A DNA stretch of 64,000 bases, taken from positions 682,001-746,000 of the forward strand of contig NZ_WLYK01000001.1 in the NCBI RefSeq assembly GCF_009707545.1, written 5' to 3'. This document shows, piece by piece, positions 1 through 64,000 of this stretch (its first letter is position 1; each line of letters opens with the position of its first letter). The notes beneath the pieces are model-generated. The model had not been told where the DNA came from and did no database searches. It saw only the letters and a list, made by a program, of their open reading frames with translations. The position numbers were made by a program, and so were the translations under genes. Origin of the DNA: Nakamurella alba (GTDB taxonomy: Bacteria > Actinomycetota > Actinomycetes > Mycobacteriales > Nakamurellaceae).

Positions 1-432
1 CTGCGGTCCTCCTGGTTGCTGGTGCCGCTGGCCCAGGCACTGGTGGTCACCCCGCTGGTGGTGCGGATGCTGGTGCCGCTGGTCCGGTCCACCGACGACC
101 GGCTGCGGCAGGCCGCCGGGGTGCTCGGTGCCCCGCCGCTGACCGTTTGGCGCACCGTCGATCTCCCGCTGGCCGCCCGCGGCGCGGCCGGCGCGGCGGC
201 CTTCGCCTTCGCCGTGGCGCTGGGGGAGTTCGGTGCCACCAGCTTCCTGGCGCGGCCGCGGACACCCACGCTGCCGGTGGTGATCGGCCGGCTGATCTCC
301 CGCCCCGGTGAGGTCAACGCCGGGATGGCGCTGGCCGCCGCCACCGTGCTGGCCCTGCTCTGCGTGCTGGTGGTGGCGGCGATCGACCTGCTCGGCGACA
401 CCCGCCGGGCCGGCGGGATCGGCGGCTTCTGA
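1..432 (+). CDS. ABC transporter permease, C-terminal part
   Basis: The reading frame is open from the first base, so this is the C-terminal part (about 143 residues) of an inner-membrane permease. It has three hydrophobic stretches and the EAA-type loop that docks the ATPase (RQAAGVLGAPPLTVWRTVDL, then PL). The run GEFGATSFLARP followed by TLPVVIGRLISRPG resembles ThiP and ferric-iron permeases that pair with the ThiQ/FbpC type of ATPase. The ATPase gene starts 33 bases downstream, so the two form one transport operon. The substrate (thiamine, iron or another small solute) cannot be decided because the N-terminus and the binding-protein gene lie outside the window. Confidence 0.85.
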   Translation: MRSSWLLVPLAQALVVTPLVVRMLVPLVRSTDDRLRQAAGVLGAPPLTVWRTVDLPLAARGAAGAAAFAFAVALGEFGATSFLARPRTPTLPVVIGRLISRPGEVNAGMALAAATVLALLCVLVVAAIDLLGDTRRAGGIGGF

Positions 433-465
433 GATGACGGTGACCCGCGTTGGTGGTGACGTGAG

Positions 466-1461
466 ATGACCCTTCACATCGAGGATCTCGTGGTCCGGTA
501 CGGATCGGACGGCACTGCCCCGGCCGCGGTGGACGGGGTGGACCTGACGGTGGCCGACGGCGAGGTGGTCGCACTGCTCGGCCCGTCCGGCTGCGGGAAG
601 TCGACCCTGCTGCGCGCGGTCGCCGGGCTGGAACCACCGGCCGGCGGTCGGATCCGCTGGGACGACACCGATCTCGCCCGGGTGCCGGCGCACCGGCGTG
701 GGTTCGGGCTGATGTTCCAGGACGGTGTGCTCTTCCCGCACCGCGACGTCGGCGGCAACATCGGCTACGGCCTGGAGCGGAACGGGGTGCGGCGCATCGC
801 GATCCGGGAGCGGGTGGACGAACTGCTGGACCTGGTGGGGCTGCCGGGCTTCGCCGGCCGCGCTGTCGGGACGTTGTCCGGCGGTCAGGCGCAACGTGTG
901 GCGCTGGCCCGCGCGCTGGCGCCGCGGCCGCGGCTGCTGCTGCTGGACGAGCCGCTGGCCGCGCTGGACCGGGAGCTGCGGGAGCGGCTGATCGGCGACC
1001 TGCGGGAGGTGCTGCGCAGCACCGGCACCACGGCGCTGTACGTCACCCACGACCAGGGCGAGGCCTTCGCGCTGGCCGACCGGGTCGGGCTCATGGATGC
1101 CGGCCGGATCCGGCAGCTGGGTGCACCGGCGCAGGTGTGGTCGCACCCGGCCGATGCCTGGGTGGCCGGCTTCGTCGGGTTCGGCGCGGTCCGGGACGCC
1201 GGGGAGCTGACCGCGGCGACCGGGGTCCCGCTGGCACCTGGTGACTGGGCGCTGCGTCCCGCCGCCTTCGAGGTGGTCGACGGGGCCGGGTTGGCGGCGA
1301 CCGTGCTGCGCTCGCTGCCGGGTCCGGACCGGTCCCGGGTGCGGGTGGAGCTCCCCAGCCTGGGGGAGCTCGACGCCCTCGGCCCGCCCGGCCCGCCCGC
1401 CCCCGGCACCAAGGTGCACCTCCGTTTCGACCCCACCCATTGCGCCCCGTTGGGTGCCTGA
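466..1461 (+). CDS. ABC transporter ATP-binding protein (FbpC/ThiQ type)
   Basis: A 331-residue cytoplasmic ATPase that energises the permease just upstream. It shows Walker A (GPSGCGKST), the Q-loop (MFQDGVLFPH), the signature LSGGQAQRVALARAL, Walker B with the D-loop (LLLLDEPLAALD) and the H-loop (YVTHDQ). About 100 residues follow the nucleotide-binding domain, as in family members with a C-terminal TOBE-like domain. The ATG at 466 is used; a GTG five bases earlier is out of frame. Family similarity covers iron(III), thiamine and other importers, so the substrate is not assigned. Confidence 0.88.
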   Translation: MTLHIEDLVVRYGSDGTAPAAVDGVDLTVADGEVVALLGPSGCGKSTLLRAVAGLEPPAGGRIRWDDTDLARVPAHRRGFGLMFQDGVLFPHRDVGGNIGYGLERNGVRRIAIRERVDELLDLVGLPGFAGRAVGTLSGGQAQRVALARALAPRPRLLLLDEPLAALDRELRERLIGDLREVLRSTGTTALYVTHDQGEAFALADRVGLMDAGRIRQLGAPAQVWSHPADAWVAGFVGFGAVRDAGELTAATGVPLAPGDWALRPAAFEVVDGAGLAATVLRSLPGPDRSRVRVELPSLGELDALGPPGPPAPGTKVHLRFDPTHCAPLGA

Positions 1462-1574
1462 TGCTCGCGGCCCGTTGGGCGCTCCGGTCCTCGCCCCTGG
1501 AGTCGTTCTGCCGGGCATTCCAGGTTCGGGGGCTGCGATCCTCGCGCCGCGACCGCTCGTGGCACGCTGATCGG

Positions 1575-2456
1575 ATGCCCCGTCCGTTGCGCTGTGCCGT
1601 CGTGGTCCCCGCCCCCGCGGCCTCGGTGCGTCGGGTGCTGGCCGGATCCCAGGTATGGGTGCGCGCGCTGCGCTCGCTCGGCCTGCGATGCAGCACCGAC
1701 GCCGGCCCGACCCTGACCACCGGTACCGACCTGCACTTCCGCTCCGACCTGCGGTTGGCCACCGACACCGCCCGGCTCACCGTCACCGGCACCGATGAGC
1801 AGGGGCTGCCGGTGCTGGCGGTCACCCTCGGCCGGCTGACCAGGGCCGACCTGCGGATCCGCACGGCGGAGACCGGCGCGGGCGTGCTGACCACGCTGGA
1901 CCTGCGGATCACCGGTCCGGACCGGTACACCCCCTACGCCCGCCGCCGTTTGATCCGGTTCGGCCAGGCGGTGCTGGGCGTGGCGACCGTCACTGCTCGC
2001 GATCCGCAGGTGGTGGTCGCCGGTGCGGTGTTCCGGGACGGCACGGTGCTGGCGGCCCGCCGGGCCCGGCCGGAAGCGCTGGCCGGGCTGTGGGAGATGC
2101 CGGGCGGCCGGGTGGAACCGGGGGAGACCGAACCGGTGGCGCTGCGCCGCGAGCTGGCAGAGGAACTGGGCATCACGGTGCGCGTGGGCGAGCGGATCGA
2201 ACCGTCGGCCCAGGTGGGACCGGGTCTGGTGCTGCACCCGTGGACCGCGGACTGGACCGGCGGGGAGCCGCGGCCGATGGAGGCGGACCCGGCGCACGAC
2301 GAGGTCCGCTGGCTGCGGGCGGACCAACTCGACGAGGTCGACTGGCTGCCCGGCGACGCACCGTTCGTCGAGGCCGTGCGGGCCCTGTTGACCGTCCGGG
2401 CCGGAGCAGCCCGTACCGACACGCACGATGCCGGGGTGGAGCAGCCGACCAGGTAG
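1575..2456 (+). CDS. Nudix hydrolase with N-terminal extra domain (MutT2-like)
   Basis: A 293-residue protein. The C-terminal half is a complete Nudix domain: G-x5-E-x7-REL-x-EE-x-GI is seen in [17 protein letters not shown] then AEELGI, and it would hydrolyse nucleoside diphosphate derivatives such as oxidised or modified (d)CTP or dGTP. Roughly the first 145 residues are a separate beta-rich region that looks like a small SRPBCC-type domain; that assignment is tentative. The frame stays open upstream to 1440, but the ATG at 1575 gives a sensible N-terminus and clears the ABC ATPase. In mycobacteria mutT2 also lies a few genes before typA, which supports MutT2-like sanitising of the nucleotide pool. 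Confidence 0.8.
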
Positions 2457-2560
2457 CCTGGGAAGGCTGCACTGCATCGGCTCCGGCGGAATTCCTCGGA
2501 CCCACCGGGTGCGCCTGCCGAGAACCTGCCCCTGATCCCCGCCTGATGGAGTGCCCCGCT

Positions 2561-4468
2561 GTGTCCAGCACCACCGAGTCGTCCAGCCCCACCGCGTCGT
2601 CGAGCGTAATCGCGGACCTGCCGCTCCTGGTCCGCGAGGACCTCCGCAACGTCGCCATCGTCGCGCACGTCGACCACGGCAAGACCACCCTCGTCGACGC
2701 CATGCTCTGGCAGTCCGGCGCCTTCCGGGTCGGCTCCAACGTTGCCGACCGGGTGATGGACTCCAACGACCTGGAGCGCGAGAAGGGCATCACCATCCTC
2801 GCCAAGAACACCGCGGTGAAGCGGGGCGACATGACGATCAACATCGTCGACACCCCCGGTCACGCGGACTTCGGCGGCGAGGTGGAGCGCGCGCTGTCCA
2901 TGGTCGACGGCGTCGTCCTGCTGGTGGACGCCTCCGAGGGACCCCTGCCGCAGACCCGGTTCGTCCTGCGCAAGGCGCTGATGGCCCGGCTGCCGGTGGT
3001 CCTGGTGATCAACAAGACCGACCGCAGCGATGCCCGCATCGACGAGGTCGTCGACGAGACCTACGCCCTGTTCCTGGATCTCGACGCCGACGACGAGCAG
3101 ATCGACTTCCCGATCGTCTACTGCTCCTCCCGCGCCGGCCGCGCCTCGCTGACCAAGCCGGGCAACGGCGAGATGCCGGACCACGAGAACCTGGACCCGC
3201 TGTTCGAGACCCTGCTGCAGGCCATCCCGGCACCGACCTACCACGAGGGTGCGCCGCTGCAGGCGCAGGTCACCAACATCGACGCCTCCCCGTTCCTCGG
3301 CCGTATCGGCATGTGCCGGGTGGTCGAGGGCACGATCCGCAAGGGCCAGCAGGTCGCGTGGATCAGCCAGGACGGCAGCACCACCCGCACCAAGATCACC
3401 GAGCTGCTGATGACCGAGGCGCTGGAGCGGGTGCCGGTCGAGGAGGCCCGCGCCGGTGACCTGATCGCCGTCGCCGGCATCGCCGACATCACCATCGGCG
3501 AGACCCTGGCCGACCCGGAGAACCCGCACCAGCTGCCGCTGATCACGGTCGACGAGCCGGCCATCTCGATGACCGTCGGCATCAACACCTCGCCACTGGC
3601 CGGCAAGGACGGCGGCACCAAGCTGACGGCCCGCCAGGTCAAGAACCGGCTGGACGCCGAGCTGATCGGCAACGTCTCGCTCCGCGTGCTGAACACCGAG
3701 CGGCCGGACACCTGGGAGGTGCAGGGCCGCGGCGAGCTCGCGCTGGCGATCCTGGTGGAGACCATGCGCCGGGAAGGCTTCGAGCTCACCATCGGCAAGC
3801 CGCAGGTGGTCACCAAGGTCGTCGACGGCAAGAAGGAGGAGCCGTTCGAGCGGCTCACCATCGACGTGCCGGAGGAGTACCTCGGCGCGGTGACCCAGCT
3901 GCTCGCCGTGCGCAAGGGCCGCATGGAGAACATGAGCAACCACGGCACCGGCTGGGTGCGGCTCGAGTTCCACGTCCCGTCGCGCGGGCTGATCGGCTTC
4001 CGCACCGATTTCCTCACCGACACCCGCGGCACAGGCATCGCCAGCGCCATCTTCGACGGCTACGGCCCGTGGGCCGGCGAGCTGCGCGCCCGGGCCAGCG
4101 GCTCGCTGGTCGCCGACCGCGCCGGCAAGGCCACCCCGTTCGCGATGTTCTCGCTGCAGGAGCGCGGCACCATGTTCGTGCCGCCGACCACCGAGGTGTA
4201 CGAGGGCATGATCATCGGCGAGAACTCCCGCGCCGACGACATGGACGTCAACATCACCAAGGAGAAGAAGCTCACCAACATGCGCTCGGCCACCGGTGAC
4301 GAGCTGGTGCACCTGGTGCCGCCGCGTGCGCTCTCCCTGGAGCAGGCGCTGGAGTTCTGCGCGGACGACGAGTGCGTGGAGATCACGCCGGTCTCGGCGC
4401 GGATCCGCAAGGTCATCCTGAACGCGGGGGAGCGGGCCCGGGCCCGCACCCGCGGGAAGAACGGCTGA
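2561..4468 (+). CDS. typA: Translational GTPase TypA/BipA
   Basis: A 635-residue ribosome-associated GTPase of the elongation-factor family, involved in 50S assembly and stress adaptation. Visible motifs are the P-loop [10 protein letters not shown], the switch I region [28 protein letters not shown] and the NKTD guanine-specificity motif, followed by EF-G-like domains and the TypA-specific C-terminal domain ([20 protein letters not shown]). The GTG at 2561 is preferred because GGAG at 2548-2551 lies nine bases before it; an in-frame ATG at 2546 would add five residues. It is followed closely by an LpqW-like gene, the same neighbour as in mycobacteria. Confidence 0.93.
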
Positions 4469-4487
4469 CGGAGCAGCCGGGGCACTC

Positions 4488-6272
4488 GTGGGGGTGACCG
4501 GCCGGACGGCCCGGAGGCGACCGACGCGGACCGCCCTCGGTCTGCTCGCGCTGGTCCTGGCCACGACCGCCGGCACCGCCTGCACCCCACCGGGACTGCC
4601 CCCGCCGCAGTCGCCCAGCGCCGCACCGTCGGTCAGTACGTCGGCGGACGAGGCGCCGGGCACCCTGGTGATCGGCATGGAGGGCACACCCACCGGTTTC
4701 AACCCGCACGTGATCGCCGACCACTCGGCGGCCACCGTCGCGGTGGCCGGCCTGGTGCTGCCGTCCGTCTCCACCATCTCCGCCGACGGCGCGGTCGGGC
4801 TGAACACCGAGCTGGTCAGCTCCGCCGAGGTGACCAGCGAGGACCCGTTCACCGTCACCTACTCACTGGTGCGGGACGCGGCGTGGTCGGACGGCACCCC
4901 GATCACCGCCGAGGACTTCTCCTACCTCCGGGACCAGCTGCTCAGCCAGCCCGGCACCGTCGAGCCGGCGGGGTACCGGCTGATCACCGACATCCGGTCG
5001 CTGGACGCCGGGAAAACGGTCGAGGTCGAGTTCTCCGGTCCGGTCGCCGACTGGCTCACCCTGTTCTCCCCGCTGTTGCCCTCGCACCTGCTGAAGGACT
5101 CGCCGGGCGGGTGGTCGGACACCCTGGCCACCGGCCTGCCGGTGTCGGGCGGTCGCTACAAGGTCGACTCCTACGACGGCACCACCGGCGAGATCACCCT
5201 GGTCCGCAACGACAAGTACTGGGGCCCGCAGCCCGGTCCGGCCACCGTCGTGCTGCGCATCGGCACCAGCAGTGCCCTCATCGCCGCTCTGGCCCGGGGT
5301 GATCTGCAGGCCGCGGTGCTCCGTCCGGACGCCGCCGCCACCGCCGAGCTGGCCGCCGCCGTGCCCGCGGACCACCGGGTCACCGTGCCTGCGGCCGAGA
5401 CGGTCCAGTTGCTGATGTCCTTCGGCAATCCGGTGGACACCTCGTCCCCGTCCGACGGGACCGACCCGGGCACCGGTGACGACTCGGCCGCCGTCCCGCC
5501 GGTGACCGCCGACGTCGGCGTGCGCCGGGCCGTCGCGGCCGCGCTGGACCTGCCGGCGCTGTCCGCGCTGCTGGGCAGCGGGAACGCGGGCCGGGTGCCC
5601 GACTCCCTGGTGACGCTGCCGGACCGGACCAGGCTGCTGCCCCCGGTGGTCACCGGGAACGCCGATGCCGCAAGGGATCTGCTGGACGAGGCGGGCTGGA
5701 CGCAGGGGCCGGGGGTGTACCGGGTCAAGGACGGGCAGGTCCTCCGGATGACCCTGGGCTTCCCGACCGACGGCACCGGCGACGCCCGGCTGCAGTCGGC
5801 GGCGCAGGCGATCCAGCAGTCGCTGGGCCGGGTGGGGATCGAGGTGACCCTGCGCCGGGACACCGGCAACGACCTGCTCGGCACGCTGCTGTCCGCGGGC
5901 ACCGTGCAGCTGGCCCTGGTGGACCGGCCACGCTCGGTCTCCGACTCGCTGGCTGCTGCCTCCGCCTTCGGGTGCCCGGCCGACGATGCCGACCCGGACA
6001 CCCCGGTGCCGGTCGGCAACCCCGGTGGGTTCTGCGACCCGGCGATCGACGCCCTGCTCGCCGATGCGGTGGCAACCGGGAGCACCGACAGCGGCGTGTC
6101 CGGTGGGCAGCTGGACGACGCGCTGTGGTCGCAACTGCCGGTGCTGCCGCTGTCGGCGCCGGACCAGGTGGTGGCCACCGGTGACCTGCTGGCCGGGATC
6201 CTGGCCGACGCCGGCCCGGGCTGGGCCTGGACCGGCCCGTTGGCCGGGCTGCCGGAGTGGCCCACCGGCTGA
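4488..6272 (+). CDS. LpqW-like lipoprotein, ABC solute-binding protein fold
   Basis: A 594-residue exported protein of the SBP_bac_5 (peptide-binding) fold. It starts with an Arg-rich n-region, a hydrophobic core and a lipobox ending at Cys32 (GTAC), so it is probably a lipoprotein on the outer face of the membrane. Family-typical segments include DAAWSDGTPITAEDF and a later VRRAVAAALD. It follows typA directly, as lpqW does in mycobacteria, where LpqW shares this fold but steers phosphatidylinositol-mannoside/lipomannan synthesis rather than feeding a transporter. No permease gene is adjacent before the unrelated dpp set. Calling it the LpqW orthologue is inference from position and fold. 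Confidence 0.78.
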   Translation: MGVTGRTARRRPTRTALGLLALVLATTAGTACTPPGLPPPQSPSAAPSVSTSADEAPGTLVIGMEGTPTGFNPHVIADHSAATVAVAGLVLPSVSTISADGAVGLNTELVSSAEVTSEDPFTVTYSLVRDAAWSDGTPITAEDFSYLRDQLLSQPGTVEPAGYRLITDIRSLDAGKTVEVEFSGPVADWLTLFSPLLPSHLLKDSPGGWSDTLATGLPVSGGRYKVDSYDGTTGEITLVRNDKYWGPQPGPATVVLRIGTSSALIAALARGDLQAAVLRPDAAATAELAAAVPADHRVTVPAAETVQLLMSFGNPVDTSSPSDGTDPGTGDDSAAVPPVTADVGVRRAVAAALDLPALSALLGSGNAGRVPDSLVTLPDRTRLLPPVVTGNADAARDLLDEAGWTQGPGVYRVKDGQVLRMTLGFPTDGTGDARLQSAAQAIQQSLGRVGIEVTLRRDTGNDLLGTLLSAGTVQLALVDRPRSVSDSLAAASAFGCPADDADPDTPVPVGNPGGFCDPAIDALLADAVATGSTDSGVSGGQLDDALWSQLPVLPLSAPDQVVATGDLLAGILADAGPGWAWTGPLAGLPEWPTG

Positions 6273-6289
6273 ACCCACCAGCCGGTGGG
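6261..6289 (+). terminator. Hairpin at the end of the lpqW-like gene
   Basis: CCCACCGGCT (6261-6270) pairs perfectly with AGCCGGTGGG (6280-6289) around a 9-base loop. A second perfect palindrome, GCATCCGCGGATGC, follows at 6293-6306. There is no T-run after them, as is common in high-GC actinobacteria. Probably a terminator or 3' end stabiliser. Confidence 0.5.
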
Positions 6290-6614
6290 CAGGCATCCGC
6301 GGATGCCCGCACGCTCCGTGACCGGGCCACCACTCACCCATTCGCGCAAAGTCTTCCGGAGTGACGGTGATCTCACCGGAATTCCTCCGGTTCATCTGCC
6401 GGTGACCGACTTGACCGTTTGGTTTCTCCCAATGGCGCACCGGCGGTCACCAAATGGTCACGATCAATCTTGTCGGCTGGCCCGGATAGTGGGATGGTTC
6501 GTACAGTCTGGCGGTCAGACACAGACAGGGGTTACTGCTCGGTACGGGAACGCTGCCGGTCGATGGGGGCCGGAAGTGTCGTACCGAGGTGTGCTCCGAG
6601 GAGGACTTGTCCAC
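6273..6614. other. Intergenic region before the peptide-binding lipoprotein gene
   Basis: 342 bases without a convincing gene. The first 35 bases hold two stem-loops that probably end transcription of the upstream gene. The rest must contain the promoter and leader of the peptide transporter. TACAGT at 6502-6507 could be a -10 hexamer but no matching -35 is evident. A Shine-Dalgarno-like GAGGAGG lies just before the start codon at 6615. Confidence 0.5.
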
Positions 6615-8618
6615 ATGAGGAAGTCACGAGCAGTGGTTCTCACTGCTCTCGTCTCGAGCGCAGCGGTCATCATGGCCGCCTGCTCGACACCAGGACAGAG
6701 CGACACCACGACCACCGCTGCCACGACTCCCAGTGCCGCGGAGAGCAGTGCGACCGGCGGCGGCAGCGCCACCAGCGAGCCGACCGGGTCCGCTTCCGCG
6801 TCGACCAGCGCGACCGGCGGTGCCGGCACCGCCGGTGACTGCGCCGGCACCCCGCACGGCGCCTACGACGACCCGGGTGCCGCCACCGGCGCCGTGACCG
6901 TGGGCTACAACGAGATCTCCACCTCGTTCAACGGTCTGACCGGACACGGCAACTCGGTCTACAACTCGAACGCGATGTACCTCCTCCAGGCCCAGGCGTC
7001 GTACTACGACAAGGACCTGACCCTGGTCAACAACGACTCGTTCATCACCTGCGAGACGGTGTCCGAGGACCCGCTGACGGTGAAGTACACGGTCAACGCG
7101 GATGCCAAGTGGTCGGACGGCGTGCCGGTCGACGCCAACGACATCCTGCTCGCCTGGATCGCGCAGAGCGGCAACTTCAACACCGCCGAGGCCGAGTACG
7201 ACGAGGACGGCAACCTGATCCCGTCGACCGACAACGTCTCCTTCGACGCCTCCAGCCCGGGTCTGGCCCTGATCAAGGACTTCCCGGAGATGAGCGACGA
7301 CAACAAGTCGATCACCTTCGTCTACTCCGAGCCGTTCGTGGACTACAAGCTGACCCTCGTCGGCCAGCTGGTCCCGGCGCACGTCGTGGCCCAGAAGGCG
7401 CTCGAGATCACCGACGCCACCGAGGCCAACGCCGCGCTGGTCAAGGCCGCGCAGGACAAGGACAAGGCGTCGCTGATCAAGATCGCCAACTTCTGGAACA
7501 CCGGTTTCGACGCCACCTCGCTGCCCAGCGACCCGGCGCTGTACCTGTCCAACGGTCCGTACATGCTGACCGACTGGGCCGAGAACCAGTTCATGACCTT
7601 CAAGGTCAACCCGGACTACACCTGGGGCCCGAAGCCGGCGATCGAGCAGATCACCATCCAGTACGCACCGGACCCGACCGCGGCCGTGCAGTCGCTGGCC
7701 AACGGTGAGCTGCAGATCATCGAGCCGCAGGCCACCGCCGACGTGCTGAAGGGCCTGCAGGCCCAGGAGCCCAACGGCATCACCACGGTCAACGGCAACG
7801 GCGGCACCTACGAGCACGTCGACCTCGTGTTCGACAACGGCGGTCCGTTCGACCCCAAGACCTACGGCGGCGACGAGGACAAGGCGAAGGCCGTGCGTCT
7901 GGCCTTCCTGAAGGCCATCCCGCGTCAGGAGATCATCGATCGCCTGATCAAGCCGCTGAACCCGGAGGCCACGGTCCGTGACTCCTACCAGTTCGTGGCC
8001 GGTGCCCCGGGCTACGACGAGGTCACCGCGGCCAACGGCATGGCGGACGCCTTCAACGGCAACATCGACGAGGCCAAGAAGATCCTGGCCGATGCCGGTG
8101 TCTCCACCACCACGCCGATCGACGTGCGCTTCATGTACGCCGACAACAACCCGCGGCGGGCCAACGAGTACCAGCTGATCGCGAACGCGGCCAAGGAGGT
8201 CGGGTTCAACGTGGTCGACGGCAAGAACGCCGACTGGAGCTCGCAGCTGTCCAACACCAAGATCTACGACGCCTCGCTGTTCGGCTGGCAGAACACCACC
8301 ACCGGTGTCTCGCAGATGCCGCCGAACTACCTGGGCAACATCGACGGTGCGTGGGCCGGCCAGAACAACTTCGGCCACTACAACAACGAGGACGTCAACA
8401 CCTGGATGACGGACCTCAACACCACCACCGAGACCGATGCGCAGGTCAAGCTGATCTCCGACACGGAGGCCCAGCTGGTGGCGGACGGCTTCGGCACCAC
8501 GATCTTCCAGCACCCGGACATCGTCGGTTTCGATTCCACCAAGGTGACGGGCGTCGGGTCGATCCCGGTCGTGCCGGCCGTGTTCTACAACTTCTGGGAG
8601 TGGAAGATCGCCGGCTGA
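6615..8618 (+). CDS. Peptide ABC transporter substrate-binding lipoprotein
   Basis: A 667-residue SBP_bac_5 protein that would capture oligo- or dipeptides outside the membrane and hand them to the permeases encoded downstream. The signal peptide ends in a good lipobox (IMAAC, Cys23), then a Thr/Ser/Ala/Gly-rich linker of about 50 residues tethers the domain. Core motifs include DAKWSDGVPVDANDILLAW and a long binding-protein body ending NFWEWKIAG. The ATG at 6615 is chosen over an upstream extension because it starts a perfect signal peptide and follows GAGGAGG. Substrate specificity cannot be read from the sequence. Confidence 0.88.
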   Translation: MRKSRAVVLTALVSSAAVIMAACSTPGQSDTTTTAATTPSAAESSATGGGSATSEPTGSASASTSATGGAGTAGDCAGTPHGAYDDPGAATGAVTVGYNEISTSFNGLTGHGNSVYNSNAMYLLQAQASYYDKDLTLVNNDSFITCETVSEDPLTVKYTVNADAKWSDGVPVDANDILLAWIAQSGNFNTAEAEYDEDGNLIPSTDNVSFDASSPGLALIKDFPEMSDDNKSITFVYSEPFVDYKLTLVGQLVPAHVVAQKALEITDATEANAALVKAAQDKDKASLIKIANFWNTGFDATSLPSDPALYLSNGPYMLTDWAENQFMTFKVNPDYTWGPKPAIEQITIQYAPDPTAAVQSLANGELQIIEPQATADVLKGLQAQEPNGITTVNGNGGTYEHVDLVFDNGGPFDPKTYGGDEDKAKAVRLAFLKAIPRQEIIDRLIKPLNPEATVRDSYQFVAGAPGYDEVTAANGMADAFNGNIDEAKKILADAGVSTTTPIDVRFMYADNNPRRANEYQLIANAAKEVGFNVVDGKNADWSSQLSNTKIYDASLFGWQNTTTGVSQMPPNYLGNIDGAWAGQNNFGHYNNEDVNTWMTDLNTTTETDAQVKLISDTEAQLVADGFGTTIFQHPDIVGFDSTKVTGVGSIPVVPAVFYNFWEWKIAG

Positions 8619-8644
8619 CGTCGGTGTTCCTACCGTGACCTGGT

Positions 8645-8685
8645 GCTGCGGCCGGGAGGTGGTTCCCCCACTTCCCGGCCGCAGC
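8645..8685 (+). terminator. Long stem-loop between binding-protein and permease genes
   Basis: Bases 8645-8662 pair with 8668-8685 as an 18-bp stem (17 Watson-Crick pairs and one G-T) with a 5-base loop TTCCC. No T-run follows. Its position just after the binding-protein gene suggests partial termination or protection of the upstream mRNA from 3' decay, giving more binding protein than permease. Confidence 0.6.
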
Positions 8686-8778
8686 CGGTTGCGACACAAT
8701 TCCCGGAAAACTGTGGCCCGGTGATGTCCGCGTGAACCACGCGCCGTCCCCGGGCCCGCGCGAGAGGTCGGTCCACCC

Positions 8779-10317
8779 GTGTTGACCTTCATCGTCCGGC
8801 GGGTCATCGCCGCCTTCTTCCTCACCCTGGGTGCCACGGTCATCGCCTGGTTCCTGGTCATCAACTCCGGAGACCCGCTCGAGGCCGCTCGCGGCATCTC
8901 CGACCCCACCCGCCGCCAGACCGCGATCAACGGCATCACCGCGGCGCTGAACCTGGACGTCAACCCGGTCGCCCGGTACTTCATCTGGCTCAAGGGTGTC
9001 GCCGGCTGCTTCATCGGCCAGTGCGACTTCGGCACCACCACCGGGCTGGTCCCGGTGACGAACGCCCTCGGCTCCGCGCTGCTGTCCTCGCTGCGCCTGG
9101 TCACCGCCGCCACCGTGCTCGCCGTCGTGCTCGGTATCGCGATCGGCATCATCTCGGCGCTGCGGCAGTACTCCGGCCTGGACTACACCGTCACCTTCCT
9201 GTCGTTCCTGTTCTTCTCGCTCCCGGTGTTCTTCATCGGCGTGATCCTGAAGGACCTGATGGCGCTGCGGTTCAACACCTTCCTGCAGGACGGCGCGCAG
9301 TACAGCTGGGGCTGGATCATCGCGATCGGCGCCTTCATGGGCCTGGTCGCCTTCTCGTTGATCCCCGGCGAGCTCAGACGCCGGCTCGCCATCGGCGGCG
9401 CGGTCGGCATCCTGTTCTTCGTGATCATGTACGTGGTCACGGTGACCCAGTGGCTGCTCGACCCGAGCCTGGGCATCGTCGGTGTCGCGATCATCTCGGT
9501 GCTGCTCGGCCTGGGCATGACGACGCTGACCTCCGGCCTGGCGAACAAGAAGTCGCTCTACACGTCGATGACCACGGTCGCCGTCGGCATCGCCCTCTGG
9601 TACCCGCTGCAGTACTTCTTCTACGAGGGTTTCGACTTCCTCAAGCTGCTGCTGCTGCTGGTCGTCGCCATCGCCGTGGGCATGGGCATCGGCTACCTCT
9701 ACGGCGGCGACGACAAGGGGCTGTCCGCCCGCAACGGTGGGCTCACCGCGTTCTTCACCGGCCTGGTCATCTTCATCGACCGGCTGCTGCAGGCGTGGAA
9801 GAGCTACTCGGAGAACCCGGCGATCAACGGCCGGCCGATCCGCACCACGCTGCCGGCCACACCCAACCTGCGCGGTGACTTCTGGATCCAGACCACCGAC
9901 ATGCTCACCCACCTCATCCTGCCGACGATCACCCTGATGTTGATCTCGCTGGCCGGGCACTCGCGGTTCGCCCGCTCCAGCATGTTGGAGGTGATGAACC
10001 AGGACTACATCAGGACCGCCCGGTCCAAGGGCCTCACCGAGCGCACCGTCGTCATGCGGCACGCGTTCCGCAACGCCCTCATCCCGATGGCCACCGTCGT
10101 CGCCTTCGACATCTCCGGTCTGATCGGCGGCGCCGTGCTCACCGAGACGGTGTTCGGCTGGAAATCGATGGGTTCGTTGTTCCAGACCGGCCTGACCCAG
10201 TCGGACCCGAACCCGGTCATGGCCTTCTTCGTGGTCAGCGCGCTGATCGCGGTCCTGGCCAACCTCCTCGCCGACATCGCCTACGCGGCCCTCGACCCAC
10301 GAATCAGGCTGAGCTGA
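8779..10317 (+). CDS. Peptide ABC transporter permease (DppB type) with large internal membrane insertion
   Basis: A 512-residue inner-membrane permease of the DppB/OppB family. The N-terminal part (MLTFIVRRVIAAFFLTLGAT) and the C-terminal part with the EAA loop (QDYIRTARSKGLTERTVVMR) are typical. Between them, from about residue 165 to 350, sits an insertion of roughly 185 residues with about five extra hydrophobic segments; ordinary DppB proteins are near 310-340 residues. The GTG at 8779 starts a standard N-terminus. The stop overlaps the start of the next permease by one base (TGATG), implying translational coupling. Confidence 0.87.
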   Translation: MLTFIVRRVIAAFFLTLGATVIAWFLVINSGDPLEAARGISDPTRRQTAINGITAALNLDVNPVARYFIWLKGVAGCFIGQCDFGTTTGLVPVTNALGSALLSSLRLVTAATVLAVVLGIAIGIISALRQYSGLDYTVTFLSFLFFSLPVFFIGVILKDLMALRFNTFLQDGAQYSWGWIIAIGAFMGLVAFSLIPGELRRRLAIGGAVGILFFVIMYVVTVTQWLLDPSLGIVGVAIISVLLGLGMTTLTSGLANKKSLYTSMTTVAVGIALWYPLQYFFYEGFDFLKLLLLLVVAIAVGMGIGYLYGGDDKGLSARNGGLTAFFTGLVIFIDRLLQAWKSYSENPAINGRPIRTTLPATPNLRGDFWIQTTDMLTHLILPTITLMLISLAGHSRFARSSMLEVMNQDYIRTARSKGLTERTVVMRHAFRNALIPMATVVAFDISGLIGGAVLTETVFGWKSMGSLFQTGLTQSDPNPVMAFFVVSALIAVLANLLADIAYAALDPRIRLS

Positions 10318-11423
10318 TGACGATCAACACCCCTCAGGACCCGCACGAGACCGATCCGCTGCCGGTGGACCCGGGCGACGAGACGACCCTGGAGCAGAAG
10401 GAGGTCGCCGGCCTGTCCCAGGGGCAGATCGTCCGGCAGCGCTTCCTCCGGCACCGCGGCGGGATGATCTCCGTCGGCATCCTGATCCTGATCCTGCTCC
10501 TGGCCGCGACCAGCATCGGCTGGGGCCCGATCCCGGGCTGGTGGAAGTACACCTACTTCGACACCTACGCCCCGCCGGAAGGTGCCCGGGCCACGCTGTC
10601 GGTGCTGTGGATCGGCGGCCACGACTTCTTCTCGATGGGCGGCTTCCCGTTCGGCGCGGACGGCGAGCGCGGCTACGACAACTTCGCCCAGGTCATGCGC
10701 GGCATCCAGCAGACTCTGGTCATCGTGGTGGCGATGGGCATCATCTCCACCGTCATCGGTGTGGTGCTCGGCGCGCTGGCCGGCTACTACCGCGGCTGGG
10801 TCGACTCGGTCGTCATGCGGTTCACCGACCTGATGATCACCCTGCCGATCATCCTGGTCACCGCGGTGCTGGGCCGGACCCTCGGCTTCACCGGTGTCTG
10901 GTCGGTGGCACTGGCCCTCGGCCTGCTGTCCTGGACCTCGCTGGCCCGGCTCGTCCGCGCCGAGTTCCTGACCCTGCGGGAGCGCGAGTTCGTCGATGCC
11001 GCACGGGTGGCCGGAGCGTCGGCGCCGCGGATCATCTTCAAGCACATCCTGCCGAACTGCGTCGGCGTCATCGTCGTCAACGTGACCCTGACGGTGTCCA
11101 ACGGCATCCTGGTCGAGGCAGCGCTGTCGTTCCTCAACTTCGGCATCCAGTTCCCGGACGTCTCGCTCGGGTCGCTGCTCTCGCACTACCAGGGCCGCAT
11201 CCTCACCGGCGAGCCCTACCTGTTCCTGTGGCCGGGCGTCTTCATCATCCTGATCGTGCTGTGCCTCAACTTCATCGGTGACGGCCTGCGCGACGCCTTC
11301 GACCCGCGGCAGAAGCGGATCCCCAAGGCGCGCGAGCTGCGCGCCACCCGGGCGAAGGACCGCGCCGAGGAGACCCGGATGTCCACCGCGATGGGCCCCG
11401 GCGACCTGAAGGACCCGCTGTGA
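10317..11423 (+). CDS. Peptide ABC transporter permease (DppC type)
   Basis: A 368-residue inner-membrane permease of the DppC/OppC family and partner of the preceding DppB-like protein. A cytoplasmic N-terminal tail of about 45 residues leads into the first membrane segment (GMISVGILILILLLAATSI). After a periplasmic loop comes the transport core with the EAA motif (REFVDAARVAGASAPRIIFK). The C-terminus carries a charged, Arg-rich tail of about 40 residues. The genes for this transporter are collinear except that the ATPase gene is separated by an antisense PH-domain gene. Confidence 0.9.
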   Translation: MTINTPQDPHETDPLPVDPGDETTLEQKEVAGLSQGQIVRQRFLRHRGGMISVGILILILLLAATSIGWGPIPGWWKYTYFDTYAPPEGARATLSVLWIGGHDFFSMGGFPFGADGERGYDNFAQVMRGIQQTLVIVVAMGIISTVIGVVLGALAGYYRGWVDSVVMRFTDLMITLPIILVTAVLGRTLGFTGVWSVALALGLLSWTSLARLVRAEFLTLREREFVDAARVAGASAPRIIFKHILPNCVGVIVVNVTLTVSNGILVEAALSFLNFGIQFPDVSLGSLLSHYQGRILTGEPYLFLWPGVFIILIVLCLNFIGDGLRDAFDPRQKRIPKARELRATRAKDRAEETRMSTAMGPGDLKDPL

Positions 11424-11446
11424 GGCGCCGCTCGTCGCGGGGTGTG

Positions 11447-12079
11447 TCAGACCAGCAGGGTCAGCACGCACAACGCGATCAGCACGCCGCCGATCGACAG
11501 GCTCAGCACGTGCCAGCGCACCGGCACCCGGGTGTGCTCGAGCTGCGGGGCGTCCAGGTGGCCGGCCTCACGCAGTTCGGCCCACTGCCGGCGGACGGCG
11601 AGAGCCGCGGCACCGGAAGGGGAGTCGGGATGGTCCCCGGGCCGGATCCCACGGGCCAGGTCCACCGAGGCCGCGGGCAGCGCCTTGGCCTCGCGCATGG
11701 TCATCCGCGCGGTGGCGACGCCGCCGGGTGCCGGCGCGGCCCAGGCGGTGTAGGTGCCGTACGCGGTCTGCAGGGTCAGTGCCCACTTCGTGTCGACGGC
11801 CTGCAGGGCCGGCCAGGGGACGTCGATCGTGCGGGTCACGTTGACCAGGTGCACGCCACCGACGTCGACCGCCACCCGCGGGTTCCAGAAGCTTGCCCAC
11901 ACGGCGCCGGACAGCAGCAGCAGCCAGGGCAGCGCGCCCACGGCGGCCGGCCAGCCGGAACCGACGATCACCACCACCAGCACCACGGCGGACACCGCCC
12001 ACACCCCGACGGACAGGATGCGGCCGAACAGCGGCCGGAACTGCTGGACACCTGCGGACGATGCTGCCATGGGCCCCAT
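11447..12079 (-). CDS. Membrane protein with bacterial PH-like domain
   Basis: A 210-residue protein with two closely spaced hydrophobic segments near the N-terminus (ILSVGVWAVSAVVLVVVIVG and ALPWLLLLSGAVWASF), then a short beta-rich domain of the bPH_6 kind (VAVDVGGVHLVNVTRTIDV, then PWPALQAVDTKWALTL) and a final membrane segment (VLSLSIGGVLIALCVLTLLV). The function is unknown. The start ATG at 12079 is chosen because the frame upstream runs into the region before the divergent ATPase gene; ATG at 12070 is an alternative. It lies antisense between two parts of the peptide transporter and shares the short spacer before the ATPase gene. Confidence 0.72.
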   Translation of the reverse strand: MGPMAASSAGVQQFRPLFGRILSVGVWAVSAVVLVVVIVGSGWPAAVGALPWLLLLSGAVWASFWNPRVAVDVGGVHLVNVTRTIDVPWPALQAVDTKWALTLQTAYGTYTAWAAPAPGGVATARMTMREAKALPAASVDLARGIRPGDHPDSPSGAAALAVRRQWAELREAGHLDAPQLEHTRVPVRWHVLSLSIGGVLIALCVLTLLV

Positions 12080-12144
12080 CGTGGCACGCGCGCCACCGTC
12101 GAGGCCCCCGGCTCGGTGGCCACCGGCACGGAAGGACTCACCCG

Positions 12145-13968
<1,824 letters not shown>

Positions 13969-13978
13969 CCCGGCTCAT

Positions 13979-13984
13979 TACTGT
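13979..13984 (+). promoter_or_regulatory. -10 box for leaderless mshB mRNA
   Basis: TACTGT fits the TANNNT -10 consensus and ends six bases before GTG 13991. This implies transcription starting at, or next to, the start codon and decides between the two adjacent in-frame GTG codons (13988 and 13991). Confidence 0.5.
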
Positions 13985-13990
13985 GGGGTG

Positions 13991-14842
13991 GTGACCACCG
14001 GCACCACCCCACGGCGCACCCTGCTCGCCGTGCACGCCCACCCCGACGACGAGTCGATCACCATGGGCGGCACGCTGGCCGACCGGGTGTCGGCCGGCGA
14101 CCGGGTGGTGCTGGTGACCGCGACCCTCGGCGAGGAGGGCGAGGTCATCGGCGACGAGCTGCAGGGCCTGGTGGCCGGGGCCGCGGACCAGCTCGGCGGC
14201 TACCGGTACACCGAGCTGCGCGCGGCCTGTGCTGCGCTCGGCGTCGTCGACCACCGGATGCTCGGCGGCCTCGGGGCCCACCGGGACTCCGGGATGGTCG
14301 GCACCCCGTCCGCCGACCACCCGCGGGCCTTCGTCCGTTGCCGGCGCGGCGGCCCCGGGCACGCCGCCGCGGTGGCGGAGTTGGTCGAGGTGCTGCGGGA
14401 TGTGCGTCCCGATGTGCTGCTGACCTACGACGCCGACGGCGGGTACGGCCACCCGGACCACCTGGCCGCGCACGAGGTGGCGGTGGCCGCGGCGGCGCAG
14501 GCGGGGGTGCCCCGGGTGCTGGCGGTGGTGAAACCCGTTGCGCCGTACCGGATCGCGCTCACCGCACTCGAGGTGCCGGCGGGATACCTCACGGCCGGCG
14601 ACGGCGATCTCGGGTTCTTCGTGGAGGACGAGCTGGTGGGCGTGGCGGTGCCGGTGACCGACGGCGGGGCGCGGGCCCGGTCCGCTGCGCTGGCCGCCCA
14701 CGCCACCCAGGTCGACGTGCTCGGCGCGGATGCGTTCGCGCTCTCCAACCGGTTCGCCCAGCCGCTGCTCGGGCGCGAGTACTTCCGGGTGCTGTCCGGA
14801 CCTCCGGTCACCGACCGGACCGACCTCTACGCCGGCCTGTGA
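13991..14842 (+). CDS. mshB: Mycothiol deacetylase MshB (GlcNAc-Ins deacetylase)
   Basis: A 283-residue zinc hydrolase of the LmbE/PIG-L family. MshB removes the acetyl group from N-acetylglucosaminyl-inositol, the second step of mycothiol synthesis in the cytoplasm. The metal/catalytic motif AHPDDE lies near the N-terminus and the distal HPDHLAAHEVA motif is present. The downstream order (small membrane protein, ferredoxin, DapC) is the same as around mshB in mycobacteria, which supports MshB rather than the related mycothiol-conjugate amidase Mca. GTG 13991 is favoured because of the -10 box; GTG 13988 would add one residue. Confidence 0.88.
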   Translation: MTTGTTPRRTLLAVHAHPDDESITMGGTLADRVSAGDRVVLVTATLGEEGEVIGDELQGLVAGAADQLGGYRYTELRAACAALGVVDHRMLGGLGAHRDSGMVGTPSADHPRAFVRCRRGGPGHAAAVAELVEVLRDVRPDVLLTYDADGGYGHPDHLAAHEVAVAAAAQAGVPRVLAVVKPVAPYRIALTALEVPAGYLTAGDGDLGFFVEDELVGVAVPVTDGGARARSAALAAHATQVDVLGADAFALSNRFAQPLLGREYFRVLSGPPVTDRTDLYAGL

Positions 14843-15294
14843 CCGCGCCCTTCACGGAGCAGCAGCCGGAGCCCGTGGTTCCGGAGCCGGTCGCGGACGT
14901 CCGCCGCGGCGGGCCCGCCGACTGGGCGCTGGTGGTGCTGGTGTGCGCGGTGGCCGCGCTGACCGCGTTGGTCTCCGTCTTCCAGTTGCCGCAGCACCTG
15001 GGCGCGGTGCCGTTCCCGGTGTCGGTGCTGCTGGTGGGCGCCGTGCTGGCCTGGGCCCCGCGGGCCTGCCACGGGCTGACCGGCTCGGTGCTCGGCGCCG
15101 GGGCGCCGGTCATCGTCTGGTTCCTGGTCACCGCCTGGCTCGCCCTCACCCGCAACGCGATGTACCGGGCGCCGGTGTCGGTGTCCGACTGGCGGATGTA
15201 CCTGCTGATCGGGGTGGGTGTGCTGGTCGCCGCCTGGACCCTCGGCGGGCTGCTGGGCCGGGTCGCCCGGCCGCCGGCCGCCCCGCAGGTGTGA
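14839..15294 (+). CDS. Small conserved membrane protein downstream of mshB
   Basis: A 151-residue protein with about four membrane segments (residues about 25-45, 55-75, 80-100 and 115-135) and an acidic, Pro/Glu-rich N-terminus. Its function is unknown. The GTG start overlaps the mshB stop (GTGA), so the two are translationally coupled. A membrane-protein gene in this position is conserved next to mshB in mycobacteria. The final residues ([11 protein letters not shown]) are cytoplasmic-looking and basic. Confidence 0.78.
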
Positions 15295-15451
15295 CGGTCG
15301 TCTCGCCGGGGCCGTGTCAGGGCGGTGCCGGGCGCTCGGGATGACGGTTCCCGGCGGTGCGCGGGATAGATTGCAGGGGTACGGGCCCGATCGGACCGCC
15401 GCCGGTGGCCCGTCAGGACCGAGAACCTTCCGTGTAGGTGGAGAAACTGCC

Positions 15452-15778
15452 GTGACCTATGTGATTGCCGAGCCGTGCGTGGACGTCCTCGACCGGGCGT
15501 GTGTCGAGGAGTGTCCGGTCGACTGCATCTACGAGGGCGATCGCATGCTGTACATCCACCCGGACGAGTGCGTGGACTGCGGCGCCTGCGAGCCGGTCTG
15601 CCCGGTCGAGGCCATCTTCTACGAGGACGACGTGCCGGACGCCTGGGGCGAGTACACCCGCGCCAACGTCGACTTCTTCGACGACCTGGGATCGCCGGGC
15701 GGTGCCTCGAAGGTGGGCAAGGTCGGCAAGGACGACAAGTTCGTCGCCGGGCTCCCCCCGATGGGCGAGGACCACTGA
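15452..15778 (+). CDS. fdxA: 7Fe ferredoxin (FdxA/FdxC type)
   Basis: A 108-residue soluble electron carrier with one 3Fe-4S and one 4Fe-4S cluster. The N-terminal cysteines ([14 protein letters not shown]) and the [16 protein letters not shown] block are exactly those of actinobacterial 7Fe ferredoxins; in mycobacteria these serve cytochrome P450s and other redox enzymes. The C-terminus has the usual acidic and Lys/Gly-rich tail. The GTG at 15452 follows GGTGGAG. A TAGATT hexamer at 15367-15372 may be the -10 of its promoter. It sits just before dapC, the mycobacterial arrangement. Confidence 0.92.
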
Positions 15779-15785
15779 CCCCGTC

Positions 15786-16892
15786 ATGACCACCTCGCTG
15801 TCGCCCGCCGCCCGGCTGCCCGAGTTCCCCTGGGACCAGCTGATCGGGGCCAAGCGAACCGCTGCGGCGCACCCGGGCGGGCTGGTGGACCTGTCCATCG
15901 GCACCCCGGTCGACCCGGTCTGCACACCGATCCGGCGGGCACTGGGCGACGCCGCGAACTCCCCGGGCTACCCGACGGTGCACGGCACCGACGCGCTCCG
16001 CCGCTCCTACACCGGGTGGCTGGCCCGGGCGCACGGGATCGACCACCTGGACGAGCGCGACGTGCTGCCGACCCTGGGCTCCAAGGAGCTGGTGGCCTCG
16101 CTGCCGGCGCAGCTCGGACTGGGCGCGGGCGATGTCGTGGTGATCCCGGAGATCGCCTACCCGACCTACGAGGTGGGTGCGCTGTCCGCCGGTGCCACCC
16201 CGGTCCGGTCGGACGGCCTGGCCGGTCTCGGCCCGGAACGGCCGAAACTGGTCTGGATCAACTCGCCGTCCAACCCGACCGGGCGGGTGCTGCCGGTCGA
16301 GCACCTGGCCAAGGTGGTCGATTGGGCGCGTGCGCACGGGGCCGTGGTGGCCTCCGACGAGTGCTACATCGATCTCGGCTGGGACGCCCAGCCGGTCTCG
16401 ATCCTGCACCCGGACGTCAGCGGCGGTGACCACACCAACCTGCTGGCCGTGCACTCGCTGTCCAAGCGGTCCAACCTGGCCGGGTACCGGGTCGGCTTCG
16501 TCTCCGGCGACCCGGCGCTGATCGGTGACCTGCTGCAGCTGCGCAAGCACCTGGGATTCATGCTCTCCACCCCGATCCAGGCGGCCGCCATCGCCGCGTT
16601 GGACGACGACAGCCACGTCCAGGCGCAGCGCGGTCGCTACGAGCAGCGTCGGACGGCGCTGGCCGAGGCGCTGGAGTCCGCCGGCTACCGGATCAGCAAC
16701 TCCGAGGCCGGGCTGTACCTGTGGGCGACCCGCGGCGAGCCGGCTGCGGCCACCATCGAGCGGCTGGCCGCCGACGGCATCCTCGCCGCTCCCGGCACCT
16801 TCTACGGGCCGGGCGGCGCCCAGCACGTGCGGATCGCGCTCACCGCGACCGACGAGCGGGTGCAGGCCGCCTGCGAGCGCCTGGCCGGCTGA
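15786..16892 (+). CDS. dapC: Succinyldiaminopimelate aminotransferase DapC
   Basis: A 368-residue PLP-dependent class I/II aminotransferase. DapC converts N-succinyl-2-amino-6-ketopimelate to N-succinyl-LL-diaminopimelate in the succinylase route to lysine and cell-wall meso-DAP. It shows the substrate-binding NSPSNPTGRVLP segment, SDECYIDL, and the PLP-lysine region HSLSKRSNLAGYRVGF. The gene follows the ferredoxin by seven bases and lies within 5 kb of dapD and dapE, so the assignment rests on both family and pathway context. Confidence 0.88.
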   Translation: MTTSLSPAARLPEFPWDQLIGAKRTAAAHPGGLVDLSIGTPVDPVCTPIRRALGDAANSPGYPTVHGTDALRRSYTGWLARAHGIDHLDERDVLPTLGSKELVASLPAQLGLGAGDVVVIPEIAYPTYEVGALSAGATPVRSDGLAGLGPERPKLVWINSPSNPTGRVLPVEHLAKVVDWARAHGAVVASDECYIDLGWDAQPVSILHPDVSGGDHTNLLAVHSLSKRSNLAGYRVGFVSGDPALIGDLLQLRKHLGFMLSTPIQAAAIAALDDDSHVQAQRGRYEQRRTALAEALESAGYRISNSEAGLYLWATRGEPAAATIERLAADGILAAPGTFYGPGGAQHVRIALTATDERVQAACERLAG

Positions 16893-16902
16893 CGGCGTCT
16901 TC

Positions 16903-18276
16903 CTACTTCGACGCGGGATAGGCGTCGGCAGCGGCCTTCTCGACCGCCGCCCAGGCCTTCGGGTAGTCGGCGCGGGCCTGCACCCGGCGGGCCCGGCAGC
17001 GCTCGATGACCCGGCCGGCGGCGATCCCGCCCGCGGCACTGCCGGTCCCGGCGACCATCTCGCGCAGCCGGTCCTCCAGCACACAGGCGTCCTGGTGGTC
17101 GCCCAGCACCTCCTGGAAGTCGGCGAGGGCGGCGAGGAACCGCTGCACCTTCTTCTTCCGCGGCAGCAGCTCCGCGGTGTACCGGGCGCGCTTGCCGAGG
17201 ATGCGCAGGTCGTGCAGGTCGTCGTCCGGCGGGTGCTCGCCGAAGGTCTTGTGCAGCTTGCGGCGGCCCTTGGCCAGCTTGCCCCACTCGGCGGAGGCCA
17301 GCTCCTCCAGATCCGCCCACGGGTCGGCGACCGGCGGACGGAACGCGGCCCGGTCCAGGTCGGCCAGCAGCGCGGCGTGCCCGGGATCGTCCAGCACCTC
17401 GATCAGCGCGGACCGGGCGGTGCCGCGCTCGTCGTCGAGGGCGCCGATCAGTCCTTCGAGGGCGGTGGAGTCCGGCTCCTCGAGCCCGGCGGCCTCGGTG
17501 TGCATCCGCTGGATCATCACGTCGAGGTCGCGCACCTGGCCCAGCGCGTCGGCGAGATCCTTGAGCTCGTCCCGGATCCCGCCGGAGGCGTCCGGGTCCA
17601 GCGCGGGCTTCGCGGCCTTGAGGTAGGCCCGGATGCGACGGGTCGCGACCCGCATCTGGTGCACGTTCTCGATGTCGCCGCCCGCCCGGCTACCGGCCTC
17701 GTGGGAGCGGATGCTCGACGTCGCCGCGGTGAGCACCCGGGCCAGCGCGTCGGCGATGTCGGTCGGGATCAGCCCGGGTCGGCGGGGCGCCGGCAACGGT
17801 TCCGGCAACGCCTCCTCGGCGGTCACCGGGTCGGCCGGGAGCAGGTCCGCCTCGTCGGCGACCGGCGCAGCCGGGTTGACCGGAGCCGGGGCGGCCGGAG
17901 CAGTGGCCCGTGTCGCCGCGATCGGTGCCTTCACCGCGCGCGACCGGCGCGCGGGCCGGGCCGCGGCGGGGGCCGGAGCGGCACTGTCGGCGGGCGTGGT
18001 CGCCGCGGCGGTCCTGGGGCGACGGGCCGGTCGGGCGGTCGGGGTCGCGCGCGCCCGCGCTGCCTTCGGAGCTGCTGCTGCCTTCGGAACTGCCGGTGCT
18101 GCCGGTGCGTCCGCCGGTGCCGCCGCGGCCGCCCGTGGGCGCCTGGTCCGCGGAGCCGGGGTCGCCGGCGCGGCCGGGACCGCAGCCGGGGAGTCGGAGA
18201 AGGCCGGTGCCGGTGCCGGGTTCGCTGCCGGCCGGCGGGAAGGTCGCTGGACTGCCACGGCGCGAGTATCCATCAC
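16903..18276 (-). CDS. CHAD-domain protein with long Ala/Pro/Arg-rich N-terminal tail
   Basis: A 457-residue protein. Residues from about 160 onward form a CHAD domain: conserved His/Arg/Lys-rich helices such as VHQMRVATRRIRAYLKAAKP, LHDLRILGKRARYTAELL and LGDHQDACVLEDRLREM are present. CHAD domains bind polyphosphate. The first 155 residues are low-complexity Ala/Pro/Arg/Lys with repeated RRPR- and RPARR-type patches, resembling a histone H1-like tail, and are probably disordered. The start ATG at 18276 is immediately followed by a second ATG. It is convergent with dapC and followed by dapD on the same strand. Confidence 0.85.
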   Translation of the reverse strand: MMDTRAVAVQRPSRRPAANPAPAPAFSDSPAAVPAAPATPAPRTRRPRAAAAAPADAPAAPAVPKAAAAPKAARARATPTARPARRPRTAAATTPADSAAPAPAAARPARRSRAVKAPIAATRATAPAAPAPVNPAAPVADEADLLPADPVTAEEALPEPLPAPRRPGLIPTDIADALARVLTAATSSIRSHEAGSRAGGDIENVHQMRVATRRIRAYLKAAKPALDPDASGGIRDELKDLADALGQVRDLDVMIQRMHTEAAGLEEPDSTALEGLIGALDDERGTARSALIEVLDDPGHAALLADLDRAAFRPPVADPWADLEELASAEWGKLAKGRRKLHKTFGEHPPDDDLHDLRILGKRARYTAELLPRKKKVQRFLAALADFQEVLGDHQDACVLEDRLREMVAGTGSAAGGIAAGRVIERCRARRVQARADYPKAWAAVEKAAADAYPASK

Positions 18277-18308
18277 GCAGGTGAACCCGCCGGTCCGGCC
18301 CGCCGGGC

Positions 18309-19268
18309 CTACTGGGTGTGCAGGATCTCGTTGAGCCCGCCCCAGCTGCCGGTGCGCGGCACGGCCTCGACCCCGCCGGTCAGCGAGTTGCGGCGGAACA
18401 GCAGCCCGGCCACCCCGGACAGCTCCCGGGCCTTGAGCGTGCGCGCCTGCTCGTCCGGCACCAGCAGGGTCAGCTTGGTCCCGGCGGTCAGGTAGAGCCC
18501 GGCTTCGACGACACAGCCGTCGCCGAGTGAGATCCCGACGCCGCTGTTCGCGCCGAGCAGGCAGCCGGCCCCGATCGTCACCTGCTCCTTGCCGCCACCG
18601 GACAGGGTGCCCATGATCGAGGCGCCGCCGCCCACGTCGCTGCCGTCGCCGACCAGCACGCCCTGCGAGATCCGGCCCTCGACCATGGAGGTGCCGAGGG
18701 TGCCGGCGTTGTAGTTGCAGAAGCCCTCGTGCATGACGGTGGTCCCGGCCGCCAGGTGCGCGCCGAGCCGCACCCGGTCGGCGTCGGCGATCCGCACCCC
18801 GGACGGCAGCACGTAGTCGGTCATCCGCGGGAACTTGTCGACGCCGAAGACGGTGAGCCGGCGGCCGGCGGACAGCGCCGCCAGCCGCACCTGCTCCAGC
18901 CGCTCCGGCGGGACCGGTCCGAGATCGGTCCAGGCGTTGTTCGGCATCAGCGCGAACACGCCGTCCAGGTTGATGCTGCGCGGGGTGACCAGCCGGGCCG
19001 ACAGCAGGTGCAGCCGCAGGTACATGTCGGCGGTGCCGGCTGCCGGTGCGGCGAGATCCTCGATCTCCGTCTCCACGATCCGCAGGGTGACCTCACGGAT
19101 CTCGTCGAACCGCTCCGCCGCCCGTAGGTCCGGCTGCGCGACCTCGGCCCGACCGGCGCCGGTCAGTGCCGGTTCCGGGTACCAGACGTCGAGCACGACG
19201 TCGTCGGCGGTGACCGTGGCCAGGCCGATCACCCGGGCGCCGGTGGTGGTGGAAGGCGTCTCGCTCAT
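18309..19268 (-). CDS. dapD: Tetrahydrodipicolinate N-succinyltransferase DapD
   Basis: A 319-residue enzyme that transfers succinyl from succinyl-CoA to tetrahydrodipicolinate, the committing step of the succinylase lysine/DAP pathway. The C-terminal half has the hexapeptide-repeat left-handed beta-helix (for example [20 protein letters not shown]) and the segment [12 protein letters not shown] seen in actinobacterial DapD. The ATG at 19268 is chosen because a -10 box ends eight bases upstream; the alternative ATG at 19274 would lie before the predicted transcript start. Confidence 0.92.
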
Positions 19269-19276
19269 GAGCAACG

Positions 19277-19282
19277 ACCCTA
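19277..19282 (-). promoter_or_regulatory. -10 box for leaderless dapD mRNA
   Basis: On the minus strand the hexamer reads TAGGGT and is eight bases from the ATG at 19268, the spacing of a leaderless transcript. Confidence 0.5.
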
Positions 19283-19366
19283 TCGGGCGGGCACGGGCAC
19301 CATGGACTTCAGCGGGACTACAGCAGGCACGACCCAGGGCAGGACCGGCGGACCGGGGAGACGGAC

Positions 19367-20200
19367 ATGGCCGAGCGGGTGTGGATGATCACGGGTGCGT
19401 CGTCCGGTTTCGGCCGGTCGATCGCGGAGGCGGCACTGGCCGCGGGGGACACGGTGGTCGCCGCGGTCCGGCGGCCGGACTCGATGGCCGACCTGGAGCA
19501 GCGGTACCCGGGCCGGGTCGGCGTGGTGGCGCTGGACGTCACCGACGCGACGCGGATCCCGGCGGCGGTGCAGGAGGTGCTGGCCGCCCACGGCCGGATC
19601 GACGTGCTGGTCAACAATGCCGGCCGCGGCCTGGTCGGGGCGGTCGAGGAGACCACCGACGAGGAACTGCGCGGCCTGATGGAGCTGCACTTCTTCGGGC
19701 CGGTGGCGCTGACCCGGGCCGTGCTGCCGTCGATGCGGGCACGGGGATCGGGCGCGGTGGTGCAGATGAGCAGCCAGGGCGGCCGGTTGTCCTTCCCCGG
19801 TGTCGGTGGCTACTCGGCGACCAAGTTCGCCCTGGCCGGCTGGTCCGAGGCGCTGGCCGGCGAGGTCGCCGGGTTCGGGATCCGGGTGCTCGTCGTGGAG
19901 CCGGGTGCGTTCCGGACATCGTTCAACGGGCCGCAGGCGCTGCTGGTGTCGGCCGGAATGCCCGAGTACGACGACCAGATCGCGCCGGTCCGCGACGGTC
20001 TCGCCGGCGGTGACGGGCAGCAGCCGGGCGACCCGGACAAGGCGGCCGCGGCGATCCTCACCGCGCTGGCCGCGGAGCGCACGCCGCTGCACCTGGTGGT
20101 CGGCAGCGATGCCGTGGCCGCGGTGTCCGCGAGCATGGACCGCACACGTGCCGAGCTCGACGAGTGGGCCGGGGTGGGCCGGGGCGCCGACATCGCCTGA
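19367..20200 (+). CDS. Short-chain dehydrogenase/reductase (SDR)
   Basis: A 277-residue classical SDR oxidoreductase, cytoplasmic and NAD(P)-dependent. It shows the cofactor motif TGASSGFG, the NNAGRG motif, an active-site serine in [11 protein letters not shown] and the YSATK catalytic pair. The substrate is unknown. It stands alone between dapD (divergent) and a convergent lysozyme-like gene, so context gives no pathway. GGGGAGACGGAC just upstream of the ATG supplies the ribosome-binding site. Confidence 0.85.
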
Positions 20201-20239
20201 GCCCCGGGCAGTCCGGGTCGGAGGCGGGGTCCAGGAGTC

Positions 20240-21241
20240 TCAGCCGGTCAGGGTCAGCGACACCCGGCCCGGGGCGGCCGGTGCGTCGGTGGCCGCCCAG
20301 CCGGCGGTGGTCCACCGGCGCGCGGCCACGGTGACGTCGGCGACGCCGTCGCCGGCGGCGTGCGCGACGAGCCAGCCGGCGAGCGCGCGGGCGGCATCGG
20401 TGTCGGACAGACCGGGCACCTGCGCGGACAGCACAGCGGCCCCGCCGGTGGCCGAGACCACCGTCAGGCCACCGAGTTCCGCCTGCGCGTCGGCGAGCAG
20501 CAGGCCGAGCGCGGCGTTCGCCTCCGCCGCCCCGGACACCGCGGTCCGGGTGGCGGTGACGGGGGAGGGCCCCTGTGCGCCGGCCCGGCAGCTCAGCGCC
20601 AGGTCGGCCGCGCCGGAGAGCTCGCGGACCAGGGTGGTCGCCGTCGGCTCCCACTTCGCGTAGGCGTCGGGGTAGCCGGAGTACTGCACCGCCTGCGCCG
20701 CGGCGGTCAGCGACATCGACTCCCAGCCGTCGACCTGCTCCAGGGCGTCGTAGAAGGCGTTGCTGGCGTACACCGGATCGCCGACCTGGGCCACCGTGCC
20801 CCAGCCCTGCGACGGCCGCTGCTGGAACAGGCCGACCGAGTCGCGGTCGCCGCCGGGCAGGTTGCGCAGCCCGGACTCCTGCCAGGCGGTGGCCACGGCG
20901 ATGATCCGGGCCCGTTCCGGCAGCTCCCGGGACAGGCCGATCGCGTTGATGGTGGAGGCGTGCTGCAGCTGCACGGCGGTGAGCGAGACCGCCGGTGCGG
21001 TGACGATCTCGGTCGACGCGGTGGCGCTGGCACCCAGTTCGGCCTGCCCGGCGGCACCGGCGCCGGTGGTCTGCGGCCCCTCGACCACGACGGTGACGTC
21101 CGGTCCGGGCACGGCCGGGACCGAGCACTCGGCGGACGAGGTGCCCTGCGGTCCGCGGACGAAGATGACCACCCAGACGACCGCCGCTGCGACCAGGGTC
21201 ACCACCAGGGCGGCCACCAGCCACACCACCGATCTGCGCAT
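20240..21241 (-). CDS. Membrane-anchored lysozyme/transglycosylase-like protein
   Basis: A 333-residue protein with a single N-terminal membrane anchor ([20 protein letters not shown]) and an extracytoplasmic body. The middle section ([44 protein letters not shown]) is the fold signature of actinobacterial lytic-transglycosylase/lysozyme-like proteins, where the Glu in AWQES is in the catalytic-like position. The C-terminal 100 residues form a small alpha/beta domain of unknown role. A cell-wall role is likely but enzymatic activity is not proven. It is divergent from dapE. Confidence 0.7.
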
Positions 21242-21251
21242 TCGGCAACGG

Positions 21252-21257
21252 TACTGT
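21252..21257 (+). promoter_or_regulatory. -10 box for leaderless dapE mRNA
   Basis: TACTGT ends eight bases before the ATG at 21266, the spacing expected of a leaderless mRNA. Confidence 0.5.
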
Positions 21258-21265
21258 GCGCTTCC

Positions 21266-22336
21266 ATGAGCGCCGCCGTACCGCGTCTGGACCTGCACGC
21301 CGACCCCGCCGACCTCACCCGCACCCTGGTCGACATCCCGTCGGTGTCCGGCGACGAGCAGCTGCTGGCCGACGCCGTCGAGCAGGCGGTGCGCGGTCTG
21401 GGCCGGTACGAGGTGCTGCGCTCCGGCAACGCCGTGCTGGTCCGGTCGGATCTGGGCAGGCCGACCCGGGTGCTGCTGGCCGGGCACCTGGACACCGTGC
21501 CGATCGCCGGCAACGTGCCGTCCCGGACCGAGGGCGATGTGCTGCACGGCTGCGGCACCACCGACATGAAGTCCGGTGACGCGATGCTGCTCCACCTGCT
21601 CGCGACGCTCGAGAACCCTTCCCGCGACCTGACTGTCGTGTTCTACGACTGCGAGGAGATCGAGCACGAGCGGAACGGCCTGACCCGGATCGAGCGGGAG
21701 CACCGGGACTGGCTGGCCGCGGACCTGGCGATCCTCGGCGAGCCCACCGACGGCAAGGTGGAGGCCGGCTGCCAGGGCACGCTGGCGGCCTGGGCGACCG
21801 TGCGGGGGCACCGCGCGCACTCGGCCCGGTCCTGGATGGGCGTCAACGCGATCCACGGCGCGGCCGACGTGCTGCAGCGGCTGGCGTCGTTCCCGGCCCG
21901 CGAGGTCGACATCGACGGGTGCGTCTACCGGGAGGGCATGAACGCCGTCGGCATCACCGGAGGCGTCGCGGGCAATGTGATCCCGGACGAGTGCCGGGTG
22001 CGGATCAACTTCCGGTTCGCGCCGGACCGGTCGGCGGAGCAGGCGGTGGCGGTGGTACGGGAGCTGCTGGACGGCTACGAGGTCGAGGTGGTCGACGTGG
22101 CAGCCGGTGCGCTGCCCGGACTCTCGGCCCCGGCGGCGGCGGAGTTCGTCGCCGCGGCCGGCGGCACCCCGAGCGCGAAGTACGGCTGGACCGATGTCGC
22201 GCGGTTCGCCGCCCTCGGCATCCCGGCGGTCAACTACGGCCCGGGCAACCCGTCGCTGGCGCACACCCGCGAGGAACACGTGTCGCTGACCCAGATCCGG
22301 GAGATGACGGAGACGCTGCGCTCGTTCCTGGCCTGA
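21266..22336 (+). CDS. dapE: Succinyl-diaminopimelate desuccinylase DapE
   Basis: A 356-residue M20-family zinc hydrolase that releases succinate from N-succinyl-LL-DAP. Metal-binding and catalytic segments are [46 protein letters not shown] and the final HTREEH. The open frame extends far upstream, but it is antisense to the lysozyme-like gene there; the ATG at 21266 with its -10 box is preferred. With dapC and dapD in the same block, the cell uses the succinylase branch. Confidence 0.92.
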
Positions 22337-22353
22337 TCCCTGGCACCGGTCAC

Positions 22354-22359
22354 TACTGT
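22354..22359 (+). promoter_or_regulatory. -10 box for leaderless LOG-family gene
   Basis: TACTGT ends seven bases before GTG 22367, indicating a leaderless transcript starting at that codon. Confidence 0.5.
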
Positions 22360-22366
22360 TGCGCGT

Positions 22367-23146
22367 GTGACGAACACCGAACAGCCTCCCGGCGAGCGGG
22401 TCCCCACCGGCGAGAAGATGCGCGGCCCGGTCGTGCTGCGCGGCGAACAGAGCCGCAGCGACTCGACCACCGACCAGCGGCTGCTGGACTCCCGCGGTCC
22501 GTCGGACTGGGTGCACACCGACCCGTGGCGGGTGATGCGGATCCAGGCCGAGTTCGTGGAGGGATTCGGCGCGCTGGCCGCGGTGCCGCGTGCGGTCACC
22601 GTGTTCGGCAGTGCGCGCACCAAGCCGGACCATCCGCAGTACGCCCTGGGGCAGCGGATCGGGGCCGCGTTGGCGCAGGAAGGTTTCGCGGTGATCACCG
22701 GCGGCGGACCGGGGACGATGGAGGCGGCGAACCGCGGTGCCAAGGAGGCCGGCGGGATGTCGATCGGCCTGGGCATCGAGCTGCCGTTCGAGCAGGGCAT
22801 CAACCAGTACGTCGACCTGGGCATCAACTTCCGGTACTTCTTCGCCCGGAAGACCATGTTCCTCAAGTACTCCCAGGCGTTCGTCTGCCTGCCCGGCGGT
22901 TTCGGCACGCTGGACGAGTTGTTCGAGGCGCTGACCCTGGTGCAGACGAAGAAGGTCACCAAGTTCCCGGTGGTGCTCTTCGGGTCGGAGTACTGGGGCG
23001 GGCTGGTCGACTGGATCCGCACCACGGTCGCAGGCAACGGCAACGTCTCGCCGCCCGACCTCGACCTGATCCACGTCACCGACGACGTCGACGACATGGT
23101 GCGGGTCGTGCACGACGCCTACGCCGCCTGGGAGGCCGCGCACTGA
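22367..23146 (+). CDS. LOG-family protein (TIGR00730, nucleoside-5'-monophosphate phosphoribohydrolase-like)
   Basis: A 259-residue cytoplasmic protein of the LOG/lysine-decarboxylase-like Rossmann family. Key motifs are GGGPGTMEAANRGAKEAGG and PGGFGTLDELFEALT. Members characterised elsewhere cleave AMP or cytokinin ribotides to the free base and ribose 5-phosphate. The gene follows dapE, as the homologue does in mycobacteria. The first 60 residues are polar and variable. The biological substrate in this organism is unknown. Confidence 0.88.
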   Translation: MTNTEQPPGERVPTGEKMRGPVVLRGEQSRSDSTTDQRLLDSRGPSDWVHTDPWRVMRIQAEFVEGFGALAAVPRAVTVFGSARTKPDHPQYALGQRIGAALAQEGFAVITGGGPGTMEAANRGAKEAGGMSIGLGIELPFEQGINQYVDLGINFRYFFARKTMFLKYSQAFVCLPGGFGTLDELFEALTLVQTKKVTKFPVVLFGSEYWGGLVDWIRTTVAGNGNVSPPDLDLIHVTDDVDDMVRVVHDAYAAWEAAH

Positions 23147-23269
23147 CGGCTGCGTGACGCCCGCGGGAGATCCGGACATCCGGCGCCCAACCAGGCGGAA
23201 CCGAACCGGCCGGGATGTCGTCGGAGCAGCACCACCCCTGCTGTTCCACCCGCCCCGGAAGGCCCGGCC

Positions 23270-23956
23270 ATGTTGTCGCAGACCCAGTACCCGCAGACCC
23301 AGCACCCGTACCCGCAGCAGTGGGCCCCGGTCGCGCAGCCGCAGCGGTCGTCGCACCGCGTGGTGCTGAGCGTGACCGCGATCCTGGTCATGATCTGCAC
23401 CGTGGTCGTGGTGATCCTGCTGACCACCCGCGGCACCACTCCGGCACCCGCCCAGCAGTCCGGCGCCCTCGGCCAGGCTCAGCAGCAGAACCAGCAGCAG
23501 GGTCAGGCCCAGCAGAACCAGAACCAGCCCCCGGTCCAGCAGCCCCCGGTCCAGCAGCCCCCGGTCCAGCAGGCCCAGAACCAGCAGGGCCAGAACCAGC
23601 AGCAGCCCGAGGACCAGGTGTCCGCGATGCAGGCCGACACCCGGTCGATGAGCCCGCAGCAGGTCGCCGTGGCCTGGGTGACCGCGTTCAACTACCAGGA
23701 CGCCCAGACCTTCGTCTCGGTCTCCTGCCGGGTGGACATCGCGTCCTACCTGCAGCAGGGCGCCATGCCGAGCAACTCCGGCGGCGGTGTGGTGCTGGAC
23801 GTCGGCGCGGTGACCCCCAGCGGCGACCACGCCTGGCTCGAGGTGACCCGCGGCGGCAGCTCGGCCAACGGTCAGCTGAGCAGGCTCACCGCGATGATGG
23901 TGCAGCAGAACGGCTGGAAGGTCTGCATGACCTCCGCCGACCCGAACAACGCCTGA
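23270..23956 (+). CDS. Gln/Pro-rich single-pass membrane protein
   Basis: A 228-residue protein. A short Gln/Pro/Tyr N-terminus precedes one membrane segment (VVLSVTAILVMICTVVVVILL). Residues about 60-120 are an extracytoplasmic Gln/Asn/Pro-rich linker that includes three exact PPVQQ repeats. The last 105 residues (VAVAWVTAFNYQDAQTFVS onward) form a small NTF2/DUF4878-like domain with two Cys. The function is unknown; such proteins are common in actinobacteria as cell-surface proteins. It is separated from aroC by a strong stem-loop. Confidence 0.72.
   Translation: MLSQTQYPQTQHPYPQQWAPVAQPQRSSHRVVLSVTAILVMICTVVVVILLTTRGTTPAPAQQSGALGQAQQQNQQQGQAQQNQNQPPVQQPPVQQPPVQQAQNQQGQNQQQPEDQVSAMQADTRSMSPQQVAVAWVTAFNYQDAQTFVSVSCRVDIASYLQQGAMPSNSGGGVVLDVGAVTPSGDHAWLEVTRGGSSANGQLSRLTAMMVQQNGWKVCMTSADPNNA
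23528..23572 (+). repeat. Three perfect 15-bp tandem repeats
   Basis: The unit CCCCCGGTCCAGCAG occurs three times in a row at 23528, 23543 and 23558, in frame, encoding PPVQQ each time. It lies in the Gln/Pro linker of the membrane protein and could change length by slippage. Confidence 0.9.
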
Positions 23957-23969
23957 GCCTCCGGCCCGG

Positions 23970-24000
23970 GCCTCCCCCGCCCGCACCGGCCGGGGGAGGC
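23970..24000 (+). terminator. Stem-loop between membrane-protein gene and aroC
   Basis: GCCTCCCCCG (23970-23979) pairs with CGGGGGAGGC (23991-24000) as a 10-bp GC stem with an 11-base loop. It follows the upstream stop codon closely and has no T-run. Likely a terminator. Confidence 0.55.
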
Positions 24001-24025
24001 TCCGCCGCGTGGGAGGATGGTCCAC

Positions 24026-25250
24026 GTGTTGCGCTGGATCACCGCAGGCGAGTCGCACGGGCCTGCCCTCATCGCCGTCCTCGAGGGACTGCCCGCCGGT
24101 GTACCGGTGACCAGTTCCGACATCGCCACCCAGCTCGCCCGGCGCCGACTCGGCTACGGCCGCGGCGCCCGGATGAAGTTCGAGCAGGACGTGGTCGACG
24201 TGCTCGGTGGTGTCCGCCACGGCATCACCCTCGGCGGGCCGATCGCGGTGCAGGTCGGCAACACCGAGTGGCCCAAGTGGGAACAGATCATGTCCAGCGA
24301 CCCGGTCGACCCGGAGATCCTGGAGGGCCTGGCCCGCAACGCCCCGCTGACCCGGCCGCGCCCCGGCCATGCCGACCTCGCGGGCATGCAGAAGTACGGC
24401 TTCGACGACGCCCGGCCGGTGCTGGAGCGGGCCTCGGCCCGGGAGACCGCGGCACGGGTGGCGCTCGGCACCATCGCCCAGCACTTCCTGCGCGAGGTGG
24501 TCGGTGCCGAGGTGGTCAGCCATGTGGTGTCCATCGGTGATGCCGACGCGGTCGACGGCCGGTTGCCGGAGCCAACGGACCGCGACGCCATCGACGCCTC
24601 GCCGACCCGCACCCTGGAGCCGGCGTCCAACGACGCGCTGGTCGCCGAGATCGACGCCGCCAAGGCCGACGGCGACACCCTCGGCGGGGTGGTCGAGGTG
24701 CTGGTCTACGGCCTGCCGCCGGGGCTCGGCTCGTTCGTGCACGCCGACCGCCGGCTGGACGCCCGGCTCGCCGCCGCACTGATGGGCATCCAGGCGATCA
24801 AGGGCGTCGAGGTGGGCGACGGCTTCCGCACGGCCCGCCGCCGCGGCAGCCAGGCGCACGACGAGATGGACCCACGGCACCCCGGCGTCACCCGCCGGTC
24901 GAACCGGGCCGGCGGCGTCGAGGGCGGCATGACCAACGGCGAGGTGCTCCGGGTACGTGCGGCGATGAAGCCGATCTCGACCGTCCCGCGCGCGCTGTCG
25001 ACGCTGGACGTGTCCACGGGGGACCCGGCGGTCGCCATCCACCAGCGCAGCGACGTCTGCGCCGTCCCGGCGGCCGGCGTGGTCGCCGAGGCGATGGTCG
25101 CCCTGGTGGTGGCCGACGCGGTGCTGGAGAAGTTCGGCGGTGACTCGGTGGCCGAGACCCGGCGCAACGTGGAGTCGTACCTGGCGGGGCTCACCGACAC
25201 GCTGCCGATCCCGGCGGACCCGTCGGCCGGGTCCGGCGCCGGGCACACCG

Positions 25251-25261
<11 letters not shown>
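24026..25261 (+). CDS. aroC: Chorismate synthase AroC
   Basis: A 411-residue FMN-dependent enzyme that makes chorismate from EPSP, the last shikimate-pathway step. It shows the N-terminal [12 protein letters not shown] motif, [19 protein letters not shown]-like residues ([15 protein letters not shown]) and HDEMDP. The GTG at 24026 is preferred because GGGAGGA at 24011-24017 sits at the right spacing; an ATG at 24017 overlaps that Shine-Dalgarno. The first gene of aroC-aroK-aroB, overlapping aroK by 11 bases. Confidence 0.94.
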
Positions 25262-27884
<2,623 letters not shown>

Positions 27885-27968
27885 CCGCACATGCTGCCGT
27901 GCCGTGGCCGCGGTGTCCTGCACATTTCGCGGCAGTGGACCGGACCGGCCGCGTGCGAGACTTCTCCG

Positions 27969-28433
27969 GTGGCCGGTGGGACGAACGTGGTGATCGCGGA
28001 CGAGGGCACCGGACGCCGGATGGCCGACGGGTTCGCCGTCGTCCGGCTGCTGCAACCACTCAACGTGATCGTCGTCCCGGTCGCCGCCGGGCTGATCGGG
28101 TTCGGCCTGGGGTCGGGTGTGCTCGACCGCATCCTCATCGGTCTGGTGGTCGCGGTGCTGCTCGTGCTGCTGCTGGGTGCCCAGGGCCGCGCGGCGGTGC
28201 GCAGCCGGTTCCCGGCCGGCTCCGAGCACTCGCTGCGGCTGGGGAAGTCCGCCGTCGTGCTGGGCGACGTCGACGGCAGCCGCGAGATCCCGTACACCGC
28301 GATCCGCAACTGCTGGGCGCGGGCCGGGGTGCTGGTGCTGCAGCGGCGGGACGTCAGGGCGGCGCACGTGATCCCGCTGGATACGCTCGCACCCGCCGAT
28401 CTGACCCGGTTGCAGCGGCTGGTCAAGGGCTGA
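27969..28433 (+). CDS. Small membrane protein with YcxB-like domain
   Basis: A 154-residue protein with two membrane segments (VIVVPVAAGLIGFGLGS and ILIGLVVAVLLVLLLGA) followed by a short beta-rich cytoplasmic domain (RLGKSAVVLGDVDGSREIPY, then VLVLQRRDVRAAHVIPLDTL) like the C-terminal domain of YcxB/PH-type proteins. The function is unknown. The GTG at 27969 is the first start that clears the divergent kinase gene; an upstream frame extension overlaps that gene and is ignored. Confidence 0.65.
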   Translation: MAGGTNVVIADEGTGRRMADGFAVVRLLQPLNVIVVPVAAGLIGFGLGSGVLDRILIGLVVAVLLVLLLGAQGRAAVRSRFPAGSEHSLRLGKSAVVLGDVDGSREIPYTAIRNCWARAGVLVLQRRDVRAAHVIPLDTLAPADLTRLQRLVKG

Positions 28434-28824
28434 GTCCGGCCCGGATGCGTGTCACGTCTCCGTGCACGAAAACGCCCGCGGTGTCCGAATTGTCGTTCCC
28501 GGTGGGCGATTCCTGTTGCCCTGCACCAATCTTCGTTCCGTCACGGCGGTCGCTGAAACGCGTTCGCGGCACACCACCGGAGCAGCGCCGCCGTAGCGCA
28601 GAGTCGTGACGTCGCGCGATCGGACCATCCGATGCGGTCCCGCACGGATTCGGCGCCACACGATCCGGGCGACTTGTGGATCTTGTGGTGTGCACAGCAG
28701 CGCTGATTGTGATCGTTCGACTACTCTGTGTGTGGGTCGCCGAAGCAGATCGCGCCCCGTCCCTGCGCCGGCCTTCACCGTCGGTGCACGTCCAGGAGCC
28801 ATCCGGCATCCCACGGGGGAAGAC
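28434..28824. other. Regulatory region upstream of the cyclic-di-GMP enzyme gene
   Basis: 391 bases without a credible gene. It holds the 16-mer shared with the bldD promoter (28716-28731), which includes a TACTCT -10-like hexamer. I see no clear -35 and no BldD-type TNAC-N5-GTNA palindrome. The start codon is preceded by GGGGGA. Confidence 0.5.
28716..28731 (+). promoter_or_regulatory. 16-mer shared with the bldD promoter
   Basis: TTCGACTACTCTGTGT is identical in 15 of 16 positions to the minus-strand sequence at 34563-34578 upstream of bldD. It contains TACTCT (28722-28727), a match to TANNNT, so it is probably the -10 region of the promoter for the GGDEF/EAL gene. Confidence 0.45.
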
Positions 28825-31461
28825 ATGGCAGCATCACGGCGACCGCACGGCAGCGGCCCGCCCGCGCGCGCCAACGGCACCGTGCCCGCGCAACGCCCGG
28901 GGCACGCGCCGCAGATCGCCCAGTCCTTCGCCGCCGAGATCGCCCGGTCGCAGAGCCGGGAGCGGGCGCTGCAGGCCGCCGAGGAGCTGTCGCACTTCGG
29001 CACCTGGTCGTGGTGCGCCCGGTCCGGCGAGGTGCTCTGGTCGGAGGAGATCTTCCGCATCCTCGGCATCGACCCGGCGGCCGGCGAGCTGGACCTCGAC
29101 GGCTACCTGCAGCAGGTGCACCCCGCCGACCGGGACCGGCACGTCGCGATCATCACCGAGGCCTACGCCAACGGCACCCCCTACGTCTCCGAGCACCGGA
29201 TCGTCCGTCCGGACGGTTCCGTCCGCGAGGTCATCGGCCGGGGTCGCAGCGAGTACGCGGAGAACGGGACGCTGCTCCGGTTGGCCGGCAGCTTCCAGGA
29301 CCTGACCGAGGGCCGCGAGACCGCGCGCCGGCTGCGCGAGTCGCGGGACCTGTTCGCCGGCGTGCTGGCCGCGACCTCGCAGGCGATCATCGCGCTGGAC
29401 CCGGCGGGCAACGTCACGGTGTTCAACGCCGGCGCCGAGCGGATGCTGGGCTGGACCGCCGACGAGATGGTCGGCCACCCGCCGTACCGGCTCTTCGACA
29501 TCCGCGACATCGATGCCCGCGCCGGGGAACTCGGCGTCGCACCGACCATCGCGGCGATGCTGGAGCGGACCACCGCAGCCGGCCCGGTGTCCCGGCAGTG
29601 GACCTATCTGACGAAGTCCGGGAGCGCGCTGCAGACCTTCGTCACCGCCAACGCGATGACCGACGGCGACGGCCGGATCACCGGCTACATCACCGTCGGC
29701 GCGGACGTCACCGACCTGATGGCCGCCCGGTCCGCGCTGGCCGACAGCGAGGCGCGGTTCCGCAACACCTTCCGGTTCGCGCCGAACGGCATGATGCTCG
29801 TCGGCCTGGCCGGCGAACTGGGCCGGTTCCAGCAGGTGAACCCGGCCCTGTGCCGGTTGACCGGCTACACCGAGACCGAGCTGCTGTCGATGTCGGTCAC
29901 CGACCTGGCGGCGGGTGACGACGCCGCTGTCCAGCAGGACTGGCTGCGTGCGCTGGTCGACGGGGACCCGGAGGCGGCGGGGGAGTGGCACTGGCGGCGC
30001 GCCGACGGCGCCGATCTCTGGGTGCACTTCAACGCGAGCCCGCCGCCGCCCGGCGACACCTCCTACGTGGTCGGCCAGGTCGAGGACGTCACCGCCCGGC
30101 GGCAGGCCGAGGCGCGGCTCACCCACCAGGCGCTGCACGACGGACTGACCGGGCTGCCGAACCGGCTGCTGCTGATGGACCGGATCGAGCACGCCCTGGC
30201 CGCGACCACCCGTTCCCACCTGTTCGTCGGAGTGCTGTACCTCGACCTGGACGGGTTCAAGGCCGTCAACGACACGGCCGGCCATGCCGCGGGTGATGAC
30301 CTCCTGGTCCAGGTGGCCGACCGGCTCCGGCACGCGCTGCGGCCCGAGGACACCGTGGCCCGCCTCGGCGGCGACGAGTTCGTGGTGGTGTGCGAGGGAC
30401 TGGAGGACGACGGCACCGTCAGCCGGATCGCCGAACGGATCCTGGCCGCGGTGCGCGTCCCGTTCGTGCACGGAGGCGAGACCTATGCGCTCAGCGCCAG
30501 TGTCGGTGTCTCGATGTCCCGGGAGGACTCCTCCCCGGCGCAGCTGCTGCAGGCCGCCGACCAGGCGATGTACGGGGCGAAGCGGGACGGCAAGGGCCGG
30601 GTCCGGATCAGCGGCGCCGAGGACCCGGAGTCGTTGGCCCGGTCGGCGCGGCTGTCCCGGGCGATGCGGCTCGAGGGCGAGCTGACCCGGGCGCTGGAGA
30701 ACGACGAGCTGGTGCTGTTCGGTCAGCCGGTGCACGACCTGCGGACCGGCGAGGTGGTGGCGGTCGAGAACCTGCTCCGCTGGCGGCATCCCACCCGCGG
30801 GCTGCTCTCCCCGGCGGACTTCCTGGACGTCGCCGAGGCCTCCGACCTGATCCTCGACGTCGGCCGGCGGGCGCTGGACGAGTCGTGCCGGATGGCGGCG
30901 CAGTGGGCCGAGGAGTTCGGCGACGAGGCGCCGGCGGTCCACGTCAACATCTCCGGGCGGCAGCTCGACATCGGCAACCTGTACGCCGACGTCCTGACAT
31001 CCCTGGAGCGACATCGGGTCCCGCCGGGTGGCCTGGTGCTCGAGCTGACCGAGACGCACATGCCACTGCTCGCCGAGTCGTTGCTCAAAGACCTGCTGCG
31101 ATTGCGGGACCGCGGCCTGCGGCTGGCGATCGACGACCTCGGCACCGGGTACAGCAGCCTGTCCCGGATCACCGAGATGCCGGTCGACATGCTGAAGATC
31201 GACCTCACCTTCGTGGCGGGCATGGTCGCCGACCCGGCCGCCGCAGCCGTCGTGCGGGGGATCCTGGCCATCGGCGAAGCCCTCGGCCTGGACGTGGTGG
31301 CGGAAGGCGTCGAGACCCAGGAGCAGGCCGACCTGCTGCTGGCCGCCGGGTGTCGCACCGCGCAGGGCTACCACTTCGCGCGGGCGCTGCCGGAGGCCCG
31401 GCTGGTGGAGTACCTGCGTGCGGATCGCGACGGGCGGGCCGGCACTAGCATCGGTGCGTGA
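28825..31461 (+). CDS. PAS-PAS-PAS-GGDEF-EAL cyclic-di-GMP enzyme
   Basis: An 878-residue, apparently cytoplasmic signalling protein. Three PAS-type sensor domains lie at about residues 50-170, 175-300 and 305-430. The diguanylate cyclase domain (about 435-600) has an intact GGDEF at 515-519 and an RPED inhibitory site at 506-509, exactly five residues before it. The phosphodiesterase domain (about 612-870) has ENL in place of EAL but keeps the Glu, and retains NISGRQ, LELTETH, IDDLGTGYSS and VAEGVETQ. Both activities look possible. The ATG at 28825 follows GGGGGA. The stop overlaps pepQ (GTGA). Confidence 0.9.
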   Translation: MAASRRPHGSGPPARANGTVPAQRPGHAPQIAQSFAAEIARSQSRERALQAAEELSHFGTWSWCARSGEVLWSEEIFRILGIDPAAGELDLDGYLQQVHPADRDRHVAIITEAYANGTPYVSEHRIVRPDGSVREVIGRGRSEYAENGTLLRLAGSFQDLTEGRETARRLRESRDLFAGVLAATSQAIIALDPAGNVTVFNAGAERMLGWTADEMVGHPPYRLFDIRDIDARAGELGVAPTIAAMLERTTAAGPVSRQWTYLTKSGSALQTFVTANAMTDGDGRITGYITVGADVTDLMAARSALADSEARFRNTFRFAPNGMMLVGLAGELGRFQQVNPALCRLTGYTETELLSMSVTDLAAGDDAAVQQDWLRALVDGDPEAAGEWHWRRADGADLWVHFNASPPPPGDTSYVVGQVEDVTARRQAEARLTHQALHDGLTGLPNRLLLMDRIEHALAATTRSHLFVGVLYLDLDGFKAVNDTAGHAAGDDLLVQVADRLRHALRPEDTVARLGGDEFVVVCEGLEDDGTVSRIAERILAAVRVPFVHGGETYALSASVGVSMSREDSSPAQLLQAADQAMYGAKRDGKGRVRISGAEDPESLARSARLSRAMRLEGELTRALENDELVLFGQPVHDLRTGEVVAVENLLRWRHPTRGLLSPADFLDVAEASDLILDVGRRALDESCRMAAQWAEEFGDEAPAVHVNISGRQLDIGNLYADVLTSLERHRVPPGGLVLELTETHMPLLAESLLKDLLRLRDRGLRLAIDDLGTGYSSLSRITEMPVDMLKIDLTFVAGMVADPAAAAVVRGILAIGEALGLDVVAEGVETQEQADLLLAAGCRTAQGYHFARALPEARLVEYLRADRDGRAGTSIGA

Positions 31462-32555
31462 GCACCCCGACCGCCGACACCCGCGCCCGCCGTGACCGTC
31501 TCCGCGCTCTGCTCGTCGCGCAGGACCTGGACGCGCTGCTGGTCACCGACCTGCTGAACATCCGCTACCTGACCGGATTCACGGGCTCCAACGCGGCGTT
31601 GCTGGTCGCCGCGGACCCGGCCGGGGACCTGTTCTGCACCGACGGTCGCTACGAGACCCAGTCCGCCGCAGAGGTTCCCGACCTCCCGCTGGTGCTGGAC
31701 CGGGCCAGCGACCTGGCACTGGCCGGCAAGGCGCAGGGCCGCACCGGCTTCGAGGCGGCGCACGTGAGCGTGCTGGCCCTGGAACGTCTCGAGGCAGCGG
31801 CGACCGGCGCCCGGCTCAGCGGGACCGCCGACCTGGTCGAGGGCCTGCGCGCGGTAAAGGACCAGGGCGAGATCGAGCTGCTCCGGCAGGCCTGCGCCGT
31901 GGCCGACCGGGCCTTCGCCGAGCTGATCGCCGCCGGCGGCATCGGCGCCGGCCGCACCGAACGCGAGGTCGGTCTGGACCTCGACCAGCGGATGCGGCTG
32001 CTCGGCGCCCGCGAGCCGTCGTTCGAGACGATCGTCGCCGCCGGGCCGAACAGCGCGATCCCGCACCACCGGCCGACCGGGGCCGTGCTGGCCACCGGCG
32101 ACCTGGTGAAGTTCGACTTCGGTGCCGAGGTCGGCGGCTACCACTCCGACATGACCCGCACCGTGGTGCTCGGGCCGCCCGCCGACTGGCAGCGGGAGAT
32201 CTACGACCTGGTGGCGGCCGCCCAGCAGGCCGGGTGCGACGCGCTGGTGCCGGGCATCACCGGCGGCGAGGTCGATGCGGTGTCCCGGGACGTGATCACC
32301 GCCGCCGGGTACGGGGAGCGGTTCGCGCACGGTCTGGGCCACGGCATCGGCCTGGAGATCCACGAAGCGCCGGGCCTGGGGCGTGGCGCAGCGGCTATCA
32401 TCGACGCGGACATGTGCGTCACCGTGGAGCCGGGGGTCTACCTCCCGGGCCGTGGCGGCGTACGGATCGAGGACAGCGGTGTGGTGCGCAACGGGGCTCC
32501 CGGGTCGCGGTACGAGGTGCTCACCCTGACCTCCAAGGAACTCCTCGAGCTCTGA
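31458..32555 (+). CDS. pepQ: Xaa-Pro aminopeptidase/dipeptidase (M24 family)
   Basis: A 365-residue metallopeptidase that removes residues next to proline. The M24 metal ligands are all visible: Asp in [17 protein letters not shown], His in [13 protein letters not shown], Glu in [10 protein letters not shown] and Glu in [11 protein letters not shown] creatinase-like N-terminal domain covers about the first 130 residues. It overlaps the preceding gene by four bases and precedes efp, the normal actinobacterial order. Confidence 0.9.
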
Positions 32556-32637
32556 TCGGGTTCCGATCGCGGCCGCCCGACGGGCGGCGGCACGGGCACT
32601 CCTGCCCGCACCGACACGAAAGGCACGTCCCCCTCCC

Positions 32638-33201
32638 ATGGCCTCGACCAGCGACTTCAAGAACGGCCTCGTCCTCAACATCGAGGGCCAGCTCTGGACG
32701 ATCACCGAGTTCCAGCACGTCAAGCCCGGCAAGGGCCCGGCCTTCGTGCGGACCACGCTGAAGAACGTGCTCTCCGGCAAGGTCGTCGACCGCACCTTCA
32801 ACGCGGGCGTCAAGGTGGAGACCGCGACCGTCGACAAGCGGGACATGACGTTCCTCTACAAGGACGCCGGCGACTTCGTCTTCATGGACGGCGACACCTT
32901 CGACCAGATCACCGTGCCGGCCGCGACCGTGGGCGGTGCCGCCGACTACCTGCTGGAGAACCAGGAGGCGATGGTCGCGCAGAACGAGGGCGTCGTCCTC
33001 TACGTCGAGCTCCCCGCCTCGGTCGAGCTGGTCGTGCAGCACACCGATCCCGGCCTGCAGGGCGACCGATCCACCGGCGGCACCAAGCCCGCCACCCTGG
33101 AGACCGGCGCAGAGATCCAGGTGCCGCTGTTCCTGAACACCGGCGACCGGATCAAGGTGGACACCCGCGACGGCCGTTACCTCGGCCGCGTCAACGCTTG
33201 A
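32638..33201 (+). CDS. efp: Elongation factor P
   Basis: A 187-residue, three-domain translation factor that relieves ribosome stalling at polyproline. The conserved loop that reaches the peptidyl-transferase centre is intact ([17 protein letters not shown]), including the usual modified Lys position in PGKGPA. The length matches the family. It precedes nusB and follows pepQ; many Pro-rich proteins in the window would depend on it. Confidence 0.96.
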
Positions 33202-33251
33202 TCCCAGCCGCCTGATCCCCGCTTGCTCCTGCACCGCGAAAGCTGCTCACG

Positions 33252-33695
33252 ATGTCTGCCAGGTCCAAGGCCCGCAAACGCGCGCTCGACGTGCTGTTCG
33301 CCGCCGACGCCCGCTCCGTCGACCCCGAGTCGATCCTCCAGGAACGGCTGACCGCCGAGGACGCGGGCGGCACGGCCGGTGTCGGTGCGGTGCCGATGGG
33401 GGAGTACGCGGAGGAGCTGGTCCGCGGGGTGCGTGAGCACATCCTGCGGATCGACGACCTGATCGCCGAGCACGCCGAGGGCTGGACCCTGGACCGGATG
33501 CCGGCCGTGGACCGGGCGATCCTGCGGATCGCGACCTACGAGCTGGCCTACTCCACCGACGTCCCGCCGGCGGTCGCCGTCGACGAGGCCGTCGAGCTCG
33601 CCAAGTCGCTGTCCACCGACAACTCCCCCCGCTTCGTCAACGGGGTCCTCGGCCAGATCGTCACCATCGCCCCGAGATTGAGGGCCAGCAGGTGA
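33252..33695 (+). CDS. nusB: Transcription antitermination factor NusB
   Basis: A 147-residue all-helical RNA-binding protein that acts with NusE/S10 in rRNA antitermination. Conserved parts are SARSKARKRALDVLFAAD at the N-terminus, DRMPAVDRAILRIATYEL and DEAVELAKSLSTDNSPRFVNGVLG. It is the last gene of the aro-pepQ-efp block and converges on bldD across a structured repeat. Confidence 0.95.
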   Translation: MSARSKARKRALDVLFAADARSVDPESILQERLTAEDAGGTAGVGAVPMGEYAEELVRGVREHILRIDDLIAEHAEGWTLDRMPAVDRAILRIATYELAYSTDVPPAVAVDEAVELAKSLSTDNSPRFVNGVLGQIVTIAPRLRASR

Positions 33696-33696
33696 C

Positions 33697-34003
33697 ATGG
33701 CGAGCTGGCGCTCGCGGGTCGCTCGTCTCTTATGGGATCCCGCGTCCTGCGCTGAACATGGCGGCCTGGCGGCCGCGGGCCGCCCGTCTTGTAAGGGATC
33801 GCAGGAGCTGTGCTTCTCGCCTGCGCTCGTGCCTCGCTTCGGCTGCGATGCTCGCTCCCGCGATCCCGACGGACGACCATTCATGGCGAGCTGGCGCTCG
33901 CGGGTCGCTCGTCTTGTAAGGGATCCCGCGGGCTGCGCTTCTCGCCTCTGCTCGTCCCTCGCGCCGGCTGCGATGCTCGCCCGCACGATCCCGACGAGCG
34001 ACC
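33697..34003. repeat. Palindromic intergenic repeat: two full copies and one partial
   Basis: Three related units start at 33697 (partial, about 50 bases), 33758 and 33883. In the last two, arms flank a 45-base loop. Copy 3 pairs 33903-33913 with 33993-34003 (11 of 11) and 33920-33933 with 33979-33992 (12 of 14). Copy 2 pairs 33795-33808 with 33854-33867 (13 of 14). Arm sequences differ between copies but pairing is kept. A TTGTAA bulge lies between the two arms on the left side. The last arm ends exactly at the bldD stop codon. No real gene is present. Confidence 0.75.
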
Positions 34004-34485
34004 TAATCCAGTTCTGTACCGGCGGGGAGGACGCCCCAGCCGACGAGCTGCTCGGTGAGGCTCTCGGGGGACATGTCGTAGATGACGGCCAGGGAGCGCA
34101 GGTCCTCCTGGCGGATGGTCAGCACCTTGCCGTTGTAGTCACCGCGCTGGGACTGGATGGCGGCGGCGTAGCGGGCGAGCGGTCCGGCCTGGTGCGCCGG
34201 CAGCTCGGAGAGCCGACCGAGGTCGATGACCAGCTTGGGTGCGGGGGCACCACGACGGGAGGCCCGCGCATCGGGCAGCAGCTCGGCCACCGGGACGCCG
34301 TAGAACTCGGCCAGCTCGGCGAGCTTGGCGACGGTCACCGCACGGTCACCGCGCTCGTAGGAGCCGACGACCACTGCCTTCCAGCGACCCTCGGACTTCT
34401 CCTCGACACCGTGCAGGCTCAGACCCTGCTGGGATCGAATGGAGCGCAGGCGCTGACCGAGCGCCCGCGCGTAGTCCTGACTCAT
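34003..34485 (-). CDS. bldD: BldD-type cyclic-di-GMP-responsive regulator
   Basis: A 160-residue DNA-binding regulator. Residues about 8-70 form an XRE-type helix-turn-helix (LGQRLRSIRSQQGLSLHGVE, VVVGSYERGDRAVTVAKLAE). The C-terminal domain carries RGD at 114-116, eight residues, then RQED at 125-128, which matches the RxD-x8-RxxD signature that in Streptomyces BldD binds a tetrameric cyclic-di-GMP and drives dimerisation. BldD represses development genes there. The ATG at 34485 is used. It sits between nusB and the pyr operon as in Streptomyces, and a BldD-like box lies in its own promoter. Confidence 0.9.
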   Translation of the reverse strand: MSQDYARALGQRLRSIRSQQGLSLHGVEEKSEGRWKAVVVGSYERGDRAVTVAKLAELAEFYGVPVAELLPDARASRRGAPAPKLVIDLGRLSELPAHQAGPLARYAAAIQSQRGDYNGKVLTIRQEDLRSLAVIYDMSPESLTEQLVGWGVLPAGTELD

Positions 34486-34562
34486 GACGGCCCTTCCGAG
34501 CACTGGTGGAATCCCGGCCACCCGGTGACCCGGGCTTGGTGACTCCGACGACATTCTGTTGT

Positions 34563-34596
34563 ACATAGAGTAGTCGAAACTGCGCCGATCTGACTA
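34563..34596 (-). promoter_or_regulatory. bldD promoter
   Basis: On the minus strand a TAGTCA (-35, 34591-34596) is followed after 18 bases by TACTCT (-10, 34567-34572). The predicted start gives a leader of about 75 bases. The -35 lies inside the BldD-like box, so binding would block RNA polymerase. Confidence 0.5.
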
Positions 34597-34603
34597 CAGG
34601 TAA
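34591..34603. promoter_or_regulatory. Candidate BldD operator
   Basis: TGACTACAGGTAA has the form TNAC-N5-GTNA, the half-sites and spacing of the BldD box described in Streptomyces. It overlaps the -35 of bldD, fitting the known autorepression of BldD. Confidence 0.5.
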
Positions 34604-34851
34604 CCAAACATTCCTCTACGTGTTCAAAACCTGAGTCTCCGCGCCGTCACCGTCCCTCCGCTGCATGACGCGCCGGGGCCCGCTACATCCGTGGAAATTC
34701 GGTGACCGGCCACGATGCCGGAGCGCTCGACCGTTCGTGGCGGACGCGCCACCCGACGGCGTGCCGCGCGCCACCCGAGGCAGCCGATCGGCGTCACCGG
34801 GTCCGCGAACGGGCGGTCACCCGGCGCCGCAGTGGCCCGCTCCCGCGGTGG

Positions 34852-34880
34852 TCGGACTCCCGGTGGTCACTTGTTAGGAT
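34852..34880 (+). promoter_or_regulatory. Promoter of the pyr operon
   Basis: TAGGAT at 34875-34880 fits the -10 consensus; TCGGAC at 34852-34857 is a weak -35 with 17-base spacing. Transcription from here gives a leader of about 85 bases containing the PyrR-binding hairpin. Confidence 0.4.
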
Positions 34881-34932
34881 CGCAAGGTACGGCGCCCGGG
34901 GATCGTGCGGTCCCACCGGCACCGTCCGACAT

Positions 34933-34968
34933 CCTTTAAGTCACCGTCCAGTGAGGCGGGAAAGGAGG
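34933..34968 (+). promoter_or_regulatory. PyrR-binding leader hairpin that sequesters the Shine-Dalgarno
   Basis: The hairpin CCGTC (34944-34948) with GGCGG (34955-34959; one G-T pair) presents a CAGTGA hexaloop, a match to the CNGNGA loop bound by PyrR. Outside it CCTTT (34933-34937) pairs with AAAGG (34961-34965), the first half of the strong Shine-Dalgarno AAAGGAGG (34961-34968) of pyrR. PyrR with uridine nucleotides should stabilise this fold and block translation, as shown for mycobacterial pyr operons. No terminator is seen in the leader. Confidence 0.75.
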
Positions 34969-34973
34969 TCAGA

Positions 34974-35534
34974 GTGGCTTCGGCGCGCCCTGATCACGGA
35001 GCGGGCACCCAGCTCCTCGGCCCGGCCGACATCGCCCGGACCATCGATCGGATGGCCCATCAGATCCTGGAGAAGCTCGGCGACGAGCCCGCGGTCCTGA
35101 TCGGCATCCCCACCCGCGGCGTCCATCTCGCCGCCCGGCTCGGCGACCGGCTCCGGGCGTTCACCGGGGGCGACGGCTACCCGGTCGGCTCGCTCGACAT
35201 CACCCTGTACCGCGACGACCTGCGGCTGCGCCCGCCGCGCGCGCTGGAGGAGACCTCGCTGCCGGTCGGCGGCGTCGACGGCGCCACCGTCGTCCTGGTC
35301 GACGACGTCCTCTACTCCGGCCGCACCGTCCGGGCCGCCCTCGACGCGCTGCGCGACCACGGCCGCCCGGCCGTCGTCCAGCTCGCGGTGCTCGTCGACC
35401 GCGGTCACCGGCAATTGCCGATCCGCGCCGACTACGTCGGCAAGAACATCCCCACCGCCCTGGCCGACGACGTCGCGGTGCGGCTGGCCGAGGTCGACGG
35501 ACTCGACGCCGTCGCGTTGGAGCGTGCCTCATGA
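34974..35534 (+). CDS. pyrR: Bifunctional pyr operon regulator/uracil phosphoribosyltransferase PyrR
   Basis: A 186-residue protein that binds pyr mRNA in response to uridine nucleotides and can also make UMP from uracil and PRPP. The PRPP-binding motif is [13 protein letters not shown], and [14 protein letters not shown] and DITLYRDDL are typical. The GTG at 34974 lies five bases after AAAGGAGG, a near-perfect ribosome-binding site. It is the first gene of the operon and overlaps pyrB by four bases. Confidence 0.94.
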
Positions 35535-36514
35535 CCACGACTGCGCCCACCTCGACGACCGTGCCCGCGCAGGCCGTGCGGATGCCCCGGCACCTGCTCT
35601 CCGCCGGCGACCTCGACCACGACACCGCGGTGCACGTGCTGGACACCGCGGCCCGGCTCGAGCAGGCGATCGCCGGCCGCGAGGTGCCGAAGCTGCCGAC
35701 CCTGCGCGGTCGCACCGTCGTGAACCTCTTCTACGAGGACTCCACCCGCACCCGGATCTCGTTCGAGCTGGCGGCGAAGCGGCTGTCGGCCGACGTCATC
35801 AACTTCTCCGCCAAGGGCTCCTCGGTGTCCAAGGGCGAGTCGCTCAAGGACACCGCGCTGACCCTGCAGGCCATGGGTGCCGACGCGGTGGTCTGCCGGC
35901 ACAGCTCTTCCGGCGCCCCGGAACGGCTGTCCGGCTGGGTCGACGGGCACGTGGTCAACGCCGGCGACGGCACCCACGAGCACCCGACCCAGGCGCTGCT
36001 GGACGCGTACACCTTGCGTCGCCACCTGGCCGACGGCCGCGGTGACCTGGCCGGCCGCCGGATCGTGGTGGTCGGCGACGTGCTGCACTCCCGGGTCGCC
36101 CGGTCCAACGTGGCGCTGCTGTCTACGCTCGGCGCCGATGTCACCCTGGTCGCGCCGCCCACGCTGCTGCCGGTCGGGGTCGGCAACTGGCCGGTCGGGG
36201 TGTCCTACGACCTGGACGCGTCGCTGGCCGGTGCGGACGCGGTGATGATGCTGCGGGTGCAGCAGGAGCGCATGGCCGGTGCCTTCTTCCCGACCGCGCG
36301 GGAATACAGCCGCGCCTTCGGCCTCGACGAACGGCGCCGCGGACTGCTCCGCCCCGGTGGCATCGTGCTGCACCCCGGCCCGATGAACCGGGGCATGGAG
36401 ATCACCCCGGACGTCGCCGACGGCACCGGATCGGTCATCGTCGAGCAGGTCGCCAACGGCGTCCTGGTCCGGATGGCCGTGCTGTACCTGCTGCTGACCG
36501 AACAGAACGGGTGA
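35531..36514 (+). CDS. pyrB: Aspartate carbamoyltransferase PyrB
   Basis: A 327-residue catalytic subunit that joins carbamoyl phosphate and aspartate. The carbamoyl-phosphate site [19 protein letters not shown], the [12 protein letters not shown] segment and the C-terminal [11 protein letters not shown] are present. No pyrI regulatory gene is adjacent, so control probably comes from PyrR. It overlaps both neighbours (ATGA with pyrR, GTGA with pyrC). Confidence 0.95.
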
Positions 36515-37848
36515 ACCGACCGATGACGGATGGAACGAGCGACGAGACGGCCGTGCTGATCACCGGGACCCGCCCGTACGGCGGTGACCCTGTCGACGTG
36601 CTGCTCTCCGACGGCCGGATCGCCGCCATCGCAGCGGTTCTCGCGCGTCCGGACGGTGCCCGGGTGATCGACGGCGCCGGCACGGTGCTGCTGCCGGGTC
36701 TGGTCGACCTGCACACGCACCTGCGGGAGCCGGGCCGGGAGGACGCCGAGACGGTCGCCTCCGGGTCCGCCGCCGCCGCCCTCGGCGGATACACCGCGGT
36801 GTTCGCGATGCCGAACACCGAGCCGGTGGCCGACACCGCGGGTGTCGTCGAGCAGGTGCGCCGGCTCGGCGAGGAGGCCGGGCTGGTCGACGTGCAGCCC
36901 ATCGGCGCCGTCACCGTGGGCCGCAAGGGCGCCAAGCTCGCCGAGCTGAGCGCGATGGCGAACTCCGCCGCCCGGGTCCGGGTGTTCTCCGACGACGGGG
37001 ACTGCGTGTCCGACCCGCTGCTGATGCGCCGGGCGCTGGAGTACGTGAAGGCCTTCGACGGGGTGATCGCCCAGCACGCGCAGGAACCGCGGTTGACCGA
37101 GGGTGCGCAGATGCACGAGGGCGAGCTGTCCGCCAGGCTCGGGCTCACCGGCTGGCCCGCGGTGGCCGAGGAGGCGATCATCGCCCGGGACTGCCTGCTG
37201 GCCGACCACGTCGGATCCCGGGTGCACGTCTGCCACCTGTCGACCGCCGGCTCGGTGGACGTGGTGGCCGCCGCGAAGGCGCGCGGCACCCGGGTCACCG
37301 CCGAGGTCACCCCGCACCACCTGGTGCTCACCGACGAGCGTGCGGTCGGCTACGACCCGGTCTTCAAGGTCAACCCGCCGCTGCGCACCGACGTCGACGT
37401 GCAGCGGCTGCGGGCGGCGCTGGCCGACGGCACCATCGACATCGTCGCCACCGATCACGCGCCACATGCGGTGCAGGACAAGGAATGCGAGTGGGACCAG
37501 GCCAAGCCGGGCATGCTCGGCCTGCAGACCGCGCTGTCCGTGGTGGTCGACACCATGGTCCGGCCGGGACTGCTGGACTGGCGCGGCGTCGCCCGGGTGA
37601 TGAGCGAGAACCCTGCGGCCATCGGCGGTCTGGCCGATCACGGCCGGCCGATCGCGGTCGGTGAGCCGGCCAACCTGACCCTCGTCGACCCGGACGCCAC
37701 CTGGACGGTGCGCGGCGCGGAGCTCGCCTCGCTGTCGGTCAACACCCCGTTCGAGGGCATGGAGCTGCCGGGCCGGGTGGTCGCCACCTTCCTCCGCGGC
37801 CGGCCCACGGTGCTCGACGGCACCCTCGCGGCAGTGCAGGCGGTCTGA
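36511..37848 (+). CDS. pyrC: Dihydroorotase PyrC (class I)
   Basis: A 445-residue zinc amidohydrolase that closes carbamoyl aspartate to dihydroorotate. The metal motif [27 protein letters not shown] and [13 protein letters not shown] are intact. The GTG at 36511 overlaps pyrB; ATG 36523 is an alternative. The next start is one base beyond its stop. Confidence 0.94.
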
Positions 37849-37849
37849 G

Positions 37850-38458
37850 ATGGACCGCGCACTCTGGACCCTCGGCCTGGTCGCCTTCATCGCCCTGATG
37901 GCCGGCCTGCTGCTGCTCGGCTGGCGGCACCGCGCCGGCCGGCAGGTCGACATCCCGGCGCTGCCGGAGGTGCCCGCGACCCTCGGCGCCGACCTGGTGG
38001 AGCCGCTGGCCGGTGTCTACGTCGCGACCACCCGGTCCGGCTCCTGGCAGGACCGGGTCGTCGTGCACACCCTGGGCCGCCGGGCGGCCGCCGAGGTGCG
38101 CGCCGTGCCCGAAGGCGTGCTGATCGACCGGGTGGGGGAGACACCGGTGTTCATCCCGGCCGCGTCGATCACCATGATCGGCACCGCCCCGGGCATCGCC
38201 GGCAAGGTCATCGGCCAGCCGGACGGGATCCTGGTGATCAGCTGGCGTCTCGGCTCCCGGCTGCTGGACAGCGGGATCCGGGCCGAGGACCGCGACCTGC
38301 AGCAGGACTGGATCGCCGCCGCGCGCGGCCTGGTCTCCGACGCCGGCGACTTCGACACACCGATCGACACACCCACCACCGACGCACCGGCCACGGCCCC
38401 GGAGGGGACCGAGGACCAGGGTGGCAGCAGCACGAGAACGGATGGAGCCACAGCATGA
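37850..38458 (+). CDS. Conserved membrane protein embedded in the pyr operon
   Basis: A 202-residue protein with one N-terminal membrane segment ([18 protein letters not shown]), a cytoplasmic beta-rich domain of PH-like type (residues about 50-155; [20 protein letters not shown]) and a Thr/Asp-rich tail. The function is unknown. A homologous gene lies between pyrC and carA in mycobacteria and Streptomyces, so its place in the operon is ancestral. Its stop overlaps the carA ATG by four bases. Confidence 0.8.
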
Positions 38459-39623
38459 CCGATAGCCCCGCCGCGCTGGTCCTCGAGGACGGCCGGGTCT
38501 ACCGCGGGACCGGTTTCGGTGCCGAGGGTGTCACCTTCGGCGAGGTCGTCTTCCAGACCGGGATGACCGGCTACCAGGAGACCCTCACCGACCCGTCCTA
38601 CCGCCGCCAGGTGGTGGTCGCCACCGCGCCGCAGATCGGCAACACCGGCTGGGTGGCCGGCGGTGACCGCGCGGCCAACGACGACGAGTCCGACCGCATC
38701 TGGGTGGCCGGCTTCGTGGTCCGCGACCTCTCACCGCAGCCGTCGAACTGGCGGTCCACCTCCGACCTGCCCACCGAGATGCGCGCCCAGGGCGTGGTCG
38801 GGATCAGCGGTGTCGACACCCGGGCGCTGACCCGGCACCTGCGCACCGCGGGCGCCATGCGCTGCGGCGTCTTCTCCGGCGCGGCGGTGGGGTCCGTCGA
38901 CGACATGGTCGCGCAGGTGCTGCAGGAGCCCGGCATGGCCGGCGCGAACCTGACCGACGAGGTCTCCACCTCCGAGACCTACACGGTCGCCGCCCATGGC
39001 GAGCAGCGGTTCGTCGTCGCCGCAGTGGATCTCGGCATCAAGTCGAACACCCCGCAGATGATGGCCGCCCGTGGCATCACCACCCATGTCGTGCCGGCGA
39101 CGGTGACCCTGGAGGAGATCCGGGCGCTGGGTGCGGACGGGGTCTTCCTGTCCAACGGACCGGGCGACCCGAGTACCCAGGACCACCTGGTGGCCCTGAC
39201 CGAGCAGGTGCTGGCCGCCGGGATGCCGCTCTTCGGTATCTGCTTCGGCAACCAGATCCTCGGCCGGGCACTGGGTTTCGGCACCTACAAGCTCAAGTTC
39301 GGGCACCGCGGCATCAACCAGCCGGTGCTCGACCACGTCACCGGCCGGGTGCTGGTGTCCGCGCACAACCACGGTTTCGCGGTGGACGCGCCGGTCGGCG
39401 AGGTCGTCGACACCCCGTACGGCCGGGCGCAGGTCGCCTTCACCAATCTCAACGACGGCTGCGTCGAGGGGCTGGAATGCCTTGATCGACCGGCCTTCTC
39501 GGTGCAGTTCCATCCGGAGGCGGCCGCCGGTCCGCACGACGCGCAATACCTGTTCGACCGGTTCATCGGCCTGCTCGAGGGCACGCCCGCGGACGTACCT
39601 GCAGTTGGAAAGGCGAGTGCCTG

Positions 39624-39624
<1 letters not shown>
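38455..39624 (+). CDS. carA: Carbamoyl-phosphate synthase small subunit CarA
   Basis: A 389-residue glutamine amidotransferase subunit that delivers ammonia to CarB. The N-terminal CarA-specific domain ([19 protein letters not shown]) is followed by a class I glutaminase with nucleophile Cys in [15 protein letters not shown] and the HPEAAAGP His/Glu. It overlaps carB by one base (TGATG). Confidence 0.95.
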
Positions 39625-43019
<3,395 letters not shown>

Positions 43020-43023
43020 GGCC

Positions 43024-44106
43024 GTGACCGTGCTCGACGCCGCCTACCGCCGGGTGGCCCGTCCGGTGCTGTTCCGGCTCGGCCGCGGCGATGCGGAAAC
43101 CGCGCACCACACCACGCTGCGGTTGCTCTCGACCGTCGGGAAGGTGAAACCTGCGCGGACCGCCCTGCACAAGCTGCTGGCCGGACACCGGTTGACCCGC
43201 ACCGTGTTCGGCGTCGACTTCCCGGCAGCCGTCGGGCTGGCCGCCGGGATGGACAAGGACGGCGCGGCGCTGCGCGCCTGGCCGTCGCTCGGCTTCGGGT
43301 TCGTCGAGGTCGGCACGGTCACGGCGGTGGGGCAGCCGGGCAACGACCGACCGCGGCTGTTCCGGCTGCGTGAGTCCGGGGCGATCATCAACCGGATGGG
43401 CTTCAACAACGCCGGCGCCGAGGCGCTCGCGGCGACGTTGCGCCGGACCGGCCCGATCGATGTCCCGCTGGGCATCTCGCTCGGCAAGTCCAAGATCACC
43501 CCGGTGGACGAGGCGGTCGGCGACTACCTGACCTCGCTGCGGTTGCTGCACGACCGGGCCGACTACATCGCGGTGAACGTCTCGTCGCCGAACACCCCGG
43601 GCCTGCGCGGGCTGCAGGACAAGGCGCCGCTGGACGAGCTGCTCGGCGCGCTCACCGAGCAGGCCGCCCTGCTCGCCTCGCCGGACCGGCGGGCCGGGCG
43701 GCCGGTGCCGGTGCTGGTGAAGATCGCGCCGGATCTGGACGACGCCGCGATCGGTGATCTGCTGCAGGTGTGTGCGGACCGCGGCATCGCCGGGATCATC
43801 GCCACCAACACCACGTTGTCCCGGGACGGGCTGCGGGGCAACGACTCCCGGCTGGCCTCCGAGGCGGGTGGGCTCTCCGGGGACCCGCTGCGGTCGCGCG
43901 CGCTGGAGGTCGTCCGGTTCGTGGCCGGGCACTGCGACCTGCCGGTGATCGGCGTCGGCGGTCTGTCGCAGCCCGAGCACGGGCTCGCGATGCTGGACGC
44001 GGGTGCGAGCCTGCTGCAGCTCTACACCGGATTCATCTACCAGGGGCCGGGCCTCGTGACGGGCCTGAACAAGGCGATCCTGCAGCGGGAGAGGCAGTCT
44101 CGATGA
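43024..44106 (+). CDS. pyrD: Dihydroorotate dehydrogenase, class 2 (quinone)
   Basis: A 360-residue FMN enzyme that oxidises dihydroorotate. The N-terminal helical extension ([21 protein letters not shown]) marks class 2, membrane-associated and quinone-linked. Core motifs include [26 protein letters not shown] and [14 protein letters not shown] with the catalytic Ser. The GTG at 43024 starts four bases after the carB stop; its stop overlaps pyrF. Confidence 0.94.
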
Positions 44107-44930
44107 CGACTTTCGGTGAGCGGTTGACGGCCGCGACGGCGACGCGGGGCCCGCTCTGCGTCGGCATCGACCCGCACCCCGGCCTGCTGGACGCCTGGGA
44201 CCTGCCGCGCACCGTGGCCGGTCTGGAACGCTTCGCGATGACGGCAGTCGAGGCGCTCGGTCCCGAGGTCGCGGTGATCAAGCCCCAGTCGGCGTTCTTC
44301 GAGGCCTTCGGCAGCGCCGGGGTGGCCGTGTTGGAGAAGGTGCTGGCCGGCTGCCGGGAGGCCGGTGCGCTGGTGCTGCTGGACGCCAAGCGCGGCGACA
44401 TCGGGTCCACCATGGCCGCGTACGCCGCGGCGTATCTGACCGACGACTCACCGCTGGCCGCCGATGCCCTCACCGTCTCCCCGTACCTGGGGTTCGGGTC
44501 GTTGCGCCCGGCACTGGACGCCGCAGCCGTCTCGGGGCGGGGGCTGTTCGTGCTCGCGCTGACCTCCAACCCGGAGGGTCCCGAGCTGCAGCACGCGGTG
44601 GCGGGGGAGCGCTCGGTCGCGCAGACCATCGCCGACCACGCGGCCGCGGAGAACGCCGGGGCCTCCCCGCTGGGCAGTGTCGGGCTGGTCGTCGGGGCGA
44701 CCATCGGCCGGACCGGGGTGGACCTGTCGGCGGTCAACGGGCCGCTGCTCGCCCCCGGCATCGGCGCCCAGGGTGCGACCGCCGCCGACCTGCGGACGGT
44801 GTTCGGCGACGACCTGTCCGCGGTGCTACCCACCACCAGTCGTGAGGTGCTCGGCGCCGGGCCGGATGTCGCGGCCCTGCGCGCCGCCGCCCGGAAGTCG
44901 GTCGATCAGGTGCAGGCCGCGTTGGGCTGA
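44103..44930 (+). CDS. pyrF: Orotidine 5'-phosphate decarboxylase PyrF (type 2)
   Basis: A 275-residue enzyme that makes UMP from OMP. The active-site segment [20 protein letters not shown] is that of subfamily 2, and [23 protein letters not shown] and [11 protein letters not shown] fit. Last gene of the operon. Its final 25 bases overlap the 3' end of the convergent EamA gene. In Streptomyces and mycobacteria the next gene is usually mihF, absent here. Confidence 0.94.
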
Positions 44931-45829
44931 ACCTCGGTCGGCCGCTGCATCGCTTGCTGCCGTTTTCTGGTCGCCGTGATCGTCGTCCCGATGGACGCGA
45001 GCACGATCAGCCCGATGCCGGTCAGGTCGTGGCCGGGCAGCACCTGGTCCAGCACCAGCCAACCGGCGAGTGCGCCGCCCGCCGGGTGCAGGCTGGTCAG
45101 CACGCCGAACACCGCGGTCGGCAGCCGGCGCAGCGCGAGCACGTCCAGTGAGTAGGGCAGGGCCGAGGACAGGACGCCCACGACCAGCGCGATCCAGAGT
45201 GTCTGCGGGTGCCAGAGGACGGCACCGGCGGAGAAGGCGGCGATCGGCACCAGGATCACCGCTCCCAGTGCGCTGGCAACGGTGAGTTGGACCAGCGGGT
45301 CACCGGACTGCCCGATCCTGCGGGCGAGCAGGATGTAGCCGACCCAGCAGGCCGCCGCGGTGAGGGCGAAGAGCACACCGACCAGGTCGGTCAGGTCCAG
45401 GCCGCCGCCGAGCAGGGCGACGCCGGCACCCGCCGGGAGTGCCCACAGTCGTTGCCACAGGCCGCGTGCCGTCACCAGGGACAGCACCAGCGGGCCGAGG
45501 AACTCCAGCGTGATGGCTGTGGCCAACGGCAGCCGGGCGATGGCCTCGTACAGGCTGAGGTTCATCACCACCAGGATCCCGCCGAACATCGCCGAGCGAC
45601 GGATGTCCGCCGCGTTCCAGCGGACGCGCCACGGTCGGGAGACGCCGACCATGACCACAACGGCGGCCAGTTGCCGCAGCGCGACCGCTCCGACCGCACC
45701 GACCGCGAGGATCAGGCCGTCCGCGGTTGCGGCGCCGAACTGGACCGCCGCGACCGAGGTGACGGTCAGCCCGATCCCGCCGAGGGTGCGGTCCGCTGCC
45801 TGCTGCGGTGCGGTCGACTGCGTGCTCAT
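44906..45829 (-). CDS. EamA/DMT-family exporter (RhtA-like)
   Basis: A 307-residue membrane protein with about ten membrane segments arranged as two five-segment EamA repeats. RhtA-like features include ATAITLEFLGPLVLSL and LPYSLDVLALRRLPTAVFGVL; RhtA exports threonine and homoserine, but the substrate here is not proven. The start ATG at 45829 is chosen because the upstream extension runs into the divergent LysR gene. The adjacent LysR is probably its regulator. Confidence 0.83.
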   Translation of the reverse strand: MSTQSTAPQQAADRTLGGIGLTVTSVAAVQFGAATADGLILAVGAVGAVALRQLAAVVVMVGVSRPWRVRWNAADIRRSAMFGGILVVMNLSLYEAIARLPLATAITLEFLGPLVLSLVTARGLWQRLWALPAGAGVALLGGGLDLTDLVGVLFALTAAACWVGYILLARRIGQSGDPLVQLTVASALGAVILVPIAAFSAGAVLWHPQTLWIALVVGVLSSALPYSLDVLALRRLPTAVFGVLTSLHPAGGALAGWLVLDQVLPGHDLTGIGLIVLASIGTTITATRKRQQAMQRPTEVQPNAACT

Positions 45830-45866
45830 GCCGGTCACGGTAGGACCGGGTGTGGTGGGTTGAAAA

Positions 45867-45884
45867 ATGTCTGCCGTGCACCAT
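45867..45884. promoter_or_regulatory. Candidate LysR operator between exporter and lysR
   Basis: A T-N11-A motif (45868 to 45880) lies in an ATG...CAT imperfect palindrome within the 70-base divergent intergenic region. This is the LysR-family operator pattern. It lies next to the lysR -10 box, so autoregulation is plausible. Confidence 0.35.
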
Positions 45885-45885
45885 C

Positions 45886-45891
45886 TATGCT
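45886..45891 (+). promoter_or_regulatory. -10 box for leaderless lysR mRNA
   Basis: TATGCT ends eight bases before ATG 45900, indicating a leaderless transcript and fixing that start over the open extension to 45867. Confidence 0.45.
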
Positions 45892-45899
45892 TCCGACGC

Positions 45900-46751
45900 A
45901 TGGAGCTCGAGCTGCGTCATCTGCGGACGCTGGTGGCGGTGCAGGACGCCGGCACGATCACCGATGCGGCGATCGATCTGGGGCTGTCCCAGCCCGCGGT
46001 GTCACGGTCGTTGGCGCAGCTGGAGCAGGTGCTGGGGGTGCAGCTGGTGGCCCGGTCCTCGCGGGAGCTGGCGCTGACCGAGGCGGGTGCGCGCACCTAC
46101 GATGCCGCAGTCGCGGCGCTGCGGGCGGTGGCGGCGGTGCAGGACGCGGCGTCAGGGGTGGTGCCGCCGCTGCGGGTGGGATTCAGCTGGGCGGCGTTCG
46201 GCGAGCGCACCACGGTGATCCTGCGGTCGTGGCGCCAGGAGCATCCGGAGGTGCCGCTGGAACTGCGTCGGGTCGACCGCCGGGATGCCGGACTGCGCCG
46301 GGGTGCGGTGGACGTGGCCATCATCCGAGGTGACTTCTCCGACCCGCTGCTGCAGACGGTCGAACTCGCGCGGGAGGGCCGGATGGCGGCAGTCGCGGCC
46401 GGACACCTGTTGGCGGGGCGGGTGGAGGTGCGTCTGGACGACCTGGCGGACGAGACCCTGGCGCTGACGCCGACGACGGGCACCACCACGACCGGGCTCT
46501 GGCCGTCCGCGCACCGACCGCAGCGGATCGTCGTGGTGGGCAACGTCGACGAGTGGCTGGCCAGCATCGCTGCGGGCGAGGCGATCGGCGTGACTCCGGC
46601 CGCGACCGCCTTCCAGCACCCGTTGCCGGGCGTCGTCTACCTGCCGCTCGTCGATGCGCCGGACGTGCCGGTGCAGCTCGCCTGGCCGTTGCACGCGCCG
46701 CATCCGGCGGTGCTGGCCCTGCGGGACCTGTTGTCCCGCTTGTTGTCCTGA
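45900..46751 (+). CDS. LysR-family transcriptional regulator
   Basis: A 283-residue regulator. Residues about 3-62 are the winged helix-turn-helix (LRHLRTLVAVQDAGTITDAA, LSQPAVSRSLAQLEQVLGVQ), followed by a periplasmic-binding-protein-like effector domain starting near residue 90. Divergent from the EamA exporter with one shared 70-base promoter region, the classic LysR arrangement. The effector is unknown; an amino acid would fit the neighbour. Confidence 0.9.
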   Translation: MELELRHLRTLVAVQDAGTITDAAIDLGLSQPAVSRSLAQLEQVLGVQLVARSSRELALTEAGARTYDAAVAALRAVAAVQDAASGVVPPLRVGFSWAAFGERTTVILRSWRQEHPEVPLELRRVDRRDAGLRRGAVDVAIIRGDFSDPLLQTVELAREGRMAAVAAGHLLAGRVEVRLDDLADETLALTPTTGTTTTGLWPSAHRPQRIVVVGNVDEWLASIAAGEAIGVTPAATAFQHPLPGVVYLPLVDAPDVPVQLAWPLHAPHPAVLALRDLLSRLLS

Positions 46752-47523
46752 GGTTCTGGTGGGGCTGAAGGGACCAGCTGCTGGTCGGGGGCCGGGCCGG
46801 TGCGCCGGCGTCGGCAGCCTCCGGCGGTCGGACATCGGCCTTGCCGCTCTGGTGGCGGATCTGCAACCGGTACCGAGGTCCGTGGCGAGGTAGAAGTCGG
46901 CAGCAACCGTCGACAGATGTGACATCCACTGGACCGGTCCCGCGTGGAGGTCGTCGCCGACCGCGATCGCCGCGAAGCGTCGACCTCGCCATGAGGTTGA
47001 AGTAGCCTGACTCTGGGAACGCCTGACAGTGGTCGAGCCGAAATACATTGTATTCCAACCTGTATCGGCACACCTGCCGGGCCACCCTTGGTCGGTCCGG
47101 GGTCGCACTCGCAGCGCCTGTCGGTGCCTCGTGGTGCGGTGTTCTCCGAGAAGGGTGGTGGTGGTTCTGGTGTCGGAGGGGGTGGGTCTGCATGCTGGGG
47201 TGATTCCCGGGGTGCCCTCGAGGTGAGGGGTGTCCCGGTCGGTCAACGCAACTGCCGAGGCAGGTGCTGAATATTGCCGTGTCTGAGATCTGCTGCCACG
47301 GCGGCGGTGCCGCCGGCGATGTGGTGGTGGGGTGACTTCGGGAGGCTTGCCGCTGTAGGTGACCGATATCTGTTGCAGGTAGCAGGGTGTCACGCGGTGG
47401 TCGCGGAGCGAAGTAGTTCGAGAAGTTCAGAACATCTGTTCCATAGCGCGTCTGGAACTGGTAAGTTTGTTGGCAGTTGCCTCGGGGTGGGGTTTCCGGT
47501 TCTCGTCGAAGGGAGGGTGTGTG
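46752..47523. other. Long intergenic region before the HNH nuclease gene
   Basis: 772 bases with no convincing gene on either strand; several open frames exist but lack family features or plausible starts. It is less GC-rich than its surroundings. It contains the AT-rich palindrome at 47042-47054 and, near 47511, the Shine-Dalgarno GGGAGG of the downstream gene. It may be a remnant of mobile or rapidly changing DNA. Confidence 0.5.
47042..47054. promoter_or_regulatory. AT-rich perfect palindrome, candidate operator
   Basis: AATACATTGTATT is a perfect inverted repeat with one central base, unusual in this GC-rich sequence. It could be a regulator binding site or a palindromic remnant; no neighbouring regulator is obvious. 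Confidence 0.35.
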
Positions 47524-50313
47524 ATGGCGCGTCGCCGCAGGGATGCTCGGGTGCTGCCGGCGGATCGGCGTGCGGTGGCGGCGCTGTCCGCGTTGGTGTC
47601 GAAGGATCCGTTGCAGCTCTCCGGTCGGGCGGTGGCGGACGGGGTGGCTGCGGCGGGGGAGGCGGTGGCCTTCGTCCAGGCGCGGATGTATCTGTGGGCG
47701 GCCGCCTTGGCGGCGCCGGAGAAGATTCCGTCGGCGATCGGTCTGCTCAAGTACCCGGCGAAAGCTGCAGCGGCGAAGGCTGCCGGGTCCGAAGGGGTCG
47801 AGGGGTCGAAGGAGTCGCGGGAGTCGCGGGAGCGGGCGGATGCGCGGCGGCGGATGGCGGGTGCGGAGGTGTCGGCGGCGTTGACGCTGTCGCCGGTGTC
47901 GGGTGATCTGTTCGTGGACCGGGCGTTGAACCTGGTCGGCGAACTGCAGGCGACGTGGGCGGTGTTCGAGCGGGGCGGGCTGGATCAGCAGCGGATGCGG
48001 ATGGTGCATGACCGGGCGATGCGGGTGGAGGACCCGGAGCGGATCGGCGAGTTCGAGGCGCGGGCGTTGGCGTTGGTGCCTGGTCGGGCGCCGGCGCAGT
48101 TGGAGCGGCTGCTGGACCGGTTGTGGCTGGACATGCACCCGGTGGCCGCCGCGGAGGCCGAGGAGCGGGCTTTCCAGCAGCGGTGCACGGGGCGGCGGGA
48201 TCTTGATCATGCGATGTCGCGGTTCTACGCCGAGTTGCGGGTGGAGGACGCGGTGATGGTGCAGGAGTTGATCGATGCGATCGCCCGCACCCTGGACGAG
48301 CAGGACGGGCGCACGTTGGCGCAGCGGCGGGCGGATGTGTTCGTGTCGATCTTCGCCCGGCTGGCCGAGGGTTGTGCGGTGGACGTGTCCGGGATCCTGG
48401 CCGCCGCCGCGGTGCTGGCCGCCGACCCCGACCTGGCCCGCCACGCCGCCGGCGACAGCACAGACGAGAACTCTGACGACGAAAGCCAGGACGACGGCGG
48501 CCCCGATGTCGACGGCCCCAACAGTGGCGACCAGTCGGACGGCGCCGAAGTCGGTAACTCGGACGACGGCGGCCGCGACGACGAGAACGCCGACGGCGAC
48601 AGTTCCGGCGGTGAGGGCCTCGAGGATGAGAGCTCTGACCGTGGCGACGGCCCGGACGGCGACAGGCCGGACAGCGACGCTTCGGGCGCCAAAGGCCACG
48701 GCGATGAGGGTACTTGCAGTGGCGGCGGCCCGGATGGCGAAGGTTCTGAAGGTGGGAACCTGGACGGCGACGGCTTGGGAGGAAGTTCCGATTCAGACGT
48801 TCCGGGCGACGAGGGCCAGGGCGGCGAGAATCGCTACGACGGCGTAAGTCCCGACGGCGAGGATCTTGATGGCTTCGACGCCGACCAGGATTCGAACGAG
48901 GAGACCGGTGTCGCGGGCGAAGGCTTCGGACGCGACCGCTCCGGCGGGACGGACATCGATACCGGTGTCGGCGAGCAGGTTTTCGATCCCGAGGGGAATT
49001 GGAGCGGTGTCGATCTGGGGTCGACGGCCGGGAGCCCCGATGACGAGGGCGCCGACGACCGGCAGCCGGACGAGCAGAACTTGGCGGAACAGGATGCCTG
49101 CGTCCAGGATTCGGACGAGCGGAGTGCCGCCGAGGAGAACACCGGCGACGCCGGCGACCAGGACCCTGTCCTTGGGGAGCCCGTCGACGGATACGAGCGC
49201 AGCGTGGGCGTCCTGAACGAGCGGGCCGAGGGCACCAGGCACGGTCTCGACGAGGGTGTGGTGGAAGACGACGAGAAATCCGAACGCGGCCAGCATCCCG
49301 GATCTGACCCGGAGTGCGCCCTGCCACCGGACGAACCAACCCCGGACGAGGGTGAAGCCCACCCATGCGAGGCCGACGCCACCACGGCGCCGACCGGCTC
49401 GAGCGACCCCGACAACGGCTCCGGAACAGCTTTCAACAGCTCCAACACGGGCACCTCGACCCCGGGCGACCCCGACGAACCGGCGCCCGGACCCGACTCG
49501 CCCGCAGACACCGGACCCGACTCGCTCGCCGACACCGGCGTCGACGAGCCCGCCTGGGCTGCAGCCAAGGAAGAAGCCCGCGCCCGCCGGGTCCGGGAAT
49601 TCGCGACCCGACTCGGACCCCGCTGCCACCGCGACCGGCCCTGCGACGACGCCCACGAGAACTGCACCGACCCGCTGATCACCCCCGCCCGCGGACACCG
49701 CACCGTCCGCCGCGGCCTGACCCCGCACCTGCTGCTCACCCTGTCCCTGGACACCTACGCCGAACTCGCCCAGCACCCCGGCCACCTCGAGCACTACGGC
49801 GCCGTCTCACCCGACCTCGCCCGCACCATCGCCGCCCTGTTCACCTCCGTCCAACTCGTCATCATCGACCCCGCCACCGGCGCACCCGTCGGCGCCTCCA
49901 AGCGCCGCTACGTGCCCTCCACCGAACTCGCCCGCAAGGTCCGCGCCCTCTCGCGCACCTGCTCCTGGTACGGCTGCAGCCGTCCCGCCGAACGCTGCGA
50001 CACCGACCACCACATCCCCTACAACCACGACGATCCCGACGCCGGCGGCGCCACCGACCTGTGCAACCTCGAGCCCTACTGCCGCTTCCACCACCGACTC
50101 AAGACCCACACCGACTGGACCATCCGCAAGCACCCCGACCGGTCCGCCACCTTCACCACCGCCACCGGCCGCATCGCCGAGAAACCACCACCGGCCACCA
50201 CCGACCCCGGCGAATGGACCGACACCGACACCTGGATCACCACCACCACGGAGACCACCCAGACCGACACCACGGAGCAGGTGACCGATGCCGACGAACC
50301 GCCGCCGTTCTGA
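47524..50313 (+). CDS. DUF222/HNH endonuclease-like protein with large acidic insertion
   Basis: A 929-residue protein. Residues about 10-310 are a DUF222-type helical region. Residues about 310-673 are low-complexity and dominated by Asp, Gly, Glu and Ser, probably disordered. A second conserved stretch (about 675-810) leads to an HNH nuclease motif at 813-862: CSWYGC, CDTDHHIPYNHDD, then LCNLEPYCRFHHRLKTH. The tail is Thr/Asp-rich. Family members are usually 400-550 residues. These genes are often multicopy in actinobacteria; their targets are unknown. The ATG at 47524 follows GGGAGG. Confidence 0.82.
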   Translation: MARRRRDARVLPADRRAVAALSALVSKDPLQLSGRAVADGVAAAGEAVAFVQARMYLWAAALAAPEKIPSAIGLLKYPAKAAAAKAAGSEGVEGSKESRESRERADARRRMAGAEVSAALTLSPVSGDLFVDRALNLVGELQATWAVFERGGLDQQRMRMVHDRAMRVEDPERIGEFEARALALVPGRAPAQLERLLDRLWLDMHPVAAAEAEERAFQQRCTGRRDLDHAMSRFYAELRVEDAVMVQELIDAIARTLDEQDGRTLAQRRADVFVSIFARLAEGCAVDVSGILAAAAVLAADPDLARHAAGDSTDENSDDESQDDGGPDVDGPNSGDQSDGAEVGNSDDGGRDDENADGDSSGGEGLEDESSDRGDGPDGDRPDSDASGAKGHGDEGTCSGGGPDGEGSEGGNLDGDGLGGSSDSDVPGDEGQGGENRYDGVSPDGEDLDGFDADQDSNEETGVAGEGFGRDRSGGTDIDTGVGEQVFDPEGNWSGVDLGSTAGSPDDEGADDRQPDEQNLAEQDACVQDSDERSAAEENTGDAGDQDPVLGEPVDGYERSVGVLNERAEGTRHGLDEGVVEDDEKSERGQHPGSDPECALPPDEPTPDEGEAHPCEADATTAPTGSSDPDNGSGTAFNSSNTGTSTPGDPDEPAPGPDSPADTGPDSLADTGVDEPAWAAAKEEARARRVREFATRLGPRCHRDRPCDDAHENCTDPLITPARGHRTVRRGLTPHLLLTLSLDTYAELAQHPGHLEHYGAVSPDLARTIAALFTSVQLVIIDPATGAPVGASKRRYVPSTELARKVRALSRTCSWYGCSRPAERCDTDHHIPYNHDDPDAGGATDLCNLEPYCRFHHRLKTHTDWTIRKHPDRSATFTTATGRIAEKPPPATTDPGEWTDTDTWITTTTETTQTDTTEQVTDADEPPPF

Positions 50314-50348
50314 CCGGGGTGTCCGGCGCGGACCGGCAGGTGCAGGAA

Positions 50349-50354
50349 TAGGGT
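50349..50354 (+). promoter_or_regulatory. -10 box for leaderless ilvD mRNA
   Basis: TAGGGT ends six bases before ATG 50361, supporting that codon over GTG 50358. Confidence 0.45.
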
Positions 50355-50360
50355 CGGGTG

Positions 50361-52097
50361 ATGACAGCCGCCGCTGGAACCACCGCAGGTACGACCACCG
50401 CGACCACCGCCGCCGACCTGAAGCCGCGCAGCCGGGACGTGACAGACGGGATCGAGAAGGCGCCCGCCCGTGGAATGTTGCGGGCGGTCGGGATGGGCGA
50501 CGACGACTGGGAGAAGCCGCAGATCGGGATCGGCAGCTCCTGGAACGAGATCACCCCGTGCAACCTGTCCCTGGACCGGCTGGCCCGCGCCGCGAAGGAA
50601 GGCGTGCACGCGGCGGGTGGCTACCCGCTGCAGTTCGGCACGATCTCGGTGTCCGACGGCATCTCGATGGGGCACGAGGGCATGCACTTCTCCCTGGTCT
50701 CCCGCGAGGTGATCGCCGACTCGGTGGAGACGGTCATGCAGGCCGAACGGCTCGACGGCTCCGTCCTGCTGGCCGGCTGCGACAAGTCACTGCCGGGCAT
50801 GTTGATGGCCGCCGCCCGGCTCGACCTCGCCTCGGTGTTCCTCTACGCCGGCTCGATCGCGCCGGGCTGGGTGAAGCTGTCGAACGGCACCGAGGGCTTC
50901 GTGACGCTCATCGACGCCTTCGAGGCGGTCGGCGCCTGCAAGGCCGGCCGGATGAGCGAGGACGACCTGGACCGGATCGAGCGGGCGATCTGTCCGGGCG
51001 AGGGCGCCTGCGGCGGCATGTACACCGCCAACACCATGGCCTCCGTGGCCGAGGCGATCGGGATGAGCCTGCCCGGCTCTGCGGCACCGCCGTCGGCCGA
51101 CAGGCGGCGGGACCACTTCGCGCGGCTGTCCGGCGAGGCCGCCGTCAACCTGCTCCGCCTGGGCATCACCGCCCGCGACATCATGACCCGCGAGGCGTTC
51201 GAGAACGCCATCACCGTGGTGATGTCGCTCGGCGGCTCCACGAACGCGGTCCTGCACCTGCTGGCGATCGCGCACGAGGCCGGTGTCCCGCTGGAGCTCG
51301 ACGACTTCAACCGGATCGGCGACCGCACCCCGCATCTCGGCGATCTCAAGCCGTTCGGGAAGTACGTCATGAACGACATGGACCGGGTCGGTGGCATCCC
51401 GGTGGTCATGAAGGCGCTGCTGGACGCCGGGCTGCTGCACGGCGACGCGCTGACCGTCACCGGGAAGACGATGGCCGAGAACCTGGCCGAGATGGAGATC
51501 CCCGGATTGGACGGCGATGTCGTCCGCACCCTGGACAACCCGATCCACCGGACCGGCGGGATCGCCGTCCTGCGAGGCAGTCTCGCGCCCGAAGGTGCCG
51601 TGGTGAAGACCGCCGGCTTCGACCTCGCCGTCTTCGAGGGACCGGTGCGGGTCTTCGAACGCGAGCGGGCCGCAATGGACGCCCTCACCGCCGGTGCGAT
51701 CTCGCCCGGCGACGTCGTTGTGATCCGCTACGAGGGCCCCAAGGGGGGCCCGGGCATGCGGGAGATGCTGGCCATCACCGGCGCCATCAAGGGCGCGGGC
51801 CTGGGCAAGGAGGTGCTGCTGCTCACCGACGGCCGGTTCTCCGGCGGCACCACCGGCCTGTGCATCGGCCACATCGCCCCGGAGGCGGCCGACGGCGGAC
51901 CGGTCGGACTGCTCCGCGACGGCGACCGGGTCAAGGTGGACATCGCCGCGAAGTCGCTGGAGCTGCTGGTCGACGCGGACGAACTGGACCGGCGCCGCGC
52001 CGAATGGCAGCCGCTGCCGCCCCGCTACGACCGCGGCGTCCTCGCGAAGTACTCGAAACTCGTGCAGTCGGCTTCCACCGGAGCGGTCACGGGCTGA
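50361..52097 (+). CDS. ilvD: Dihydroxy-acid dehydratase IlvD
   Basis: A 578-residue iron-sulfur dehydratase in valine, leucine and isoleucine synthesis. Cluster and active-site motifs include [58 protein letters not shown] and [20 protein letters not shown]. Stand-alone, not in an ilvBNC operon. It is followed after 36 bases by the membrane-protein/MNIO cassette; no functional link is known. Confidence 0.94.
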
Positions 52098-52106
52098 GCC
52101 CTCCCG

Positions 52107-52122
52107 GGGCACACTGGTGCCC
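52107..52122 (+). other. Small hairpin directly before the cassette's ribosome-binding site
   Basis: GGGCAC (52107-52112) pairs with GTGCCC (52117-52122) around ACTG, immediately before AGGAGG (52123-52128) of the next gene. It may end ilvD transcription or expose the ribosome-binding site. Confidence 0.35.
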
Positions 52123-52133
52123 AGGAGGCGCAG

Positions 52134-53060
52134 ATGAACGACACCTGGGGTATCCCCGGCCCGACGTTCCTGGGCTGGTACATCGTCCTCGGCCTGGCAT
52201 CCCTGGTGCTGGCGCTGGTGGTGCGGGCGGTCATCGGCCGCTCGCCGGCACCCGAGGGCCCGCCGCCCACCCCGGACCCGGAGGAGACCGGCTATCTCGC
52301 CGGTGGACCGGCGCGGGCGGTGTACGTCGCGCTGGCCGCGCTGCGCGCCCAACAGGTCCTGGTCGATGCCGGTCCGGGCGCGGTCGCGGTCGGCACCCTC
52401 GACCCGCGACAGCGGCTGACCCCGCTGCAGCAGGCGTTGGTCGCCGCGACCGGCCCCGGCCGCACCCTGCCCGGCGTGCGGTCGGACCCAGGTGTGCACG
52501 AGGCGCTCCGGGCGATCCGGCAGCGGCTGATCGCCGAAGGGCTGATCCGCAGCGACGGCACCCGAGTGGCCATGCAGCTCACTTTTCTGATCCCGGTGGC
52601 GGTACTCGTACTGGGCATGGTGCGGCTGGCGTTCGCTCTCCAGAACGGCCACGCCTTCGGCTACCTGCTCGTCGCCATGGGCGTCCTGCTGATCTGCACA
52701 CTGCCGCTGCTCAAGGTGCAGAGCGTGACCAGACGCGGCCGGCTGCGGGTCTTCTCGCTCCGCGCCGGCAACCGGCATCTGCTCGCCACCCGCAACCCGG
52801 CCTGGGCCACCTACGGAGCCGGCGGGCTCGCCCTCGGCGTCGCCCTGTTCGGCACCGCCGCGATGTTCTCCTTCGATCCGGCCTTCGCCGAGACCATCGG
52901 ACTGCCGCTCGAGCGCTACGGCGACCCGCGGGCCGGCGGCGACGGCGGCATCACGTCCAGCAGTTCCTGCGGTGGCAGCAGTGACGGCGGCGGGGGTGGC
53001 GGGGACGGCGGCGGTGGTGGGGGAGGATGCGGCGGCGGGGGAGGCGGCTGCGGTGGCTGA
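52134..53060 (+). CDS. TIGR04222-type membrane protein with Gly/Cys-rich C-terminal tail
   Basis: A 308-residue protein with membrane segments at about 11-33, 147-169, 175-193 and 226-248 and a soluble domain between the first two (about 55-145) of the TIGR04222 type. The last 40 residues are almost pure Gly with three Cys (279, 299 and 306), each followed by Gly-Gly, after a short Ser stretch. ATG 52134 follows AGGAGG. Its stop overlaps the MNIO gene by eight bases. The tail resembles a core peptide; that it is modified by the next gene's product is inference. What the protein does is unknown. Confidence 0.82.
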   Translation: MNDTWGIPGPTFLGWYIVLGLASLVLALVVRAVIGRSPAPEGPPPTPDPEETGYLAGGPARAVYVALAALRAQQVLVDAGPGAVAVGTLDPRQRLTPLQQALVAATGPGRTLPGVRSDPGVHEALRAIRQRLIAEGLIRSDGTRVAMQLTFLIPVAVLVLGMVRLAFALQNGHAFGYLLVAMGVLLICTLPLLKVQSVTRRGRLRVFSLRAGNRHLLATRNPAWATYGAGGLALGVALFGTAAMFSFDPAFAETIGLPLERYGDPRAGGDGGITSSSSCGGSSDGGGGGGDGGGGGGGCGGGGGGCGG

Positions 53061-53868
53061 CCTGGGCATCGGCATCGGCTGGCGCCCGGAGATCGAGCAC
53101 TTCGTGGCCGGGCTGCCCGGCCTGCGGTTCGTCGAGGTCGTGGCGGAGGGGATCGGCGACCACCTGCCCGAGTCCCTGCAGCAACTCCGCGACCGCGGTG
53201 TCACCGTCGTCCCGCACGGCACCCGGCTCTCCCTCGGCGGCGCGGAACCGGTGCCGGCGGACCGCATCGAGCAGTTCGCCCGCACCGCCCGGCTCACCGG
53301 CAGCCCGCTGGTCAGCGAGCACATCGCCTTCGTCCGGGCCGGCGGGGTGGAGGCCGGGCACCTGCTCCCGCTGCCGCGCACCCGGGAAGCGGTCGCCGCG
53401 GTCACCGCCAACGTCCGCCGGGTGCAGGCCGACCTCGACGTGCCGCTGGCCCTCGAACCCATCGCCGCGGTCTTCGACTGGCCCGACGAGGAGCTGAAGG
53501 AGGCGCAGTTCGTCACCGAGATCCTCGACGCCACCGGCTGTCCGCTGCTGCTGGACGTCGCGAACGTCTACGCCAACGCCATCAACCGCGGGCAGGACCC
53601 GGTCGCCGAGCTCACCGCCTTCCCGCTCGACCGGATCGCCTACGTGCACGTGGCCGGCGGCTCGGCGACACCGCAGGAGGGCGTCTACCACGACACCCAC
53701 ACCGACCCGGTGCCGGCGGAGGTGCTCGACCTCGTTGCGGAACTGTGCCGGCGCAGCACCCCGCCCGGACTCCTGCTCGAGCGCGACGGCGACTACCCGC
53801 CGGCCGCCGCACTCGCGCACGAGCTCGACGCGATCGCCGACGCCGCCGGGCGGCCCCGTGTCACCTGA
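53053..53868 (+). CDS. DUF692/MNIO-family iron oxidative enzyme
   Basis: A 271-residue TIM-barrel protein of the multinuclear non-haem iron-dependent oxidative (MNIO) superfamily, which includes MbnB (methanobactin) and TglH (3-thiaglutamate). Likely ligand/active-site residues are His55 (VPHGTRLSLGG), His90 (SEHIAF), Glu135 (LALEP), Asp168 and Asn171 (LLDVANVYANAINRG), His199 (YVHVAGG), Asp214 and His216 (HDTHTDPV) and Glu243 (LLERDGDYP). These enzymes oxidise Cys, Asp or other side chains of peptides, often with a partner protein. The GTG at 53053 overlaps the membrane-protein gene; its stop overlaps the partner gene by 11 bases. Confidence 0.88.
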   Translation: MADLGIGIGWRPEIEHFVAGLPGLRFVEVVAEGIGDHLPESLQQLRDRGVTVVPHGTRLSLGGAEPVPADRIEQFARTARLTGSPLVSEHIAFVRAGGVEAGHLLPLPRTREAVAAVTANVRRVQADLDVPLALEPIAAVFDWPDEELKEAQFVTEILDATGCPLLLDVANVYANAINRGQDPVAELTAFPLDRIAYVHVAGGSATPQEGVYHDTHTDPVPAEVLDLVAELCRRSTPPGLLLERDGDYPPAAALAHELDAIADAAGRPRVT

Positions 53869-54295
53869 CCTCGCCCGCGCCCAGGCGGCCCTGGTGGCCG
53901 GAGTGACCGGCACCGGCCCGGTGCCACCGGGTTTCGACGCGCAGCACCTCGAGGTGGCCCGGAAGGCCCTGCTACGCAAGCGGGCCGGTGAGGTCAGGGC
54001 CCGGTGGCCCTACCTGGCCGCCGATCTCGGCACACAGTTCCTGCCGATGTTCGTCGAGCTCGCAGCACACCGCGCCACCCTCGGATCGCTGCGGGACGGA
54101 TGGGATCTCGCCGAACTGGCCGAGAATGCCGGTCACCTCAAGACACTGGGGCGCAGGGAGTTGGTGCTGCGCCGACTGGATCTGACCTACGACGGCAGCA
54201 GCACGCCGCGGCCACGACACGGGTGGATCAGGACCGCACGGGCCGGGCGGACCCGAGCGCTGCAGATCGGGCGGCGGACCTGGGTCAGGAGCTGA
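53858..54295 (+). CDS. Probable MNIO partner protein
   Basis: A 145-residue soluble, helical protein. It starts at GTG 53858 inside the end of the MNIO gene (11-base overlap). Its N-terminal helices (ARAQAALVAGVTGTGPVPPG, HLEVARKALLRKRAGEVRARW, PYLAADLGTQFLPMFVELAA) are like those of small proteins encoded after DUF692 genes (DUF2063/MbnC-like), which bind precursor peptides or complete the enzyme. Identity is inferred mostly from position. The C-terminus is Arg-rich. Its last 11 bases overlap the convergent lacI-like gene. Confidence 0.68.
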   Translation: MSPDLARAQAALVAGVTGTGPVPPGFDAQHLEVARKALLRKRAGEVRARWPYLAADLGTQFLPMFVELAAHRATLGSLRDGWDLAELAENAGHLKTLGRRELVLRRLDLTYDGSSTPRPRHGWIRTARAGRTRALQIGRRTWVRS

Positions 54296-55424
54296 CCGGC
54301 GCGGTCGTCGCGCCCTGGTGGAACGTGGACCGGAAGTGCACGTCCGCCGGCACCACACCGTCCAGCAGGTCCAGGGCCATCCGGGCGGCGGCCCGCCCCT
54401 GGTCGGTCGCCGGCTGCACCATCGTGGTCAGGTCGTGCGGGATCACGGTGTCGATTCGGATGCCGTCGAACCCGACGACCGAGAGGTCCTGCGGGACAGC
54501 GATACCCAGCTCCTCGGCCGCCCGGATCACCCCCGCGGCCAGCAGGTCGCTCTGTGCGATCACCGCGGTCGGCCGGTGCTCGCGCGGTCGCGGCACCAGC
54601 TCCACCGAGCCGTCCGCCGGGAACAGGTCGAGGCCGCCGGTGTCCGGAACCGATGGGGGACTGGTGATCCCGGCCGGCAGGCCGAGCAGGGCCCGCCCGG
54701 CGTGCCAGCCCTCCTCGACCAGGCTGCCCCCGGTGACGAACACCGGCACGTCCGGGTACACCTCGCGCACCCCGTGCAGCCGGTCCAGCGACACCTGCAC
54801 CGTGGCCGCCGCTTCCTTCGCCGGGGTCAGCGGTCCGCGGTGCTTGGACCCGTCGAACTCCAGGCCCACCACGGCGACCCGGGAATGGCCGAGGTCGGCC
54901 AGGTGCCGGGCCAGCGCGGTGCTCGCCGCCCGGTCGTCGAGGGTGACCGCCGGCAGCTCCGGGGACGGCGGGGTGCCGAGCGCGACCACCGGCAGCGACC
55001 GGCGCCGGGCGATCTCCACCGACTCCATCACCACCGGGCTGCAGCCGATGAGGATGGCCGCGTCCATCGACGCCGTCTCCACCGTGGCCGGCCCGTGGCC
55101 GATCTCCGGCACCAGCAGCAGCGCCAGCTCGGCGGCAGCGATCTCCGCCGCGATACCGTCCAGGAAGGCGATCATCACCGGGTCCCGGAACGCGTACCGG
55201 ACCGTCTCCTCCATGGCCACCGCGACGATGCCGGACTTCCCGCGGCGGAGCGACCGTGCTCGCGGGTCCGGCCCGGCGTAGTCCAGTTCCTTCGCCGCCG
55301 CCAGCACCCGCTCGCGGGTGGACTCCGACACCGGGCCGGACCCGCTGAAGGCCAGCGATGCGGTCGACACCGAGACCTGCGCCCGGGCCGCCACCGCGGC
55401 CAGGGTCGGTCTCTTGCCCACCAC
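54285..55424 (-). CDS. LacI-family transcriptional regulator
   Basis: A 379-residue repressor. The N-terminal helix-turn-helix (RPTLAAVAARAQVSVSTASL) and hinge (ESTRERVLAAAKELDYAG) precede a periplasmic-binding-like effector domain. The GTG at 55424 is preferred because GGAG lies eight bases upstream; GTG 55421 is next to it. It is slightly longer than typical (330-350) owing to insertions near residues 250-280. Divergent from the MFS gene, which it probably regulates. Confidence 0.88.
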   Translation of the reverse strand: MVGKRPTLAAVAARAQVSVSTASLAFSGSGPVSESTRERVLAAAKELDYAGPDPRARSLRRGKSGIVAVAMEETVRYAFRDPVMIAFLDGIAAEIAAAELALLLVPEIGHGPATVETASMDAAILIGCSPVVMESVEIARRRSLPVVALGTPPSPELPAVTLDDRAASTALARHLADLGHSRVAVVGLEFDGSKHRGPLTPAKEAAATVQVSLDRLHGVREVYPDVPVFVTGGSLVEEGWHAGRALLGLPAGITSPPSVPDTGGLDLFPADGSVELVPRPREHRPTAVIAQSDLLAAGVIRAAEELGIAVPQDLSVVGFDGIRIDTVIPHDLTTMVQPATDQGRAAARMALDLLDGVVPADVHFRSTFHQGATTAPVSS

Positions 55425-55469
55425 CAGTACTGCTCCGTCCTCGAAGACCACCGTGAAGGATCCGGGTCT

Positions 55470-55526
55470 TTGACGACCGCGCGGATCGCTGGCTATGGTA
55501 GCCGCATTCCGGTCGAATCGTTTCGA
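55470..55526 (+). promoter_or_regulatory. MFS-gene promoter with LacI-type operator
   Basis: TTGACG (55470-55475), 18 bases, then TATGGT (55494-55499) form a good sigma-70-type promoter. Just downstream TCGAA-TCGT-TTCGA (55513-55526) is an inverted repeat typical of LacI-family operators; bound repressor would block early transcription of the MFS gene. Confidence 0.6.
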
Positions 55527-55559
55527 TCGCCCTCCCAGCCCAGGCACAGGTAGTTTCGA

Positions 55560-56801
55560 ATGATCGAGCAGCCGCTGACGACCCCGCAGCTCATGGACCG
55601 GCACGACGTCACCCGGTGGCGTACTGCGATCTTCGCCGTGTTCGGCATGAGCGGGGTCGCGCTCGCCAGCTGGCTGTCCCGCAACCCCGCGATCCGGACC
55701 CTGCTCGATGCCAGCACCGCGCAGATGGGCTGGGTGGTGTTCGGCATCGCGGTCGGTTCCATCACCGGCCTGCTCGGGTCCAGCCACCTGATCGCCCGGT
55801 ACCGACCGCGCGCGGTGATGTTCGTGTGCCTGCTGTTCGTCCCCGTCGGCCTGCTCGCCGCAGCGCTCGCGGCCCAGCTGCTCGGCTCGATCATCGCCGT
55901 GGTGATCGGTCTCGCCGTGTTCGGTGCGGCGAACGGCATCCTCGACGTCTCGATGAACGTCTCCGGCGCCGCCAACGAACGGCAGCTCGGCCGCACCGTC
56001 ATGCCGCTGTTCCACGCGGCGTTCTCGGTCGGCACGATGGTCGGCGCCGGCCTCGGCGCGCTCGCCGAGAAGGCCGGACTCGATGTACTGACGCACGTCT
56101 CGATCATCTGCGTGCTGGTCTTCGGCGCCACCTTCGTGGTGATCCGCGGCGTGCCCGACGTCGGGGCGGACGCCGCGCCGGAGCCGGACGCGGCGAAGAA
56201 GGGCTGGCGCGACCGGCTGGCGATGTGGCGCGACCGGCGCACCCTGCTGATCGGGCTCATCGTGCTCGGCATGGCCTTCGCCGAGGGCTCCGCCAACGAC
56301 TGGCTGGCCCTGGCCATGGTCGACGGGCACGGCGTCAGCAACTCAGGCGGCGCGCTGATCCTCGGTGTCTTCCTCGGCGCGATGACCGTGGGCCGGATCG
56401 TCGGGGTGAAGGTGCTGGACCGGTTCGGCCGGGTGCCGGTGCTCCGGGTGACCGCGGGACTCGCCGTCACCGGCCTGCTGATTGTGATCCTGGTCCCGAG
56501 TCCCGCGGTCGCCGTGGCCGGCGTGGTGCTCTGGGGCCTCGGCGCGTCGCTCGGTTTCCCGGTCGGGATGTCCGCCGCCTCCGACGACCCGGCCGTCGCC
56601 GCGGCCCGTACCAGCGCCGTCGCCACCGTCGGCTACCTGGCCTTTCTCGCCGGCCCGCCGCTGATCGGCCTGCTCGGCGAGCACACCGGGCTGTTGCACG
56701 CGCTGCTGGTGGTGGTCGGCCTGATCGCGCTGGCGGGGGTCCTGGCCCCGGCCGCGCGGGAGCCGGAGAAGTCCCGGGGCGACCTCGGGGTTTCTCCCTG
56801 A
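55560..56801 (+). CDS. MFS transporter
   Basis: A 413-residue protein with about twelve membrane segments in two six-segment bundles separated by a charged loop (near residue 205, AAPEPDAAKKGWRDRLAMW). Early residues (FGMSGVALASWLSRNPAI) resemble actinobacterial MFS permeases of unknown or sugar-like substrates. The divergent LacI gene suggests control by a small-molecule inducer that may be the transported compound. Confidence 0.85.
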   Translation: MIEQPLTTPQLMDRHDVTRWRTAIFAVFGMSGVALASWLSRNPAIRTLLDASTAQMGWVVFGIAVGSITGLLGSSHLIARYRPRAVMFVCLLFVPVGLLAAALAAQLLGSIIAVVIGLAVFGAANGILDVSMNVSGAANERQLGRTVMPLFHAAFSVGTMVGAGLGALAEKAGLDVLTHVSIICVLVFGATFVVIRGVPDVGADAAPEPDAAKKGWRDRLAMWRDRRTLLIGLIVLGMAFAEGSANDWLALAMVDGHGVSNSGGALILGVFLGAMTVGRIVGVKVLDRFGRVPVLRVTAGLAVTGLLIVILVPSPAVAVAGVVLWGLGASLGFPVGMSAASDDPAVAAARTSAVATVGYLAFLAGPPLIGLLGEHTGLLHALLVVVGLIALAGVLAPAAREPEKSRGDLGVSP

Positions 56802-56836
56802 GGTTTTCGGTGGCCGGGACCGGAGACAATTCCGGT

Positions 56837-57862
56837 GTGACCATCGCCCCCGAGCTGCCGGTGTCCCGCTCCCGGCTGCGGACCTGGCTGCCGGTGGTCG
56901 TCGGGGTCGCACTGGCCGGAGCGGCGCTGCTGCTGGTGCGCGACCGGTTGCCGGACCCCGCCGAGCTGTGGTCCGCGCTGACCTCCGCGCAGTGGGGATG
57001 GATCGGCGTGGCCGTCCTGCTGCAGGGCGCGTCCATCGGCCTGGTCGCCCGCCAGCAGCGACTCCTCCTGGGCGCCTTCGGTGTTCGCGCCGGCGTGCTG
57101 CGGGTGCAGGCCATCACCTACGGTGCCGGCGCGGTCAGCTCGGTGCTGCCCGCGGGCGGCGCGGTGGCCGGCGGCTACGCCTTCCGCGAGTACCGCCGGC
57201 TCGGTGCCGATCCGGGCACGGCCGGCACGGTGATGGTGCTGTCCGGCGTGCTCTCGGCGATCGGGCTCGGACTGTGTGCGCTGCTGTTGCCGGCGCTGTC
57301 CGGGTCCGCGCTCTGGTGGCTGCTGCCGGCGGCGGTGGTCGTGTCCCTGTGGTTGCTGACCCTGCGGCCGCTCGGGAACGTCGCCGCGGTCGACGACCCG
57401 ATGCCCGGCATCGACCGGTGGGCGCAGCGGCGGCCGCGGACGGCGGCCGTCACGCGCGAACTGGTCCGGGCCGGCCGGCGGATCGGTGGGCTCACCGGAC
57501 CGCAGCTGCGCTCGGTGCTCACCGCCTCCACCGCAAAGTGGCTGCTCGACGCCGCCTCGCTGTGGCTGGTCTGCGTCGGGTTCGGCGTGTCCGTCGCGTT
57601 GCTGCCGTTGCTCGCCCTCTACCTCGGGGTGCAGCTGATCCGGCAGATCCCGCTCACCCCGGGCGGCACCGGGCCGGTCGAGGCCGCACTGCTGGCCGGG
57701 TTGGCCGCGGCGGGTGCGATGGCGGCACCGGCCGCCGCCGCGGTGCTGATCTACCGGCTGCTCTCGGTGTGGGGTGTGGTGCTGGTGGGCGGCGTCGCCG
57801 CGGTCGCGCTGACCCGCGGCGCGGATGTCCGGCGGATCGGGCCCGGCCGGGTACCCTGGTAG
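56837..57862 (+). CDS. Flippase-like membrane protein (LPG synthase transmembrane family)
   Basis: A 341-residue protein with about eight membrane segments, matching the PF03706-type transmembrane region found in lysyl-phosphatidylglycerol synthases but without a catalytic transferase domain. Such stand-alone proteins are thought to move lipids or lipid-linked sugars; the real role here is unknown. The GTG at 56837 is preceded by GACAAT, possibly a weak -10 of a leaderless transcript. Confidence 0.78.
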
Positions 57863-57873
57863 CCGACATGCAC

Positions 57874-57887
57874 GCCCCGCGCGGGGC
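57874..57887. terminator. Perfect 14-bp GC palindrome after the flippase-like gene
   Basis: GCCCCGCGCGGGGC is a perfect palindrome 12 bases past the upstream stop. It probably folds as a short hairpin in either direction. It may end the upstream transcript, or lie in the ahcY leader. No T-run follows. Confidence 0.35.
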
Positions 57888-57971
57888 GTCCGGTGCAGGG
57901 TGAGCCCGAAGGCCCCCGAGTCCGGCCACACCGCGCCGCAGTCCGGCGGCGCCCATTCGACGAGGAGCGCC

Positions 57972-59462
<1,491 letters not shown>

Positions 59463-59489
59463 TCTGCTTCTGATCCCACCTGTACGCAG

Positions 59490-59525
59490 CAGCGCCCCGG
59501 TCACCTCGCGGTGACCGGGGCGCTG
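59490..59525 (+). terminator. Strong stem-loop after ahcY
   Basis: AGCGCCCCGGTCACC (59491-59505) pairs perfectly with GGTGACCGGGGCGCT (59510-59524) around TCGC, plus one outer C-G pair. The stem is followed by GTGCTGTTCCGTTC, moderately T-rich. It lies between ahcY and the convergent FKBP gene and can serve both directions. Confidence 0.85.
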
Positions 59526-59550
59526 TGCTGTTCCGTTCGAGAACCTGAGC

Positions 59551-59919
59551 TCAGCCGACGCCGAGCAGGTCGATCACGAAGATCAGGGTCTGGCCGGAGA
59601 GGCGGTGGCCGGAGCCGGCCGGGCCGTAGGCCAGGTGCGGCGGCACGATCAGCTCGCGACGACCGCCGACCTTCATCCCCGGGATGCCCATCTGCCAGCC
59701 CTTGATCAGGCCGCGCAGCGGGAACTCGATGGACTCGCCGCGGCCCCAGGACGAGTCGAACTCCTCGCCGGAGTCGAACTCGACGCCCAGGTAGTGCACG
59801 GTCACCTTCGCACCGGGGGTGGCCTCGGCACCGTCGCCGACGGTGATGTCGCGGATGTGCAGGTCGGTCGGGGCCGGCCCGGTCGGGTGGTCGACCTCGG
59901 GCTTGGATGCAGATGTCAT
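59551..59919 (-). CDS. FKBP-type peptidyl-prolyl isomerase
   Basis: A 122-residue, single-domain FKBP that speeds proline isomerisation during folding. The domain is complete: VTVHYLGVEFDSGEEFDSSW, GRGESIEFPL, GLIKGWQMGIPGMKVGGRREL and IPPHLAYGPAG-like VPPHLAYGPAG, ending FVIDLLGVG. No signal peptide, so it is cytoplasmic. ATG 59919 is used; ATG 59928 would add three residues. It faces ahcY and diverges from tmk. Confidence 0.93.
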   Translation of the reverse strand: MTSASKPEVDHPTGPAPTDLHIRDITVGDGAEATPGAKVTVHYLGVEFDSGEEFDSSWGRGESIEFPLRGLIKGWQMGIPGMKVGGRRELIVPPHLAYGPAGSGHRLSGQTLIFVIDLLGVG

Positions 59920-59962
59920 GGCGCCCATCCAAGCACGATCCGGCCACCGACCCCCGCTGCCG

Positions 59963-59968
59963 TAGGGT
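59963..59968 (+). promoter_or_regulatory. -10 box for leaderless tmk mRNA
   Basis: TAGGGT ends eight bases before GTG 59977, the spacing of a leaderless transcript. Confidence 0.45.
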
Positions 59969-59976
59969 GACCCGAC

Positions 59977-60609
59977 GTGGGCAGGCTGATCGTGGTGGAG
60001 GGGCTGGACGGTTCCGGCAAGCAGACGCTGACCCGGAAGATGACCGTCGCGGCCGAGGCCCGCGGCCTGGAGGTTGCCCGGCTCGGCTTCCCGCGCTACG
60101 GCGACAGCATCTTCGCCGACCTCTGCCAGGACGCGCTGTACGGCCGGCTCGGCGACCTGTCCGACTCCGTCCACGGCACCGCGATGCTCTTCGCGCTGGA
60201 TCGCCGGGACGCCGCCCGGCACATCCGGAACATGTTGCGCAGCAACGACCTGGTGATCCTGGACCGCTACGTCAGCTCCAATGCCGCCTACGGCTCCGCC
60301 AGATTGGGCGGGCCGGAGCAGGACCACGGCTTCCCGGAGTGGGTGCGGGAGCTGGAGATCGACCGCTTCGGTGTGCCGGTGCCCGACCTGCAGCTGCTGC
60401 TGGCCACCTCGGTCGAGCTGTCCGCCGAGCGGGCGCGCAGCCGCGCCGAGACCGACGCCGACCGGGCGCTGGACCGCTTCGAGGCCGACACCTCCCTGCA
60501 GCACCGCACCGGGCAGATGTACCGGGAACTGGCTGCGGCGCAGTACCTCTCGCCCTGGCAGGTGCTGGCGCCGGACGATGTGCCGGACGTCCGCGACCTC
60601 CTCGGCTAG
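59977..60609 (+). CDS. tmk: Thymidylate kinase
   Basis: A 210-residue kinase that phosphorylates dTMP to dTDP for DNA synthesis. It has the P-loop EGLDGSGKQT, the DR motif LDRYVSSNAAYGSARLG and the RSRAETDADRALDRFE lid region. It stands close to mtrA-mtrB as in mycobacteria. Its stop codon overlaps by four bases, tail to tail, the antisense membrane-protein gene. Confidence 0.93.
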   Translation: MGRLIVVEGLDGSGKQTLTRKMTVAAEARGLEVARLGFPRYGDSIFADLCQDALYGRLGDLSDSVHGTAMLFALDRRDAARHIRNMLRSNDLVILDRYVSSNAAYGSARLGGPEQDHGFPEWVRELEIDRFGVPVPDLQLLLATSVELSAERARSRAETDADRALDRFEADTSLQHRTGQMYRELAAAQYLSPWQVLAPDDVPDVRDLLG

Positions 60610-61508
60610 ATGCTGGTGGGCGGCTGCGCGGACCGCTGCAGCGCCTCGGCCAGGCCCTCCCGGCGCATCCGCAGGTCGACGTAGAGCAGAGCGACCACGC
60701 AGGCGGTCCACGACCCGGTGAAGGCGCCGACCACAATGCCGATGATCTGCGTGGTGATGTAGGACCCGATCCCGGCGGACCCCACGCCGAAGAGAGAGAC
60801 CGCCACGATGCCGGCGATGAAGGCGGCGATCAGCACGAAGAGGGCCTGCAGCAGCACCGTCCCGAAGATGCGCGGGCGGAAACCCCGGGACAGGTGCAGC
60901 GCCCGGCGGAAGGTGATCGCCGGGGCGGTGCCCTCCATCGCGGCCACCGGACCGGCCGGGGCGAGTGCGATCCACAGCAGGATGCCGGGGACGAGCAGCA
61001 GCAGGAACCCGCCGGCGGTGGCCAGCCCGGCCAGCACGGCCGAGCCCAGCAGCACGCCCCAACGGCCGTTCAACCGGGCCAGTGCGCGGGCGTTCGTGCC
61101 CTTCGTGGACAGCGCCGCCTCCGCGGTGAAGGGTGCGGCGATGCCGGCCAGCACCGGCCCCAGCACCTGTGTCACCACCACCGAGCCGAGCAGCGCGAGC
61201 AGCACCGTGCCGGTGTCCTGCAGCACCTGCTCCAGCTGCGCCGCCGTCGGCGCGGCGGGCAGCTGGGCATAGCTGCCGGTGGCCACCGCCTCGAGCATCC
61301 CGGTGGCGGACAACAGGCCGAGCTGGACGCCCGTGGAGATCGCGGAGAAGAGCAGCGCGATCGGCGCCAGCACCAGGAGATGACGCCACGCCACGCGCAC
61401 CGCGCCGGTCAGGATCTCGCCCACCGCCAGCGGCCGCAGCGGGTACATACCCGGTTGCGGGGTGTGGCGGGACGGGAAGGGTGCGCCGTACGGGCCTGGT
61501 GAGGTCAC
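60606..61508 (-). CDS. Multi-pass membrane protein of unknown function
   Basis: A 300-residue protein with about six membrane segments. A short Pro/Gly-rich cytoplasmic tail (PGPYGAPFPSRHTPQPGMYP) precedes PLAVGEILTGAVRVAWRHLL, a pattern of actinobacterial glycerophosphoryl diester phosphodiesterase-membrane-domain-like proteins. No catalytic residues are recognised. The start is GTG 61508. It lies antisense between tmk and mtrA and is divergent from mtrA. Confidence 0.75.
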   Translation of the reverse strand: MTSPGPYGAPFPSRHTPQPGMYPLRPLAVGEILTGAVRVAWRHLLVLAPIALLFSAISTGVQLGLLSATGMLEAVATGSYAQLPAAPTAAQLEQVLQDTGTVLLALLGSVVVTQVLGPVLAGIAAPFTAEAALSTKGTNARALARLNGRWGVLLGSAVLAGLATAGGFLLLLVPGILLWIALAPAGPVAAMEGTAPAITFRRALHLSRGFRPRIFGTVLLQALFVLIAAFIAGIVAVSLFGVGSAGIGSYITTQIIGIVVGAFTGSWTACVVALLYVDLRMRREGLAEALQRSAQPPTSI

Positions 61509-61574
61509 CCCCTGATGGTGTCATGATCCTCCGTCGGACCCGGTTGCCACCACATTCACCTGCGGGATGACACC

Positions 61575-62261
61575 ATGGGGTGCATGAGAGCACGTGTGCT
61601 GGTCGTCGACGACGATCCCGCCCTGGCCGAGATGCTGACCATCGTCCTGCGCGGCGAGGGGTTCGACACCGCGGTGGTGCGGGACGGGGCCAAGGCCGTC
61701 GAGGCCTTCCGCGAGGCCCACCCCGACCTGGTGCTGCTCGACCTGATGCTGCCCGGTACCTCCGGCCTGGACGTCTGCAAGGAGATCCGCGCCGAGTCCG
61801 GCGTCCCGATCATCATGCTCACCGCCAAGACCGACACGGTCGACGTGGTGCTCGGTCTCGAGTCCGGCGCCGACGACTACGTGATGAAGCCGTTCAAGCC
61901 CAAGGAGCTGACCGCGCGGATCCGGGCCCGGCTGCGCCGCGCCGACGTCGGCACGGCCGAGCGACTGCGGGTGGCCGACGTGGAGATCGACGTGCTCGGT
62001 CACCAGGTGACCCGGGACGGCGAGATCATCCCGCTCACCCCGCTGGAGTTCGACCTGCTGGTGGCGCTGGCCCGCAAGCCGCGCCAGGTCTTCACCCGGG
62101 AGGTGCTGCTGGAGCAGGTCTGGGGCTACCGGCACGCCGCCGACACCCGGCTGGTCAACGTGCACGTGCAGCGGCTCCGCTCCAAGATCGAACGTGACCC
62201 GGAGCGCCCCGAGGTGGTCGTGACGGTCCGCGGTGTGGGCTACAAGGCGGGGAACGCCTGA
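61575..62261 (+). CDS. mtrA: Response regulator MtrA
   Basis: A 228-residue OmpR-family regulator. The receiver domain shows the acidic pocket DDD near the N-terminus, the phosphorylated Asp in LLLDLMLPGTSG, TAKTD and the Lys in MKPFKPKEL. The winged-helix DNA-binding domain ends HVQRLRSKIERDPERPEVVV then TVRGVGYKA. In actinobacteria MtrA governs cell-wall and division genes. The ATG at 61575 matches the N-terminus of mycobacterial MtrA in form (M-x-x-M-R). Confidence 0.95.
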   Translation: MGCMRARVLVVDDDPALAEMLTIVLRGEGFDTAVVRDGAKAVEAFREAHPDLVLLDLMLPGTSGLDVCKEIRAESGVPIIMLTAKTDTVDVVLGLESGADDYVMKPFKPKELTARIRARLRRADVGTAERLRVADVEIDVLGHQVTRDGEIIPLTPLEFDLLVALARKPRQVFTREVLLEQVWGYRHAADTRLVNVHVQRLRSKIERDPERPEVVVTVRGVGYKAGNA

Positions 62262-62277
62262 CCCGGCGGCACCACCC

Positions 62278-63981
62278 ATGAGCACCGCCACCCCCGGCAC
62301 CGCCGGCCCCGACACCCGCCGCCGGCGTGGGGCGATCCGGCGGCTGCGGGTCCGGTTGGCGTTCTGGAGCCGCTCGCTGCTGCTCCGCGTCGTCATCCTC
62401 ACGCTGTTCTTCACGACCGTGGTGATGGTCGGCGTCGGCTTCGTGCTGCAGTCGCAGATCACCTCGAAGCTGTTGGAGGACAAGACGAACGCGGCGCTCG
62501 CCGAGCTGACCAACGACGTCGCGGTGGTGCAGCAGGGGATCGCCGGGGTCGACTCCGATCAGACCTCGCTGCGCGACGCGCTGGCCAGGGTGCGGGACAG
62601 CCTGGGTAGCGTCACCACCGCCGCCGGCGGCTCCGGCCAGAACTCGGCGGGCACCTTCGAACCGGTGATCCTGTCCATCGGCCCTGGGGCCGACCCCGGT
62701 TACGACCTCGGTGCCGTCGACGACGTGCCGGACGCGCTGCTGGAGCGGGTGGCCGCCGGCGGCATCGCCACCCAGTACACGACGGTCTCCCGCGGTGGCA
62801 GCTCGGTGCCGGCGCTGGTGGTCGGGTCGCCCGCCGCGCAGGCCGCCACCGCGTCCTTCGGACTGTTCCTGATCTTCCCGCTGACCGGCGAGCAGAGCAC
62901 CGTCGCCGTCGTCCAGAACACGCTGCTGCTGGGCGGTGTCGTGCTGGTGGTGGCACTGACCTTCATCGCGGCGCTGGTCGCATACCAGGCGGTCGGCCCG
63001 GTCCGCCGGGCCGCGCTGGTGGCCCGCCGGCTGGCCGGTGGGGACCTCGCCGAGCGGATGCCGGTCAAGGGACCGATCGAGCTGACCACCATGGCCACCT
63101 CCTTCAACGGCATGGCCGACGCCATCCGGGCGCAGATCCGGCAGCTGGAGGAGTTCGGGAAACTGCAGCGCCGCTTCACCTCCGACGTCTCGCACGAGCT
63201 GCGCACCCCCGTCACCACCGTGCGGATGGCGGCCGACCTGCTGCACTCCAGCCGGGACGAGTTGCCGCCGCACCTCGGCCGGTCCACCGAACTGCTGGTC
63301 GACGAGCTCGACCGGTTCGAGAGCCTGCTCGCCGACCTGCTCGAGATCAGCCGCCACGACGCGGGTATGGCCGAACTGGCCGCGGAACCGATGGACGTGC
63401 GCGCGGTGGTCCGGCAGACCTGCGACGGCGTCCGCAGCATCGCCGCCAAGGTCGGCGTGGAGCTGCGCCTGGTGATGCCCGACCATCCGGTCGTCGCCGA
63501 CATCGACTACCGGCGGGTGGAGCGGATCCTGCGGAACCTGATCCACAACGCCATCGACCACGCCGAGGGCCGGCCGGTGGAGATCGAACTCGCCGCCGGC
63601 ACCCGCGCCATCGCGATCACCGTCACCGACCGCGGTGTCGGGCTGCGGCCGGGGGAGGCGTCGCTGGTGTTCAACCGGTTCTGGCGGGCCGACCCGTCCC
63701 GGCAGCGGCAGACCGGCGGCACCGGTCTGGGGCTTGCCATCTCGCTGGAGGACGCACGGCTGCACGGCGGCTGGCTGCAGGCCTCCGGCGTGCTCGGCGT
63801 CGGCGCCCGGTTCCGGCTGACGCTGCCGCGCGAGAAGGGCATGCTGATCGACTCCTCACCGCTGCCCTTGCGGCTGCCCGGCGACGACGGCCCGGACACC
63901 GGGAGTGCCGACGACGACAAGGATCCCGCCGAGGCGCTGGTGTCCGACCAGGCGTACGGCGTCGACGAGGTGGTCCGGTGA
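62278..63981 (+). CDS. mtrB: Sensor histidine kinase MtrB
   Basis: A 567-residue kinase paired with MtrA. The N-terminal membrane segment (LLLRVVILTLFFTTVVMVGV) and a second one near residue 220 flank an extracytoplasmic sensor domain. Then come HAMP (about 240-295), the H-box FTSDVSHELRTPVTTVRMAADLL, the N-box RILRNLIHNAIDHAEG and G-boxes DRGVGL and GGTGLGLAIS. It starts 16 bases after mtrA and overlaps lpqB. Confidence 0.95.
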   Translation: MSTATPGTAGPDTRRRRGAIRRLRVRLAFWSRSLLLRVVILTLFFTTVVMVGVGFVLQSQITSKLLEDKTNAALAELTNDVAVVQQGIAGVDSDQTSLRDALARVRDSLGSVTTAAGGSGQNSAGTFEPVILSIGPGADPGYDLGAVDDVPDALLERVAAGGIATQYTTVSRGGSSVPALVVGSPAAQAATASFGLFLIFPLTGEQSTVAVVQNTLLLGGVVLVVALTFIAALVAYQAVGPVRRAALVARRLAGGDLAERMPVKGPIELTTMATSFNGMADAIRAQIRQLEEFGKLQRRFTSDVSHELRTPVTTVRMAADLLHSSRDELPPHLGRSTELLVDELDRFESLLADLLEISRHDAGMAELAAEPMDVRAVVRQTCDGVRSIAAKVGVELRLVMPDHPVVADIDYRRVERILRNLIHNAIDHAEGRPVEIELAAGTRAIAITVTDRGVGLRPGEASLVFNRFWRADPSRQRQTGGTGLGLAISLEDARLHGGWLQASGVLGVGARFRLTLPREKGMLIDSSPLPLRLPGDDGPDTGSADDDKDPAEALVSDQAYGVDEVVR

Positions 63982-64000
63982 AGCGGCGGACGTTCCTCGG
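63978..64000 (+). CDS. lpqB: LpqB lipoprotein, first codons
   Basis: GTG at 63978 overlaps the mtrB stop (GTGA) and begins MKRRTFL, the positively charged start expected of an exported lipoprotein. LpqB, which follows mtrB in actinobacteria, interacts with MtrB outside the membrane. Only 23 bases are in the window, so identity rests on position. Confidence 0.55.

Follow-up and report, generated by a model that had tools for sequence, protein, structure and literature searches.

What kind of element is the palindromic repeat that fills the gap between the convergent genes nusB and bldD, and what keeps its copies folding alike although their arms differ in sequence? A sequence-only reading of the window (the whole stretch of 64,000 nucleotides that was analysed, in whose positions the locus is given here) had noticed two such units and proposed either a two-way terminator or a mobile palindromic element. 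Below we describe the array and its fold, the copies elsewhere in the genome and the relatives in the wider order, after which the competing explanations are weighed.

The array between nusB and bldD

The palindromic repeat is real: two full 122-nt units and a truncated third copy, separated by a few bases only, fill the entire gap from the stop codon of nusB to that of bldD (Table 1). Both genes score above the NCBIfam cut-offs (TIGR01951 for NusB, NF050110 for BldD). The array begins directly after the nusB stop codon and, as had been read from the sequence, its last arm ends at the bldD stop codon, base 34003 being where helix P1 ends and where the complement of that codon begins. Despite an identity of 83%, both full units fold on themselves: the 14-base arms pair within their own unit at 13/14 and 12/14 positions, and the 11-bp outer arm is indeed perfect in the last copy.

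Table 1. Parts of the array and the adjoining genes, in window positions
Feature	Position	Strand	Remark
nusB	33252..33695	+	stop codon (33693-33695) adjoins the array
Truncated copy	33696..33753	-	3' half: P4, 3' strand of P1 and part of P2
Full copy 1	33757..33878	-	14-base arms (33795-33808 region and partner) paired at 13/14
Full copy 2	33882..34003	-	reaches the bldD stop codon
P4 hairpin, full copy 2	33886..33901	-	followed by CATG (33882-33885) on the minus strand
P1 3' arm, full copy 2	33903..33913	-	perfect partner of the 5' arm
Six-base bulge, full copy 2	33914..33919	-	3' side, between P2 and P1
P2 3' arm, full copy 2	33920..33933	-	
Loop with inner helices and conserved core	33934..33978	-	GAGCATCGCAG...GAGGNACGAGC on the minus strand
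P2 5' arm, full copy 2	33979..33992	-	
P1 5' arm, full copy 2	33993..34003	-	GGTCGCTCGTC on the minus strand
bldD	34003..34485	-	stop codon (34003-34005) met by the array

In minus-strand orientation the unit comprises a long helix, built from P1, P2 and inner helices and carrying a one-sided bulge of six bases on its 3' side; a second hairpin, P4, comes next, and then CATG. P4 is part of the unit and is an addition to what had first been observed. The minus-strand folds of the two window units reach -75.7 and -73.7 kcal/mol; relative to dinucleotide-shuffled sequences their z-scores are -7.4 and -6.2 (-2.7 and -4.1 for the plus strand), and the single A.C mismatch in the 14-base arms of the first unit becomes a G.U pair. 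Over the 25 full copies described below, the sense strand (minus in the window) is more stable in 22 with RNA parameters and in all 25 with DNA parameters. Given this greater stability and an excess of G.U over A.C, it is probably the sense strand that folds, which fits RNA and single-stranded DNA alike.

Copies across the genome

The search for further copies that had been suggested from the sequence yielded 25 full copies together with fragments. A BLAST search of the genome (6.05 Mb in 29 contigs) yields 54 matches for the region (E <= 1) and 46 for its last unit (E <= 0.001). A covariance model (R1) was built from the 25 full copies (alignment A1), which are those left of 27 first aligned after omission of two partial copies with P4 only. 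At E <= 1.9e-18 the model recovers these 25, its own training set, and at E <= 1 it matches 40 places in the genome. The unit measures about 117-134 nt (typically about 125 nt), and copies occur singly, head to tail and as inverted pairs, while half copies break within the central loop. The core is nearly constant in the alignment, and P1 and P4 are its most variable parts; within 864 kb there is one likely case of P4 as a stand-alone repeat (locus L168). One unit had no match in a plasmid collection (E 1e-5).

Eight of the 18 clusters of full copies lie within C1:1.52-1.92 Mb. The Poisson p for one 400-kb stretch with eight clusters is 3.5e-5, a value that makes no correction for the choice of this stretch. 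Since the GC skew changes sign inside it, this stretch may be near the terminus.

Two further observations concern repeats beside the full copies. At L174:3804-3902 (C3:59803-59901) there is a core-like hairpin with neither a recognisable P1 nor a P4 and with a weak model match (E 0.0024), possibly an intermediate form. The spacers between copies at L157 and L158 have a hairpin-like word in common, GGGGACCGTTT...GGTTTCGGTCCC, which is perhaps a third repeat family.

Covariation of the arms

Rather than a repeat with no other copies and no covariation in relatives, we found both copies and covariation. In the alignment of 25 distinct copies the 33 pairs make up 824 cells, of which 98.8% are paired; shuffles reach 91.6%, and slid partners 34-44%. 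Changes on both sides are seen in 14 of the 33 pairs (6.5 in shuffles) and in 51 cells (13.7 in shuffles), and none of 500 shuffles matches any of the five observed covariation values; as the consensus structure was derived from the same 25-copy alignment, which favours the fit, and the copies are related, these shuffle counts are not probabilities. Stem cells hold 47 G.U against 3 A.C, with 23 of the 47 G.U at one inherited pair. When this pair is left out, G.U occurs in 11 columns and A.C in 3 (two columns with both), at p 0.029.

Compensatory change, which had been noticed in two units, is thereby confirmed on 25 copies, and it is found again in the core units of another family (see below). 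The statement that it points to a selected structure holds in part: the covariation is strong, but replication template switching can also produce compensatory changes (PMC8794818).

Placement at gene 3' ends

Gene contexts were taken from a home-made ORF caller based on codon usage instead of a published gene finder, and were assigned to 18 clusters of full copies (leaving aside L174, L175, L176 and further weak or partial places). Ten clusters are situated between convergent genes, eight between co-directional genes and none between divergent genes. In a background of 864 kb, which includes the 400-kb block picked for copy clustering, convergent gaps account for 11% of the intergenic bases and for 108 of the 719 gene pairs. 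The convergent enrichment has a p of 4.7e-6 by length and 8.0e-5 by gene pairs; for the absence from divergent gaps (0/18) the values are 7.5e-4 by length and only 0.053 by pairs.

In 16 of the 18 clusters (the exceptions being L162 and L164) the element turns a P4 end towards the stop codon of a gene that is read against it. Among 19 such ends, 11 lie at 0-2 nt and seven at 6-19 nt from the stop codon, whereas one (L171) overlaps the end of the ORF. These distances were read by eye; for the left end at L160 and for L161 and L173, where CATG has diverged, the boundary was set from P4, and for L159 the distance was taken from a residual P4 fragment.

Same-genus genomes

The family to which the window belongs is represented by one genus in our genome set. 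Within this genus, the full element (covariance-model search) and the core pattern (see below) were each found in 0 of 16 genomes. Relatives gave three short, partial DNA matches of 26-44 nt (L032, L033 and L034). In the eight of 16 genomes where a script placed both genes, the gap between nusB and bldD is 13-163 nt long; the placement was repeated for two relatives only. Short hairpin-like gaps are present at this place in relatives. For NusB, a comparison with two relatives puts the end of the protein at about the same residue, and the orthologous genes of relatives that lack the element likewise have nearly the same end points. In one relative, G006, the gene pair of L160 is separated by a gap of 43 nt and that of L169 holds an unrelated palindrome. 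Judged from the relatives' gaps and the matching gene ends, the element appears to have taken over existing 3' ends in the cases checked, and the genes do not seem to have been cut short.

The idea of a mobile palindromic element is supported indirectly, by the dispersed copies, the head-to-tail arrays, the half copies and the absence from the relatives that were searched with the model; no movement and, in the relatives compared, no clean empty site was seen.

G006 has hairpin-like repeats of its own. The palindrome in the L169 gene pair (CATCGACCGGAATGAGATCCGCA...) is one of two copies in the joined block from C1 (3630001-4030000), which lie between genes at 68551 and 166569. A hairpin-like repeat with GCATGGATCAAC ends occurs at four or more intergenic places of the same block (near 145294, 203433, 257395 and 272141).

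Core units in the wider order

A covariance-model search of relatives had also been proposed; it found the full element nowhere, and the core is present in other families. For the full element the count is 0 of 297 other genomes of the order (strict filters, 11 candidates scored per genome), in a search that recovered 11 of the 25 copies of the own genome and could miss genomes with few or diverged copies. Own genome included, 45 of the 298 genomes of the order, from 13 of its 76 genera, contain the core pattern GAGCATCGCAGN{0,20}GAGGNACGAGC, and none contains the reversed pattern. Counted by hand, 32 of the 45 belong to family f16, ten to f2 and one each to f7 and f13, the remaining one being the own genome. 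A phylum-wide draw of 118 further genomes contained no match to the core pattern.

In f16 and f2 the core belongs to a short unit with a period of mostly 77-84 nt, sometimes 27-57 nt, and the frame GAG CAT CGC would yield a EHRSEERARSGA-like peptide. An in-frame ATGA or GTGA at most 24 nt upstream of the core is found at 14 of 30 loci (29 from f16, one from f2) and at 22 of 29 further loci (mostly from f2, several of them in the same array). Instead, an in-frame stop precedes the unit at 8/30 and 3/29 loci, and neither is seen at 8/30 and 4/29. The arms that flank the core also covary across genera: 90.8% are paired against 65.3% in shuffles (30 sequences, 7 pairs), and the covariation score is 0.544 against 0.137, with 0/500 shuffles as high, although two of the five measures (pairs changed and types changed) are unexceptional at 66/500 and 73/500 shuffles. 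P1 and P4 have no counterpart among the core units elsewhere, and any descent from these units is consequently read from the core only. In a comparison of the f16 flanks (29 loci) for target-site duplication, the longest word common to both sides of the unit has a mean length of 7.1 nt, while shuffled partners give 5.4 nt (maximum 6.2 in 200); tandem remnants yield the same signal.

A locus of the own genome deserves separate mention. At L175:3950-4090 (C1:1678950-1679090) two core units lie 90 nt apart, in frame within an ORF that has a DUF58 Pfam match in two stretches, so that a translated relative of the repeat is present in this genome too.

Origin and possible role

We consider it probable that the repeat is non-autonomous and interspersed, a hairpin element related to MIRU-like units but non-coding, which has colonised the 3' ends of genes. 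It would share an ancestor with a MIRU-like unit or descend from one, and may then have gained the outer helix P1 and the second hairpin P4, a consistent reading frame being absent. Copying might depend on a factor whose gene lies elsewhere; it would recognise the core and the sense strand in its folded state, perhaps as single-stranded DNA. Among the Y1 transposase and reverse transcriptase families no mobilising enzyme was found. Behind stop codons the element would be tolerated, and perhaps kept, as its hairpins could substitute for the 3' hairpin or terminator that is native to these sites in relatives. A wider and more tentative reading, to which we give something like one chance in three, is that a single family of mobile hairpins follows two lifestyles within one order: in some lineages a translated mini-ORF at operon stop-start junctions, and in this species a non-coding, folded cap placed immediately behind stop codons, where it takes over gene 3' ends. 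A factor would then recognise the folded strand through the fixed core, while the arms drift freely yet in step with each other.

Two of the alternatives deserve serious attention, even though each is rather unlikely. The repeat could owe its spread to a function for the host, as a two-way terminator or an mRNA 3'-end cap that selection has kept between convergent genes. The placement fits, with ten of 18 clusters in convergent gaps that comprise 11% of intergenic bases, an array that occupies the entire nusB-bldD gap, and short hairpin-like gaps at the same place in relatives; the eight clusters that are not convergent and the absence of the element from the genus argue against it. Moreover, a simple consensus scan of both strands of 33500-34200 found no T-tract terminator. 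Actinobacterial terminators may lack the T run, and termination by the array stays putative, its position being in favour and the missing T-tract against. It might alternatively be argued, at about the same low probability, that the repeat is a selfish palindrome in which template switching during replication keeps the arms similar, with no selection for the fold. The mechanism can make and mend hairpins (PMC8794818), and it would agree with the differences between P1 arms and between P4 arms, which come in blocks of several bases, as well as with half copies broken in the loop. The nearly fixed core is less easily accommodated, as is the prevalence of G.U over A.C (11 against 3 columns, p 0.029), although the same source allows for an asymmetry of base-pair frequencies through template switching. 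The covariation can therefore be attributed to selection or to template switching; the G.U excess leans towards selection but is not decisive.

Two other identities are far less credible. A structured small RNA gene with tandem and dispersed copies would account for the strong fold, the conserved core and the covariation, but is very improbable given the arrays, the half copies and the lack of any copy in the genus. Rfam gave no match at the gathering score, with none at eight loci of the element and, in 33500-34700, a single sub-threshold one that lies outside it, and a scan limited to promoters of sigma-70-like type found none at the locus. That we are dealing with REP elements mobilised through a RAYT (Y1) transposase can hardly be maintained either: the copies are intergenic, palindromic, numerous and often in arrays, yet PF01797 has 0 matches in the genome, whereas the same search was positive in 5 of 14 control genomes. 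A search for reverse transcriptase likewise gave no match in the genome.

If the probable reading of an interspersed hairpin repeat holds, a covarying repeat from a single genome becomes tied to a wider family of small MIRU-like elements. The natural series of free arms round a fixed core offers a handle on what moves enzyme-less repeats, and makes a good case for separating selection from template switching in the covariation of DNA palindromes. It also bears on the question of repeats taking the place of terminators in convergent gene pairs.

Comparison with known systems

REP elements and BIMEs are intergenic palindromes in many copies, linked with RAYT transposases. The repeat resembles them by its intergenic palindromes, its many copies, its arrays and its inverted pairs, and differs in having a longer unit with two unlike hairpins in a genome without a Y1 transposase. 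MITEs are small, non-coding and multicopy, with a parent transposon and a target duplication. Our element is likewise small, apparently non-coding and multicopy, but it combines two unlike hairpins, no parent transposon was found among the two enzyme families searched, and no target duplication was seen by eye around its copies. Integron attC sites were weighed as an identity by eye only, from their motif. Among the openly licensed PMC papers listed for extragenic palindromes in Actinobacteria, MIRUs, repeats of Geodermatophilus and Blastococcus, repeat-derived two-way terminators and short interspersed elements, none describes this repeat family in its title or the start of its abstract, which does not establish novelty.

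MIRUs (mycobacterial interspersed repetitive units) were reportedly first described by Supply in 1997. Their frame-bound layout is not that of the repeat studied here: its two halves are shifted in frame against each other by all three possible values (in 16, 7 and 2 of the 25 copies), and a coding role was set aside on this ground. MIRUs are small dispersed repeats of 46-101 bp, often in tandem, with 41 loci in M. tuberculosis H37Rv (PMC3914561), and they appear mobile and sit at stop-start junctions (PMC12548453). With its units of about 117-134 nt the element falls outside this size range, and it has an extra helix and hairpin, lacks a consistent reading frame and is placed behind stop codons, in most cases on the strand opposite to the adjoining gene. 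Nonetheless it shares with MIRUs the small, dispersed and tandem repeats, and the core units of f16 and f2 show the stop-start junction layout; this likeness is one of layout. Overall, the repeat extends well beyond the two units first noticed and would be a variant of the small, enzyme-less interspersed repeats of the MIRU or REP type.
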